A model generated the notes under the pieces. That model saw only the letters and a list, made by a program, of their open reading frames with translations. It was not told where the DNA came from and made no database searches. Positions 1 to 64,000 of a DNA stretch of 64,000 nt are shown piece by piece. The DNA is from Diacronema lutheri (lineage: Eukaryota > Haptophyta > Pavlovophyceae > Pavlovales > Pavlovaceae). The position numbers and the translations under genes are program-made. The DNA lies in the NCBI GenBank assembly GCA_019448385.1, contig JAGTXO010000070.1:1-64000 (forward strand), written 5' to 3'. How positions within the stretch are numbered: position 1 is the stretch's first letter; the number at the start of each line of letters is the position of its first letter.

Positions 1-705
1 CCTGACCCTGACCCTGACCCTGACCCTGACCCTGACCCTGACCCTGACCCTGACCCTGACCCTGACCCTGACCCTGACCCTGACCCTGACCCTGACCCTG
101 ACCCTGACCCTGACCCTGACCCTGACCCTGACCCTGACCTGACCCTGACCCTGACCCTGACCCTGACCCTGACCCTGACCCTGACCCTGACCCTGACCCT
201 GACCCTGACCCTGACCCTGACCCTGACCCTGACCCTGACCCTGACCCTGACCCTGACCCTGACCCTGACCCTGACCCTGACCCTAACCCTGACCCTAACC
301 CTGACCCTGACCCTGACCCTGACCCTGACCCTAACCCTAACCCTAACCCTAACCCTAACCCTGACCCTGACCCTGACCTGACCCTGACCCTACCCTACCC
401 CTGACCCTGACCCTGACCCTGACCCTGACCCTGACCCTGACCCTGAACCTGACCCTGACCTGAACGACCGGACCCTAACCCTGACCCTCACCCTCACCCT
501 CACCCTCACCCTGACCCTGACCCTGACCCTGACCCTGACCCTGACCCTAACCCTAACCCTAACCCTGACCCTGACCCTGACCCTGACCCTGACCCTGACC
601 CTGACCCTGACCCTGAACCTGAACCTGACCCTAACCCTAACCCTGACCCTCACCCTCACCCTCACCCTGACCCTCGCCCTCACCCTGACCCTCACCCTCT
701 CATCC
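1..705. repeat. Telomeric repeat tract, left chromosome end
   Basis: The window opens with hexamer repeats that are mostly CCCTGA, interspersed with blocks of canonical CCCTAA (about 283-360 and 545-565) and, towards the inside, CCCTCA (about 485-515 and 650-690). The C-rich strand runs 5' to 3' inward, the orientation expected for a left chromosome end, so the G-strand would read TCAGGG/TTAGGG. A few units are broken (CCCTGACCTGA, CCTGAACCTGA). Any open frame here is repeat-derived. The inner border fades into degenerate CCCT-rich sequence up to about 750. Confidence 0.93.
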
Positions 706-1196
706 TCACCTAGACTAGCACCTAGCCCCTGCCCTTACCCTCACCCTTCACCCTTTTCCCACCTCACTCCCACCATTCAGACCGTCGCGCGAGACAATTT
801 ACACCTGGATGGGAAAACGCCAAACGTATCGCGCCGCGTAGGACGCGCTCCTCTCACGATGGGCGTTTGGAATTTCCTTTCGCTAACAGCATTCCACCGC
901 TGACATGAGACCATGCGCCGATTCATTTGATCATGTGCGAACGCGCCTTTCGCTTCTGCATCGCGAAATGACCGGCGCGCTGTGCGCGACGGACGGCCGG
1001 CCCCGACGCAGCTCCCGTGCGCGCACCCCGAGCAATCGATCGTGCATGGCGGCGCGCCCGACCGCCGGCGGCCGGCCCACCGCGGCGCGCGCCCAGCCGC
1101 TGCGCCGCGCACGTGCGAGCCGGCCAACGCGCGGTCGACCTGGGCGCGGCGCACCGCAGCCGTTCGCCCGCGCGGCCGTGCGCTCCGCGCCGCCCC

Positions 1197-3780
1197 TCAG
1201 CGCACCGAGCGCGGCGAACGCGGTGCGAGCTGCACGAGGCCACCAAGCTCGTCTGCGCGCGCCGTGTCGAGCGCGCCGCGAGCAACGGCCGCCTCGCCGA
1301 CGGAGCACACGATCGGCTGCGCGTGCGCGGCGCGGCGCGGCGCGCGTGGCGGTGGGTGAGCGCGCGGCGGCCGCACCATCGCCCGCCCGCCGCTGTGGTG
1401 CGCTGCGCGCACGCGCGCGCGTCTGACCGGCTGGAGGGCGTGCAGCGCCTCGCGGATCGCGCACCGCCGCGCGTCGCGCGACGGCCCGTCGGTGGCGAAG
1501 GCAAACTCGTCGGGCACGGTGCTCGCGCGCGTCCAGCTCGCGCCGGTCGCGTGCGGCACGTCGCGCCGCTCTTCCTGCCGCGCGCGCCCCGCCGACTGGC
1601 GCAGCAGCCACTTGGAGACGGACACGGCGCTGCGCACGCTCAGCGGCTCGGTCGCGGCCGCACCGCCGTCGGCAGCGCTCGCGCCCACGGCGGTGGCGGA
1701 GGGCGGCGGCGGCACGCGCGGACGGAAGGTGCATTCGGCCATCTCTCGCTGTGCGCGCGCGGCGCGGCGGCGCGGCGTGACGCCCGAGCGCGCGCGGGTG
1801 AGCGCGCGCGCGCGTGCACGGGGCGCACACACGCGTGCGCGCGCGCGCGCGCGCTCGCACAGGGCGCGCTCCGCACCTGCTCGACCTCGCCGCGCGTGAG
1901 CTCGCGCCGCTGCTCGCGCCGGCGCGCCCATTGGCCGAGCCGGCGCACGACCGAGCCGTCGCTGCCCGGCGCCGTCTTGACGTAGCCCAGCCTCGACGCG
2001 TCGGCGGACGAGGCGCGGCGCGGCCGGCGCGCCGCGCCCGCCTTCGCTGCGGCCATCCCGCCATTCTCGAGCGTCGCCGGCGCGAAGGAGCACTCGATAA
2101 CGGCCTGCCGCTCGAAGCGCTCCTTGAGCCGGCTCACCGCGTGCGCGCGCGCCTTCGCCTCGAGGTGTAACGTCTCGAAACGGTCGGCCGGCGCCGCGTC
2201 GCGTCCGCTGAGCGCCGCGGCCGCGTGCGCGAGCGCGCCGCGCTTGGCCTCGGCGAGCCGCGCCGACGCAGCGTGCACGCGCGGCGCGAAGGAGCACTCG
2301 CGCAGCTCGCGCAGCTCGTGCGCGCGCAGCAGCGCGAGCGCCGCGCCCTCGTCGCCCGCCGCGGCGAGCGCCTCGCGCTCCGCCTCCGCCGCGCGCCGCA
2401 GCGCCGCGCGCGACGGCCTGAGCAGCCGATCCGCGGCGCTCTCGCCCAGCGCGGCGGCGAGCGCGCGCGAGCGCTCGTCAATCGCGGGCGCAAACGTCGG
2501 CCGCTCGCCCCATTCGCGCAGCTCGCCCGTCGACGCGCGCCGCGCGCGCACGCCGCCGCCCGCCGTCGCCGTCAGTCGCTCGACCGCCGACGCGACGCGC
2601 ACGGCGGCGTACGCGCTGCCACCGTCGACGCGCGCGCCGCCGCTGCCGTCCGTCGCGCGCGCGTGCACCGACGCGGCGCGCTGCTCGTCACGCAGCGCGT
2701 GCGCGCGCTGCGCGCGGCGGTGCTCGTACAGCTCGCCGTACGCGTGCAGCCGTTCGGCCACGTCGCCCTCGCGCTCGAGCGCGCGCGCGCGCGCCGAGAT
2801 GGCCGGCCGCGCGGACGCGAGGGCGTGCCGCAGCTGCGCAGCCGCCTGCGCGTCAAACTCGCGCCGGCGCCTGTCCGCCTCGGCGAGCAGCTGCGTCTCG
2901 ATCGGCCCCGAGCGGCCGCGCATCGCCCCGACCAGCCGCATTGACCGCGCGTCGAGCGTCGGCGAATGCGCGTACGTGGGCGACGCATCGAGCGCCGCGC
3001 TCAGCCGCGCCGCGCGGCCGTGCGCCCACGTCTCGAGCCGGTGGACGACGCCCGACCGGTGGACGACGGCCGACGGCGAGCGCGCGCGCGCGCGCGGCGG
3101 CGTGGCAGTGCGCGCGCCGCCCGCTCGTGCCGCCGCCGCGATCTCAGGCGACGTGCGGCGCAGCGCGGTCGCCGCGCGCGCGGCACGCTCGGCCGATGCG
3201 GCGGCGCCGCCGAGCGATGCGAACGACGCGCGGCGCGAGTCGAGCGGCGCACACGTCGCGTCGCGCCGCTCCTTCTTGGCCTGCACTTCTTGCGCGTAGC
3301 GGCCGAGGCGCTCGAGTGTGCGTCCGGACTCGTCGCCCAGTCCCGGCGCCGCACAGCCCGAGTACCGGCGCGCGTACGCGTCGTAGCCGCCCGGCTCGTC
3401 GCCCTCGCCCTCGCCGTCGCGCGCATCCACTGCCACCGCCTCGAGAGCCGCGCGCGGGCCCGCGCCAAGCGTGCCGCTCGCGCGCTGCGCGTCGCGCAGG
3501 CGCTGCGCGAACGCGACCGCCGCCTCGCGCAACGCCCCCGAGCCTTCCGCGCCGCGCGCGCCGCCGTCCGCCGCGGCCGTCGCCGGCCGCACGCCGCGCT
3601 GCGCGTCGGCCATGGCGGCGGCGGCGCGGCGCGGCGCGGCGCGCGGCGCGCGTGAGCGGCGCGGCGCGGAGCGCGGGCACGTGCGCGCGCGCGGCGCACC
3701 TCGTCGAGCCACGCGCGGTGGCTGTCCACCTCCGCCTCGAGCAGCGAGAGGCGCGCGGCGTCGACCTCTCGCGGGTCCAT
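1197..3780 (-). CDS. ECxF-P repeat protein, helical, probably cytoskeletal or ciliary
   Basis: Four proposed exons: 3780-3700, 3598-1877, 1748-1428 and 1316-1197 (about 747 aa). The ATG at 3780 gives a short acidic first exon ending LDE before a GTGCGC donor. The second exon joins in phase at RGVRPA. A simpler alternative start is the ATG at 3613. The distinguishing feature is a recurring ECSFAPRV / ECSFAPAT / ECTFRPRV motif; the third copy is recovered only after removing the intron 1749-1876, which supports that splice. ECTF-P motifs of this kind occur in many protist proteins, often coiled-coil or flagellar, but I cannot assign a family. Long Arg/Ala helices fill the rest. The last intron (1317-1427) and the C terminus are tentative. 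It is the telomere-proximal gene. Confidence 0.62.
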
Positions 3781-4548
3781 TGGCGCGCCGTGCAGGTCGC
3801 TACCGCGGCCAGGAAAGGGTCGGTCTCACGCACGCATGCGCTTCCGGTTTTCGGAAAGTTTTCCGCCTCGGTTGCAAACTTGAGCGTCACTCTCCACACC
3901 GCGCGCGCGCGCGCGCCGGCTGCGCGCGCAAGAGTCGCGAACGTGCGACCGGCGGGCGCGTCCTAGCCAGGCACGGCAAGGGAGAGCGCGGCGCTGGGGA
4001 CGGAGAGAGGCGGAATCTAGCTTGTGTGCGCTCACGCCGCTGCCGCCGCCCCCCGGCGCCGCGCGCGCGACGCGCTCGCAGGCGGCGGCCGCGGCCGCCG
4101 CTGTGCTCGCCCCGGCCGCGCCGCCAGCTGGCGGTGCCGCCGTCGGCGGCGCGGCCGCGCCGCCCCTTTTCCCATATCGCCACCCCTTTCTCCCATCGTG
4201 AAGCCAAGCGCGCCATAGCGCGCGCGCGCAGGCCTCGCACCCGCTTTCTGCCGGCCGCAGTGCACAGCACGCAACACACGTAACGCGCAGAGGGCACCCT
4301 TACTCTCTGGGCCTATGGAAGGCTCGGAGGGGCTTGGGAGGGGATCTACGGCGGCGGCGACGCTCCGTATATAACTCAAGGGCGCGGCCGCGTGGTACAG
4401 GTCTTGGGGAAGAAAGGATGAGAGTTGGTGGGGTGGGGTTCAGGATCTGAGGGGGATCCGGCCGTACGGGCGGGACGGGTACGACAAGGCCGCGGCGTTC
4501 GACCTTGTCCTCCCCGTTCCGCGCGCCGCGCGCCCGCCGGCGCACGCC
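3781..4548. promoter_or_regulatory. Intergenic region with a TATA-like element
   Basis: About 770 bp between the start of the ECxF-P gene and the stop of the bZIP gene, both on the minus strand. It should hold the promoter of the former and the 3' UTR of the latter. The only AT-rich core-promoter-like string is GTATATAA near 4368-4375 (TTATATAC on the minus strand), roughly 590 bp upstream of the 3780 ATG. That would need a long leader or an upstream non-coding exon. No convincing gene or RNA was seen. Confidence 0.35.
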
Positions 4549-6021
4549 TCACTGGAACTGCAGGTCCATCGACTGCACGTTGTACGAGTTGGCGTGCGGC
4601 GGCGTGCAGCCGTGCAGAGAGAGGATCGCCTGTGCCGACTCGATGTCGTCCCAGCTGCGCGAGACGAGGCCGCCGCCGTCGGCCGCGCCGGCGCCGCGCG
4701 CGCCGAGCGTGGGGCCGCCGTGCCGCGCGGAGAAGGAGCCGCCGCCGCCGCCCGGCGCACCGCCATGCTGCGCACCGCCATGCTGCGCACCGCCATGCTG
4801 CGCACCGCCATGCTGCGCACCGCCATGCTGCGCGTCGTCATCCGACTCCATCGGGAAGGCCATCATCATCTCACCCTCGTCCGCGCCGCCGCCGCCGCCG
4901 CCGCCACCGCCGCCGTTGCCGCCGCCGCCGCCGCGCGAGCCACGCGCCGCCGACGCGCGGTTGCGCGCGCCGGCCGCGTGGTGCGCGATGCCGAGCGGGC
5001 CCATGCCGGCGTGCGCCGCGCCGCTGCCCATGCCGCCGCCAATGCCGATGGGCGCGCTGCAGCCGCCCGACGCCGCGCCGCGCCCGCGCAGCGGCCCACC
5101 GCCCGGGTGGCCGTTGGGCCCGTCGCGGAGCGCGCCGCCGTATGCCGCCGCGGCGGGCTGGTGGTGCATGCCCGCGCACGCCATGCCGCCCGCATAGCCG
5201 ACGGAGCCAAAGCGCGGCGAGGCAGAGGGCGAGACGCTGGCGCCAGAGAGGCCAAGACCCGCCGGCAGCGACGTCGCGAGGCCCGCGCCGCCGCCGCCGT
5301 GCGCGAGCGCGGCTGCCTTGCCGGCGGCGGCGCCTGCGTGCACGAGCGCGCGCAGCTCCGCCGCAGCGCTCGCATGCGCCGATGGCGGGAGCGCGTCGTG
5401 CAGCGTGCAGCCGTCAAAGGCGGCGGAGAGGTCCGCGCCGCCACGCGCACCGCCGCCCGCCGTCGCCGCCGCCTTGAGCCACGCCGAGAGCTCGGCGGCC
5501 TGCGCGGGCGAGAGTGCGGCTTTGATCTGCGCGAGCGCGCGGCGCATGCCCTCCTCGTCGGTGAGCGCGCCAAGGCGCTCGAGCTCGCGCACGCGCGCGT
5601 GCAGCAGCATCATCTGCTCGTGCATCTCCGACACGTACTGCTTGTGCCGCAGCCGCGCGGCGCGCGCCGACTCGGCCTTGCGCGCGAGCCTGCGCGGCGC
5701 GGCGCGGCGCGGCGACGCGCGGCGACGCGCGGCGCGGGTGGGCGCGGCGCGGCACGAGAGAGCCGCGGCGCGCGTAAGCCGCGGCGCAAGCACGTGCGCG
5801 TGCGCCTCGTCGCAGGCGCTTGCCCACCTCACGTGCCGGCTCGACTCCGGATCGCCGTTCTTGGACGAGGAGGCGGGCGCGCTGCTTGGCGGCAGGCCGT
5901 GTGGGATCGGGATCGGGCAGCTCTTGGCGAGCTCGGAGTGGGTGGGCGACGGCGAGCCGCGCAGGTCAGAGGGCGAGGAAGAGCGCCCGTCGTGCCCCGG
6001 GATCGATATTGCCGCCGACAT
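4549..6021 (-). CDS. bZIP transcription factor with non-canonical basic region
   Basis: Two exons: 6021-5828 and 5689-4549 (about 444 aa). Splicing out 5690-5827 (GTGGGC donor) joins SRHVR to LARKAESARAARLRHK, rebuilding a bZIP basic region (R-x-E-S-A-R-x-x-R-L-R) followed by YVSEMHEQMMLLHARVREL, a short leucine-zipper-like helix. Nuclear DNA binding is the family role. The basic-region Asn that normally precedes xESAR is Lys here. The N terminus is Ser/Pro-rich. The C-terminal half is Gly/Ala low complexity, with a long Gly run and five QHGGA repeats. The stop follows a hydrophobic tail (SMDLQFQ). The ATG at 6021 (MSAAISIP) is the first plausible one. Family confidence is good; target genes are unknown. 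Confidence 0.72.
   Translation of the reverse strand: MSAAISIPGHDGRSSSPSDLRGSPSPTHSELAKSCPIPIPHGLPPSSAPASSSKNGDPESSRHVRWASACDEAHAHVLAPRLTRAAALSCRAAPTRAARRRASPRRAAPRRLARKAESARAARLRHKQYVSEMHEQMMLLHARVRELERLGALTDEEGMRRALAQIKAALSPAQAAELSAWLKAAATAGGGARGGADLSAAFDGCTLHDALPPSAHASAAAELRALVHAGAAAGKAAALAHGGGGAGLATSLPAGLGLSGASVSPSASPRFGSVGYAGGMACAGMHHQPAAAAYGGALRDGPNGHPGGGPLRGRGAASGGCSAPIGIGGGMGSGAAHAGMGPLGIAHHAAGARNRASAARGSRGGGGGNGGGGGGGGGGADEGEMMMAFPMESDDDAQHGGAQHGGAQHGGAQHGGAQHGGAPGGGGGSFSARHGGPTLGARGAGAADGGGLVSRSWDDIESAQAILSLHGCTPPHANSYNVQSMDLQFQ
4756..4830. repeat. 15-bp coding minisatellite, five copies
   Basis: Five perfect tandem copies of a 15-bp unit (CGCACCGCCATGCTG on the plus strand) in the 3' part of the bZIP gene. 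They encode QHGGA repeats on the minus strand. The period is a multiple of three, so length variation would keep the frame. Confidence 0.9.
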
Positions 6022-6423
6022 GGCCGCCACCCGAGCCGGCTCTCGCGCCGGCGCCGGGCCGCGCTGCCGCAATCAGCCGAGCGACGAGCGTCGCGCGACG
6101 GGATGCGCGGGCCTCGAGGCTCGCCGCGCGGGGCGCCGAGGCGGCGTAGCCGTCCGGCGCAGGGGTGGGCCGGGCTGATTGCCCGGCGGCGCGTCCCTCT
6201 CCGCGCGAGCGCCCGCTCGAAGGGCCGACGCGGATGCGCAGCGGCTCCCCGCGTGCGTTGTTGCCACGCGGAGTCTTGTGCCCAAAAAATCCCGTGGCGA
6301 AGGGGTTGTGTATGGCGAAACATGGCAGTATTTATTGGAGGGGCGGCGTACCGGTCCTCTTCCCAACCGACGGGTGAGGTCGGTCCGGGCCGCCAAACGC
6401 CCGGACATCACCCATCACGCGCT
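6022..6423. other. Intergenic, upstream of bZIP gene
   Basis: About 400 bp between the bZIP start and the stop of the next minus-strand gene. A slightly AT-richer patch (CAGTATTTATTGG, near 6327-6340) could be a core promoter element about 310 bp upstream of the ATG. No gene was recognised. Confidence 0.35.
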
Positions 6424-8075
6424 TCACCGCGGCGGCGCCGCCGGCGGCGAGCGCGGCACCACCGAGCGGCGAAAGCTTCGGTAGGCGGTGGCGCCGCCGG
6501 CTGAATCGGCGGCGCGCGCGGCCCGTCCCAGCGCGGGCGCGCCCTCGGCCGACGGCGCGAGCGGAAAGGCCGACGGCACCGCGTGCCCGCCGCTCGTCTC
6601 GTGCGCGCACGCGCGCCGGCCGGGGCCGCTGCCCGGGCCTGCGCCGCCCGGCCAGCCGTGGCACGTTGTGGCGCACGGCTGCATGCCACACGCCGCGTTC
6701 GCCGCGCCCGCCGCGCCCCGGTGCTGCGCCCGCAGCGCCGCGCCTGCCAGCCTGCGCACGGCCGCCTCCTGCGCGGAGAGGCTGCCGAGCAACGCGGACG
6801 TCGCGCTGCTGTCCGCGCGGCGCTGAGCGATCAGCTTGGACGCCATCGAGCCTGCCGCGCCGCGCGCGCGCGCGCGCCAGGCTGAGGCGCGACGCGGCGC
6901 GGCGCGGCGACGCGCGGCGGAACGCGGCGACATGCGGCGGAACGCGGCGACATGCGGCGCGCGCGCGCGCACGTGCAACCGCCGCGTCGCCGCTCGTGGC
7001 GCGCAGCTGCGCCTCGGCGTGCAGCTGGCGGCACGCCTCATACAGCACGTACACGCTCACCTTGAGCTCGCGGCTCTGCGCCAAGGGGAAGTGGGGACAG
7101 GCGTGCGTGGCCGGCGGGTGCCACGCAGCCGCCGCCGCGCGCGCCGCGCGTCGGCGCGAGGCGGCGGCTGCGCGAAGCCCGCTGGCGCGCGCTCGCGCGC
7201 AGCGCGCGCGGCGCCGCGCGCACCACGGCCCTCTCGCGGTCGGCGAGGCGCAGCGTGGCCATGTCGGCCCACGCGCGGAACACTCGAGCCGCGAGCCGCT
7301 CGGCATGCGCGCGCATTGCGAGGGCCGAGCCGAGCGCGAGTGCGCGCGCCTCGCTCAGCACCACCACGCGCCCGTCTGGCTCGTCGTCCTCGTCGGCAGC
7401 GAGGACGAGCGGCTGGCCGCTGAGCGCGGCACCGCCAGCGTCTGCCATCGCCACCGCCGCCGCGACCGCCGCCGCGCCGCGCTCGCCCCACAACGCGCCA
7501 AGCGCGCCGCGCAGCGCGGCCGCGCGCGCGCCGCTCGACGCGCGCGCGCGCGCGAGCTCGGCGGCGCGCTCGTCGGCGGTGGCGCGCAGCGCAGCGGCGG
7601 CGTAGCGCCAAAGGTTGCACGCGCGCACGAGACGTCCCGCCGCGAGCACGTGCGCCACGCGCTCGAGCGCCTCGCCGCGCGCCGCCGCGAGCGCGCGCGC
7701 GTCGCGCGCAAACGCGCGCGCGCCGTCCGCCCACACTTCGAGCGCGCCGGCAGGCGGGAGGGCGGCACGCGCGAGAAGACGGGCGAGCACGGCCGTCCGC
7801 GCATCGTACAGCGCGCAGAGCGCGCGTGCGGCCAGCCACCACGCGCGCAGCGCACCCGCCGCCCCCGCCGCACGCGCGCGCGCAGCGCACGTCGTGAGCA
7901 CGCAGCCGCGCGCTCGCACGGCCGCTGCGTGTGAGCCGAGCGCGAGGGCGTGCAGCTCGTCGACGCGCGTTGCAAGGAGCTCGTTACCCGTGCGCAGCTC
8001 GTCGAGCGCGCGCGAGAGCGCCTCCGGCCGCTCCCGCGGCACGTCGCGCGCCGCGCGCATCGCGACGCCCTTCAT
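6424..8075 (-). CDS. Unrecognised Ala/Arg-rich helical protein
   Basis: Three exons: 8075-7224, 7075-6973 and 6851-6424 (about 460 aa). Introns of 148 and 121 bp with GTGCGC donors restore the frame as RERAV/SRELKVSVYVLYEACRQLHAEAQL and DAAVAR/SMASKLIAQRR. The start is the ATG at 8075 (MKGVAM). The protein is predicted almost entirely helical with many Ala, Arg, Leu and Trp residues (for example LRAWWLAARALCAL, CNLWRYAAAAL, RVFRAWADMA). Such spaced Trp-containing helices resemble loosely periodic helical repeats, but I do not recognise a family. The C-terminal exon turns into Pro/Ala/Gly low complexity with a few Cys residues. It is head-to-head with the coiled-coil gene at 8171, and a shared promoter is likely. 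Confidence 0.6.
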
Positions 8076-8170
8076 GGAAGAGCAGCGCGCCAAGTATTTT
8101 ACTCACGCGAGAGGAGGTTTGCGGGCGAGTGAAACGGCCGCCATCGCCATCGCCCAGTAACCGCGCGCGG
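8076..8170. promoter_or_regulatory. Short divergent promoter region
   Basis: Ninety-five bp separate two divergent ATGs (8075 minus, 8171 plus). The stretch includes the locally AT-richer CCAAGTATTTTACTCACG. A shared bidirectional promoter is inferred from spacing only. Confidence 0.45.
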
Positions 8171-9904
8171 ATGGGCGCGCGCTACGAGGCGATCCCACGG
8201 ACGCATGAGGAGCTGCGCTCCAAGCACGTGCGCACGCTCGAGCTACTGCAGGCGACGCTCGACGAGAATGCCGAGCTCAAGGCTCGGCTCGCGCGCGCTC
8301 GCGCGCCGCCGCCAGCCGGCGACGGCGCGGCGGCCGGCGGCGGTGAGCTGCCGCCGTGCTGGGAGTACCACGACGCGGAGCGCCGGCGGATCGCCGAGCT
8401 GACGGCCGAGCTCGAGGCCGCGCGCGCCGCACCCACCGCGCTTGACGACGCCCTCGCCACCGCGCGCGCCGAGCTCGAGCGCGCGCGGCAGCGTGCGGCG
8501 ACCGACGCCAAGGCGCACGACGCGCAGCTCCGCCAGCTGCTTGAGCGGCACGCGGCCGAGGTGGCGCGCGCGCGCGAGGCGCGCAGCGCGGCCGAGGCCG
8601 AGGCGGGCGCCGCGCGCACCGCGCTCGCCGAAGCGCGCACTGACGCACGCGCGGCGGTCGCGGCGGCGGACGGCGCGGCGGCGCTCGCGCGGCGCGACGT
8701 GGCCAACGCGGCCGGTGCGGCCGGCGCGGCGATGGCGGCGTCGCTCGCGCAGGCGACACGCGAGATCGAGCGTGAGCGCGCCCGCGCCGACGACGCCGAG
8801 GCCGCCCTGCGCGACGCCCACGCCGCAGCGCTGCGCGACGGCGAGACGCGCGCGCGCGCGGCCGACGGCGCGCGCGACGCGGCGGAGCTGAGCGCCGCCG
8901 CCGCGAGTGCGGACGCCGACTCGGCGCGGCGCGAGGCGGAGGCGGCGCACGCGCGCGCCGACGCGCTCGAGCGAGATCTCGCCGCCGCGCGCGCCGAGCA
9001 GCAGCGCGCCGCGCGCGACGCCGCCGCCGCCGCCGTCGCCGCGCGCACGCGCGCGCCGCGCGCCGACGAGCTCGACGCCGCCGCCGGCGACGCGGCACGC
9101 AGCGCGGCCGAGGAGCGCGTTGCCGAGCTCGACGCGCGCCTCGATGCCGCCGCCGCGCAGCTCGCCGCGTCCGAGGGCGCGCGCCGCGCGGCGGACGAGG
9201 CGGCGGCAGCCGCGCGCGCGTCGCGCGCCGCCGCGGCGGCCGACGCGGCGGCTGCCGAGGCGCAGGTCGCGGCGCGCGCGCGCCAGGCGCAGCGCGTCGC
9301 CGAGGCCGAGGCGGAGCGGCTGCGCGCCGAGCTCGGCGCGTTGCGCGCCGTCGCCGACACCGACGCGCGCGCCGCGGCCGACGCGGCGTCCGCCGCCGCC
9401 GCGCGCGCCGCCGAGCAGCTCGCCGCGCTGCGCGCGCGCGCGCTCGTTGCGGAGGACGCGGCGGGGCAGCTCGCCGCGCTGCGCCCCGACCGCTTCGACA
9501 GCTTCGTCGCCCTCCGCCGCGAGAATGGGCAGCTCAAGGCTGCGCTCCACGCCGCGCACCGCACGCCGGTCGCGCGCGCGCCGCTGGCCGCGGACGGCGC
9601 GCCGCCGCGCGCCGCCGAGCCGGCGCCGCCGCGCTGGCCGCCGGCCGGCGTGCGCGCGGGCTTGCCGCCGGCTGGCGGCGGCGTGTTCGCCGCGCTCGCC
9701 GCTTCGCCCGGCGGCGGCGGCGGTGGTGCGTCCGGCGTGTCCGGCCGTCTGGGCTCAGCGGGCGCGCGCCGCTTTTCGGGCCCGGCCGCGACGCTCGGCG
9801 CGAGCGCGCGCCTCGCGGCGGCGGCGGCGGGCGGCGGCGGCGGGCAACCGCCGCCGGGCCCCGGCGTGTTGCGGCGCGGACTCACGACCACGCTCCGCTC
9901 GTGA
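8171..9904 (+). CDS. Long coiled-coil protein
   Basis: Single open exon of 577 codons. The N terminus is MGARYEAIPRTHEELRSKHV. From about residue 20 to 470 the chain is a nearly uninterrupted heptad-type coiled coil rich in Ala, Arg, Glu and Asp (blocks such as ERARQRAATDAKAHDAQLRQ and RVAEAEAERLRAELGALRAV). It then ends in a 100-residue Pro/Gly/Ala tail. No catalytic motif is visible. A structural or centrosomal/basal-body-type scaffold is possible but cannot be assigned. The high Ala content reflects base composition. The gene is convergent with phosphoglucomutase. Confidence 0.72.
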   Translation: MGARYEAIPRTHEELRSKHVRTLELLQATLDENAELKARLARARAPPPAGDGAAAGGGELPPCWEYHDAERRRIAELTAELEAARAAPTALDDALATARAELERARQRAATDAKAHDAQLRQLLERHAAEVARAREARSAAEAEAGAARTALAEARTDARAAVAAADGAAALARRDVANAAGAAGAAMAASLAQATREIERERARADDAEAALRDAHAAALRDGETRARAADGARDAAELSAAAASADADSARREAEAAHARADALERDLAAARAEQQRAARDAAAAAVAARTRAPRADELDAAAGDAARSAAEERVAELDARLDAAAAQLAASEGARRAADEAAAAARASRAAAAADAAAAEAQVAARARQAQRVAEAEAERLRAELGALRAVADTDARAAADAASAAAARAAEQLAALRARALVAEDAAGQLAALRPDRFDSFVALRRENGQLKAALHAAHRTPVARAPLAADGAPPRAAEPAPPRWPPAGVRAGLPPAGGGVFAALAASPGGGGGGASGVSGRLGSAGARRFSGPAATLGASARLAAAAAGGGGGQPPPGPGVLRRGLTTTLRS

Positions 9905-10196
9905 GCGCACAACATCGGGCGCGGTCCGCGCCTGTCCTGGCCGCCTTTCGTTTGACACGCCCGTGGTGCAGCTGCATGATGACACTCTGCCGTCTGTCTG
10001 CACTTTGCTTCCACCGTGAGACGCGAGTCATAATGCACGGCCGTGCCGGTGCCACCCTGCGCCGTGCGTGCGCGCATCGGCGCCGCCCGCTCGCCGGCGA
10101 CCGCCGGCGAGCGGGCCGGCTCGCTGCCTCGCGCAAGCCGCCCACCTGACCGCAGACCTCACGTCACGCCGCAGAGCGCAGATGGCGGAGCGCAGC

Positions 10197-12616
10197 TCAC
10201 GTGATCACGGACGGCTCGGCGCGGCCGGTGAATTCGGTGAGCTTGGAGAAGGCGAGGGCGATCTTTGCGAGCGGCTTGATCACCTCGAACGGGTGCTGCG
10301 CCAGGTCGCCGTCAGGCGCCTCGTACTTCTCGAGGTAGAGGCGCACGGTCGCTCCGTCGACGCCCGTGCCCGAGAGGCGGAAGACAATGCGCGAGCCATC
10401 GGTCATCACGAGCCGGATGCCCTGCTGGCGGGAGACAGAGCCGTCGACGGGGTCGGTGTACGCAAACTCGTCGAGCATGCGCAGCGTGAAGCCGCCCTCG
10501 AGCTCGGTGCCGCTCGCACCCGCCTGCGCCGCCATCGCCTCCATCATCTTGGTCGCTGCGCCCTTGTCGACGCCCTCGTAGTCGTAGCGCGCGTAGTAGT
10601 TCCGCCCGTACGTCGCCCAGTGCGCCTTCACAATGTCGGACACGGAGACGAGCGGCGCGTCGGGCGCCTCGTTCTTCGCGGCGAGAATCGAGAGCCACGC
10701 GAGCACCGCCCACATCCCGTCCTTCTCGCGCACGTGGTTCGAGCCCGTGCCGAACGATTCTTCGCCGCAGAGGAAGGGCGTGTAGACGGGCTTGTCCGCA
10801 AAGGCGCCCGAGCCGCTGTCCATCAGGTTGCCGAAGAACTTCCAGCCGGTGGGCACCTCGAAGCAGCTCATGCCCTTCGCCGCCGCCACCCGGTCGAGCG
10901 CGCACGAGGTTGGCATCGAGCGGGCGCATGCCTTGAGGCCTGCGCACCGATGCGGCGGGAATGCGGCAGGGGGGGGGGGGGGGGGGAGGTGGGTTGCCGG
11001 GCGGCGGCGTGAGCGGCGGCGCGGGTGTGGGCGGCGGCGGCGCGGCGCGGCGCCCGTTGGCACGCGCATGCCGCGCATGCCGCGCATGCCGCGCACCCTG
11101 CTTGAAGAAGGGGATCGCGCTCGCATTCGCGGCGATGACGGCGAGGGAGTCGGAGGGCGTGACAAAGAAGTTCGCGCCGAGGATCATGTTCCGGTCAGCG
11201 TCGCCGTCGGCTGCGGCGCCAAAGACGGGCGGCGGCGCGGGCGTCTTGATGGGCGAGCCCGCCTTGTCCAGCCCCATCTTTGCGATCAGCTCCACCGCGT
11301 GCGACAAGTTTGGGTCCGCGTGGCCGTGGTGTGCGGACGTCGGGCCGCCAAAGTCGGGCAACGGCGTCGCGTTGAGCAAGGACGAGGCGGGTAGGCCGAG
11401 CTCGGTGCAGAAGACGGCCTTGGCGTACGGGCCCTGCACGCCGCCCATCGAGTCGTACACGAGCGAGAAGTCGGGACGCGAGACGAGTCGCTTGATCGCC
11501 GCAAAGTCGAAGCACTGCTTGAGCACGGCCACGTGGTCGTCGGTGGGGTCGAAGACCTCCACGCGCACACGCTCGCCGACCGCCGTCACGCCGAGCGCGG
11601 CGAGGTTGACGTGCGGGAAGGCGGGGCACAGCTTGATCTCGCTGATGCTCGTCGTGAGCGCGTAGATCGCCTCGGTCAGCTTCTCTGGCGCGGGCCCTCC
11701 GTTCTCACAGTTGAACTTGATGCCAAAGTCCTCATCGATCCCGCCCGGGTTGTGCGATGCCGATAGGATGAAGGCGCCGAACGGGACGAAACCGCCCTCG
11801 CGAGAGCGCACGACGGCGGAGACGGCGGGCGTCGAGAGCAGCCCGTCCTTGCCCAGCCAGAATCTGCCCACCCCGTTCGCAGCGCCGATCTTGAGGATCG
11901 TCTGGATCGCCTCCTTGTTGAAGAAGCGGCCGTCACCCGACACGACCAGCGTGCCGTCAGCGACCTTGACGCCCTCCTGCGCGAGCGCGTCGAACGTGGC
12001 CTGCACAAAATTGTGCAGGTAATGCCCCTCCATCCACACGCGCGTCTTCTTGCGCAGGCCCGACGTGCCCGGCTTCTGCCCGGCGATCGGTGCGGTCGGC
12101 ACGCTCTCGACGGCGAGTGGGTCGGCGGAGGCGGCCTTGCCCAGGTAGTCGGCGATGTGCGAGACGGGGTCGCTCGCCTTGTGCTGAACCGCATCGTTCA
12201 CCGCCTCGGAGAGCACGTCCTGCACCTTGAAACGCGCGAGGTACTCCTCGACCTGCGCGCGCGCGCGCGACGCGACGGCCAGGGCGCGGCGGAGCATGAG
12301 GGGGAGGAAAGTGAGGGCGCAGCCGCGAAACATGCGCGAGCGAGCGCGCATTGTGCGCCATACGAACCAACGCGCGGCCGTGTGCGCGCCGTCGCGCGCA
12401 CGCCGCACCACGCTGCACCAGGCGCTCGTGCGCCGTGCGTCGGCGAGGGCGCCGCGGCACGGCGCGCGGCGCGTGCCGCGCCGTGGCGAGCGCACGCGAG
12501 GTGGCGAGTCGGCGCCACGCGCAGCCGCCAGCACCTCACCGCCGCGCCGCGCCGCGCGCGATGCACCGCCGCGTCGCGCGCACCTCCTGCGGGGTCCACG
12601 GCTTTGGCGTCGACAT
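10197..12616 (-). CDS. Phosphoglucomutase with N-terminal ENO3-like/Dpy-30-like module
   Basis: Interconverts glucose-1-phosphate and glucose-6-phosphate. Three exons: 12616-12584 (MSTPKPWTPQE), 12252-11097 and 10939-10197; 643 aa. Family signatures are all present: the phosphoserine loop SASHNPGG, the metal loop DGDADRN, the sugar loop CGEESFG and the phosphate-binding RLSGTG. Splicing 10940-11096 restores FFKQ/GLKACARSMPTS, the conserved PGM block. Ahead of the usual PGM start (GQKPGTSGLRKKT) lies an additional helical-hairpin segment of about 40 residues (VEEYLARFKVQDVLSEAVND through the DP and ADYLGK motifs). It resembles the N-terminal extension of plant ENO3 enolase and Dpy-30/RIIa docking domains. 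The second intron carries an 18-nt poly-C tract on the sense strand. Cytosolic or flagellar location is open; no targeting peptide is seen. Confidence 0.93.
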
Positions 12617-13073
12617 GGCCGTCGGGGCAGGGCTCGCCGCGGGATGCGATCGGGGCCTGGGTGGCTGATGAAAATGCGCTCGACTTTAGAAAACCTTGCA
12701 TCCCAGGCTCCCAGTCGTCGCCTCGGAGCATGGGACGCGGCAGTCCCAGGCTCCCAGACCGCCGACACTTGCGCGGGGGGAGCACGTGCCTACCCGTCCA
12801 CAACGCAGAGTCATTCAAACCGAGCTACATCTCCACCAACCGTGCAGACGTCCGCCCGCGGCCCGCGCCCGCGTACGGCGTTCCAACTTCCAACCCCGTG
12901 CGCCCCCTTGCGGCATCGAGCACGGCCGCCGGCCACTGCCGCCTTGCGGCGTGCGCACACGCGCCCTCACGCCCAGTGCAAACCGCTGCGAAGGCTGACT
13001 CGTACTACGCGGGCGGCCCACGCGCGGGCGATCCTCACGATCCAGCGACTGGTCGCGCGCGGCGCCTGCCGCC
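12617..13073. other. Intergenic region between PGM start and QCR7 stop
   Basis: About 457 bp, lying upstream of the PGM ATG and downstream of the QCR7 stop (both minus strand). A near-duplicated phrase, CCCAGGCTCCCAG, occurs twice, near 12699-12716 and 12745-12760. Otherwise it is GC-rich sequence without a supportable gene. Confidence 0.4.
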
Positions 13074-13846
13074 TCATGGCGACCAGTCGTACGGGTTGCC
13101 GATCGAGCCTGGCGCGAGGAACTTCTCCTGCTTGGCTGCCTTAATCGCCTCCACGTGCGGCGCCAGGTAGGAGCGCGTCACTGACTGCTCCAGGTGCAGC
13201 TGCGCGATCGAATCGGGAAGCTGCGCGCACGCAGGGACGATGTAGGTAGGGGTAGGGGAAGGAGTGGGGAGGGGGGGGGGGTGGGGGGAGGACGAGCGCA
13301 TGAGGCTCGGCAGCGCAGCGACGGCGCGGCTCCACGCAATTGCCGGGCGTAAAATGCGTCCGGCGCGCGCGCCGTGCGCCGCTTCGCGCTGGCGCGCACA
13401 AACTTGTGCTTCATCGACAGGTCCATCGCACGCTTGAGGCGCTGCTCGCGGGCGACGAGCGCCTCCTTCGGCAGGCGCGAGAGCGCAAGCCGCACGTCCG
13501 CCGTCTCAATGTACAGGTCCTCGTACCGCAGGCCTGCCGGGCGGCGGCGGCGGCGGCGGCGGCGGCGGCAGCGGGCAGGCGGCGCGGTCTCGGTGCGGTC
13601 GGGCGTGTCGCCGGCGCGCATGGGTGGGCGCGCGCACGCGTGTCGCGTCCCGCCGCGCGTCGAAGGAGAGCGTGCAACGCACGCGCGCGCGCGCGCGCGC
13701 GCACCAACTTTGGCCAGCCGCCGGTACACGTCGCCCGTCACGAACTTGGCGAACGCGAGGTTGGCGTTGTGCAGGATCGACATGCTGCCCCCGAGAGCTC
13801 TCTGGCCGACCTCGACTTTGCGACCGTTTTTGAAAATGGCCGCCAT
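13074..13846 (-). CDS. QCR7: Cytochrome bc1 complex subunit 7 (UQCRB/QCR7 family)
   Basis: Small matrix-side subunit of mitochondrial complex III. Exons 13846-13705, 13533-13400 and 13220-13074 give 140 aa. Both introns (171 and 178 bp, GTGCGC donors) are fixed by conservation: YRRLAKV/GLRYEDLYIE and LSMKHKF/LPDSIAQLHLEQS. The family core G-L-R-Y-x-D-L, R-L-P-K-E, R-x-x-R-x-K-R-A-x-D-L-S-M-K-H and the C-terminal YLxP helix are visible. The length is slightly above the usual 110-130 aa because of N- and C-terminal extensions. The first ATG (13846) lies inside the start region of the plus-strand gene at 13836. An internal ATG at 13783 (MSILHNANLAF) would also retain the whole family core. Confidence 0.9.
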
Positions 13847-14183
13847 CGTGCTGGCCGCGCTCGTCGCGCTCGGAGCGATCAGGGCGCCACCAGTTGCGTG
13901 CCAAGCGCCGGCCGTGCTCTGGCGGCCCTTCGCCGCCGCCGCGCGCGCCGCAGCCGCCCCGCGCGCCGCGCTCTGCATGCGCGACGGCGAGGCACGCGGC
14001 GGCCGCGGCCTCACCGACGCGTCGCGCCGCAAGTTTGAGCTCCTCGAGGCGCAGTCGCGGCGCGAGCCGACGAACCGCACTGCCGTGCTCATCGTCGCGA
14101 GCGGGCTCATCGCAGGCCTCGGCGGCGCCCTTGCTTTTGCCGCCGCCAACGGCTATCTTGCCGCGCCAACGCTCATGCGCTGA
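13836..14183 (+). CDS. Small secreted or plastid-targeted membrane protein, unrecognised
   Basis: 115 aa. The N terminus MAAIVLAALVALGAIRAPPV is a clear signal-peptide-like helix, followed by a basic Ala-rich stretch. That combination would suit a bipartite plastid presequence of a secondary-plastid alga. A hydrophilic segment (LTDASRRKFELLEAQSRREP) leads to one C-terminal transmembrane helix (VLIVASGLIAGLGGALAFAA). Stop TGA at 14181-14183. No family was recognised. The ATG overlaps, on the opposite strand, the first ATG of QCR7. Confidence 0.6.
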   Translation: MAAIVLAALVALGAIRAPPVACQAPAVLWRPFAAAARAAAAPRAALCMRDGEARGGRGLTDASRRKFELLEAQSRREPTNRTAVLIVASGLIAGLGGALAFAAANGYLAAPTLMR

Positions 14184-14295
14184 CGGCGCGCGAAAATCGG
14201 CCTAGTACACGCGGGCCCGTCGCGAGATTGAACTGAGCAGCCGGCCATCCCCCCCTCCTCCGATTCAGCTAGCGTGTGAGTGCGCACAGCGCTCC

Positions 14296-16962
14296 TCACG
14301 AAGCGTGGCGGAGCCGGACGATCGGCGGCGCCGCGGCCACGCCCGTGACGCCGCGCCGCGCGAGCGCGCGAGCGGCGCCCGCATCGGCCGCCGCCGTCGG
14401 CGCGCACGCCGCGCCGCGGCCGTCGTCGGCGCCACCCGTGTCGGCCTGGAGCGTGGCAAGCGCCGTCGCAAGGACGAGCCGTTCGTCCGCGTGCGCCGCC
14501 CGCGCCGCACGCAGCGCCGCGTCATGCGCGCCCTCGCGCAGCCGGCGCTCGCGCGCGTGCCGCGCCTCCGCGCCGGCAAGCGCGGCGGCGACGGCGGCCT
14601 CCGTCTCGAGCGCGGCCGTGCGCCGATGCTCGACGAGCTGCGCCTCGAGCCGCTCCGCCTCCGCCTCCGCCGCGCCGCGGCGGCGCATCTCCGCGCCGAG
14701 CGATGAGGCGGCGACGGCGTGCGCGTCCGCGCCGCGCCCGAGCCCACCGGCGCCGCGCGGCGCAACGAGGTGCAGGAGCTCGCGCGAGAGCGAGCCGCGC
14801 TCCGAGGCGAGGCGCAGCCGTGCGCGCGCGCCCGAGCGCGCGCCGCCCGCGTCCGCCACGTCGAGCTGCGCGTCGAGCGCGGCCGCAAGCGCCGCGCCGA
14901 GCCGCAGCGTCCCCCCGCCGCCCGCCCCCCCGCCACCACCCGCCCCGCCGCCGCCGCCGGCGCGCACGAGCGCGCGGCGCTGCACGTCGGCGTCGAGCTC
15001 CGCTTCCGCCTCGAGCAGCAGCGCCGGCGTCGCCTCGAGCTGGCGCAGCTCGGCCGCGACGAGCGACGCCTCGCGGCGTGCACCGTCGATGCGAGCGCGC
15101 ACCGCCGCGAGCCGGTCGAGTAGGAAAGGCTGCTGGACGAGGAGGGCGACTGTCTCGTCGCGTAGCGCGTCGAGGCCTTGCAGCAGCGCCGCCGACCCCT
15201 CGGTGAAGACAAGCGCCGCCTGCCACACGCCCGCCGCGTGCACGGTCGCAAGGGAGAGAAGCGCCGCCCACTTTTCAAACGCGAGGCCGACGAGCACGTG
15301 CAGCCGCGCATGCACGACAGCACCGACGACGGCCTGAAAGGCGGCGCCGCGCGCGCGCCGCGCGCCGCGCTCCGCGCCGCCCACGCGCGCGTCCGCGATC
15401 GCCGCTGCCGACATGGCGACGCGCTCGGCGGCCGCGCGCGCGCGCCGCTCGGCCGCGCGCGCGATCGCCTCAATGCCGCCCGCGTCGAGCGTCGGCGCGG
15501 GCGCGGCGACGGCGCGCACGCCGACGGCCGACGCCGCGGCTGCGCGCGCGTGCGGGTCGGGCGGCGCCACGCGCGTTGCGACAGCGCGCGCGCCGCCGTT
15601 GCCGCCACCGCCGCCGTTGCCGCCACCGCCGCCGTTGCCGCCACCGCCGCCGTTGCGTGCGGGCGCGAGCGAACGCGTGGCGCGGCGCGCGGCCGTCGCG
15701 GTCGGACCGGTGCGTGGGCCGGCGAGCGCGACGGCGAATGCGACACGCCCTCCACCCTTCACCGGCGCGCCTGAACGCACCTCGAGCGCGCCCGGCGCGA
15801 GCCCCGCCGGCGGCGAGCGCGCGCGTGCGCCGGCCGGCGCGCGCCGCGCGCTGAGCGCGTGCGCATCGGGCGACGCGAGCGATCGATCGGCGGCGGCGGC
15901 GGCGGCAGAGGCGTCGCGCTCGCGCGCGCGCGCGGCGAGCGCCTGCAGCTCCGCCTCGAGCGCCGCCGCGTGTGCGCGCGCCGCCTCGCGCGCGCGCACC
16001 GACGCGGCGTGTGCGGCCTCGACGCGCGCCGCGTGCGCGGCCGCCGCCGTCTGCTCGGCGGCAAACGCGCGCGCCTCGGCCTCAACGCGCGGGAGCGTAG
16101 CTGCGAGGCGCTCGGCGGCGAGCAGCCGCGCGGCAAGCCCCGCCGCGTCCTCGTCCCGCCGGCGCACCGCCGCCTCGAGCTCAGCCGCGTGCGCGCGCAG
16201 GGCGGCGAGCTCCTCGCGCGTCACGTCGGGCCGGGTGCGGCGCGCGAGCTGCTGCGTGAGCGCGAGGCGCTTGGTCTGCTCGGCGAGCTCGCGCGCGCGC
16301 GCGTCCGATGTCGCAAGGCGCGCGCGCAGCCGCTCATTCTCCACCATCGCCGTCACGATCTTGGCCGCCGCGTCCGCGCCCTTGCCGTCGATGCCCTGAT
16401 ACAGCTCGGCGAGACGCCCCTCGAGCAGCGCCACCTCGGACGCCATCGCGCGCGAGGCGGCGTTGGCGGCGTCGCGCTCGCGCGCGAGCTCATCAACTTC
16501 CGTGCGCACCGACGCCTCCGAGAAGCCCGCCTGCCGCGACAGCTGCGCGACCACCGAGCGGTGCGCGCGCTCGGCGCGCGCGCGCTGCGCTTCATGCCGC
16601 GCGTCGGCGAGCTGCCGCTGGAGCGCGGCGCCGGCGCCGGGAATGGGCTCGGCCTCGGCGGCGCGCAGCTCAACGCGGAGCGCGCCACGCTCCGCGTCTG
16701 CCCGCCGCAAGTCGGCGCGCACCGCCGCCAGCTCGGCGCGCAGGGCGCCATTGTCCGCGCGCAGCGCGCGCTGCTCGACGGCCGGCGCGCGCTCGGCGGC
16801 CGCGCGGACGAGCTGCGAGTGCACGGCGGCGAGCGCGCCGGCGCGCCAGCCCTTATACCGCTCCTCCGCCAGCGCTGACGCGTACGTCGTGAGCTGCGCA
16901 TGCCAATCGCGCAGCGCCTGCTCGCTCATCCCCACCGGCGCCGCCGGCCCGGCGGCGGCCAT
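14296..16962 (-). CDS. Large coiled-coil protein
   Basis: Single exon, 888 aa, starting at the ATG at 16962 (MAAAGPAAPVGMSEQALRDW). Residues 15-370 form a long coiled coil with well-mixed charged heptads (for example ELARERDAANAASRAMASEV, LAEQTKRLALTQQLARRTRP). A Gly/Asn-rich low-complexity linker with GGGGGN repeats follows. A more globular helical region comes next (AFQAVVGAVVHARLHVLVGL, LDALRDETVALLVQQPFLLD), and then a second coiled coil near the C terminus. No enzymatic motif or transmembrane segment is evident. Scaffold or cytoskeletal function is only a guess. Confidence 0.7.
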   Translation of the reverse strand: MAAAGPAAPVGMSEQALRDWHAQLTTYASALAEERYKGWRAGALAAVHSQLVRAAAERAPAVEQRALRADNGALRAELAAVRADLRRADAERGALRVELRAAEAEPIPGAGAALQRQLADARHEAQRARAERAHRSVVAQLSRQAGFSEASVRTEVDELARERDAANAASRAMASEVALLEGRLAELYQGIDGKGADAAAKIVTAMVENERLRARLATSDARARELAEQTKRLALTQQLARRTRPDVTREELAALRAHAAELEAAVRRRDEDAAGLAARLLAAERLAATLPRVEAEARAFAAEQTAAAAHAARVEAAHAASVRAREAARAHAAALEAELQALAARARERDASAAAAAADRSLASPDAHALSARRAPAGARARSPPAGLAPGALEVRSGAPVKGGGRVAFAVALAGPRTGPTATAARRATRSLAPARNGGGGGNGGGGGNGGGGGNGGARAVATRVAPPDPHARAAAASAVGVRAVAAPAPTLDAGGIEAIARAAERRARAAAERVAMSAAAIADARVGGAERGARRARGAAFQAVVGAVVHARLHVLVGLAFEKWAALLSLATVHAAGVWQAALVFTEGSAALLQGLDALRDETVALLVQQPFLLDRLAAVRARIDGARREASLVAAELRQLEATPALLLEAEAELDADVQRRALVRAGGGGGAGGGGGAGGGGTLRLGAALAAALDAQLDVADAGGARSGARARLRLASERGSLSRELLHLVAPRGAGGLGRGADAHAVAASSLGAEMRRRGAAEAEAERLEAQLVEHRRTAALETEAAVAAALAGAEARHARERRLREGAHDAALRAARAAHADERLVLATALATLQADTGGADDGRGAACAPTAAADAGAARALARRGVTGVAAAPPIVRLRHAS
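15598..15655. repeat. 18-bp coding repeat (Gly-Asn)
   Basis: About three copies of an 18-bp unit (GTTGCCGCCACCGCCGCC) inside the coiled-coil gene, encoding GGGGGN repeats on the minus strand. Confidence 0.8.
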
Positions 16963-17151
16963 TATTGTTTGAAGAGGCAAGAGTTCGTCGCGCTCACTCG
17001 GGAGTTCTCATCACGCAGCTGACGCAGGCACTGTGGCGCGCGAATGCGGGTCCACCGGCGACGTGCAGGCACGCGCAGCATCGCTTTGCACAATCACCCT
17101 CTTGCCGCAGGCCCCGCCTGCGGCGACTCAAACCCAGGCCGTCCCCCCGCA

Positions 17152-17181
17152 CCCCCCCCCCCCCCCCCCCCCCCCGGGGGG
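17152..17181. repeat. C24-G6 homopolymer junction
   Basis: A run of 24 C directly followed by 6 G, in the short gap between the start of the coiled-coil gene and the stop of the next minus-strand gene. The G-rich strand could form a quadruplex. The exact length may be unreliable, as with any long homopolymer. Confidence 0.85.
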
Positions 17182-17202
17182 AGAGGAGAAGGGGGGCAGC
17201 GG

Positions 17203-18015
17203 TCATGACGCGCGCGCTCTCGGCGTGGCCGGCCGCCAGTAGCTGCCTGCGTGGCTGCGGCCGCGGCCGGCGCCGTGCAGCGCTTTCGCGGCAGCAAAGG
17301 CAAGCACCGCGCGCACCTGCGCGCGAGTGAACCGCTTGCGCGTGTGCGGCTCCTCGCGGTGCGTGTGTGCCGTCTCGCGACCGGCGCTGTCTGGACGCGG
17401 CTGGCGCAGCCAGCGCGCGAGCGACTCGGCGGACGAAGCCTGCGCGCCGGTGCGCAGGCGATCGGAGCGGCCGATCGTGACGATCACGCGCTCGCGCCGT
17501 CGCAGCAGCTCGCCGACCGAGTCGAGTGTCGCGAAGTCCAGCCGCTCCGAGACGAGCGCCAGAGCTTCGGGCACTTCGAGCGAGCTCACGCCGTCCGCGC
17601 CGGCCGAGCGTGCTGCCTCGTGGGCGCTTGGCCCAACAAAGAAAACGTCGAGCTCGCGCTCTTCCGCCGCAGGCTCCACCTCGTCGTCCACGCTCAGCCA
17701 CGTCGCGATGCTCCCGAACGGCGCAGGGGTGCCGGCGGCGTGCGGAGCAAACCGCTCACCCAACGATCCCTCGACGCGCGGGCTCAGCGAGCGAGGCGTC
17801 AAGAGCGAGTGACGCAAGTCGTCAAAGCCCATGCCTAGCATCTCGTCCATCGAAATGAAGCGCGCCGGCTGCATCCCGCCCACGCCGCGCGGGTGTGAAG
17901 ACCGTCCCACGCCCACGCCCGGAGTCTTGAGCCTTTTCTTCACAAGAACCCTTCGTTCAAGGGTTCGTCCAACATTCAAACCAAGAGCAGTACGACTATG
18001 GTACACAAGCGCCAT
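17203..18015 (-). CDS. Unrecognised protein
   Basis: 270-aa frame from the ATG at 18015 (MALVYHSRTALGLNVGRTLE). Later starts are possible, for example MQPARFISMDEMLGMG at 17874. The composition is less biased than neighbouring coiled-coil genes and includes acidic blocks (WLSVDDEVEPAAEERELDVF), which favours a real gene. The C-terminal part is basic (REEPHTRKRFTRAQVRAVLA). No transmembrane helix or catalytic signature was recognised. Confidence 0.5.
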   Translation of the reverse strand: MALVYHSRTALGLNVGRTLERRVLVKKRLKTPGVGVGRSSHPRGVGGMQPARFISMDEMLGMGFDDLRHSLLTPRSLSPRVEGSLGERFAPHAAGTPAPFGSIATWLSVDDEVEPAAEERELDVFFVGPSAHEAARSAGADGVSSLEVPEALALVSERLDFATLDSVGELLRRRERVIVTIGRSDRLRTGAQASSAESLARWLRQPRPDSAGRETAHTHREEPHTRKRFTRAQVRAVLAFAAAKALHGAGRGRSHAGSYWRPATPRARAS

Positions 18016-18201
18016 GGAAGGAGTGAACGCTGGCAAACAACATGCCCTGATCCCTTGGGGGCAAGGGCAACGCCGACGGCCACGCGAGCCCTGCATTGCT
18101 TTGTCGGCGGCCGAACACGAATCGCGCCAGACCAGCAGTGAACAAGAGGAAACAGAGAGAGCAAAGGCGCACACATCCACGAGGCAGGCCCGAGCTCAAG
18201 G

Positions 18202-20976
18202 TCAGCCCGCCGGGTCGACGCCCGCGCCGCCGCGGCCGCCGCGCGCGCGCGCGCAGCAGCAGCGCTTGACAAGCCCGCCGTACGTATTGCCCTGCAGCCC
18301 GTGCCCTTTGGTCGGCACGGCGTCCGGCGCGGGCCGCGCCCAGTAATCGTTCGCCACGCACTCGCCGAACGCAGCGCTCTCGGCGGCGGTGAGCGGCGGC
18401 GCGAGCAAGGCCGCCCACGTGCGCTCCATGAAGTGGCCCTCTTCGATGCTGTCGACGCCGCGGTTGAGCAGTGCGCGGAGCCGCACGAACGTGCCTTGCG
18501 ACACGGCGTGCACGCGCTCGCGCGTGACCGCGAACGAGCCGCCGTAGCAGACGGGCACAAACTCGGCGTCGAGCAGCCGCAGCAGCTCGCTCTCGTCGAG
18601 CGCCTTTGCGAGAAACTGGAAGTGGTCGTACGGCGATTTGAACTGTGCGCCGTCGAGCGCGCGTGCCGCCGCAGCCTCCGGGACGGTGCCCGCCGGCGCG
18701 AGCAGCGCGGCGGACGCGTATCGACCCATGCGAAACGTGAACACCTGCCGGCGCAGGTGCCAGCGCGACGGCGAGAGCTCGCCCGCGCGGAAGCACGCAA
18801 AGCCGCCGACGCGCGCCTGCTCGAGCGCGTCGGGCACGCTCACGCTCAGCCTGCGCAGCCGCTCGATTGGGTAGGTCTCGTGTGAGTCCTTGACAAGCAG
18901 CACGAGGTCGGCGAGCGCGCCGTACCGCGCGGCGAGGTGGTGCGCCCACGTGTGGTCGCACCGGCCGACGTTGGGCAGCGGCACGACGCGCGCGTCGACG
19001 CCACTCGGCAGGGGCGGCAGTGCGGGGGTCTGGCCGCACTTGGAGTAGACGCTCACGCGCACGAGCCGCAGACCGCCGGCGCCCGCCACATCGGCTGCAA
19101 GCTGCGTCAAGAAGGCGAGCGGGTACGAACATTGCGAGACTGCGATCTCGGCGGTGAGCAGCGGCGGCGCCGCTGGCTCGGACGCGAACGGCGGCAGCAC
19201 CGCGCGCGCAAACGGCTCGCACGCTGGGCACGCCTCGTTGCATGGTGGCAGCCGGTCGAGGCGTGGCACCATCCGGTTGCGCGCCACGTAGTCCTCGAGC
19301 CGCTCCTGCAACGCGCTGCGCTGCTCCGCCGCCCACATGCGAGCGGCGAGCGCGCGGCGCGCGCCCGCGTCGCGCTCGGCGATGGCCGCGGCGGCGGCCA
19401 CCGCCGCATTGGCTGCCGCGTCGCGCGTGGGCGGTGCCTCGTCCGCGCGTTCGATCGCGCGCGCCGCGTGCGGCGTCTGTCCGCGCGGCATGCGCGGCGG
19501 CGGGTGCGGCTCGGCGGGCGCGCTCAGTGCAAGCAAACCGTCCGCGTCGAGCCGCTCGGCCGTGCGCGTACCGTTGCACAGCTGCTTCGGCAACGCGCCG
19601 TCCGCGAGCGGTTGGCCGCCGAAAAAGGCGAAGACCAGCTCGAGCGGACACGCGCCGGTCGCCGAGAGCCGCGGGTCCGCGTCTAGCGAGCGCGCCACGA
19701 GCTCGGCCGCCGACGGCGGCTCGCGCCCAAACGCGCAGCGCCGAAAGTCCCACCGCTGCTGGGAGCGCATCAGCGAGGCGATGTTGTCGCCCTCGTGCAA
19801 CGCGAGCTGCGAGAGGAACACCTCCGTCTCCATGCGCAGCCGTTCCGCGCCGTCGTGCAACAGCGCCGCCACATTGACCGCCGCGCCGCCGCCGGGGCGC
19901 GCGCGCGCGCTCGCCGCGCCCACCGGCGCCGCCTCCGCCGTCGCCGCCGCCGCCGTCGCCGCCGCCGCCGCGCCGCGCGACGGCGCCGCGTCAACGACGA
20001 GCGGCGCGGTGAGGCGGCGGCCGCCGCGCGGCGGCGCGCCACCGCGCTCGCCGCGTGTCGCGCAGCTGATCGGCACACGCTCCGAGCCGCTCCACGCGCG
20101 CTCCGTGCCGCTCGCACACGCGTGCGGCGCGACGTCCGCGCCACGGCCGACGCTGAGGTCTGCGAGGCGCTGCTCATCGAGCGTGTGCGGCCGCGCATCG
20201 ATCCAATTGAGTGCACGCGCATCGCGCTCATCGCATCGCTCGCCCAGCGCGCGCCGCCGGCCGAGGGCCCAGACGAGCCGCGGCACGTGCCGCACGGCGG
20301 TGAGGGCGAAGTGCGTTTGCACGTGCGCGTAACGGCCCTGCAACGAGACGGTCGGGCCGACGAGCGCGACGCCGCCGGCCGTGCTGCCGTTCGGCTCGCC
20401 CGCAAGCCGCGCCGCGAACGGGTAGAGCCAGCGCGGCCCATCCTCGCGCTTGGACCGCCAGCCGACGTACGCAGCCGGGCACGTGGATGCATCGGCGAGT
20501 GCGTACGGCCCACGCGCCGCGCAGCCCATGAGCGCCACGTGCGAGTACTTGCCGAGGGCGCGCCTTGCACCCAACGCCTTGAGTAGCGCTGTGTGCGCGA
20601 GCAGCTCGCCCGTGTCGCCGCCTTCGTCGCACGCGTGCCGGCGGACCGTCACGCCGGCGCCGCGCGGCGGCAGCGGCGGCATCGGCGACTCGCCAACGAC
20701 CGAGACGACGACGTCGGTAGTCTCGCGATCGAGCCCGTGACGGTAAAAAAAGCGCACGTTATCATCGCACTGCGCCGCTTCGACCCGCGCCTCGCCCCCC
20801 CCGGCCGGAGCGGCAGCGGCCGGCGCGTACGCGAGCGAGACGAGCAGCCGACGAAACGGCGCGCGAGCGTCGCGCGCATCGAGCGGCGGTGGGCACGTGC
20901 CGCACGGCGCAAAGGCGGCATAGCTAGCGGCTCCGCTCACGAGGAGCGGCGCGAGCAGCCGGGTGGCGCTGCGCAT
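18202..20976 (-). CDS. Two-domain secretory-pathway protein with C-terminal DUF3431-like domain
   Basis: 924 aa, single exon, ATG 20976. The N terminus (MRSATRLLAPLLVSGAASYA) looks like a signal peptide or signal anchor. The N-terminal domain (about 70-270) has the block SHVALMGCAARGPYALADAS then ALVGPTVSLQGRYAHVQTHF, similar to algal and protist glycosyltransferase-like proteins with an NSSVRGPF-type motif. After a long low-complexity linker, the C-terminal domain contains VSVYSKCGQ, LPNVGRCDHTWAHHLAARYG and LVLLVKDSHETYP. That is the pattern of DUF3431, whose members carry N-V-G-R-E-x-H-T-Y-L-H-H. A role in sugar modification of secreted glycoproteins is inference. Many Cys residues fit a lumenal protein. 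Confidence 0.72.
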   Translation of the reverse strand: MRSATRLLAPLLVSGAASYAAFAPCGTCPPPLDARDARAPFRRLLVSLAYAPAAAAPAGGGEARVEAAQCDDNVRFFYRHGLDRETTDVVVSVVGESPMPPLPPRGAGVTVRRHACDEGGDTGELLAHTALLKALGARRALGKYSHVALMGCAARGPYALADASTCPAAYVGWRSKREDGPRWLYPFAARLAGEPNGSTAGGVALVGPTVSLQGRYAHVQTHFALTAVRHVPRLVWALGRRRALGERCDERDARALNWIDARPHTLDEQRLADLSVGRGADVAPHACASGTERAWSGSERVPISCATRGERGGAPPRGGRRLTAPLVVDAAPSRGAAAAATAAAATAEAAPVGAASARARPGGGAAVNVAALLHDGAERLRMETEVFLSQLALHEGDNIASLMRSQQRWDFRRCAFGREPPSAAELVARSLDADPRLSATGACPLELVFAFFGGQPLADGALPKQLCNGTRTAERLDADGLLALSAPAEPHPPPRMPRGQTPHAARAIERADEAPPTRDAAANAAVAAAAAIAERDAGARRALAARMWAAEQRSALQERLEDYVARNRMVPRLDRLPPCNEACPACEPFARAVLPPFASEPAAPPLLTAEIAVSQCSYPLAFLTQLAADVAGAGGLRLVRVSVYSKCGQTPALPPLPSGVDARVVPLPNVGRCDHTWAHHLAARYGALADLVLLVKDSHETYPIERLRRLSVSVPDALEQARVGGFACFRAGELSPSRWHLRRQVFTFRMGRYASAALLAPAGTVPEAAAARALDGAQFKSPYDHFQFLAKALDESELLRLLDAEFVPVCYGGSFAVTRERVHAVSQGTFVRLRALLNRGVDSIEEGHFMERTWAALLAPPLTAAESAAFGECVANDYWARPAPDAVPTKGHGLQGNTYGGLVKRCCCARARGGRGGAGVDPAG

Positions 20977-21154
20977 CGACGGCCGTTCTGGCGCGCGCGC
21001 GGCACCCCAAGGTCGGCCGGCCGGGGCAAACGGGTTGGGTGCTCATTGCACGTCTAATGGTACTTTGCACGTATCATGGTACTTTTAAACTGTTGCACGC
21101 TGATTTCGAAATTGTATGGCGTACCCAGACCATCGGATCCCGCCCAGCCAGACG
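20977..21154. promoter_or_regulatory. Divergent promoter region with repeated TGGTACTTT
   Basis: Lies between two divergent genes and is noticeably AT-richer than its surroundings. The string TGGTACTTT occurs twice about 20 bp apart (near 21058-21066 and 21077-21085). A bidirectional promoter is inferred from position and composition. Confidence 0.4.
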
Positions 21155-21544
21155 ATGGCCGCGGTACGAATCGCGTGGCTCGTGGCGTTGACGCTCACCT
21201 CGGGTGTAGAGGGCGCTTCCGCCCTCTCGGTGGCGACGTCGAGGGGGCGGCACACGGCGCATGACGCGCCTATGCCGACGATCCGGCCCGGCGCGCCCGT
21301 CGCGTCCCACGCGCCGCTCGGGAGGCTCGCAGCGGCGCGCGGCGGCGCGCTCGGCCTCGGCCTACTCGGCGCGGCGGTCGCTTCGGCCGTGCGCTCGGTG
21401 GTGCGGCTGCTCCGGCTGCAGCTGCTCATTCTTGCATTAGCGACTGTCTGGCCGATCCCACTCGTGCTGTGCATCTACTGGCTCATGCACGTCTGGTTTG
21501 GCGCCGAGGGCACGAGCATGATCGCCTTCACCGGCATCAGGTGA
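21155..21544 (+). CDS. Small membrane protein, unrecognised
   Basis: 129 aa from the ATG at 21155 (MAAVRIAWLVALTLTSGVEG), which gives a classic signal peptide. An upstream in-frame ATG at 21116 would add 13 residues and bury it. After a hydrophilic stretch there are hydrophobic segments (GGALGLGLLGAAVASAV and LQLLILALATVWPIPLVLCI) and a short tail ending TGIR. A secreted or plastid membrane location is likely. The final codons read ATCAGGTGAGC, which also resembles a splice donor, so a further exon cannot be excluded. A strong hairpin follows directly. Confidence 0.55.
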   Translation: MAAVRIAWLVALTLTSGVEGASALSVATSRGRHTAHDAPMPTIRPGAPVASHAPLGRLAAARGGALGLGLLGAAVASAVRSVVRLLRLQLLILALATVWPIPLVLCIYWLMHVWFGAEGTSMIAFTGIR

Positions 21545-21550
21545 GCGCGC

Positions 21551-21604
21551 CTCGCACGCTCGGGCCGAGAGCGAGGCGCAGCGCTCTCAGCCCGAGCGTG
21601 CGAG
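21551..21604. terminator. 54-nt hairpin between convergent ORFs
   Basis: A 15-bp perfect inverted repeat (CTCGCACGCTCGGGC at 21551-21565 and its complement at 21590-21604) is extended inward by GAGAGCG/CGCTCTC, with an 8-nt loop. It sits immediately after the stop of the plus-strand gene and overlaps the stop of the small minus-strand ORF. A 3'-end processing or bidirectional termination role is inferred. Confidence 0.55.
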
Positions 21605-21865
21605 GGCGGCGGTGTGGCCGTTGCAAGGCGTGCACGCCAGCGTGAACCGCTCTTCCTCGGGCTCGGCGGCAGCCGCAGCCACGTCGCGGGCTCGCGGCGC
21701 AGCAGCGCATCGTGTGCTGGTGCAGACGAGACCCGACCGCGCAAAAGTCGGACTGACGCCACTGATGAGCGCGTGCGCCGGCGCGCACGCGCTCGCCAGC
21801 ACTGGTAAAGACGGGCGGGAGCCTGCGCCACTGCGCCACGCGTCATACGTGTAAGCGGCAGCCAT
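21587..21865 (-). CDS. Possible small Cys-containing protein
   Basis: 92-aa frame from the ATG at 21865 (MAAAYTYDAWRSGAGSRPSL) to a stop inside the hairpin at 21551-21604. It contains spaced cysteines (LASACAPAH, LVCTSTRC, LACTPCNGH) and an acidic segment EPEEERF. No family was recognised. In its favour: it fills an otherwise empty 320-bp gap, it is tail-to-tail with the upstream gene across the hairpin, and its ATG overlaps head-on with the prolyl hydroxylase ATG. Against it: the ORF is short in GC-rich DNA, where spurious frames are common. Confidence 0.33.
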   Translation of the reverse strand: MAAAYTYDAWRSGAGSRPSLPVLASACAPAHALISGVSPTFARSGLVCTSTRCAAAPRARDVAAAAAEPEEERFTLACTPCNGHTAALARSG

Positions 21866-22703
21866 GATGGCGGTCGGGGTATTGCTGCAGACCGTCCACG
21901 TTCGGGCCGGAGTGCGGAGCGCGTCGCTCGCGTCGCTCCGGCCGTTCGCGCACAACGACATGATCAACCTCGATTACCCCGGCCTCCGCCTCGTCTGGCA
22001 GAGCGCGCGCTCCGGCGCACCGATCTTTGCGGTCGACGACTTCCTCTCGCGCTCCGAGTGCGATCGGGCGCTCGCAAAGTGCGCGGGCGCGTGGGTGGCG
22101 TCGGCGCCAGGCGCCAACCCGCCGGCGTCGACGATCCGCACGTCGCAGAACGTCGTCCTCGCCAAGAGCGAGACGCCCGCCATCCAGGCGCGCATCGCTG
22201 AGCTTGTCGGCCGGCCGCGCGCGTGCTTTGCTCCCCTCAAAATTGTGCGGTACGAGCGCGGGCAGCAATTCTCGCCGCACCTCGACACGGCGGGACTGAG
22301 CGAAGAGGCGCGCGCGCTTGAGTGGCACGCGCCGCCTCGCCGCGCGCTGGCCAACTTGAACGTCGAGCTGACCGTCTTCGTGTATCTCAATTCGGCGCGC
22401 GAGGGCGGCGAGACAGCATTCTACGACGACTTCCCCGACGGCGCGGAGACGGTGCGCCTCGCGCCGCGCCGCGGCATGGCCGTCGTCTTCTTCGTCACGC
22501 CGCAGCGGGAGATTGAGCGCTGCGGCTGGTGCCACGGCGGCGCGAGCAGCTTCGCATTCCGCGACATGCTGCACGCGGGCCTGCCCGCCGTCGACACCAA
22601 GCACCTCCTCGCGCAATGGGTGTGGAGCGCGGACATGGACCGCGACCCGCGCACGCCGAGCGCGGACAACGCGCCCATGCTCCTTGGCGGCGAGCCGTTG
22701 TAG
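21864..22703 (+). CDS. Prolyl 4-hydroxylase-like 2OG-Fe(II) oxygenase
   Basis: 279 aa. Hydroxylates prolyl residues using 2-oxoglutarate, Fe(II), O2 and ascorbate. Visible signatures: RTSQNVVL near residue 92, YERGQQFSPHLD with the first iron His and Asp near 139-141, VYLNSAREGGETAFYDDF, and MLHAGLPAVDTKHLLAQWVW with the second iron His and the 2OG-binding Lys near 235-245. The set matches plant and algal collagen-type P4H catalytic domains. The N terminus (MMAVGVLLQTVHVRAG) is weakly hydrophobic and not a convincing signal anchor. The gene is convergent with VPS34 across a poly-G tract. Confidence 0.87.
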   Translation: MMAVGVLLQTVHVRAGVRSASLASLRPFAHNDMINLDYPGLRLVWQSARSGAPIFAVDDFLSRSECDRALAKCAGAWVASAPGANPPASTIRTSQNVVLAKSETPAIQARIAELVGRPRACFAPLKIVRYERGQQFSPHLDTAGLSEEARALEWHAPPRRALANLNVELTVFVYLNSAREGGETAFYDDFPDGAETVRLAPRRGMAVVFFVTPQREIERCGWCHGGASSFAFRDMLHAGLPAVDTKHLLAQWVWSADMDRDPRTPSADNAPMLLGGEPL

Positions 22704-22731
22704 CGCTGCGCGCTCTCGGGGGGTGGGGGGT

Positions 22732-22756
22732 GGGGGGGGGGGGGGGGGGGGGGGGG
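22732..22756. repeat. Poly-G(25) between convergent genes
   Basis: The 65-bp gap between the stops of the prolyl hydroxylase and VPS34 genes contains GGGGGGTGGGGGGT followed by a run of 25 G. Potential G-quadruplex; the exact length is uncertain. Confidence 0.85.
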
Positions 22757-22768
22757 AGGAAAGCCCGG

Positions 22769-25700
22769 TTAGGAGCGCCAGTACTGCGCCCAGCGGTGGA
22801 TGGTCTCGGTGACCTGCGGAAAGAGCGCCGAGACCGAGTCGTTGATCACCTGCTGGAAGAAGTGCACCGCCTCCTCATCGCTCAGATCGAGGCGGAAGCG
22901 CTCCTGCAACTTTGCAATGTCGTGCTCCGAGCCGAGGTCGTGGATGCCCGCGTCGACCATCAGCGTAAAGAGGTTGCTGATCAGGGCTGACGACTTGCGC
23001 AGCAGGTTGAACGCCTGCGCGCACCGAGCGGCACGGCGGACGGCCGAGCGCGAGAGGTGAGGGCAGGATGGCAGAACGGCAGCCATGAGGCCACAGCAGC
23101 TCGGTCGGTGGGTGAGGGCAGGATGGCAGAACGGCAGCCATGAGGCCACAGCAGCTCGGTCGGTGGGTGAGGGCAGGATGGCAGAATGGCAGCCATGAGG
23201 CCACAGCAGCTCGGTCGGTGGGTGAGGGCAGGATGGCAGAATGGCAGCCATGAGGCCACAGCAGCTCGGTCGGTGGGTGAGGGCAGGATGGCAGAACGGC
23301 AGCCATGAGGCCACAGCAGCTCGGTCGGTGGGTGAGGGCAGGATGGCAGAACGGCAGCCATGAGGCCACAGCAGCTCGGTCGGTGGGTGAGGGCAGGATG
23401 GCAGAACGGCAGCCATGAGGCCACAGCAGCTCGGTCGGTGGGTGAGGGCAGGATGGCAGAATGGCAGCCATGAGGCCACAGCAGCTCGGTCGGTGGGTGA
23501 GGGCAGGATGGCAGAATGGCAGCCATGAGGCCACAGCAGCTCGGTCGGTGGGTGAGGGCAGGATGGCAGAACGGCAGCCATGAGGCCACAGCAGCTCGGT
23601 CGGTGGGTGAGGGCAGGATGGCAGAATGGCAGCCATGAGGCCACAGCAGCTCGGTCGGTGGGTGAGGGCGGGATGGCAGAATGGCAGCCATGAGGCCACA
23701 GCAGCTCGGACGGTGGGTGAGGGCAGGATGGCAGAATGGCAGCCATGAGGCCACAGCAGCTCGGTCGGTGGGTGAGGGCAGGATGGCAGAATGGCAGCCA
23801 TGAGGCCACAGCAGCTCGGTCGGTGGGTGAGGGCGGGATGGCAGAATGGCAGCCATGAGGCCACAGCAGCTCGGTCGGTGGGTGAGGGCAGGATGGCAGA
23901 ATGGCAGCCATGAGGCCACAGCAGCTCGGTCGGTGGGTGAGGGCAGGATGGCAGAACGGCAGCCATGAGGCCACAGCAGCTCGGTCGGTGGGTGAGGGCA
24001 GGATGGCAGAACGGCAGCCATGAGGCCACAGCAGCTCGGTCGGTGGGTGAGGGCAGGATGGCAGAACGGCAGCCATGAGGCCACAGCAGCTCGGTCGGTG
24101 GGTGAGGGCAGGATGGCAGAACGGCAGCCATGAGGCCACAGCAGCTCGGTCGGTGGGTGAGGGCAGGATGGCAGAACGGCAGCCATGAGGCCACAGCAGC
24201 TCGGTCGGTGGGTGAGGGCAGGATGGCAGAACGGCAGCCATGAGGCCACAGCAGCTCGGTCGGTGGGTGAGGGCAGGATGGCAGAACGGCAGCCATGAGG
24301 CCACAGCAGCTCGGTCGGTGGGTGAGGGCGGCAGGCGGCAGGGGTGGGGGCTGAGCGGCCGAAACGCGCGGCGCGTGGCGCGTGGCGCGTGGCGCTCGCC
24401 TCGCAGCACGTCGCCTTGAAGTCGTGGTAGTCGGCGGAATGCGCGCCGCCCATCGCCTCGACCATCTCGCGGCACAGCTTCATCGGCGGCGGCAGCGGCT
24501 TCGGATCCCTGCCCAATATGTACCCAAAGTCGATGTGGAAAAGCTCGCCCCCCGTGGTCAGCATCAAATTGTCCAAATGCCTGTCGCCCACGGAGAGGAG
24601 ATAGGTGATCACACAGTAGCCCGCGCAGCTCTTCACAAAGGCGTCGAGCACATCCGGCCTGATCCCGTAACGGCCGCTCTCGCTCGGGTGGTGCGCGCGC
24701 AGGAACTGGCGGATGTCGCCGCGGTACTGCGCGAGCACGTCGGCGAGCGCGAAGGAGCGGTCGACGACCTGCACAATGCCCTCGCGGCAGCCCGTGGGTA
24801 GAACCATGTACGGCGTCAGCCGCAGGTCGAAGCCCTCGCGTTTGAGCAGCGCGTCCATCAGCGCGACAACCTGCGTGACGAGCTGGTCCTGCCGCAGGTC
24901 ATCGCCCGATTTAAAAATGATCCGGTACAGCGACGCGTCCGCGCGAGCGAGCCGGCGCGGCGGCGGGCGCCCGCCGCCACCGCCACGGCTGGCGGCGCCG
25001 GCGGGCGCGGCAGCGGCGGGCGCGGCGGCGGTCGCGGCCGCCGCTGCGCCGCGCTCGTCCACGTCCGCATGCTCGTCCAGCGGCGTGTCGGGCTCATCGT
25101 CGTCGCACACGCGCAGGCAGATGCCAAGCGGTGAGAGCGCCGATTTATAAATCGTGCAGCCCTCGCACAGCACGCCAGTGGCGCGGACGGTCGGGTCGAT
25201 GGGCAGCGGCAGCGCCGGCTGCCCGTCGCACGGCGCAAGCGCGCGCAACAGCTCGCTCCCCTCCGCACCGAGCTGCGCGCGCAGTCGCTCCACCTTGCGC
25301 GGACGCACCTCAGCCGACGCGCGCACGGCGCGCGACAGAGCGGAGAGCGCGCGCACAAAGGCCACCTGCCGGCCGAGCGCGCGCACGGTGCGCCGGCCGG
25401 CAGCCGTGCGGCCGAGCGCGCCGAGCAGCGCGCGGTGCACGCGCTGGAACATGCCGCCCGCGCTGCCCAGCGGCGCCTCGTCCGCGTCCGCGTCGGCGGC
25501 GGCGGCCGCGTCGGCGTCGGCGGCCACCGTCGCCGCATCGCGCGGCGCGGGCGCGGCGCCTGCCGCCGCGGCCGCCGCCTTCGCCGCCGCCGCCCTCGCC
25601 GCGCGCACGCCGCCGTCCTGCGCGCCGTCGGCCGCTGCCCACGCCGCCGCCGAGCCGCCGTCCGCACCCGCGAGCAGCCCCGCCGCCATGCGCGCGTGCC

Positions 25701-27932
25701 GAATCTCGACGAGCAGGTACCTGTAGGGGAGAGGGGGGGGCGGGGTGAGGGAGGGGTAGGGGCCCGGGAGCGGAGAGCGGGCGTGGAGGCGGAGGCGGCG
25801 GGCCGGAAGCACAGACCGGCGCCGGATCGCGCGCACATCGCGCGCGCGGCGGTCAGCGGCGGCGCCGCGCGCACACCGCGCGCGCGCGCGCGCGCACGAT
25901 CAGAGGGTGGTCGCATGATCAGAGGGTGGTCGCGTGTTGAGAGGACGCGCACGCACCAGTGCAGCGCGACTGCGGTGGGCACGTGCGAGCACGCCCTGCG
26001 CACGAGCAGCGCGCCAAGCGGCGAGAGCGGGGATAGCGTCGCCCGCTCGCCCGCGCCATCTCTCGCGGCGGGAGCGGCAGACGCGGCGGGCGCGCCGCTC
26101 GCGACGGCGACGGCCGCCTGCGCGTCCCTGCCCGCCGGTGTCTCGTGCACGTCGTCGTAGCGCAGCGCCTGCACGAGCGGCAGCAGCAGCGCGAGCAGCT
26201 GCGCGTCGGACGCGCGCGCGAGCATGACCACCGCATACTCGCGCACAACGGGCGCGGCATGCGCGAAGGGCCGGCCGAGCAGCTCGACGGCCCCCTCGGC
26301 GTCGGGCGGCGCCCAGCGCGGGAGCAGCCAGCGCACGTGCGCAACCTCCCTCGCATCAAGCCAGTCGACCGCGCGCAGAAACTTGCCCAACGCACGGCTC
26401 TCGCCAAGCAATGCGGTGCGCATTCGCCAGAAGAGCTCCCGCTGGGCGGGTGTGAGGTGGTAACTGACGGGCACACTGAGTAGTCGGCGCAGCTCGGCGC
26501 GCTCGGCTGCGTCCGGCGCCGCCGCGCGCAGCCCCTCCTCGTCCGCAGGCGTCGCACGCGCGAGCTTGAGCGCCTTCAGCTGCGCGGCGTTGTCCTGGCC
26601 CACGCCGCAGTCGGCAGTGCGACGCCACCACGCGCTGCTACTCGCCGCCGCCGCCGCCGCCGCGACCGCCTCCGCGACCGCGTCGTCCGCGCCGCCGTCG
26701 AGCTCGGCGCCGGCACGCGCCTCCGACCGCTGCGCCTCGCCGTGCACGGCCGCGGCGTGGCGCAGCGCGTGCTCGACGCGCGGCAGCTCGACGACGAGGA
26801 GGAGACGGGGCCGCTCGTGGGCGCATGCAGCCTGTAAGCGCTCGAGTTCGCGGTAGACGAGACGGTCGAGCCACGGCAGCTGCTGCTGCTGCTGCTGCTG
26901 CTGCTGCATCAGCGCGGCCTCGCCGCTGTCCGCGCAGCCGAGCGCACCGCCCAACGAGAGCGCGCCGATCGACGCACCGGACCCGCCACCGGACCCACCC
27001 GCGCAGCCGGCGCCAGCGGCAGACGTGACATAGTCCACCGCGCCCACGCCGCCGCATCCGCCCGCGCACGTCGACGCGCCGGCCGAGCAACCGACCGCCG
27101 TCCAGCGCGCAGCCGCCAGTTCTCTGTGCCGCAGCGCGCGCTCGATGCGAATTAGCTCCGCCTCGAGTGCGCCCCCCGCGCTTCCCGCGCCCCCCGCGAC
27201 CCCCGCGCCCACCGCGACCCCCGCGCCCGCCTGCGCGCAGCCCGGCGCGGCGACGGTGCCGAGCGCGGTCGGCGACGGCGCGTGCTGCGCGCCGTGCGCC
27301 ACGCCATGCGCCGCGCCTGCGCCCGCGCGCGCCGCCCTCGCACCTGCGGGCTCGAGTGGCTCGTGGCCATCGAGAAGGAGCGACAATTCCTTCTGCCCGA
27401 CGCGCAACTGCCCCTGCTCGTTGAAAAGGCGGAGCGACGCGCGGCCGGCGCACACGGCGGTACCCGGCCCGCGCGGCGCGTAGAGCGCGATGCGCACCTC
27501 CGCGTCCGCGCCCAGATCACGGTACGCCGCCGGGAAGCACAGCCACTCGCCCCAGCGCAGCAGCTCGCCGCACGCGCTCGCCGTGCAGAGCGGCGCGCAC
27601 AGCGGCCGGCCGCGCGAGTAGAGCTGGCACGAGACGTGCACGTCGGCACTCGCCGCGCCCACACGCCGCGCGAACCGCTCGGCGAAGCTGCCGCCGCTCT
27701 CCGCCATCTGCCCGTGAAGCGCCGCCGCGGCCGCGCCGGCCGCGGCCGCCGGCTCGTCGGGCGGAAACGTTCCGCGCACCTCGCCGATGCGCAGGCGGAC
27801 GGGCAGCGCTACGTCGCTGTTCAAAAAGTAGAGCGGCGCGTGGTGCAGCGCGCGCGCCTCGAGCCCATGTCCCACGCTCTCCACCATGCGCTCCGCCACC
27901 TCACGCGGCAGCGGCGCGCGCCCACCGCCCAT
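22769..27932 (-). CDS. VPS34: Class III phosphatidylinositol 3-kinase (VPS34)
   Basis: Makes PI3P on endosomes and autophagosomes. Exons 27932-25957, 25720-24400 and 23014-22769 give 1180 aa, longer than the usual 850-900 because of Ala/Gly-rich insertions and a short poly-Gln run (near 26878-26907). Domain order: N-terminal C2-like (LRLFNEQGQLRVGQKELSLL), helical PIK (WRMRTALLGESRALGKFLRA), and kinase with KSGDDLRQDQLVTQV, the catalytic loop GDRHLDNLML and activation segment HIDFGYILG. The extreme C terminus HRWAQYWRS is the VPS34 signature. Splice 1 (25721-25956) rebuilds HW/YLLVEI. Splice 2 joins CCE to AFNLLRKSSALI, is fixed by conservation, and implies a GC donor. The second intron is filled by a 55-bp minisatellite. 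Confidence 0.93.
23058..24322. repeat. 55-bp minisatellite, 23 copies, inside VPS34 intron
   Basis: Twenty-three head-to-tail copies of a 55-bp unit beginning TGAGGGCAGGATGGCAGAAC, plus a partial copy. Copies differ at only a few positions (AACGG or AATGG; AGGGCA or AGGGCG; one GGACGG in place of GGTCGG near 23708). That near-identity points to recent amplification or homogenisation. It occupies most of the intron 23015-24399. On the gene's strand it has no stop codon in any frame. Confidence 0.96.
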
Positions 27933-28261
27933 CGTGGGCGCAGATCGGCGGCTGGGTCGGCTCCGCTCCGGCAAGAGTCAAGACAGTCAAGACGCCTCAC
28001 TCGGAAGAAGATGGCTGATCAGAGTTGATCACAAGTCACAACTCACCAGGCGTCAGAGCCCGGAGCCGGGCGCCGGCTTCAGTCGAGCACGCGACGACCC
28101 GCAACCTGTGGCGACACTGGTACCAGCTGCGTGGCAGATGCGAGCGCTGTGAGGGTTCGTGCGGCGGGCAGTAGCTGAGCACGTGCAGGTAAAAGCAGTG
28201 CGAGCGCATTCCCCTTCTGTCCCCCCTCTTTCCCCCTTGCTTTTACCTGCACGTGCGAGGT
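27933..28261. other. Intergenic region upstream of VPS34
   Basis: About 330 bp between the VPS34 ATG and the stop of the next minus-strand gene. It holds the VPS34 promoter region and, close to the downstream gene's stop, a 19-bp perfect inverted repeat listed separately. No gene seen. Confidence 0.45.
28179..28256. repeat. 19-bp perfect inverted repeat with 40-bp spacer
   Basis: GCACGTGCAGGTAAAAGCA at 28179-28197 is matched exactly by its reverse complement at 28238-28256, with a pyrimidine-rich 40-bp spacer. It lies 5 bp beyond the stop of the membrane-protein gene, so its transcript could fold into a hairpin in the 3' UTR. It could also be the remains of a very small inverted-repeat element. 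Confidence 0.85.
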
Positions 28262-29611
28262 TCACGGCTCGTCCGTCGCGTTGGACACGGCCGATGCGGC
28301 GTGCGCGGTGCCCAACGGCGGCGGTGGTGCGTCACCGCTCGCCGCGCGCGCGCGCGCGGCGCGTACAGGCTGGGTCGGTGCTGCCGCCAACCAATCAGCG
28401 GCCGCAGGCGGCTCGGACGCGCTTGGCGCGGGCGACGCGCTCGGCGAGCCAGACGAGGCCCTGCGCCAGCGGCCACTTGCACTGAAGCGCCGTGCGGCGC
28501 CGGCGCTCGGCATGACCTTGGCGGCGGTGGCGACGGAGCCGAGCCGCTCGCGCGCGAGCATCGTCGCACGCCACGCGCTCGCGCACGCGGGGAGCGCAAA
28601 CGCGACGGACGCGCCAATGTTCACGGCAGCGGCGAAGATCATGAGCGCTAGCGTGCCCTCGGGCGCGTAGCGCTCGTACCCGCCGTCTGATGAGACCCAC
28701 GCCCCGCGCGCCGCCGGGCCTGCGGCAATGCCAAAGACTGCGGAGACCGTCATGTGCGCGCCGAGCGAGACGGCGCGCGCCTCGTAAAAGTAGGCGTGCA
28801 GCGCGCGCGGCTGCTCGTCGCGCGCGCGGAAGTAGAGCATCGTCGCCCAGAAGGTGGCGTCCTGAATCACCACCGCGTCGCTAAAGTGCTCGAGCACGAA
28901 GCCAACGTTCCACGCGGTATACGCGAGGACCCACTCGCGCGAGATCACGCCGCTCACGTACACGAGCGCGGGCGCGGTTGCGCGGCGCTCGTCAACACGC
29001 CACGCGGACGTTTGGACCATTGGCGTGTCGGTGCACGCGCTCGAGAGCGTGCGCGCGCCCAGCCAAACGGCGAGCACAACCGCCTCGGCGCGCACGAGCG
29101 CACAGTGGAGCGGCTCGCGTGCGCACTCGTACGTGACGGTCCAGAGCACGTTGGCCGCCAGGACGAGCGCGATGAAGAGTGCCATGCGCGTGGCCCACGC
29201 CTGCCGGCGCGCGTCCGAAAGCGCCATCTTGTACGCCGCGAGGACGAGCGTGCCTGAGCCGAAGACGAGCGCATACTTGAAGAAGAGTTGCAGCGCCTCG
29301 CGCTCCGCGCCAAAGCGGTACGTCCAGATGGGCACGCCGCCGGCAAGCGACGCGGCGTACACGCCAAGCCCCACCGCCGCCTGCACGCCGAGCGCCAGAC
29401 GCGGGCAGAGGAATGTGCACGCTGCGGCGAGCGCGGCGGCGAGCGCCTCGGCGGCGATGTAGGCGAGCGGCCGTTGCGCGGCGGCGGGCGCGAGCACGAA
29501 GAGAGCAACGAGCGCGGCGGCGAGCACGGTGAGGCCGACGAGCAAATGCGGGCGCGACGGATAGAAGTGCGTCGGCTCCGCCGGGTCTACCGTCTGCGCG
29601 CGCGCCATCAT
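28262..29611 (-). CDS. Multipass membrane protein, unrecognised
   Basis: About 449 aa from the ATG pair at 29611/29608 (MMARAQTVDPAEPTHFYPSR). Seven or eight hydrophobic segments are visible, including LLVGLTVLAAALVALFVLAP, LALGVQAAVGLGVYAASLAG, YALVFGSGTLVLAAY, MALFIALVLAANVLW, VLAYTAWNVGFVLEHF, SLGAHMTVSAVFGIAAG and LALMIFAAAVNIGASVAFAL. The C-terminal 100 residues are hydrophilic Ser/Ala-rich and probably cytosolic. No transporter or receptor signature was recognised. It is divergent from the coiled-coil gene at 29745. Confidence 0.72.
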   Translation of the reverse strand: MMARAQTVDPAEPTHFYPSRPHLLVGLTVLAAALVALFVLAPAAAQRPLAYIAAEALAAALAAACTFLCPRLALGVQAAVGLGVYAASLAGGVPIWTYRFGAEREALQLFFKYALVFGSGTLVLAAYKMALSDARRQAWATRMALFIALVLAANVLWTVTYECAREPLHCALVRAEAVVLAVWLGARTLSSACTDTPMVQTSAWRVDERRATAPALVYVSGVISREWVLAYTAWNVGFVLEHFSDAVVIQDATFWATMLYFRARDEQPRALHAYFYEARAVSLGAHMTVSAVFGIAAGPAARGAWVSSDGGYERYAPEGTLALMIFAAAVNIGASVAFALPACASAWRATMLARERLGSVATAAKVMPSAGAARRFSASGRWRRASSGSPSASPAPSASEPPAAADWLAAAPTQPVRAARARAASGDAPPPPLGTAHAASAVSNATDEP

Positions 29612-29744
29612 CGGCGCCGTGTGCTCGGCGGCGGCCAGCGGCTGGGCGTGCGAAAACGTGCTCGTTGGCCCGATTCGCGTTCGCACTTTTTTTTGGCGCG
29701 GGCAGCAGCTGCAGGCGCAGCGCCGCGCGCAAACAATTCAAACG
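29612..29744. promoter_or_regulatory. Divergent promoter region
   Basis: 133 bp between divergent ATGs. It contains CGCACTTTTTTTTGGCGCG, a T8 tract near 29688-29695, and CAAACAATTCAAACG just before the plus-strand ATG. Shared promoter inferred from spacing. Confidence 0.4.
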
Positions 29745-32211
29745 ATGGCGGGGGGCGCGGACGAGCGGCAGGCGCTGCTCTACGAGCTGGACGAGGCGCG
29801 CAAGCAGCGCAACGAGTTCCGGAACAACTTTGAGGCGCTGCGTGCCGAGACCGTCAAGCTCGCGCTTGAGCTCGAGGGCGCGCGCGCCGACGCGGCCGGT
29901 GCGCTCGCCGAGCGCGACCGGATGGCGGCCGAGTTCGAGGCGATGCGGCTCGACCTCGTCGGCGAGCTCGAGGCGCGTGACGCAGAGCTCGAGACGATCC
30001 GCGCGAGCGCGATGCCGCTCGACGAGGCAGACGCGATGCGCGCCGATATCGAGGCCGATTGCGCTGCACGCCTCGCCGCCGCCGACGACGAGCTGGCGCG
30101 CGCGCGCGACGCGCTTGCGCGCGCCACGCGCGACGCCAAGCAGGCGCGCGCGGACGCGGACGCGCGCGCAGTTCAGGCGGTAAGCGCGGGCGCGGCGCGC
30201 GAGCTGCGCCTCGAGTCGGAGCTCGCCGACGTGACCGCACAGCTCGACCGCCTCCGACGCGCCGCCGATGGCGACGGCTCGGCGGGCGTGCTCGGCGGCG
30301 ACCGGCTGCGCGCGCTCCAGCGCGAGCGGCTGACGCTCTCGCTCAAGGCGGACGCGCTCGGCGAGGAGAACGAGGCGTTGCGTGCGGAGATGGACGCGGC
30401 GCTCGCCGACGCTGAGGCGCGCGTCCGCTCCGCCGCCGCGCTCGCCGCCGACGAGCGGACAAGCGCTCAGGTGTGTCGCGCCGAGCTCGCTGCGCTCCAC
30501 CGGCGCGCGGCCGCGCTCGCCTCTGAGCTTGACGCGGCGAACGGCGCGTTCGAGCGGTCGCACGCGGCGAACCTCGCGCTCGAGGCCGACCTGCGCAAGC
30601 AGCGCGATGAGGCCGACGCCGCCGCACACCGCCTCGTCACGGGCGCCGCCGCCGCCGACGCGCGCGCCGCCGACGCGTCGCGCGTCGCCGACCGGCTGCG
30701 CGACGACGCGCTCCGGCGGGCGGACGAGGCGGCGGCGGCGGCGGATGCGCTGCGCGCGGCGAACGGGCGGCTGCACGCCAAGCTCGCGCAGGCCGAGGAG
30801 GTCGCCGAGCGCGCGCGCGAGCTTGCGACCGCCAGCACGCGCGCGGCAGCGCTCGCGCCGCCGCGCGCGGCCGCGGCAGACGCCGACGCCGCGGCCGCCG
30901 CGGCGGGCACGCACGCGGCCGTCGACGCGGCGCTCGTGGCGGCGCAGCCGGCGCGCGCGCTCGCCGACGTGGACGCACGTGCGCACGCCGCCGCCGAGCG
31001 AGCGCGCGCCGCCGAGGCCGAGCTCGCTGACGCGCGGCGCGCCGAGCGAAGCGAAGCCGCCGCCGCGGCCGACGCGCGCGTCGCGGCCGCGCGCGCCGAG
31101 GCGGAGGCGGAGGGCGCGCGCCGGCGGGCGGACGAGGCGATGGCGGCGGGTGAGCGTGTGCGCAAAGCGCTGCGCCGCGCTGAGAGAGAGGCGGACGCCG
31201 CCAAGGTCGCGTTCGCCGCCGAGCGGCGCGCGCACACGGCGCTCAAGGCGCAGCTGCTGCGCGCGCATCAGCGCCGCGCGCAGCGCGCCGAGCGGCACGC
31301 GGCGCGCGCGAGCGCGAGCGCGCTTGCCGCCGCGGCGCCGCCCGCGGCGCTGCTCGTGCAGCGCGCTGCTGCTGCTGGCGGCGGCGCTGGCGGCGGCGCT
31401 TCGCCGGCGGCGGGCGTGCAGCCGACGCCAGACGCGCGCACCGCGTGTGCGGCCACGCGGCCGGCGCCGGCTGCGTGGCCGGCTGACGAGCGGCCAGCGC
31501 CGTCGCATGAGATGGGCAGCTCGGGTGCGTGCACACACGCGCGTGCACGCGCGCGCTGCACCGCGCGCACTGCACCGCGCCGCGTGTCGTGTGTTTGCCG
31601 CTCACGCGCCGCCTTGGTTTCTGCGCTGCGCGCGCGCCTGTGTGCGCGCAGCGTCAAGCGCGGCGGGCGTGTGCGCGCAGCAGCCGTACCACACTGCGTC
31701 ACTCGGCACCGCGTCACAGCAGCCGTACCACACTGCGTCACTCGGCACCGCGTCACAGCAGCCGTACCACACCGCGTCACTCGGCACCGCGTCACTCGGC
31801 ACACGCGCGCGTCCCGCAGCGGCGGGCGCGCTCTCAACGATGGCGACCGCCGGTGGCAGCGCCTCGCCGATCGCGAGCCCGCCGCCCTCTGCCGGTGGGC
31901 CGCGCGCGCACGACAGCGCAGAGCGGCCGCCGGTGCACGGCGCCGCGGACGCAGAGGCGCGCGCGATCGCCGCGCGCGACCGCAACCTGCGTCTCGAGAT
32001 CGCGGGCATCAAGGTGCGCGGCTGATGCGGCCGGTCCGGCGCGCCGGCGCGCATGCCCATGCCGCGCTGGCTGAGACCACTTGCGCTGCGCCCATCCATG
32101 CGCATGCCCATGCCGCGCCGTGCCGCGCGGCAGGAGCGCATCGTCGCATTCGGCTCGCATGCCGCCGCCTCCGGCTTGGCCGAACCTCCGGGTGCGGGCC
32201 CGAGTCCGTAG
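29745..32211 (+). CDS. Coiled-coil protein
   Basis: Exons 29745-31524, 31820-32013 and 32134-32211 (about 683 aa). The first exon is a continuous coiled coil from the start (ERQALLYELDEARKQRNEFR) to about residue 540, with heptads such as RERLTLSLKADALGEENEAL. A Gly/Ala/Pro linker follows. Exon 2 resumes after a phase-1 junction with ALSTMATAGGSAS and ends RNLRLEIAGIK. Exon 3 continues ERIVAFGSHAAASG. If the last intron is not removed, the protein ends at a TGA at 32023-32025, two residues after AGIK. The first intron (295 bp) contains a 39-bp triplication. No family assigned; basal-body or trafficking scaffolds look like this but so do many others. Confidence 0.68.
31678..31794. repeat. 39-bp tandem repeat, three copies, intronic
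   Basis: Three near-identical 39-bp units beginning CAGCAGCCGTACCACACTGC, within the first intron of the coiled-coil gene; the third copy has one substitution. Confidence 0.88.
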
Positions 32212-32401
32212 CGGCTTAGTACGGGGCGCTCAACCGTGCCCCTGATCGGATTTGGCTTGACCATCTATACCGCATGACCTCGCATCTCCATCATGCGTCA
32301 CATTCTGACAAAATAATGCCTTGATATGCCTGACGCGCGCTCTCTCCTTTGAGCTGTGCGCATGGCGGCGTGCAGAGACTGTCCGACGACCGGAGGGGGA
32401 A

Positions 32402-32435
32402 GGGGGGGGGGGGGGGGGGGGGGGGGGAGGGGGGG
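32402..32435. repeat. Poly-G tract between convergent genes
   Basis: G26, a single A, then G7, in the 238-bp gap between the stops of the coiled-coil gene and the glucosylceramidase gene. Potential quadruplex; length approximate. Confidence 0.85.
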
Positions 32436-32449
32436 CGCATTGCCGTCGA

Positions 32450-34617
32450 CTACTGCGCGCTCTGCGGCGGGGCGTCCTCCGCGTGCGGCTCGTCCTCCGA
32501 GCGCTTGTCCTCCGCGCGCGTCTCCGCGGGTGGCGAGCTCGGCGGCGGCGATGGCGGCGGCTGCTCGGCGACGACGGGTTCGCTCGCGTTGGCGGATGCG
32601 CCGAGCCCCGCGTCGCTCGCGTGCAGCACCGTCTGGATGGCGTGGGGCGGGATCTCCATGGCGAGCGCGAGCCCGTGGCTCTTGAGCTTGTACGAGAGTC
32701 GCTCGGAGCCGCAATTGAGCACGACGGTGGCAACCAGCATGTCGGGCCGCAGGAACGAGGCCGACTCGAGGCCGTCCTCGTCGCCGCACGTGCCGTACGG
32801 GCGGCCGACGGGCGGCGGCAGCCGGCGGCGCGTGCGCACGGTCGCGTTGAGCAGCGCCGAGCCGGGCGGCACGTACTTTGAAAAGTGGCCGATGTACCAG
32901 TACTGCGGGTGGAGGTAGAGCTCGGCCGCGGAGACATTTGCCATGATCGCGGCATCGCAGTCATTGCCCAGGTGGTTGGGGCCTGCGGCGCACCCGGCGC
33001 GAGGCGCGCGCGTGAGCGCGCGCGGTGTGCGCGCGAGCGCGCTGCTGCGCGGCGCGCACCGCCTCGCTCGTCGAGCAGCAGATTCCAGTCGATCCAGCCG
33101 AGGCCCCCCGCATTCAGGTCGCCGATGATATCGTGCGCGTAGCCCTCGCCAAACGACCACGAGCCGTGCGCGAGAGTGGTGCCCGGCGGCCATCGATATT
33201 TCTCATAGGTCGCCTCTGAGGGCAGAAGGAGCTTTCCCGCCCACAGCTCGCGAATCGTGGCGACGTGCTCGAAGGTGTCGCCCGAGTACCAGTGGAAGGC
33301 GATGCCGTCGAAGAAGGCCGAAGTGGCCGCATCGGAAAAAGAGGCGTTTGCCCATTCGACCACGTGGTCCTGCGCGAGGGACACACACGCGCACACGCAC
33401 ACGCACACACGCATCGCGCGCGCTCACGGGCGCGGGTGGCAAGGGCGCGACTGCCGCGTGGCGCGCTTGCGTAACGCCTCGCCGCGCCCCTCCACCTTCC
33501 TAGCCTCACCTTGTTGTGGTCAAAGGCGAAGATTTTGAGCTGCGGGTGGTGCTTGCGCAGAATGGGGCCGAGATGCTCACGCACAAAGGTTGCGCCCTGC
33601 TCGGGGGTAAAGGCGCACGCCTCCCACGCTGCGCGGTTCTCTGGCTCGTTCTGCATCGTGATTGCCCAGAGCGGCACGCCCAGCCGCTCATACGCGCCGA
33701 GCCAGCGCGAGAGGTAGCGCGCCCACACGTCGCGGCACTCGTCGCGCAAGCCGGGGGGCGGCTCGGAGCCGTCCATGCGCCGCCCCTTCTTCATCCACGC
33801 GGGCGGCGACCACGGCGAGGCGAGCAGCTTGAGCTTGCGCGGCGCCACCGCCTGCGCCGCGCGTATGAGCGGGATCATCGTGCGCTGGTCGTGCGCGACC
33901 GCATCGTCAAAATAGCGCAGATCAAAATCCTCGGGCACGTCGTCGAAGGAATACGAGTTGATCGAAAAGTCGCAGCTGTTGATGTGCACGCGCCCGAGCG
34001 TGTACCTGCCGCGCCCAAGCGAAGCGCGCGCGCGCACCGCGCGCCGCGCGGGTGAGCCGCGCGCGATGGCGCCGCGGCCGCCGCTCGGGACCGCGCGCGC
34101 GCCGGTGCGCGGCGCACCCGATGCCCTCGTCCTCGGAGAAGTAGGCCTCGATGAAGCGGCGGCGGAGATGGCGCGGCAGGGACTGGAAGACGAGCGCCGA
34201 CGACTCGGTGAACGCGCCGCCAAACCCTTCGATCCGGTGCTGCGCCGTCGCGCCCGTCACGTCGATCGTGTGCTCGGAGTGGAAATTCGCGGGCACGAAC
34301 GGCGCGCACGGCTTGACACTCAGCCGGTCGTGCGTCGCAAAGGCGGTCTGCACGACCGTCGCGCAGACGGAGAGGCCAACCATCGCCGCCTTCACCTCCG
34401 ACACGCTTGGCAGCGGCGATGCAAGCAGCGGCGCACCGCAGCAGCGGCGCGGCACGGCCATGCCGGCGACGCACAGGAGCGCGACGACGCCAAGCGCGAT
34501 GCCGGCAATCAAGCGCCAGCTGATGCGCTCGCGCGGTCGCGGTGCGCAGAGCGCCACTGCGCCCTCAGCTGCCAGCTCATCCTCCTCCGACCCGAGCAGC
34601 CGCGCCGCGTGCGCCAT
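32450..34617 (-). CDS. Lysosomal-type glucosylceramidase (GH30), membrane-anchored
   Basis: Hydrolyses glucosylceramide to glucose and ceramide. Exons 34617-34118, 34005-33510, 33369-33060 and 32982-32450 (612 aa; human GBA1 is 536). All three junctions are fixed by GBA conservation: EDEGI/GYTLGRVHINSCDFS, FAFDHNK/DHVVEWA and LLDERG/GPNHLGNDCD. The acid/base Glu is in TMQNEPEN and the nucleophile probably in LLPSEATYEKY. The IEGFGGAFTES strand is typical. A cytosolic tail of about 50 residues and one N-terminal transmembrane helix (WRLIAGIALGVVALLCVAGM) suggest a type II membrane protein rather than a cleaved signal peptide. The C terminus has an extra acidic Pro/Ser-rich tail. Intron 2 has a short CA-type repeat. 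Confidence 0.93.
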
Positions 34618-34850
34618 CCTCGCGCGCGCCGATCGTCGATCGGCGGGATCGGCGATTGCGGCCTTCTCACGGAAAATGGAGGGCCCTCCGGAGGCTGCTA
34701 CACGAGCCCTCACACGCACGCTCTGTGCCCTGCGGAGCCCGCGTTCGGCTCAACGGTGCTTCCGGTCGCGTGCCACGCTGGCCGCGCCGGCGCCACGGCG
34801 CAAGCGGCAAGCGGCCACATCTGGGGCGCTGCGCTCGTCGCGCGGGAACC

Positions 34851-35590
34851 TCACGCCGCGCCCGCGTCCGCCGCTTCGGCCTCGACCTCGAGCTCGCCCG
34901 AGTCGGCGATCGTGACGGCGGCGCTCGGCTTGCCGGAGGACGAGCCCTTCTTTTCGACAGCCTCAATCACGTCCATCCCCTCGAGCACGCGGCCGAAGAC
35001 CACGTGCCGCCCGTCAAGCCACGACGTCTTGACGGTGCAGATGAAGAACTGCGAGCCGTTGGTGTCGGGCCCAGCGTTGGCCATGGAGAGCGTGCCCGGC
35101 CCCGTGTGCTTGAGCTTGAAGTTCTCGTCCTTGAACTTCTCGCCATAGATCGACTCGCCGCCCGTGCCGTCGCCGCGCGTGAAGTCGCCGCCCTGGATCA
35201 TGAACTGCGAGCCGCGCGGCGCGCGACAGCGCGGGCGGCCGCGCGGTGGGCGCGCCGCGCGGCGTGGCCACGCGCCGGGCGGGTCCAGCGCGGCGCGGTG
35301 CGGCGAGGGCGCACCTGCGGGATGATGCGGTGGAACTTGGAGCCCTTGAACGTCAGCTCCTTGCCGCTCTTCCCAACGCCCTTCTCGCCCGTGCAGAGCG
35401 CACGGAAGTTCTCGACCGTCTTGGGCACCGTCGCGCCGTACAGGCCCATCACGACGCGGCCGGCGGCCTGGCCGTCAATCTCGATGTCAAAGTACACCTT
35501 GTGTGTCACTTTGGGCCCGGTGGACGCGCTCGCGTACGCGGCGCACGCCGCGAAGGCCACCACCGTCGCGAAGAGGACGCGCCCGGGCAT
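34851..35590 (-). CDS. Secretory-pathway cyclophilin (peptidyl-prolyl isomerase)
   Basis: 209 aa in two exons, 35590-35315 and 35204-34851. The N terminus ([20 protein letters not shown]) is a signal peptide. The phase-0 splice joins HRIIPQ to [16 protein letters not shown]. Active-site elements of cyclophilin A/B are all present: FHRIIP with the catalytic Arg, [28 protein letters not shown], and [12 protein letters not shown] with the drug-binding Trp. It ends in an acidic [12 protein letters not shown] tail without an ER-retention signal. A catalyst of proline isomerisation in the ER or secretory pathway. A related single-exon copy lies at 38452-39066. Confidence 0.95.
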
Positions 35591-35732
35591 AGCGGCGTTG
35601 AGAGCTGAGTCAGACTCGAGACTACTGATTGAAGGACAGTGGACAGAGCCTGCGGTCAACCGCGCCCCTGTTCAGGCCGCCCTTGCGCGCGCGCGCGCGC
35701 TGGCGCGCGCTGGCGCGGCCTCGCCGCGCCGC

Positions 35733-36326
35733 TCACGGCTGCGGCACGACTGCCCACTTGAAGGTCGACGCGCCGAGTGTGACCGTGTCGCCCGGTCGGA
35801 GCACGTGCGCCTTACGGCCGAGCTTGCCAAGGTTGACGAACGTGCCGTTCGTCGAGTTGGTGTCGACGAGCTTGAACGTGTCGTTTCTCACGTCCACGCG
35901 CGCGTGCTTTGACGACACCTCGTCGTCCTTGCACAGCGAGATGTCGCACGCCTGCGCGCGGCCGATCACGAGCCGCGTCGTCGTGTTGGGCGCGGACGGC
36001 ATCCAAAAGGTCTCGCCGGCGTACGGGCCCTTGATGCCGAGCAAGCACGGGACGTCGCCCCCTTCCTCTGACGCCGCCGTGCCCTCGCGCTCGTCGTCCT
36101 CCTGCGCAGGCACCGCCGCCGCCGTGGCGGCGTCCTCGAGCGCCGCGCGCGCGCGCTTGGCCTGCCGCTCGAACGCGCCCACGTGTTCCTCCATGCGCGC
36201 GACGAGCTGGCGCGTGCGCTTGCTGCACTCAGCCTTGAGGTAATCATCGACAGTCATCGCGCACTCCGCCTCGCTCAGCGCCTTCGCGTCAAGCGCCACC
36301 AACGGCGCAAGCACGCCCGCTACCAT
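35733..36326 (-). CDS. FHA-domain protein
   Basis: 197 aa from the ATG at 36326 (MVAGVLAPLVALDAKALSEA). An in-frame ATG at 36392 would add 22 residues and bring it within 8 bp of the next gene. The N-terminal half is helical and charged. The C-terminal forkhead-associated domain has LVIGRAQACDISL, the phosphothreonine-binding SSKHARVDV, and DTNSTNGTFVN. FHA domains bind pThr peptides, typically in nuclear signalling, splicing or DNA repair. No further domain is present, so the partner is unknown. Confidence 0.88.
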   Translation of the reverse strand: MVAGVLAPLVALDAKALSEAECAMTVDDYLKAECSKRTRQLVARMEEHVGAFERQAKRARAALEDAATAAAVPAQEDDEREGTAASEEGGDVPCLLGIKGPYAGETFWMPSAPNTTTRLVIGRAQACDISLCKDDEVSSKHARVDVRNDTFKLVDTNSTNGTFVNLGKLGRKAHVLRPGDTVTLGASTFKWAVVPQP

Positions 36327-36400
36327 CGTCACGGCCTTACGTTTGAACCCGCGGCACAGAGGCGGGCGGCAAAACGGAAATCCGCTCCTCATCAGTATTC

Positions 36401-37345
36401 ATGGCATCCGTCCAGCCGCCCGCGCGAGAAGACCCACCGCGCGGCCCGGCGGACCGCGCGCACCTCATATGTGCGCGCGTGCCGCCCAGCTTGCATGCGG
36501 CGCTGCAGGCGTACGTCGCGCGCACCGGCGACAGCATGCACCATGCCGTCGAAGACGCGCTTGCGCGCTACTTTGCGCGGCCGCGCCACACGCTCTTCCA
36601 GGTGGGGACGGAGGGTGCGCTCGTGCGCGGCGTCTCGACGGGCTGCATGCGCGTGGAAGACCTTCTGCGCCACGGTGACTTTGGCCTTGGTACTTTTGAC
36701 CACCTCGACGGGGACGGCGTCCTGCTCGACGGCGTCTGCTGGCGCGCGGAAGCCGATGGGACTGTCGCGCGCGCGTCGCCGCGCGCGCTCACGCCCTTCT
36801 GGGTGGTGACGCACTTTCGTCCGGAGCGCATGGTCGAGTTGCGCAACGTGCGCGACCTGCCCGACCTCGTCTCGCGCCTCGACCAGGCGCGGACCTCGCC
36901 CAACCTCTTCGCGGCCGCGCGGGTGCGCGGCCGTTTCTCGTCCATCTGCTGGCATGCGCCCGGCAAGGCGCGCGGGGGCGAGGCGTGCGAGGGCGCGGCA
37001 CGCGAGGACGCGCCGGCCGAGACGCCCGCCGAGCCTCCAGAGGGCGCCGAAGCCCCGCCACGCGAGGCGCGGCTGCTCAAGGAGGATGTCGACGGCTCGC
37101 TCGTCGCCTTTCACACGCCAAGTTGGGCGGAGTCGTTCAGCGCGCGCGGGTGGCAGTTCCACTTCCTTTCGGATGACCGCGTCCTCGCCGGCCGCGTGCA
37201 CGCCGTCACCTCCGCTGAGCTGCGCGTCGAGTTGCACGACCTCAATGACGTGCACGTCGCGCTGCCCGAGACCGCTGAGTTTGCGCGTGCCGATCTCACG
37301 CCCGCCGAGCTGAAGCTCGCCAGCCTCAACATCGGCGCGCAGTGA
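36401..37345 (+). CDS. Alpha-acetolactate decarboxylase-like protein with possible RHH N terminus
   Basis: 314 aa, single exon. Residues from about 64 match bacterial ALDC (BudA/AlsD): TLFQVGTEGALVRGVSTGCM, then LLRHGDFGLGTFDHLDGDGV and PRALTPFWVVTHF. ALDC converts 2-acetolactate to acetoin using a zinc bound by three His. In the corresponding WQFHFLSDDRVLAGRVH only the middle His is kept, with Gln and Arg at the other two positions. Residues 23-60 (LICARVPPSLHAALQAYVAR, TGDSMHHAVEDALARYF) read like a CopG/ribbon-helix-helix DNA-binding motif. Between the core blocks is an acidic Ala/Pro/Glu insert. Bacterial origin by transfer is plausible; activity is doubtful. Confidence 0.82.
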   Translation: MASVQPPAREDPPRGPADRAHLICARVPPSLHAALQAYVARTGDSMHHAVEDALARYFARPRHTLFQVGTEGALVRGVSTGCMRVEDLLRHGDFGLGTFDHLDGDGVLLDGVCWRAEADGTVARASPRALTPFWVVTHFRPERMVELRNVRDLPDLVSRLDQARTSPNLFAAARVRGRFSSICWHAPGKARGGEACEGAAREDAPAETPAEPPEGAEAPPREARLLKEDVDGSLVAFHTPSWAESFSARGWQFHFLSDDRVLAGRVHAVTSAELRVELHDLNDVHVALPETAEFARADLTPAELKLASLNIGAQ

Positions 37346-37672
37346 GCGGCAGGCGGCAGCGCTCAGCGCACGCACAGACATCGCGCCGTACAACCCAGTC
37401 GCACGCCGCACGGTGCCGACGTCCCACGCCCACGCGCAACCGCACAAGCCCGCACCCCGTCGGCCGTTGCTGTTGCTGTACCGGCGGGCGCACCCTCAAC
37501 ACAACGGCGGGAGGCGGGTGCGCCGGCCGGCCAGGGAAGGGAGCCGACTGAAGCTGCTCAGGCTTCGAGAGGAAGCAAGGGAGGAGGGGAGGGTTGGCAA
37601 AAGGGAGCACGCTTTACCCATAATGATGAGGCGTGCTGCCCCGAAAACGAGAACACGGAGCGCGCGAAAAAA
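37346..37672. other. Intergenic region
   Basis: 327 bp between two plus-strand genes: 3' UTR of the ALDC-like gene and promoter of the MAPEG-like gene. It has a purine-rich stretch (GAGAGGAAGCAAGGGAGGAG, near 37567-37586) and an A7 run just before the next ATG. No gene seen. Confidence 0.4.
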
Positions 37673-38376
37673 ATGGGGGCGACGCTGTCGCGCGCGCCCG
37701 CGTGTCAACCGTTCGACCCGAGAGCGTACGCCACGCCCGCCTACATCACAATCGCCATGTTCGCCTTGTGCGTGGCATTTCAATCTGCCGCCGCACCGCG
37801 CCTGCCGCTCGCGGGCAGCCCAGCTCGCCGCGCGCGGGCGCGCGCGCGCGCGCGCGAATCTCACCTCGCGCTTGGGCCCGGTTGCGCGCGCCGCCGCTCA
37901 GCATCCCGCCAAAGCGCCCGTGATGATGGCGCAGGTATTACTGCTTCGTCTTCTTCCAGACGTACTCGAAGCTTTACCTGCTGAGCCAGCGCGCGCGCGT
38001 GGCCAACGCGGCGAGCGGTGGTGGCCTGCGTACCGCGCTGGGCATCAACCCGTACCGGTACCACGACGCGAGCACCGCCGCCGTCAAATACGGCAACACG
38101 CTCGATCCGCTCGCCATCCTGGGCGACCGCATGGTAGGCAACACACTCGAGCAGCTCGTGCCCTTCCTCGGCTCGCTCTGGCTCTTCGCGATCTTCGTCG
38201 ACTCGGAGCGCACGTGGCAGACGGGCTGCGCGTACCTCGCGAGCCGCGTAGCCTACCCTCCGCTCTTCTGGGCGGGCTCGCCGTGGATTTTGCTCAGCAC
38301 CGTGCCCGGCTACGCGGTGATTTGGTACCACTTGGGCGCCGTGCTCATCGCGCTGCACCGAGCCGAGGGCGGCTGA
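37673..38376 (+). CDS. MAPEG-like membrane protein
   Basis: 178 aa in exons 37673-37767 and 37935-38376. The phase-2 junction gives ITIAMFAL/YYCFVFFQTYSKLYLLSQ, a complete first transmembrane helix. The core GDRMVGNTLEQLVPFLGSLW, the following helix (LFAIFVDSERTWQTGC), and YLASRVAYPPLFW match the MAPEG superfamily (microsomal glutathione transferase/LTC4 synthase type), in which members handle glutathione or lipid substrates in the ER membrane. The N terminus MGATLSRAP fits an N-myristoylation motif (Gly2, Ser6). It is too divergent to name the reaction. Confidence 0.75.
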
Positions 38377-38451
38377 CTGAGAATCACCAGTTCGCCACAT
38401 TCCGAATCGCGACGGCATCGGCGGCACGCGAGGGCGAGCGTTGAGCACGCC

Positions 38452-39066
38452 TCACGCCCCTTGATCCAAGCGCCCGCTGAGCAGGCCGGCGCCGGTGATC
38501 GTGACGAGCTGCTTGGGCCTGCCCGAGTGCGAGCCGACCTTCTCGATCGCGCGCACGACGTCCATCCCCTCGAGCACGCGGCCGAAGACGACGTGCTTGC
38601 CGTCGAGCCACGAGGTGCGCGCCGTCGTGATGAAGAACTGCGAGCCGTTCGTGCCGGGCCCCGCGTTGGCCATCGAGAGCGTGCCCGGCCCCATGTGCTT
38701 GAGCGCAAAGTTCTCGTCGGCAAACTTTTTGCCGAAGATGCTCTCGCCGCCCGTGCCGTCGCCGCGCGTGAAATCGCCGCCCTGGATCATGAAGTGCGGG
38801 ATGATCCGATGCAGCCGGCTGCCCGCGTACGCGAGCCGCCGCCCCTTGCGCGACGTGCGATCGCCGACGCACAGGTGCACAAAGTTGTCGACGGTGCGCG
38901 GCACGACGTCGCCAAAGAGGCCGAGCACAAGGCGGCCGGCGGGCTCGTTGCCGATGCTCATGTCCAAGTAGACGCGGTGCGTCACGTCCGCCTGCTCCCC
39001 TGCCCGGGCGCGCCCCAGGCCCACCAAGCACACGACGCACCCGACCATCGCGCGGCCGGACGCCAT
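38452..39066 (-). CDS. Secretory-pathway cyclophilin, intronless paralogue
   Basis: 204 aa, ATG 39066 ([20 protein letters not shown]), a signal peptide. The cyclophilin fold is complete: [20 protein letters not shown] with the catalytic Arg, [20 protein letters not shown], and [15 protein letters not shown]. It shares long identical blocks with the cyclophilin at 34851-35590 but has no intron and has a more divergent N-terminal third ([20 protein letters not shown] in place of the CTGEKG region). The two lie about 3 kb apart on the same strand, so local duplication is likely, with intron loss in this copy or gain in the other. Confidence 0.94.
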
Positions 39067-39170
39067 CGTGCCGTGGCGGGAAACACGATGCCGGCGCTTG
39101 TGTTCATAGGCCGCAGAAGGCCGCCAGCGCCGAGCTCGCGCTCTGAGGAGCGCAATTCGATCTACTGCTC

Positions 39171-41271
39171 TCATCTGCCCGTGCACAACCCGCCGCCGAC
39201 CGCGCGCTCAACAGCGCGCAGCCGGCAGCCGACGAGCGCGGGCGCAACGCCGCTCACGAGCAGCGCGACCGCGGCGCACGCGAGCGTGAGCGCGACCAGC
39301 TGCGCGGCCGCGGGCGGCTCGAGCAGTGCGCAAGCTAGCATGCCGCCGACAAGGGCGGCGCCGAGCGGCGTGCCGTCGGCGAGCGCGCGCGCGCCGCGCA
39401 CGCTCGCGAGCTGCGCGCGCAGCTCGTCGGCCGTCGGCCGCGCGCCGGTCTCGTCGGCGACCATCGCGTTGCACAGCGCCACCTCGCGCGCGTGCGCCGC
39501 ATGCGCCCCGGCGGGCGCGAGAAGGAGGAGGCAGACCGGCAGCGTCGCCCACGCGCTCGCCGCCTGCAGCCACGTGCACGCGCCGACGAGCGCGCACGCG
39601 CCATGCAGCGCGACCGCGAGCGCGCCGCGCCGCGCCGCGCGCAACCGGTCGCGCGGCGGCGCGACGGCGCGCTCGCGCGGCGCGCGCGCGGCCGGCGCGT
39701 GCAACAGCGGCGGCAGCGCGAGCAGCAGCGTGAGGCCGCACAGCGCGAGCGCGAGCACGAGCCCACCGCGCGCGCCAAGCGCCGCGCGCGCGCCGCGCGC
39801 GCCGCGCGGCGGCTCGGCGGCGCGCGCGCGCGCGCACGGCGGCGGCGCGGGCGGCGGCGCGGCGCGCGGCGCGCGCGCGCGCAGCCGGCGGCCGCGCGTG
39901 CGAGCGCGCACCGCCGCCGCCGGCTGCGCGCGCACGGGCGTGAGCGCCGCGCCGAGCGCCGCGCCTAGCGCCGCGCGCGACGGAATGCGCGGCACGGCCT
40001 GCGGCGCGGCGCGCTCGGCGCGCGGCTGCGCGCCGCGCGCGAGCGCGGGGGCGCCGAGCGGCGCTCGGCCGTCGAGGCGCGCCGGCCGGTCGAGCGCGGC
40101 GTCGAGCGCGGGCAGCGCGGCGGCGAGCGCGACGAGCAGCGCGAGCACGGCGAGCACGCCCGTCTGCGCGCGCAGCCGCGGCACGTGCACCGGCTTGCGA
40201 CCGAGAGCGTGCGCGGCGCGGTCGAATCGGACGGCGCGCGACGCGCACAGGCGCGTAGAGGTGAGCAGCTCGCGGTAGACGCAGCCGAGGGAGTATACGT
40301 CGCACGCGCGCCCGTACTCGCCGCCGTCAAACACCTCCGCCGCCATATAGAGCGGGGTGCCCACCACGCGCGTGGCCGCACCGCCCGTCGCGTACCGAGG
40401 GATTGATGGAGGAGGGATTGATGGAGCGGCGATGCCCGGCCGTTGCGGCGCGTGCGCTGCGCAGGCGAGGCACCCGCCGCGCCCGGCGCCGTACGCCACG
40501 CCGACTCCAACTCCGCCAGCGCCGGCCCGCGCGCCGCCAGCCGAGCCCGCGCCGCCACCGCCGCCGCCGGCCGGCGCGCCGCCGACCGCGCCAGCATGCG
40601 CGTCCGCCTCCTCCCTGCGCAGCAGGCGCGAGACGCCAAAGTCGGCAAGCTTGAAGGTGAACCGCGCGGCCGCCTCGCACGTGTGCCCACGCGTCGCATT
40701 GAAGAGCACGTTCTCCATTTTGAGGTCGCGGTGCATCACGCCGCGCCCGTGGCAATGAACAAGTGCCGCGCCGCACTGCTCGAGCACGCACAGCCGAAGG
40801 GCGTGCGCGCGCGCGGGCGACGCCTCGAAGAGGTCGGCGAGGCTGCCGGCGCACAGCTCCATGCCGATAAGCACCTGCGCGCCGACGCGCGGCGTGCCGC
40901 GCGCGCGCGCGTGAGCGCGTGTGTCGCGCGCCGCGCGCCGCGCCGCAAGCGGCGAAGCGCACCTCGCCGTGGATGGCGCCATGCAGCGCGCCGGGCTTGA
41001 GCCAGACGCCGCGGAAGCGCACGACGTGCTCGTGCACAAGCGACTCGAGCAGCATCGCCTCGCGCTGCACGCGCGCGCGTCGCTCTGGGCGGAGGAGCGA
41101 GTAGGGCACGGCCTTGACGGCGAGCAGCTCGCCCGTGCGGCGGAACCGGCGCTTGGTCACCTCGCCGTGCGCGCCCGCGCCGAGCACGCCGAGCACGTCG
41201 AAGGCTGGCGGCGGCAGAGCCGCTCTTGGCGGCTGCCCGTCCGCCGCCGGCCTGCTGCCGCGGTTGCCCAT
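39171..41271 (-). CDS. Membrane-associated protein kinase with C-terminal transmembrane region
   Basis: 670 aa in exons 41271-40963 and 40874-39171 (88-bp intron; [15 protein letters not shown]). The kinase domain is intact: the Gly loop LGAGAHGEV, the VAVK-type Lys in LLAVKAV, the catalytic loop [16 protein letters not shown] in LADFGVSRL, and [20 protein letters not shown] with the conserved Asp of [13 protein letters not shown]. An 80-residue Gly/Ala insert sits between DFG and the GTPLY segment. After the kinase come low-complexity sequence and several hydrophobic segments ([57 protein letters not shown]). The N terminus MGNRGSRP fits N-myristoylation. The Ser/Thr versus Tyr-like subfamily is not resolved. 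Confidence 0.85.
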
Positions 41272-41339
41272 TGCGGCGGCGCCAGCAGCAGCAGGGGACG
41301 CGGAAACTCGCGCCAAAGCGCCTGTCGGGCCGAACCGGG
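41272..41339. promoter_or_regulatory. 68-bp divergent start region
   Basis: Only 68 bp separate the kinase ATG (minus strand) from the GT77 ATG (plus strand). It is purely GC-rich with a GCAGCAGCAG run. Both 5' UTRs must be very short or overlap. Bidirectional promoter inferred. Confidence 0.4.
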
Positions 41340-44029
41340 ATGCAGCGCGCGCGGCCGCGCTCGCGGCTGTGGGTGGGCACGGCGGTGCTTGGCGGGCTGT
41401 CGTTGGTCATCGCCTGGACGACGGTGGCTCGCTCACGCCACCTCGTTTCGCTCGATAACGTGCGCCTCGTCCTCGCGCCCGCCGGCGGCGCGCCGGCCGG
41501 CGCGGACGACCCGGCGCGCGCAGTCCGCGCGCGCGCGGCGCGGTGGGAGGAGGCGCTCGCGCGGCTGCGCATCGAAATCGGCGAGTTCCACGAGTCAGCC
41601 TGGCCCGCGCGCGTCGCCGGCTGCCAGCACTTCCCGCCCGCCTTCTTCGAGCGGATGGCGGGTGCGGTCGAGCGCGGCGCCAACGCGACGTTTGCGACCG
41701 CGGCGACGCACCCGCGCTGGCTGACGCCCGAGCGTATGGCGGCGGCGGCGGACGCGGAGGGCGTGCTCTTCGTCACGTGGGCCAACGCGCACTTCGCCGA
41801 CTTTGTCGAGAACTTTGTCGTCTCTCTGCAAAAGCTGCGGCTGCACAACGTCTTGGTCGGCGCGCTCGACGACGAGCTCGTCGGGCTGCTCGGCCGCGAG
41901 GGCGGGCCCGTGCCGCGCTCGGCGGTGTTCCGGATGCTGGCGGACGAGGCGCTCGAGACGGGCGCGCGCGAGCACTGGGGCTGGGGCTCGCCAAAGTTCA
42001 ACCAGATGGGCGTGCACAAGGGCGTGCTCATGCGCTCAGCCCTCGCCATGGGCGTTACGCTTCTGCTGTGCGACGTGGACACTGTCTGGCTGCGCGACCC
42101 GAGGCCGCTGCTCGGCGCGTACTCGCACGTCGACCTGCTCATCTCGACCGACACGCTCGCGCCCTCGCGCACGCGCGCCGCGCCGGACGCTCCCTTCGTC
42201 TCCACCGACGGCGGCCTCGAGCGCGCGCTCACGGACATTGGCCACGCGCCCCACTATCAGCTCCTCCTCACGCGTTCTAACATCGGCGTCATGCTCCTAA
42301 GACCCACGCTCGTGAGGCGCGCGCGCGCGCGCGCGCTGCGCGCGCGTGCGCCGCGTGCAGACCCATAGCATGCTCACACACCTCGGGTCTGCACGTATGT
42401 TCGAATCGTTTCTTCGCTCGGCTGCTGTCGCGCCAGCCAACGCGGCTTTTCATCGAGGAGTACATGCGCGTGCTCGCCGCCGCGCCCAAGGGCTCGTGGG
42501 ACCAGGCCGTCTTCAACGACGTGCTGCGCACCGGCCTCACGCTCGCGTCGCGCTCAATGGGCGCGCTCGATCTGCGCGGCAAGACGGCGCGCGGGCTGCA
42601 GCTGTGGGAGGTGCCCCTCGACCTGGCGGGCGTCACGGTGCCCACCGAGCACGCGGACAGGTCTGTGCAACTCTTCTGCGGGCTGCTGCGCACCGGTGTG
42701 CTGCCCACAGCCACCTTTGCCAACGGCTGGTCGTTTTGGGTCGGCCGCCTGCACGAGCATCTCGCCCTCGCGCCCTACGTCGTGCACAACACGTACCAAT
42801 ACTTTGGCTCGTCGGGCAAGCGCTTGCGATTTCGCGAGGCGGGGCTGTGGCACGTCGACCCGCCCAGCCGTTTCGACGCGAGCGCGCCGGCGCGCGGCGG
42901 TGGCGGCGGAGGCGGCGGCGGCGGCGGCGGCGGCGGCCTCGGCGCGCCATGGGCCGCTGTCGACGCCGCGATCGCCGGCGAGCACGCGCTGTCGCGCGAG
43001 GCGGGCGGCGGGCTGCTGCGCGCGGCGGTGCACGTGCCGGCCGCGCTGCTCGCGCGCGTGGACATCTTCGGCATGAGCCACGCCGAGTCGCGACTGCCGC
43101 GCCGCCACGCCGCGCTGCTGCAGGCGCAGCTCGCCGGCGTGGCCGCCGCGCTCGCGCTCGCGCGCGCTCTGCGCCGGGCCGTCGAGCTGCCATCGCTGTG
43201 GTGCTCATGCGACCGCACTTTCATGGTCGCATGGAACTGCTCATACCACCCGGCGCTGCTCGCGCGACCGTTTCGCTGCCCGACGGACCACGCCCTCGAC
43301 TTGGGCGCGTGGGACTACCTGCGCCTCCCGTACCGCGAGCCCGGCTTCTGGGATCGCAGGCTCGGCGCGGCGCGCGCGCCGGCCGACGCGCGCGACGCGG
43401 GCGTGCGCGTGCACGTGTGCGGCGCGCAGCCGACGGGCGGGCCATCCGCGTCGCCGTCGCTCGCGGCGCTTGCGGCGAGCGCGGCGAGCGGCGAGCTCGC
43501 CGACGCGCTGCGCGCGCGCTGCCGCGCAGCCGGGGCGGCCGCGGCGCGGCCGGGCGGCTCGGCCGCGCGCGCCTTCCGCGACGCGAACGAGGTGGGCGCG
43601 GGGCGCGCGCGCGCGGTGGCGGCGCGGCGCGGCGATGGCGGCGGCGGCGCGACCGAGTCCGCGACGGACATCGCCGCGCGCGCCGCGCTCGTGCCGCGCG
43701 GGCTGAGCGACGACGAGCTTGCCGTGGCCCTCGAGCCCTTCGCGTGGGCGCCTGCCCTTGCACTTGACTCAACCGATGGGCTCGTCGGGCGGATCGGCAA
43801 TGAGCGCAACCGGCGGGTGTGGGCGGAGCGGCTGGAGAGCACGCTCGGTATGCAGTGGTGCTGCACGCCCGTCGGCGGCTTCAAGTTCAACCTGAGCGCG
43901 ACGGCCGACTGCTCGAGCGACGAACGCGTCGGCATCACGCAGCGGAGAGGGATGGACCGTATCCTGCACTGCGAGGGCGGCGGCGGGTTTGACGCGATTG
44001 CCTACCCGGCTAGCCTAGCCACTAGCTAG
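41340..44029 (+). CDS. Golgi glycosyltransferase, GT77 / nucleotide-diphospho-sugar transferase type
   Basis: 854 aa in exons 41340-42311 and 42437-44029 (125-bp intron, GTGAGG donor; LLRPTL/PTRLFIEEYM). A short cytosolic tail and signal anchor (LWVGTAVLGGLSLVIAWTTV) give type II Golgi topology. The catalytic part has VLFVTWANAHFADFVENFVV, the DxD motif in LLLCDVDTVWLRDP, SNIGVMLLRP, and SWDQAVFNDVL, with VVHNTYQYFG downstream. This is the Pfam Nucleotid_trans (PF03407)/GT77 pattern of plant RRA and XEG113 arabinosyltransferases. The long C-terminal part (FGMSHAESRLP; a Cys-rich LWCSCDRTFMVAWNCSYHP) is closest in layout to XEG113. A poly-Gly insert is also present. The exact sugar is not deducible. 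Its last 15 bp overlap the next gene. Confidence 0.83.
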
Positions 44030-44713
44030 GGGCGTGAAGGATGGGGGCTGACTCTCCGCAGGCGCCGCGCAGGCGAGGAGCAGCTCAATGCACCGCGCGT
44101 GCCACGCGTCGCCCGCCGCACGCACGACCGCGCCGCTCGGCTCTGTCGGCGCTCCGCACACTGGGCAGAGCGGGGCCACGTCGCCATGGACGTCCAGGCG
44201 CGGCCGCGCGGGCGGCCGTGCGACTTCGCCTTTCACCGCCTGCGCGGCCGCACGCCCACGCTTGCTGGCCGCGGGCGCACCGAGCGCGCCGCTCGGCGAG
44301 CGCGCGCCGGCGACAAGCGACGCGGGCGGCGGGGCGGACGGCACGCCAGCCGCACGCGCGGGCGCGGCCTTGAGCCGCCTCAGCGCCGCCGTGAGGCGCA
44401 CACCGTATGCCTCCTTGCTCGTGGCGAGCCGCGTGAGCTCGCTCTCCTCGGCGACCGCGGCGGCGACGGCCGCGGCCGGGTCGGCGTGCGCGCGCTCGAG
44501 CAGCGCCTCAAGTATGCGGAAGAGCGCGGACTGGCGGACGAGCACGGGCACCTTGCACCGCGCGTCGGGCGCCACGCGCGGCCGCTCCGCCTCCGCGAGC
44601 AGCGTGCCGATTCGCGGAAACTTTGCCCTCAGCCCCACGTCCCCCGTTGCCATTGCTATTGGTCCGTCTGGGCCGCGCAGGCCGAAGTCCTCCTCGCGAG
44701 GCGCGGACGTCAT
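44015..44713 (-). CDS. Unrecognised protein with C-terminal CxxC...HxxC zinc-type site
   Basis: 232 aa from the ATG at 44713 (MTSAPREEDFGLRGPDGPIA). A later ATG at 44656 (MATGDVGLRAKFPRIGTLLA) is possible. The middle is helical (RQSALFRILEALLERAHADP; ELTRLATSKEAYGVRLTAAL). The C terminus contains LCPVCGAPTEPSGAVVRAAG followed by DAWHARCIELLL, a C-x2-C...H-x2-C arrangement like half a LIM or treble-clef finger. The function is unknown. The 5' end overlaps the start codon of the TMEM14-like gene, and the 3' end overlaps the GT77 gene. Confidence 0.6.
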   Translation of the reverse strand: MTSAPREEDFGLRGPDGPIAMATGDVGLRAKFPRIGTLLAEAERPRVAPDARCKVPVLVRQSALFRILEALLERAHADPAAAVAAAVAEESELTRLATSKEAYGVRLTAALRRLKAAPARAAGVPSAPPPASLVAGARSPSGALGAPAASKRGRAAAQAVKGEVARPPARPRLDVHGDVAPLCPVCGAPTEPSGAVVRAAGDAWHARCIELLLACAAPAESQPPSFTPLASG

Positions 44714-45095
44714 GCGGGCCGGCTTCTTCGAGAACTTGGACATCAGCGGGCTGATTGTGTCGTACAGTGTCTTCCTCTTCGTCGGCGGCGCGTGGGGCGC
44801 CGCCACCACTGGCGCGATGCACGCGCTCTACGGCGGCATCGCGTGCGGGTCGGTCGTTCTCTTCTGCGCCTTCCTCGCCTCCTTCACGTCGGACCGCAAG
44901 TGCGTGGCGGCGGGCGTGCACATCGATCTGCTGATCGCGAGCCTGCTCAGCATCGTCTTCGCCATCCAGACGTACAGGTCGTACATGCCCGCCAAGATGG
45001 ACCGCTTCCCGCTCTTCGTCATCTTCACGCTCGGCTCGGTCTGCCACGTCGCCGCGCTCATCGCGAAGAAGCCCAGAGGCAAGCAGAAGGCGTGA
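44712..45095 (+). CDS. TMEM14-like small membrane protein
   Basis: 127 aa with four predicted transmembrane helices: SGLIVSYSVFLFVGGAWGAA, GIACGSVVLFCAFLASF, LLIASLLSIVFAIQTY and FVIFTLGSVCHVAALIA. The short hairpin architecture and YRSYMPAKMDRF before the last helix resemble the TMEM14/FAX1 family, which in plastids and mitochondria is linked to fatty-acid or porphyrin export. There is no obvious transit peptide. The C-terminal tail is basic (KKPRGKQKA). Family membership is probable rather than certain. Confidence 0.62.
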   Translation: MRAGFFENLDISGLIVSYSVFLFVGGAWGAATTGAMHALYGGIACGSVVLFCAFLASFTSDRKCVAAGVHIDLLIASLLSIVFAIQTYRSYMPAKMDRFPLFVIFTLGSVCHVAALIAKKPRGKQKA

Positions 45096-45586
45096 GCGCC
45101 GACGGAGCCGTGCGCGCGCCGCACGGAGCGCGCTGCAGCCCGCCGGAGTACCGCCGCACCGCACGCGCATTGCGGCCGGCCATGCGCACGCCGCCGCGCT
45201 TGCGCGCACGCCGCCACGCGCGACGCTGGCGCGGCGAGCGCACGCCGAGCTGCCGACGCGGCGTCGGCGGGTTGTGGACTGTCCGCGTGATTGCTTGCGT
45301 GTCTCCTCGCCTCGCGTCCTCGCCTCCGCATGTGCACGTCTGGCACCCATGCATTCCCCGGCTGGCACCAGCGTCCAGTGACTTCGCGTCGGAGTTGGCG
45401 ACTGAGAAGATTGGCCCGACTGGAACTGGTGTCAGACTCTTGCGCCGCCGCGGCTGATGGCGATCTGCACCTGGGGCGGCGACCGGCTGCGAGGGCAGGC
45501 ACCGCGACTTGCGCGGGCGGGGGCATGACGCCGCCATCTGGCTGCTTTTAAAAACACCGGGGATTCCCCCATCGTGCTGAAAAATA
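45096..45586. other. Intergenic region upstream of squalene synthase
   Basis: 491 bp between two plus-strand genes. Its last 50 bp are AT-richer, including CTGCTTTTAAAAACACCGG, an AT-rich TTTTAAAAA at about 45546-45554 that could be a core promoter element some 35-40 bp upstream of the ATG. Otherwise no gene was recognised. Confidence 0.4.
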
Positions 45587-47853
45587 ATGTCGTCGAGCCC
45601 CGCCCGCGAGGCGCTGCTCAAGAAGCAGGGTGCGTATGGCAAGATCAAGACGCACGGCGAGTCAAAGCTGTCGCAATTGTCGCACCTCGACGAGGTGGCG
45701 TACGCGCTCTACTACAAGCTTTCGGGCGGGCTCGTCTCCAAGCTCGCCGTGACGGACGAGGACACGCGCTTCTGCGACGACATCCTCGGCTCGGTCTCGC
45801 GCTCCTTTGCGGCGGTAATCCGGCAGCTGCCCGAGAAGTGCTGCCTGGACGTGATGATCTTTTACCTCGTTCTGCGCGCGCTCGACACGATTGAGGACGA
45901 TATGACCGCCTTTGGCAAGGACAACGCCGTCAAGGTGAAGCACCTCAAGGAGTTTCACAAGGTGCGCGCGGCGGATCGGCGCGCGCACCCGTGCGTGCCG
46001 GAGGCCGCCTGCGCCACGGCGCCACGCTTCTGATCGCGCGCGCGCGAGCGTGCAGGGCATGCGATGGCGCGCCGCCACCGCGCGCGGCGTGCACCGCACC
46101 CGCCGTCGCGCGCGCCGCGTCCCGCGCTCATCGCATGCCCTACCTTATAACGGGGCGGGGGGGGGGGGGGGGGGGGGGTTGCGCCACCGCACGCGCAGCC
46201 GTCGCGCGCGCCGCGTCCCGACGTCCCGCGCTCACGCGCGCGCGGCTGCGCGCGCGCGTCGCGCGCGCTCGGCGGCGCGCGCGCGCCACGCCGCTCAGAC
46301 GGCGCTCGAGGACGCGCAGTGGAGGATGGACGGCGTGGGCGAGGGCGACGAGCAGAAGCTGCTGCAGCAGTTCTGCCGGTGCACGCGCGTCTTCCAAGGC
46401 CTCGAGCCAAAGCCGCGCGCGGTGATCGCAGACGTGACGCGGCGCATGGCCGACGGGATGGCCGAGTTTGTCGGCAAGGACCTGGGCGAGGGCACGCAGA
46501 CAATTGACGAGTACAACCGTTACTGCTATTACGTCGCCGGCCTGGTGGGCGAGGGCCTCACGCGCCTCTTCCACGCGTGCGGGTACGAGAGCGCCCAATT
46601 CGAGCAGAGGGCGCTCGACCCGGCGCTGGTCACCGCGCAGCACAAGCAGGCGAGGGCGCGCCCGCGCGTGCGCGAGCGGGCGCTCGTCCCGCGTTGGCGC
46701 CGCCAGCGCCGCGCGGCCGGCGCGCCAGCGTCTTGGCGCTTCCTCAACACGGCGCCGCCGGCCACCGCGGCCCCCGCGTCCCCGCGCGCGCGTGCGCTGT
46801 GTGCGCAGGGCGGCCTCGACAAGTCGATGGGCCTCTTCCTGCAGAAGACGAACATTATCCGCGACTACCTCGAGGACTACGTCGACGGCCGCGCGTTCTG
46901 GCCGAAGGAGGTGCGCGGCGGTTAGGGTTAGGGTTAGGGTTAGGGTTAGGGATAGGGTTAGGGATAGGGATAGGGATAGGGTGCGCGGCGGGGGCGGACG
47001 CGGCGCGGCGGGCGGACGGGCGGGCGGTGCGTGCGGCGCGGCGCAGCGCCGCGCGCGCCTCGCGGCCGACCCGCATCGTCGCGCGATGGGCGGCGCGTGC
47101 GCTGCTTTGGTTTTCCCGCGCAAATGCCCCGCTCTGCCGGCGGTCTGCGTGTGGGCAGGTGTGGTCCCTGTACGCGACGGACACAAAGTCGCTCGGCGAG
47201 TTTGCCTACCCGAAGCCCGGCTCGCAGGTCGAGGCGCGGGCGCTCGCGTTGCTCAACCACCTCGTGTGCGACGCGCTCGAGCTCGTGCCCGACTGTCTGT
47301 CCTACATGACGCTGATCACGCACCCGGACATCTTCCGCTTCTGCGCGATCCCGCAGGCGCGCGCCGCACCCGTCACGCGGCGCCTCGCGCGCGCGGCGCC
47401 TTCCGCCGCGCGCGCGCCGCGCGCGGCGTCCGTGCGCGCGACCGTGAGACCGTGGCGTGACACCGTGACACCTGGCGTGACACCGTGACACTGTGACTGC
47501 CGCCGCCGCTGCGCCCGCGGTTGCGAGCGCAGGTGATGGCTATCGCCACGCTGGACAAGGTGTACAACAACAAGGACGTGTTCAGCGGCGTCGTGAAGGT
47601 GCGCAAGGGGCTCGCGGTGAAGATGATTATGACGTGCGGCACAATGGGCGGGATCAAGGCGTGGTTCCACGAGTTCGCCGTCGAGATTAAACGGCGCACG
47701 CCGCCGAGCGACCCGTCGGCGGTGCGCACGTACGCGGCGTGCGACCGAATCCTCACGCTCACCGCGGACGCGGCGCCGTCGCCTTTGCGCGCGGCCATGA
47801 TTCTTGTGCTCGCCATTATCGTCGCCGCCGTCGCGTATGCTCAGATCGCGTGA
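45587..47853 (+). CDS. SQS: Squalene synthase (farnesyl-diphosphate farnesyltransferase)
   Basis: Condenses two farnesyl diphosphates to squalene, the first committed step of sterol synthesis, at the ER membrane. Exons 45587-45961, 46299-46649, 46809-46910, 47159-47356 and 47533-47853 give 448 aa, the usual size. Signatures: SRSFAAVIRQLP, the first Asp-rich motif LRALDTIEDDMT, YCYYVAGLVGEGLTRLF, the second Asp-rich motif KTNIIRDYLEDY, FCAIPQ/VMAIATL, and a C-terminal anchor helix (AAMILVLAIIVAAVAYAQIA). Junction IPQ/VMAIATL is conserved and requires a GC donor (CAG/GCGCGC). The junction after AQHKQ may also use GC (GCGAGG) unless a GTGCGC 18 bp downstream is used. Intron 3 contains telomeric repeats. 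Confidence 0.94.
46157..46178. repeat. Poly-G(22) in squalene synthase intron 1
   Basis: A run of 22 G, preceded by CGGGGC, on the sense strand of the first intron. Potential RNA or DNA quadruplex close to the middle of the intron. Confidence 0.85.
46911..46990. repeat. Interstitial telomeric repeat flanked by 10-bp direct repeat
   Basis: Sixty bp of TTAGGG and ATAGGG hexamers (46921-46980) lie between two exact copies of GTGCGCGGCG (46911-46920 and 46981-46990). The first copy begins at the intron donor. This is telomere-type DNA inserted within intron 3 of squalene synthase, with what looks like a target duplication. Confidence 0.95.
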
Positions 47854-48256
47854 GCGCGCTGATCGGGTTGAGCGCTTGGCGGCGCGGGGCGTGCAGGCTC
47901 GCGCCGCGCGGCATGCCCTCGCATGGCGGTCAATTTCTCCTGTCGGCTCTCTCTGGCGCCTCGCCTCCACGCGCCGCCTGCCGACCGCAAACTGTGGCGA
48001 AAAGGCGCCCGTCACGGGCCGTCGCCCGTCGCCCGGGTCGACGGCGCGCGACCATTCGCGCCGCCTGCGCCGTCCGCCAGTGCGGGTGCCGGACGCGGTA
48101 GCGCGCGTCCATACGGCCACGCCTGTCACCGTCCGCTTCTCGGCCCGACAGACGACAGTGCCACGCCCGAGCCCCTGTGGACGTGAATCTGCCGTGAGTG
48201 ACGGGGCATTGAGGGCACCCGAGCAGTCGAACTCGACGAAGGGGGTCCCGAGAGAA
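47854..48256. other. Intergenic region
   Basis: 403 bp between squalene synthase and the FtsH-like gene (both plus strand). GC-rich with no AT-rich core element and no recognisable gene. In-frame sequence upstream of the 48257 ATG is open but unlike a targeting peptide, so I treat it as 5' leader. Confidence 0.35.
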
Positions 48257-49985
48257 ATGGCGGCGGAGCATCGCGAGTCGACGCCGCCTCCCCCGAGGAA
48301 CCCGCTCCTCCGGCGCTTCGCCCGGCTGCTGCTCCTCGTGCGCTCGCGCTCGCCGCCAGGCGTGCGCCTCGCCGCGCGTGTCGGCGTGCCGCTCCTCCTC
48401 TCCGCTGTCGCGATCGCGTGGCTCAAGGCGCGCGTGCGCGCGCTGCCCGCCGTGCGCGAGGTGCCCTTCTCCGATTTCGTCAAGCTCGTGCGCGCGAGCG
48501 CGATCCGCTCGGCGGCCGTCGGCGCGGGCGGCGCGATCTACGCGAGCGTCGCCAGCGACGCCGCCGCCGCCGGCGCGATGACCGCGCTGCTCGCGCCGGG
48601 CGCGGCGAGCGCGGCGGGCACGATCGTGCGCACGCGCGTCGTCGCGCTGCCGCGCGAGGTGACCGAGCTGCTGCTCGAGCACGGCGTCACGTTTGGCACC
48701 GCGCGCGCGAGCGCGCTCAGCCGCGCGATCGGCGCCTTCCTCGTCGGCGCGCCCATCGTCTACCTGGGCGTGATCTCGGCCGTGCTGTGGAAAGTGGCCA
48801 ACGAGCAGCTCGGCGGCGGCGCGACGGGGCCGGGCTCGGCCGCGCCCGTCGACGACCCGTGCGCCGGCGTCGCGCACGTCTCCTTTGACCAGATCGCGGG
48901 CATCCCGCACGCCAAGGGCGCGGTGCTCGAGATCGTCGACTGCATGCGCCACCCACACAAGTACGCGCGCGCGGGCGCGCGCTGCCCGCGCGGCGTCCTC
49001 CTCGTCGGCCCGCCCGGCACGGGCAAGACGCTGCTCGCGCGCGCGATCGCGAGCAATTCGAACGCCTCGTTCCTCGCGTGCGCCGGCTCCGACTTTGTCG
49101 AGGTCTTCGTCGGCCGCGGCGCCGCGCGCGTGCGCCGCGCCTTCGAGCGCGCGCGTGCCGCCGCACCGTGCGTCCTCTTCATCGACGAGATTGACGCGCT
49201 CGGCAGGAGCCGCGGCGGCGGCGGTGGCGGCGGTGGCGGTGGCGGCGGTGGCGGGCTCGGCGCGGCGTCCGAGGAGCACGAGCACGCGATCATCGCGCTG
49301 CTCAACGAGCTTGACGGTTTCAACCCCACAACTGGCGTCCTTGCTGTTGGCGCCACGAATCGCTTTGCGGTCCTCGACGCTGCGCTCGTGCGGCCGGGTG
49401 CGCAGCACCACGCCACGCGCCACGCGCACCGCACCGCACCGGACCGCACCGGACCGCACCGCGCCACGCACCACGCGCCGTTTGGTGCGCGCGCGCGCAC
49501 CGCGCTGATCGGGCACCGCTTTGTGCGCGCGCACCGCAGGCCGCTTCGACCGCGTGATCCGCCTGCGCATGCCAGACGCGACAGAGCGCGCAGCAATCCT
49601 GGCGGTGCACATGCGCACGCTCGCGCACGTGTCGGTCGACGCGCATCCCGACCTCCTCGGCGCGTGCACGGCCGGACTGTCCGGTGCGGAGCTCGCCAAC
49701 CTCGTCAACGAGGCCGCGCTCGCCGCCGTGCGGCACGGCCGTGCGAGCGTGTGCATGGCCGACTTCCGCGAGGCGCTCGACACGTATCGCACGTCGCGCT
49801 CGTTTGGCGATGGCGCGGCCGACGCCGACGCGGACGGCGCCGACGGCACCGACGGCGCGGCCGGCCGGCAGTCCGGCGCGCCGGACGGCGGGATGGCGGG
49901 CGCAATCCTCGCGACGGTGCTGCACAGCATGCAGCAGCAGATGACGCGCGAGCGCGGCGGAGGCGGGGGCGCTGCGGTTGGTTGA
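48257..49985 (+). CDS. FtsH-like membrane AAA ATPase lacking the M41 protease domain
   Basis: 528 aa in exons 48257-49397 and 49540-49985 (phase-1 junction RPG/RFDRVIRLR inside the second region of homology). Topology is as in FtsH: a transmembrane helix near residues 35-60 (LAARVGVPLLLSAVAIAWLK), an interhelix domain starting VPFSDFVKLV, then a second helix (FLVGAPIVYLGVISAVLW). The AAA module has FDQIAGIPHAKG, Walker A GPPGTGKT, the pore-loop region SDFVEVFVGRGAARV, Walker B VLFIDEIDALG, and the SRH ATNRF plus Arg fingers. A 14-residue poly-Gly insert follows Walker B. The C-terminal lid ends at LDTYRTSRSF, with no HEAGH zinc-protease domain. It probably acts as an unfoldase partner in plastid or mitochondrial membranes, like FtsHi/Ycf2-associated proteins. 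Confidence 0.85.
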
Positions 49986-50100
49986 GGCAGGGCGCAGCGG
50001 GGCTCATCACTTCGGGGCGGGGTCTGGCCCTCCGACCTCGTCCCGGCACGGCCCCGAGTTTTCAACCCGACTAATTGACCGCTTCCTGGCTGGCTCGACC

Positions 50101-52251
50101 CTATCGCCTTTGCGCCTTGAGCATCTGCTCAACCTGCGCCTGCATCTGCGTGTGCACCTGAGCGAAGAGCTCCTCCTTCTCGACGAGGTTGCGCTCCGCC
50201 TGGAGGCACGCGCACAGGGCGCAGCAGATAGCGCGCGCACGGAGGGCGGGAGGGTGCGCTCGCGTGAGCGCGGCGCGACGGCGGCACGCGGGGCTTGCGG
50301 ACAGCTGGCGGAGCGCGGCACCTCGAGCCACCAGCCTGGCACACGCACAGGGGGCAGCTGGCGGAGCGCGGCGCCTCGAGCCACCCGCCTGGCACACGCA
50401 CAGGGGGCAGCTGGCGGAGCGCGGCGCCTCGAGCCACCAGCCTGGCACACGCACAGGGGGCAGCTGGCGGAGCGCGGCGCCTCGAGCCACCCGCCTGGCA
50501 CACGCACAGGGGGCAGCTGGCGGAGCGCGGCGCCTCGAGCCACCAGCCTGGCACACGCACAGGGGGCAGCTGGCGGAGCGCGGCGCCTCGAGCCACCAGC
50601 CTGGCACACGCACAGGGGGCAGCTGGCGGAGCGCGGCGCCTCGAGCCACCAGCCTGGCACACGCACAGGGGGCAGCTGGCGGAGCGCGGCGCCGGCCACG
50701 CGCGGCGCGCACCTGCGCCGCGCGCTCGACGAGCGCCTCGTTGTCGACGCGGAGCGCGTCGGCCGCGTCGCGCGCGTCTGCCTCACGTTCGTCCGCCTCG
50801 CGCAGCCGCAGCTCGAGGTCCTCGGCGGCACGCTGCAGCCGCGCAATCTCCTGCGCCGCGCGGCGGGCGGGACGCGAGGCCGGCCAGTTTCGGCGCAACG
50901 AGTGCGAGCGGGTGAGCCGCCCGGGCGGTCGAATTGGCGAACGCGCCACCTGCCTCGCCGCGTGCCACGCGTGCACGCGCGCGCGCGCGCACGGGCGGCT
51001 CACCCGCTCGCACTCGTCGGCGTGCCTCACGTGCTGCTGCAGCTTGCGTTCGGCCGTTGCAAGCGCGCGATCCGCCGCGCCGCTGCCCGCCGCCGCGCCG
51101 CGCGCCGCTGCCGTTGCCGCGAGCGAGGCGCGAACAAAGGAGGGATGAGGAGGAGGCAGGGGAAAAGGGGGAAAGGGGGAAAGGGGGAAGGGGGGAAAGG
51201 GGGGAAAGGGGGAAAGGAGAGAAGGGGCGTCAGCCGCGCGCGGTGCGGTGCGGCGCGGCGTGCGCGCGCGTGCGCGCTGCGCGCACCGTCGCGCGCGAGG
51301 CCGACGCCCCACACAACACCCGCCCACGTGCGCAGCGCGTGGCCAATCGAGCCGTCCGCGCGCGCGCGCAGCAGCGCGCGCAGCGCGCCGGCGGCGGCGA
51401 GGCGCGTGGTGGCGCCGAGTTGCAGCTCGTAAGCGTCGATGAGCAAACTGAGCGCAGCCTCGCCAGAGCGGTCGGCGCACAGCCTCGCCTCGGCGGCGGG
51501 CGGCGCGGCGGGCGCGCGCCCGTCGCGCGCGCCGCGTGCCGCCGCCGCGTCCGCCGCGCTCAGCGGATCGCACAGCTCGACAATGCGCGCCGCGTCCTCG
51601 CCGCCCGCCGCCGGGTCGGCCGCGCCGCCGCCCACGCCCGCTGCGTCCGCCGGCGCGCGCGGCGCGTCTGACGGGAGGCGGCGGGAGAAGCGGAAGGCGG
51701 GCGCGAGGCCGCGCGCAGAGAAGACAATGTGCGCGCCGGGCACGAGCGGTTTGCCGTCCGCGCCGCGCCCGCCCGCCGGCGGCGTGCGCGGCGCGCGGCG
51801 CGGCGCGTCGTCGCCGCCAAAGCCGCCGCCACCAAAGCCGCCGCTGCCAAAGCCGCCGCCGCCAAAGCCGCCACCGCCAGCCTCCGTGGTCTCGCCGCCA
51901 AAGCCGCCACCGCCAGCCTCCGTGGTCTCGCCGCCAAAGCCGCCGCCACCAAAGCCGCCGCTGCCAAAGCCGCCGCCGTCCAGCCGAGGCTGCACGCGCG
52001 CGCCGCCGTCGTCGCCGCCGTCGGCGTCGGCGCGCGCGCGCGACCGGCGCGCGGTGGGTGCGCGCGCATCGTCCATGCCGTCCTTGCCGTCCATGCCGTC
52101 CATGCCGTCGTCCTCGTCGGAGAAGGCTTCCTCCTCCTCGTACGCCAGCGCGGCGGCCGCCGCCTGCGCGAGGGGCGATGCATCGAGTTGCGCACCGAGC
52201 GAGCCGAACTGCGTCACGCCCGTTACGCCCGCCGGCGCCGCCCGTGCGAGC

Positions 52252-52283
<32 letters not shown>

Positions 52284-55200
52284 GGCGCCGCCCGCCGCGT
52301 CGCGCTCCTCGTCCGCCGCGGCGGCGGCGGCGCCGGCGCGCGCGCGGCGCGCGCGCTCGAGCGCGACGCGCGCCTCCGCCTGCTTGCGCTCGAGAAGCGC
52401 GGCGATCTCGGCCTCGGTGCCGTGCGCGAGGATGCGTTCCTCCTCCTCCGCGCGCCGCCGCCGCTCCTCCTCCGCCTCGCGCCGCGCGCGCGCCTCGGCC
52501 TCGCGCCGCGCGGCGGCCTCGGCGGCGGCGCGCGCCGCCGCCTCCGCCTCGCGCCGCGCCGCCTCCTCCGCCTCGCGTCTTGCGCGCTCAGCCGCCTCGC
52601 GGCGCGCGCGCTCCGCCGCGAGCTCGAGCTCGTAGTCCTCCTCCTCCGCCTCGTTGATCAGAGCCGCCTCGATGCGCGCGCGCGCCGCCGCGCGCGCGCG
52701 CGCCTCCGCCTCGCGCGCGGCGGCCTCGGCGGCGGCGCGCGCCGCCTCCTCCGCCTCGCGCCGCGCGCGCTCTTCCGCCTCGCGTCTTGCGCGCACCTCC
52801 TCCGCGCGGCGCAGCAGTTCCTCCTCCTCCTCGCGCCGCCTCGCCTCCGCCGCGCGCGCCGCTGCCTCCTCCGCCGCGCGCGCGGCAGCGGCCTCCGCCT
52901 CGGCGCGCCGCCTCGCCTCCTCCGCCGCGCGCGCCTTCTCCTCCGCGCGGCGGCGCGCGAGCTCCGCCGCCTCGCGCGCGCGCGCCTCCGCCTCCGCCTC
53001 GCGCCGCGCGCGCTCCGCCGCCGCGCGCGCCGCCTCCTCCGCCGCGCGCGCCGCCGCCGCCTCCGCCTCGCGCCGTCGCCGCTCGGCCTCCGCGCGCCGC
53101 GCCGCCTCAGCCTCGTCGGCGCGGCGGCGCGCGTCGGCCTCGGCGCGGCGGCGCGCCTCTGCCTCCTCGCGCGCGCGCGCCGCCGCGCGCGCCGCGAGCC
53201 GCGCGGCCATCTCCTCGGCGCGCGCCGCCTCCTCCTCCGCCTCGCGCGCGAGCCGCGCGGCGAGCTCAGCGGCGGTCTCATTGGCGGGCGCGGGCGGCGA
53301 CGGCTGCGGCGCGACCTCGGGCGGCTCGAGCGCCTCGTCGAGCGCGTACGGCACGACCGGCGGGCTCGGTGCCTCGCCCGAGTTCTCACGCCGCATGTCG
53401 AGCGGTGCGCGCGCGCGGCCGCCAAACCCGCCGCCGCCGCCGCCGCCGCCAAACCCGCCGCTGCCGCCAACGCCGCCGCCGCTGCCAAGGCCGCCGCCGC
53501 CGCCGCCGCCGTCGACCCAGCCGCGCCGCGCGCCGCCGCCGCTCGGGCCGGCCGCGGCGGGCTCGTCGCGCGCGCCGCCGGGCGATCCGGCGCCGAGCTC
53601 ACCGGACTCCTCCCATGGGTGGCGCGACAGCGCCGAAAAAGGGCGCGCGCCGCCATCGTGAAAGCCGCAGCTGATATGACCACCACCGCCGCCATCGTGA
53701 AAGCCGCAGCTGATATGACCACCACCGCCTCCGCCGCTGCCGGCGGCGCTGCCCACGCCCGCGGAGCTCGAGCTCAACGCTGGGCTCGACGGCGCGAGGC
53801 GCGGCGACGTCGCCTTGGGCGTGCGCGGGTTGGACCAGCTGCTGCCGCCGCCGCCACCCTCGTCGTGGCGCGACGAGCCGCGCGAAAGGGACGCGCCGCC
53901 AAACCCGCCGCCGCCGCTGTTGGCACCGCCACCGCCGCCGCCACCGCCGAGCCCGCCGCCGTCGCGCGAGCCGCGCAGCTCAGCGAGCGCGCCCGCGCCG
54001 CCAGCGCGCTGCCCGCCGAGATCGCCCGCCGAGCCGCTCGGCGGCAGCGCGGGCAGCGCGGCGCCAAACAGCTCGGCGGGCAGCGCGGTACCGCGCGCGC
54101 CGAGCGCGCCACCAAACTCGACGGCGCCGCCGGCGGCGGCCGCGCCCGGCGGCGGCGGCGGCTGCGTGGCGGGCGGCGACGGCTCTGTGCCGGGCAGCAG
54201 CAGCGAGCCGAGCAGGTCGACGTCGCTGCCGCCACCGCCGCCACCGCCACGCGGCTGCGCGCGTGCACCGCGGCCGGCGGGCGGCGCGACGGGCACACGC
54301 AGCTGCGTGGCGGGCAGCGCGCCGAGCTCGGCAAGCGGCACGCCCCCGCCACCGCCGGCGCGCGCGGCGGGGCGGTAGACGGTGAGCTTGATCAGCGCGC
54401 CCGCATTCTTAATGCGCGTGCGCGCCTCCTCGAGCGACATGCCTGTCGCACGCTGAGCGGCGCGGCGCCGCGCGTGAGCGCGCGGCGCGGCGCGCGCGGC
54501 GCGGCGCGCGCGGCGCGGCACGCACCGCCGCGGTTGGCGCCGACGGGGAGGCCGTCAAGTTTGATGAGCGTGTCGCCGATGCAAAACCTGCCGCGGTCAT
54601 CCGTCGCGTCGGACGGCTGCAGCTTGTCGATGTACACGCCGCCGCCCGCCGTCTCATCTTTCAAAAGCAGCTTGAAACGGCCCTGCCCGTCTCGAAGCAG
54701 CGACCCCTCGACGGTCTGCGAGCGGCCGGTGGTAACGGCGGCGGTTCCCGCGCTCACCGCGGCGCCAAAACCGCCACAGCCCAAACTCGCGTGCGCCGGC
54801 AGCTGCTGCGTCGCCGCCGCCGCCGCCAACGGCGGCGGCGGCGGCGGCGGCGCGCGCGCGGGCGGAGGCGGCGGCGGCGGCGCGTCGTGCGGCGGCCGGT
54901 CGGCAAATCGCGCGCCGCCGCTGCCGCCGTGCTCGTCGCGCGCGAGCGCGCGCGGCGGCTGGTAGCGCGGGTCGGGCCGCGGCGGAGCCTTGCCACCGCG
55001 CGCCGCCGCCGGCGCGCTGGGCATGCGCAGCTCGGGCAGCGGCGCGCGGAGCGGCGCATTGTCGAAGACGGTCGGTGCGTGCTGCGCGAGACAGCCGAGC
55101 GCATGGAAGTGCAGCCGCTCGCGCATGCGGTCGCCAAACTCGCGGCCGACGGGGCCGGAGGGTCGAGCGGGCACAATCGCGTCCGACCACTCGCGCACCA

Positions 55201-55648
55201 GCTCGGCAAGTGCGCCCGGCCCGCCCGCCCGCGCGCCGAGCAGCTCGAGCAGGCCGCTCAGCCGGCGGAGCGCCTCGCGCTGCGGCTCGCGCAGCGCGTC
55301 GACGACGCGCACGAGCGCGTCGATGCGCGCGCCGGCGGTGGGTACGCCCGCCGCGACGAGCAGCGCGCGGTGCTGCTCCGGCGGCACCAGCGACTCGGGC
55401 AGTCCGTCGATGTACGCGCGCAGCGCGGCCGCGGCGAGCTCGGGCGTCGCGACCGACGCCGGGTCGGCGCTCGCGAGGATCGCGTCGATGAGCGCGTGCG
55501 CCTCGGCGGGCGGCACGCGCTCGGGCGCGCCGAGCACGTCGTGCACCTGCGCGTGCGACTCCTCCAGGTAGCCAAACAGCCAGCCCAGCGCGCGCGGCAG
55601 CCGCTCGCCGTACTCGCCGCCCTCGTCGAGGCTGGGGTAGCGCGGCAT
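50101..55648 (-). CDS. RhoGAP-like / PDZ / long charged-helix protein
   Basis: 1508 aa in exons 55648-54526, 54442-51328, 51082-51031, 50850-50713 and 50199-50101. All lengths close in frame, but the boundaries around the small third exon are least certain. N-terminal residues 15-140 (RALGWLFGYLEESHAQVHDV; AAALRAYIDGLPESLVPPEQ) resemble the RhoGAP domain of OCRL/INPP5B, without an obvious Arg finger. Next comes a PDZ domain split by the first intron: GGGVYIDKLQPSD, GRFCIGDTLIKLDGLPV, then MSLEEARTRIKNAGALIKLT. Exon 2 continues with Gly-rich spacers, a charged single-helix/coiled-coil block of about 400 residues, GGFGGGGFGG repeats and helices. The last exons form a C-terminal coiled coil. A membrane-traffic or cytoskeletal scaffold is inferred. 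Confidence 0.72.
50297..50690. repeat. 53-bp minisatellite, about 7.5 copies, intronic
   Basis: Tandem 53-bp units (each containing GGGGGCAGCTGGCGGAGCGC) in the last intron (50200-50712) of the RhoGAP-PDZ gene. Copies alternate mainly by CCACCAGCC/CCACCCGCC. Compared with the VPS34 minisatellite the unit is different in sequence but similar in length. Confidence 0.92.
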
Positions 55649-56054
55649 GGGTCGCCCCAAACCGGGCGGCGCGCGCTTCCGCTTTCGGACAGGACACTGT
55701 GAAGAAAGGGCTTGGACTGGAGGGCTGTGAGCCGTTCCACAGTGACTTTGGAGGGAGCTTTTCACGAGTCGACCGATGCAGTGAAAGGGCCGTGGCGACC
55801 GGCGACGTGCACGCCACCGCGCCGTGACTGGGCCGCGCAGCAAAGCACCGTCGGGCTCCGCGTCCGCACACCAGCGAACGCATCCGCCACGGCGCCCGCG
55901 GCCAAACAACCCACGCGCCGACTGGCGCGCCTCGCGCCGCTCGCGCCTCGCACGGCGCCGCGCGGCTGGCGCAGGCTCGCCGCGCGCACTCCGCCCGCGC
56001 GCGGCCAGCACGTTGCGCGCGCGCGCGCCGCCGCCTTGGCCCGACCCGCAGCCG
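55649..56054. other. Intergenic region
   Basis: 406 bp between the start of the RhoGAP-PDZ gene and the stop of the antiporter gene (same strand). Promoter of the former is expected here. Just upstream of the ATG the sequence is comparatively AT-rich (TGTGAAGAAAGGGCTTGGAC, near 55698-55717). No gene recognised. Confidence 0.4.
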
Positions 56055-58466
56055 TCAGACGCGCCCGCCGCCCACGCCGCCGTCACGCGAGACGGCCGAG
56101 CTCGCCGACGGCGAGATGACGGGCAGGACGGGCGCGTGCGTGTAGAGTGTGCTGATGCGCTGCAGCTCAAGGTCCTCCGCCTCGCTCAGTGGCTCGTTCG
56201 CGCCGCGCGAGCGCGTCGCGGCGACGCGCGCGCTCGCCTCGGCCGCGTCCTGCGCGTGGAGCAGCTCCTCCTCCGACTCGGCGCGCTCGCGCCCCTTCTC
56301 CTCGTCGAGCTCGGCGATCGCCGGGCCCGTGCCGCGCCGCTCGGAGAGGGCCGCCGAGCGCGAGCGCTGCCTGCTGAGCACGCCCGCGAACGGCGCGGAC
56401 ACGCGCGCGTCGCGCGTCGCCGTCGCCGCGTCGGTGGGCGGCGCAAAGCCGACGGCCTCGCCGTACGCGCCGACGAGCGCGGGTCCGTCCATCACCGCGC
56501 GCTCCTCGGACGAGACGGAGTCGTACGCGTGCTTGCCGTGCGTGTGCTCGTCGGTCGAGCCGATATCCACGCCGTCGAGCGCGACGCCGTCCGCGGTCGT
56601 GAGGTAGTTGGCCGAGAAGGGGAGGGCGAGCGCGCGCGCGATCGCCGACGCGTTGTCGGCGGCGGGCTCGGCGGCGGGCACGCCGTGCTGCGCGACCCCG
56701 ACGCCGGGCGGCGCGGGCGGCATGTCCGTGCGCGAGAGGCAGCGCTCGCACAGCAGCGACTGCAGGATGACACCGAGCGGCGCGAAGAGCAGCACCGTGA
56801 TCGACGCGCTCGCCGCGTACAGCTCGCCGAGCTCGGGCGAGACGATGCCGTTCTGCTGCGGCAGGCGGCCGAGGACGCCCTGGATCGTCGCGCGCGGCAG
56901 CGTGCCCGCAAAGACGAAGCCCGTCTCGAAGAAGAGGTTGCGCGCGTTGAGCGTGAGGCCGCGCGCGCGCGTCGTCGCCGCCATCAGCGCGCACAGCGCG
57001 CCGAGCCGCGCGACAAGGCCGGCGGCGACGGGCGCGAGGAGCGCGAGCGGGTTGCTCGGCACGAGGCGGCTCTGCGCGGGCAGCTTGAGGTTCGAGCCGA
57101 GGCTGACGAAGAGGAAGATCGCGCCGACCGTCCAGATGCCCGCGATGCCCTCCTCGACGCGGTGCACCGTGTGCCTCGGCCGCAGCCGCGCAAAGATGAA
57201 GATGGTCGTTACGACCGACAGGTCCGCCTCGACGAGCGGCTCGAAGCCGCCGCTGCCGCCCGCGAGCATCCGGCCGTGCGTCGAACCGTACGTCGCCGCG
57301 TTTGGGTCGGGCTGCCGCGACGCGAGCGACTGCGGCACGGGGATCACGTACGAGACGCCGTACGCCACCATCGCCATCGCGATCACGACGAGCAACTCCT
57401 CGTGCGCCGAGCCGATGAAGAGGCGCTTGCCCGACTTCTTCCACACGATGCGCTTGCGCGCGCCGAGCAGCAGCGCGAACGCGTTGGCGATGAGCGCGGC
57501 GACGGCGAGCGTGACGATGACCTGCAGCAGCAGCCGCGCCGCCTGCAGGCCGGGGCCAAGGCCGATCGTGCCGCTCGTGTCGCCCTCCTTGGGCACACCG
57601 TTCAGCATCGACGCGCACGCGCCGTACATGAAGAGCGCGATGATGCACTCGACCGGCGACGCCGTGAGCACCGACCGTGGCAGCAGCGTGTGCCCCGGCG
57701 CCGCGCGCCGCACCATGTCGACCATGCGCGGGATGATAATGCCCTCGCCGAGCGAGCACATGATCGACGAGTAGGTCGCCGCTTCGAGGCTGGTCAGGCC
57801 GTAGATGCTCTGCGCGGTGATGCCCGCGACGAGCGCGTCGGCTGCGAATGGCAGCATCGACAGCGCCACCGTGAACGCCGTCAGGTCCTTGGGCGAGATC
57901 TCGAGGCCCGCGCGCACGAGCACGACGATGAAGGCAATCGTCAGCATGTACCGCCGGCTCGCTTGGAGAATGGGGCCCTGGATCGTGGCGAAGATGAAGC
58001 CAAACGCCATGTAGCCGAGCAGCGGCGGCAGCCCGCAGAAGAAGTCGGCCGCGCGCCCGAAGAGCCAGCCGACGATGAGCATGCACCCGAATGACATGAT
58101 GAACGGCAGCTAATGGGGCGGAGGGTGGGGGGGGGGGGGGAGAACGGGAGCGGCGGGCGGGCGCGTCAAGAGGGAGGCGGGGGCACGTGCCGATCGGCGG
58201 GAGGTAGGCGATGGCGGTATACGCGGCCGCGGACGGCGCGCGCGCGGACACGCGCGCTGCCATGCGCCGCGCGCGCGTGCGAGCGCGACGCGCGCGCGTT
58301 CGCGCACCTCATTGTCGGGCTGGTTGAGCGGCGCAATGTAAAGCAGCGAGAGCGGCAGGAGGAGCACCACCGCAACGCCACCGCCCGTCAGCGCGTTCTC
58401 CTGCCACGGCGCGAGCACCCGGGGCGTGTGGCCATGGTGGCCGCCCGCCGCGTGCCCGGCCGTCAT
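56055..58466 (-). CDS. Cation:proton antiporter (CPA/NHE fold)
   Basis: 737 aa in exons 58466-58308 and 58109-56055. The phase-0 junction gives QPDNE/LPFIMSFGCMLIVGWLFG. At least eleven transmembrane helices cover residues 30-440, for example LLGYMAFGFIFATIQGPILQ, LTIAFIVVLVRAGLEI, VECIIALFMYGACASML, LLQVIVTLAVAALIANAFAL and AAGLVARLGALCALMA. The repeated inverted fold and the RAGLEISPKDL turn fit the Na/H exchanger superfamily (PF00999). The acidic pair expected in the ion site is represented by SPVECII. A hydrophilic C-terminal tail of about 240 residues contains many Ser/Glu stretches and is probably regulatory. The first exon has a His-rich tail (GGHHGHTP). The intron carries a 14-nt poly-C tract on the sense strand near its acceptor. 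Confidence 0.83.
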
Positions 58467-58704
58467 CACCCCACGCGTCGGAAGTGACTGCACCGACGTC
58501 CAAACGTCTTTCTCTATTTCTTTGCGGCCGTCATCAAAAGCAATGCGGGCATGCGCCCTCTTTCAAAGGTGGACTCCCTCGCCGGATTCGCGATCCCGAC
58601 GCTCAAGGAAAAAACTGGCGGCGGACGCGCATCCCGGCGTCCGCGTGCGTGGAGAGTTCAGCGCGCAGTTCTCAAGCCTTGTGGTAAGCGAGGCCACGTC
58701 AGAC
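58467..58704. promoter_or_regulatory. Divergent promoter region
   Basis: 238 bp between the antiporter and pyruvate-decarboxylase-like ATGs. It includes an AT-richer segment (CGTCTTTCTCTATTTCTTTG, near 58504-58523). The plus-strand frame is open through this region, with an in-frame ATG near 58542, so the enzyme could have an N-terminal extension. Confidence 0.4.
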
Positions 58705-60909
58705 ATGGCCACGCTTGCAGCCGCGCCCGACGCTCTGCTCGACGAGCTGCAGCCGCTCTCGGTCGGCGAGTACCTCACGCGCCGGCTCGCCGAGCTGTCG
58801 GTCTCGTGCGTCTTCGGCGTGCCCGGCGACTATTCGCTCGGCCTGTGCGACATGATCATCCACGCGGGCATCCGGTGGGTCGGCACGTGCAACGAGCTGA
58901 ACGCGGGCTACGCGGCCGACGCGTACGCGCGCCTCAACGGGCTGGGCGTCTGCTGCGTGACGTACGGCGTCGGCGGCTTCTCGGCGCTCAACGCGTGCGC
59001 CGGCGCGTACGCCGAGTCCGTCCCGCTCGTCGTGCTGTCGGGCGCGCCGTCGTCGGCGGACTACACGGCGCGGCCGGGCGCGCGCGCGCTCCCGCACCAC
59101 GCGCTCAGCCGCGACCTCTTTGCGCAGCGCAAAGCGTACGACGCGGTCGCGGCCGCGTCGGTGGTGCTGCTCGACGCCGACCTTGCGGCCACGCAGATCG
59201 ACGACGCGCTGCGCACGTGCCTGCGCACGTCCAAGCCGGTGCTGCTCGAGCTGCCAATGGACGTTGCGCAGGCGCGGCCGACGAGCGGCGCGCACGCCGG
59301 CGCGACCGCGCACGCCGGACTCGCGCAGCGGCTGCGCGACGAGCCGGCGTCGTCCTGGAACATTGGCGCCCCGCACAACCCGCACGCGTGCGCCGCGGCC
59401 GTGTCGCGCGTGTGCGGCGCGCTCGCGCTCGCCGCGCGGCCGGCGCTGCTCGCCGGCGTCGAGGTGCACCGGCGCGACTGCGGCCCATCCGTCGCGCGCC
59501 TCGCGCGCCTCCTCCGGCTGCCCGTCGCGACGACGCGCCACGGCAAGACGGCGCTCGAGGAGGGTGGCGCCGTCTGCGCGGGCGTCTACTCGGGCGCCAT
59601 GTCCGCGCCGGCCGTGCGCGCGTACGTCGAGGGCAGCGACCTGCTCCTCATCCTCGGCGCCGCGTGGACCGACATGGACTACGTGACGGCGAGCCTGCCC
59701 GACAGTGCAACGGTTGTAACCGTCGTGGATGGCAGCGTCACGCTCCGCGCGCCCGCGCCGCCGCGCGCTAGGGGCGGCGGAGGCGGCGGCGGCGGCGGCG
59801 GCGCGCACGTCGAGGAGTTTGGGCCGGTCGGGCTCGCAACGCTCATCGACGGGCTTTGCCTCACCACCCTCGACGCGCTCTCGCTTAGCGCCGTCGGCGG
59901 CGAGCACGCCGGCCAGCAGACGCCGCCGCCGCCGCCCGACGCGGCCGGCACGGGCGCGTCGCCCATCCCGGCGGTCGAGATCAAGGTGCACGCGGGCACG
60001 AGCAGCAGCAAGGAGTGGGAGGGCGCAACGCGCGCCGCCGCCGCCGCCGCTACCGCCGTGCGCGACCGGCCGCGCTTCGGCGCGCTCGCGTACGCGCACG
60101 GCGACGCGGGCTCGGGCGCGTCGCTCGGCGAATCGTCGGCGGCGTCGTCGGCGTCGTCGCTCGAGCAGTACAGCCTCGGCCGCTCGGCGGCGGGCGGCGC
60201 CGCGCCGACGAGCGTGGGCGGCTTCATCGCCGCCTTCGGCGCGTGGGTCCACGGCCAGCATGGCGGCGTGACCGTCCTCGCGGACGCGGGCGACTCGCTC
60301 TTCGCCGTCGCCGACATGCGCCTGCGCCCGGCCGACCTCTTCCTCGCGCAGGGCTGGTACTGCTCGATCGGGTACACCGTGCCCGCCGCGCTCGGCGCGG
60401 CGCACGCCCATGCCGCCGCCGCCGCCGCGCGCGCGCGCGCCGGCGGCCGCGCGCCGCCGGCCGGCGCCGTGCGTGCGCCGCGCGCCGACGAGCACGGCCG
60501 GCGCGTCGCGTGCCTCGTCGGCGACGGCGCCTTCCAGATGACGGCGCAGGAGCTCTCATCGGCGATCCGCGACGAGCTGCCGATCACCTTCTTCGTGCTC
60601 AACAACCGCGGTTACGGCATCGAGCGCCTCATCCACGAGGGCCCTGCGCACAATGATTACAATGACGTGCACAACTGGAGCTTTGTGGCACTCGCGCGCG
60701 CGCTCGGGCTGCGCGAGGGCGGCGAGCGCGGCGGCGTCGCCCGCGAGGTGGGCACCGAGGCCGAGCTCGCCGACGCGCTTGCCGCGCTCGACGCCGCCCC
60801 GGCAGCGGGTGGGTGCAACCTCATCGAAGTGCGCCTCGCGCGCGACGACTTTTCGGACGCGCTCCGCCGGCTCGGCCAGTCGATCAAGGCGCACAACAAG
60901 CTCGCCTGA
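58705..60909 (+). CDS. Pyruvate (or indolepyruvate) decarboxylase-like ThDP enzyme
   Basis: 734 aa from the ATG at 58705. A thiamine-diphosphate enzyme that non-oxidatively decarboxylates 2-oxo acids. Conserved features: VPGDYSLGLCD, the cofactor Glu in GTCNELNAGYAADAYARLNG, the tandem His of PDC/IPDC in ALPHHALSR, the ThDP/Mg motif GDGAFQMTAQE...LNNRG, and GYGIERLIHEGPAHNDYND with the active-site Glu. It therefore belongs to the PDC/IPDC branch rather than to acetolactate synthase. It is about 150 residues longer than usual because of low-complexity insertions between the middle and PP domains (poly-Gly, Pro-rich, Ser/Ala-rich) and one before GDG. No targeting peptide is clear. Single exon. 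Confidence 0.88.
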   Translation: MATLAAAPDALLDELQPLSVGEYLTRRLAELSVSCVFGVPGDYSLGLCDMIIHAGIRWVGTCNELNAGYAADAYARLNGLGVCCVTYGVGGFSALNACAGAYAESVPLVVLSGAPSSADYTARPGARALPHHALSRDLFAQRKAYDAVAAASVVLLDADLAATQIDDALRTCLRTSKPVLLELPMDVAQARPTSGAHAGATAHAGLAQRLRDEPASSWNIGAPHNPHACAAAVSRVCGALALAARPALLAGVEVHRRDCGPSVARLARLLRLPVATTRHGKTALEEGGAVCAGVYSGAMSAPAVRAYVEGSDLLLILGAAWTDMDYVTASLPDSATVVTVVDGSVTLRAPAPPRARGGGGGGGGGGAHVEEFGPVGLATLIDGLCLTTLDALSLSAVGGEHAGQQTPPPPPDAAGTGASPIPAVEIKVHAGTSSSKEWEGATRAAAAAATAVRDRPRFGALAYAHGDAGSGASLGESSAASSASSLEQYSLGRSAAGGAAPTSVGGFIAAFGAWVHGQHGGVTVLADAGDSLFAVADMRLRPADLFLAQGWYCSIGYTVPAALGAAHAHAAAAAARARAGGRAPPAGAVRAPRADEHGRRVACLVGDGAFQMTAQELSSAIRDELPITFFVLNNRGYGIERLIHEGPAHNDYNDVHNWSFVALARALGLREGGERGGVAREVGTEAELADALAALDAAPAAGGCNLIEVRLARDDFSDALRRLGQSIKAHNKLA

Positions 60910-61097
60910 GCCGAGGCGTGTGACACGCATGACTCGGCCGAGGCGCACCGCGCATGCGTCAACCAACCACGACGACAACCTGCGCAGGAGGCGGAGAGCT
61001 GACTCGTTCACCGTCATGAAGAACAACACACAAGGAGGAGAACACTTGGTGTGCAAATTGAGGCACTCGTGTGCACAGCCACGAGTACGAGGCGCGC

Positions 61098-63005
61098 TCA
61101 GTGCATCGGTTGGCGGCCCAAGCTCGAGCCGGCACGCGTTGACGTGGCCGAGGCGGCGGTCACGCCGTTCGACGCGAGCGCGGACGTCGAGCCGCCCGCC
61201 GCCGCCTCCATGTCCGCGGGCGCCGCGCGCCCGTTGTCGTGCGGCGGCATCTCACGCGCGTCCTCGAACGTGCAGCCGTCGTCGTCGTCGTCGTCGTTGT
61301 CGTCACCGCCGCCGCCGCGCGACGCGCGACCACTCTCCGCCGTCACCGCCGCCGATGGCTCGCGCTTCGCGGGCGCCGGCGTGGCGCCACGTGGCGTGGG
61401 CGCGCGCGCGGCGCGGCGCGCGGCGCGCACGGCTGCGGCGCGCTCGCGCTCGTGCGCGCGCGCGCGGAAGATGCCGGCCACCTCTTCGAGCGAGTGGCCG
61501 CGCGTCTCGGGCACGAGGAGCGCGACGAAGACGATCGCGCCGAGCGCGACCGGTGCAAAAAGCAGCCACGTGCCCGCCCCACCGAGCGCGTGCCGCACGG
61601 ACACAAAGGACGACGAGATGACGCCCGCGACGATGCGCGTCACGAAGAGCGCGAGGGACATCGCGCGCGCGCGCACGGACGACGGGAAGAGCTCGGAGCA
61701 CATGACGTACGTGAGCGGCGAGAAGCCGAGGCTGAACGCGCCCATGTACCCGCACAGCCCACCCAGCGCGAGGGCGCGCGCCGCGCGCTCCGAGGGCACG
61801 AGCTCGCCGGCTGCCATCGTCACGAGGCCGGCGAGCAGCCCGACACCGCTCGCAAGGAGCAGCGGCCGGCGGCCGAGGCGGTCGAAGAGCTGCGAGGCGA
61901 CGAGCAGCACGAGCAGCTTGACGCCACCGATCGCCATCGTCGCGAGCAGCACGTCGCGGTCAGAGCGCACGCCGGCCGCGCGCACAATCTCGGGCGCGTA
62001 GTAGACAACAGCCTCGGTGCCGATGGCCTGGGAGAAGAAGGCGATGGCAAGGCCGCGCCAGATCATGCCGCGCAGCACACCGTCCTCGTGCCACAGCACC
62101 TGCCGCCAGCTGCCCGAGTGCTCCGAGCGCGCGGCCGCCTCGCGCTCGCCCTGAATGTCTGCGAGGAACTTGTCCGCGGCAAGCGCGCTCGTGTAGAGCG
62201 CGTTGAGCGCGCTCAGCGCGGTGCGGTCGCGCCCGACGCCGACGAGCCAGCGCGGCGACTCGGGTACAGCCCAGATCACGAGCACGATCAAGACGGCCGG
62301 GACGCCGCCGACGGCGAACATCCACCGCCAGCCGCTCGGCGTGTGCAGGAAGACAAGGCCCGACGAGTACCCGAGCAGGATGCCCAGGTTGGTCGAGCAG
62401 TCGGAGAGCGAGACGAGCATGCCGCGCTGCGCCGCCGGCACGAGCTCCGCCGTGAACACGGGCGCGACGACCAGCGCGAAGCCGACGCCGACGCCCTGCA
62501 GCGCGCGTCCTGCGAAGAGCAGCCAAAAGCCCTGCGCTGCTGCGATCGCGAGCGAGCCGACGAGGAAGAAGAGGTTGGCGATGCAGATGGCGAGCTTGCG
62601 CCCGCGTGCCTCGGCCACGTAGCTCGCGAGCACACCTCCGAACGCTGCCGCCACGTTGGTCACGCCAATCGACAGCTCCTGCTGCACGCCGCTCAGCCCG
62701 AGCGCGGGCCGCATCGTGAGCATTGCCGCGGCGATCACGCCCTGGTCGTAGCCCGAGAGGACGGACGAGGCGGCACTGACGGTCACTGCCTTGAGTACCG
62801 ACGAAAAGTCCGCGCTCGACGAGAAGGACGGCGCCGCCTGCAGCTGCGACGTTGACGGCGCCGTGCGCACGGACGTGGCGCGCCGCACGATAGACGTCGG
62901 GCGAGTCGACTCGCGGACGGCGGCGGAAAGGTCGGAGTGGACCGAGAGGTCTCGGTCGACGATAATCGCGCCAGGGATCAGGCTCGCGAGCGCGTCGTGG
63001 CCCAT
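61098..63005 (-). CDS. MFS sugar transporter
   Basis: 635 aa, single exon, ATG 63005 (MGHDALASLIPGAIIVDRDL). Sugar-porter signatures appear in order: SGYDQGVIAAAM in helix 1, EARGRK in loop 2-3, GRALQGVGVGF, PESPRWLV after helix 6, DRLGRRPLLL in loop 8-9, and PETRGHSLEEV after helix 12. Twelve helices are countable. The N-terminal 80 residues are hydrophilic Ser/Thr-rich. The C-terminal 120 residues are low complexity with an Asp run (GGGGDDNDDDDDDGC). Proton-coupled monosaccharide transport at the plasma membrane or a plastid/vacuole membrane is the family expectation; the substrate is not deducible. Confidence 0.93.
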   Translation of the reverse strand: MGHDALASLIPGAIIVDRDLSVHSDLSAAVRESTRPTSIVRRATSVRTAPSTSQLQAAPSFSSSADFSSVLKAVTVSAASSVLSGYDQGVIAAAMLTMRPALGLSGVQQELSIGVTNVAAAFGGVLASYVAEARGRKLAICIANLFFLVGSLAIAAAQGFWLLFAGRALQGVGVGFALVVAPVFTAELVPAAQRGMLVSLSDCSTNLGILLGYSSGLVFLHTPSGWRWMFAVGGVPAVLIVLVIWAVPESPRWLVGVGRDRTALSALNALYTSALAADKFLADIQGEREAAARSEHSGSWRQVLWHEDGVLRGMIWRGLAIAFFSQAIGTEAVVYYAPEIVRAAGVRSDRDVLLATMAIGGVKLLVLLVASQLFDRLGRRPLLLASGVGLLAGLVTMAAGELVPSERAARALALGGLCGYMGAFSLGFSPLTYVMCSELFPSSVRARAMSLALFVTRIVAGVISSSFVSVRHALGGAGTWLLFAPVALGAIVFVALLVPETRGHSLEEVAGIFRARAHERERAAAVRAARRAARAPTPRGATPAPAKREPSAAVTAESGRASRGGGGDDNDDDDDDGCTFEDAREMPPHDNGRAAPADMEAAAGGSTSALASNGVTAASATSTRAGSSLGRQPMH

Positions 63006-63175
63006 AGCGCCCCTCGCGCTCAACGGCGCCTTTGGCTTTTCTTCAGCCTCTGCGTGTTTTTTGGTTTTAAATTTTTTTGGATTATTTTTATTAATTTTTC
63101 AAAAATCATGCCGGGAAGCCGGGCTCGGCGGCGGCGGTGGCGCCCTGGTTTTGAACGTGCGCAGCTTTGACTCCG
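63006..63175. promoter_or_regulatory. Divergent promoter with AT-rich patch and short upstream ORF
   Basis: 170 bp between divergent ATGs. Positions about 63054-63108 are strikingly AT-rich (for example TTTTAAATTTTTTTGG and TTTTTATTAATTTTTC), against a background of roughly 70-75% GC. An ATG at 63108 opens a 20-codon reading frame (MPGSRARRRRWRPGFERAQL) that stops at 63168-63170, six bases before the ATG of the next gene. Confidence 0.5.
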
Positions 63176-63955
63176 ATGCTGACGACGCGCGTGCCCGCGC
63201 AGCTGCGGAGCGCGCCGGCGCGGCCGCGGCTCGTGCTGATGGGTGGATACACGCCGCCACGCTCGCCCGGCGCCTTCGGCCGCCGCGAGGGTCTCCGCTC
63301 CGCGACCACGGCCGAGTGGCAGCGCACCGTCGGATGCGCAGCGCCGCGTGGCGCCGCGCGCGCCGCGGACGATGCGCTGCTCGAGCTGACGGCGCGTGAC
63401 GGCGCGCTTTGGCGGGCGCTTGCCGCCGCCACTCTGCTTGCGCCCGAGCCGTGCGCCCTCCTCGTCCACCTGCCCACGCTTCGGCCCGTCGCGCTCGGCG
63501 GCGCGGGCGCACCGGCGGGCTGGCACGTGCTCGTCGCGGACGCGGATCGGCCGCTCGCGCGGCGCGAGCGCGCGCGCGTTGTGCTGGTCGATGCGCTTAC
63601 GCGCGCCGCGATCCTCGAGCGCGCAGGCTTTTGCAAGGCGCAGCGCCCGCTCCGCCGGCCGTCGATGCGCGCCGAGGCGCCGATGGCGCCGCCCGCCGAC
63701 ACGGCCGCCATCGTCGGCGTCGCGGTCGGGAGCGGCGCACCGCGACTGCGCACCGATGCGCGCGCCGTGCTGCGGTACGCGGCGCCGGCGCCGACGCCGC
63801 GCCGGCGCGACGACGCGCCGCGCCCCACGCCCGCCGCGGCGCCGCGCTTTGCCGAGGTGCGGCCGGTCGGCGAAGAGGCGGGTCGCCTGCGCTTCAGCCG
63901 GAGGCCCGTCGCGCACAGCGGCCGGATCCCGCACTCGATCAACTCGCGATTCTGA
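63176..63955 (+). CDS. Unrecognised protein
   Basis: 259 aa from the ATG at 63176 (MLTTRVPAQLRSAPARPRLV). The middle has an alternating helix/strand character (LLELTARDGALWRALAAATL; ALLVHLPTLRPVALGGAG; GWHVLVADADRPLARRERAR). The C-terminal third is basic and Pro/Ala-rich, ending SGRIPHSINSRF. No transmembrane helix or known motif was recognised. Its promoter contains the AT-rich patch, and it may be translationally influenced by the short upstream ORF. Only about 45 bp of downstream sequence is in the window. Confidence 0.55.
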   Translation: MLTTRVPAQLRSAPARPRLVLMGGYTPPRSPGAFGRREGLRSATTAEWQRTVGCAAPRGAARAADDALLELTARDGALWRALAAATLLAPEPCALLVHLPTLRPVALGGAGAPAGWHVLVADADRPLARRERARVVLVDALTRAAILERAGFCKAQRPLRRPSMRAEAPMAPPADTAAIVGVAVGSGAPRLRTDARAVLRYAAPAPTPRRRDDAPRPTPAAAPRFAEVRPVGEEAGRLRFSRRPVAHSGRIPHSINSRF

Positions 63956-64000
63956 ATGTTGAAAACATTTTGTTCATCAGGGTAATCATCATGAACTGTG

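Follow-up and report, generated by a model that had tools for sequence, protein, structure and literature searches.

The repair of breaks with telomeric repeats has been worked out from the comparison of vertebrate genomes, in which short interstitial telomeric sequences form several classes. Table 1 of PMC2246262 records flank duplication at 6 of 130 interstitial telomeric loci in rodents and at 4 of 25 in primates, while the available portions of PMC7215372 give it for 3 of 66 horse loci, with 2 further cases in complex events, and place an inverted duplication across the block among the complex horse rearrangements. In the rodent and primate work, bases in register with the repeat at the junctions were counted against empty sites and an excess was seen (PMC2246262, available portions). 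Among human interstitial telomeric cases, 31% were found in introns, as expected at random, and an effect on splicing was flagged for testing (PMC7215372, available portions). The telo boxes of plants are a second relevant system; these consist of about one unit, are enriched in 5' UTRs and are tied to the promoters of translation-related genes, and the action of telomerase on free 3' ends has been proposed as their origin (PMC3022908, available portions). A third is the gain of introns with direct repeats, through break repair or through transposon-like insertion; the direct repeats in the vicinity of 213 introns have been surveyed (PMC11782384, available portions). In the literature that was searched, we found no report of interstitial telomeric insertions in Diacronema lutheri or in haptophyte introns.

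Here we describe a telomeric block in an intron of the squalene synthase gene of D. lutheri, a haptophyte instance of an event type that is already known. The analysed stretch of DNA, referred to as the window, comprises bases 1-64000 of contig C21 from an assembly of 43,492,796 bases in 103 contigs; the published assembly of strain NIVA-4/92 is given as 43.503 Mb, 103 contigs and 73.25% GC (PMC8379373, available portions). GC content along the window is 0.68-0.83. Two tandem arrays with 98-99% matches also lie within it, one at 23056-24329 (55-bp unit, 23 copies) and the other at 50302-50693 (53-bp unit, 7 copies).

The preliminary description had recognised the gene as squalene synthase and had placed its 5' splice site at the left copy of a direct repeat, and both points were confirmed by the Pfam and PDB matches given in Table 1. 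The five-exon model runs from ATG to stop, with the borders of introns 1 and 2 not set by homology. At intron 3 the residues FWPKE|VWSLY align without a gap at the join to FWPQEVWSRY of the solved squalene synthase 3vj8, which sets the donor at 46911 and the acceptor end at 47158, for an intron of 248 nt. Among the 40 of 55 candidates scored, the squalene synthase region was single-copy in its own assembly, apart from short GC-rich matches. Intron 4 (47357-47532), whose border is fixed by the conserved FCAIPQ|VMAIATL, starts as CAG|GCGCGC and ends in GCGCAG and is a GC-AG intron; intron 2 may be another.

Table 1. Features of the window and of related loci elsewhere in the assembly (window coordinates, unless a locus is named)
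Feature	Position	Strand	Basis or remark
Terminal telomeric array, TCAGGG-rich variant	1..698	-	Contig C21 end
Squalene synthase gene	45587..47853	+	Five coding exons, ATG to stop; Pfam SQS_PSY 4.8e-43, PDB squalene synthases 2e-78
Squalene synthase exon 3 (GGLDKSMGLFLQKTNIIRDYLEDYVDGRAFWPKE)	46809..46910	+	Pfam and PDB alignment of spliced protein
Left copy of 12-bp direct repeat GGTGCGCGGCGG	46910..46921	+	Read directly; exon/intron border, -1 to +11
Squalene synthase intron 3	46911..47158	+	248 nt (178 nt minus the 70-bp unit); border via solved squalene synthase
Telomeric block, ten hexamers (6 TTAGGG, 4 ATAGGG)	46922..46981	+	Read directly; G-rich strand is sense
Right copy of 12-bp direct repeat GGTGCGCGGCGG	46980..46991	+	Read directly
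Squalene synthase exon 4 (VWSLY...FCAIPQ)	47159..47356	+	Alignment to solved squalene synthases
Intronic loci with CCCTAA as sense strand	L009, L010, L011, L012, L014, L015, L016, L020, L022, L025, L030, L049, L052, L053, L054, L056
Loci within 100 nt of an acceptor	L009, L010, L012, L014, L015, L016, L020, L022, L030, L049, L052, L053
Element ends starting CTAACG[A/G]CGCTT	L009 near 4263, L033 2496, L039 993, L040 3488, L046 4875, L047 2818, L051 349, L059-L061

The 60-bp block of TTAGGG and ATAGGG hexamers that had been described was borne out by direct reading. Its units run as five TTAGGG, one ATAGGG, one TTAGGG and three ATAGGG, and it is situated 46.9 kb from the contig end. The two copies of GGTGCGCGGCGG that flank it, at a spacing (period) of 70 bp, are identical as had been stated, although they measure 12 bp and not 10, because the G at each junction also matches. 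The left copy is made up of the last base of exon 3 and the first 11 bases of intron 3, and about 167 nt of the intron follow the right copy up to the 3' splice site. The final GG of the block is at the same time the first GG of the right copy, and since these bases are common to both, the exact cut point cannot be fixed. Between the two copies there are only hexamers, with no transposon or other element sequence. The claim that the event had duplicated a usable donor, however, did not hold. When the exon is extended to the right copy it reads WPKEVRGG and then meets a stop at once, in frame, so that the right-hand donor copy is not usable for protein. The duplication thus preserved one donor, and the second is of no use for the protein.

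The locus belongs with the interstitial telomeric sequences, being a short array of the host's own repeat at a non-terminal, unique site, with a change in the flank, the 12-bp duplication, that is typical of end repair. Like the short interstitial telomeric sequences of vertebrates, it is an internal short TTAGGG array in which the flank duplication marks a class of insertion. Unlike them, it occurs in a haptophyte host and among intronic loci with a bias of orientation, and it is read from one assembly. The haptophyte case suggests that the process known from vertebrates is older and broader. With the plant telo boxes the blocks of the alga have in common the presence of telomere motifs within genes, for which a telomerase origin has been proposed, but they comprise 2-10 units, many are near splice sites and the genes are unrelated. 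The position in a 5' UTR or promoter that is characteristic of telo boxes does not apply to the squalene synthase block, which lies in intron 3 of a gene read as five exons, although another locus, L017, does precede a start codon. There, 10 bp separate the telomeric block (2499-2520) from the downstream start codon of an open frame, which by eye we take to resemble aldehyde dehydrogenase. As in the described cases of intron gain, the direct repeat touches a splice site; in contrast to those cases, both copies are at one end of the intron and not at its two ends. Creation of the intron by the insertion was set aside, since the left copy spans -1/+11, the right copy follows 70 nt deeper in the intron, and the 3' end is 167 nt beyond.

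The frequency with which such a duplication arises by chance was assessed in several ways. The preliminary description had regarded frequent chance occurrence of the direct repeat in introns nearby as an observation against its reading, and the corresponding search gave the opposite outcome: of 148 GGTGCG sites after base 1000 on both strands, two are followed 40-100 nt downstream by a second copy of their 12-mer; each strand has one such site, that on the + strand being the squalene synthase site. Under a strict null, in which gaps like those of the telomeric blocks were placed at random outside tandem arrays, an abutting exact repeat of at least 11 bp was obtained in 9 of 60,000 placements. 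On the + strand after base 1000, the squalene synthase block is the single place with an exact repeat of 12 bp at spacing 70. With up to one mismatch, TTAGGGTTAGGG was found 24 times in the window (7 in the block and 17 in the terminal array) against an expectation of 0.01. GTGCGCGGCG, on the other hand, was present 10 times in the window against 8.8 expected, and its presence alone means little because the word is common in this GC-rich window. Two looser nulls that keep the tandem arrays gave p = 0.29 (unanchored flank comparison) and p = 0.08 (loosely anchored) for the squalene synthase locus, values that are weaker because short tandem arrays are abundant in the genome and fill both nulls; the verdict on chance relies on the strict test without tandem arrays.

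The hexamers of the block were compared with those at contig ends. The terminal array of C21 contains 78 TCAGGG and 13 TTAGGG, whereas the ends of C29, C30, C44, C47, C83 and C100 are mainly TTAGGG; the block had been described as richer in TTAGGG than the TCAGGG terminal array, which is correct for the C21 end and incorrect for these several others. At 18 sampled contig ends, including C31 and C102, which do not finish in telomeric repeats, the 1,032 hexamers directly after GGG included 405 TAAGGG, 361 TTAGGG, 110 TGAGGG and 107 TCAGGG. As TTAGGG is common at other contig ends, the squalene synthase block carries a common telomere unit of the genome. In contrast, ATAGGG makes up 4 of the 10 units in the block and 0 of the 1,032 at these ends, so that a change after insertion must be assumed; most likely, ATAGGG arose in place through a T to A change and slippage. 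Traces close to ATAGGG were seen at two ends, where C33 breaks off in GGGATA and C40 carries one GGGTATAGGG. Differing telomere-like units were also observed at the contig ends of L018, L021, L023, L028, L029, L031, L032, L034-L042 and L055, with TAAGGG/TGAGGG arrays next to TTAGGG at some of them.

Pattern searches of the assembly for TTAGGG arrays, in each of which the reversed control pattern matched at most once, returned many contig ends and about thirty internal places among the matches listed; most of the lists are exhaustive for the pattern used, but the patterns need unbroken hexamers and certain flank letters, and so miss blocks that are old, degenerate or differently bordered. A set of 16 loci was defined by at least three hexamers, a position away from contig ends and the absence of a transposon, with the squalene synthase locus included. 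Left out of this set were the loci at or near contig ends, the transposon-associated L019, L023, L033 and L059-L061, the locus L027, which has as its neighbour a degenerate GGGTGA/GGGTAA array some 7 kb away from a contig end, and nine two-unit loci (L049-L054, L056-L058), which were used for orientation. Gene names were given by Pfam (Fumble, Lon_C, AARP2CN (Bms1), RsmB/F methyltransferase, Rep_fac-A_C, RabGAP-TBC, polyprenyl_synt, Ion_trans).

Adjoining direct duplications were present at 5 of the 16 loci, compared with 8% expected under the loose anchored null (p = 0.007). Besides the squalene synthase locus these are L011 in pantothenate kinase, with an exact duplication of 40 bp; L015, where 28 bp are duplicated with a single indel; L026, with 14-16 bp at a distance of 3-5 nt from the block; and L030 in Lon protease, where the duplication of 36 bp contains one mismatch. 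In L011, around 2400-2680, the duplicated piece consists of an exon end with its donor in three copies, with two blocks between them, and degenerate telomere-like units stand beside perfect ones. In L030, around 2500-2800, an acceptor with the start of its exon is present in four copies with blocks between. By a strict exact rule with an offset of at most 1, L011 and the squalene synthase locus are the only ones of the 16 to pass; L026 passes at an offset of at most 5, while L015 and L030 fail on account of one indel or mismatch and were counted from the loosely anchored comparison. L026 and L030 may be tandem duplications of a unit holding the block, which they resemble more than target duplications. 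An inverted duplication across the block (23/24 bp) was seen in L024 at 2535-2632, of the kind mentioned above for the horse. When set against the 13 of 221 duplications in the rodent, primate and horse sets, pooled from the available portions of those reports, 5 of 16 represents an excess (p = 0.004); on the same basis, with the unit duplications L026 and L030 left out, 3 of 16 (p = 0.08) is not a significant excess over vertebrates.

From the block, its exact duplication, its position in the intron and the parallels in the genome, all of which are observed directly, we infer that the block is probably a short interstitial telomeric sequence left by the repair of a staggered break with telomeric repeats, most likely by telomerase. 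In this sequence of events, intron 3 of squalene synthase would already have existed when a double-strand break struck its 5' end and left a stagger of about 10-12 nt. One end would then have been extended with TTAGGG units, most likely by telomerase, and fill-in and joining would have turned the stagger into the 12-bp duplication. Since the donor lies within the duplicated segment, its left copy would have been preserved, and the presumably neutral insert would be removed along with the intron; the ATAGGG units would reflect later mutation and slippage. The abutting repeat beyond chance, the identity of the hexamers with the TTAGGG of other contig ends, the duplications at 5 of 16 loci and the correspondence with the classes of published vertebrate insertions all argue for break repair. 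Against break repair alone stands the strong orientation bias of the intronic loci, discussed below, which random break repair does not predict.

Telomerase-associated break repair with target duplication was also the interpretation put forward in the preliminary description. Insertion at a break is still the best reading, and the parallels and the vertebrate cases fit it, but the junctions did not display the excess expected of telomerase. In 18 blocks from the 16 loci, two of which hold two blocks each, the bases in register before the first hexamer, read on the G-rich strand, numbered at least one, two and three in 16, 13 and 11 blocks, respectively. A random starting phase of the hexamer predicts 16.2, 13.6 and 10.8 of 18, so that in these 18 blocks of one genome, counted at the filled sites, there is no excess of in-register bases over random phase. 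The flank sequence alone predicts 1.09 of 18 with at least three such bases, and in-register junctions were at one stage considered as evidence for telomerase; this was dropped, as the expectation of 1.09 ignores a start in any phase, for which 11 were seen against 10.8. An excess of junction microhomology is on record for the vertebrate loci and was not seen in these 18 blocks. At the squalene synthase locus itself the duplicated target ends in GG, with 2 bases in register. The junctions neither support nor exclude telomerase, and its role as the source of the units is suggested by analogy with published precedent.

Alternatively, instead of new synthesis by telomerase, an existing stretch of telomere could have been copied or captured as templated filler during end joining, with a staggered break again giving the duplication. 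Flank duplication together with filler is known from ordinary break repair, and the anatomy predicted is the same; the lack of an excess of in-register bases over random phase agrees with such a source, as do the degenerate telomere-like units beside perfect ones at several loci, including L011. Most of the blocks, however, are perfect short runs of TTAGGG, in contrast to the mixed TAAGGG, TGAGGG or TCAGGG arrays at several of the sampled ends, and we regard copied or captured telomere as possible but somewhat unlikely.

The orientation of the blocks within introns was analysed for the internal loci, which were read for exons and splice borders; 18 of them fall in introns. Outside this set were L024 and L026, which were not placed in genes, L017 and L057, which are by a start codon, and L050, L051 and L058. 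CCCTAA was the sense strand at 16 of the 18 loci (binomial p = 0.0013; Table 1), and TTAGGG at the squalene synthase locus, where the block is at the donor, and at L013, for which the intron call is weak. All 12 loci whose distance to the 3' splice site is at most 100 nt were CCCTAA-sense (p = 0.0005). The intron calls at L009, L010, L012, L022 and L053 were made by reading frame and splice motif, with no Pfam match above the cut-off, and that at L052 on the same two grounds; at L025, a Nucleoporin_C match fell short of the cut-off. With loci anchored by a Pfam match above the cut-off, the ratio was 8 CCCTAA-sense to 1, the exception being squalene synthase (p = 0.04), or 9 to 1 when L015, with a Myb match just above the cut-off, is counted. 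Proximity to the acceptor was assessed as well, and 9 of the 16 loci within 100 nt of one would correspond to a p from 3e-6 to 3e-4 (calculated from published gene counts with an assumed 2.5-5 introns per multi-intron gene and with only non-coding DNA taken as target). Blocks near acceptors are often 8-40 nt before the intron end, and those of L012, L014 and L049 at 8-12 nt.

With many scars near splice sites in a common orientation, this compact genome of 73% GC allows one to ask whether such blocks are tolerated or act as splicing signals. Whatever their origin, with any form of which this is compatible, the blocks could have been retained for splicing, with CCCTAAC supplying a CTAAC branch point and a pyrimidine tract, and TTAGGG near a donor supplying G-runs. 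The usual place of the branch point is 18-40 nt from the intron end, and 7 of the 10 acceptors examined have the adenine of a CTAAC or CTGAC at that distance; together with the 16 of 18 and 12 of 12 loci in CCCTAA sense, this speaks for retention. The idea, however, arose from the same data. In addition, CT(A/G)AC is missing from roughly the final 120 nt of squalene synthase introns 1, 3 and 4, so that some introns in this genome do without the motif. The bias is also explained without any use in splicing. Most likely, TTAGGG-sense inserts before acceptors have been removed by selection, because they would add several TTAG false acceptors. It also fits a preference of insertion, in which inserts join more easily, in register, at C-rich tracts before acceptors and at G-rich stretches after donors; the junction test given above (16, 13 and 11 against 16.2, 13.6 and 10.8 of 18) neither supports nor excludes this preference. 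Retention for a use in splicing is improbable. It could further be envisaged that telomeric inserts are a recurrent source of splicing signals, filtered or adopted as working 3' intron ends in unrelated genes, in each observed case in the sense that supplies CTAAC and not in the one that would bring TTAG false acceptors, the rare TTAGGG-sense insert surviving at a donor; this broader proposal is tentative, and we consider it rather doubtful.

Retrotransposition was also considered as the origin of the block, either of a severely truncated non-LTR element or of telomeric RNA, which target-primed reverse transcription would insert with a target duplication of 10-15 bp. The 12 bp at the squalene synthase locus are of this size, the genome does contain target duplications that enclose short element ends (CTAACG[A/G]CGCTT...), and at L033 an end of this kind is fused with TTAGGG units. 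No element sequence is present between the copies at the squalene synthase locus or at L015, however, and other telomeric loci have duplications of 28-40 bp or none that was found, so that retrotransposition appears quite improbable. A transposon origin of the squalene synthase block was set aside, with only hexamers between the copies. Finally, a home-grown hexamer microsatellite next to a coincidental repeat in GC-rich sequence, for which the commonness of GTGCGCGGCG might speak, is very improbable in view of the excess of TTAGGGTTAGGG, the unique repeat at spacing 70, the 2 of 148 sites and 9 of 60,000 placements, and the fact that the hexamer is the telomere repeat of the genome itself.

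The short element ends (Table 1) are dispersed in the assembly. In L009 one of 49 bp lies between 11-bp target duplications, and in L059 one of 29 bp between 10-bp copies. The 22-bp repeat TACTAACGACGCTTTCCGACGG, of which there are 175 exact copies in the genome, was considered as an intron-like element with its own branch site; this was dropped, as the copies look like short retroelement ends between target duplications.
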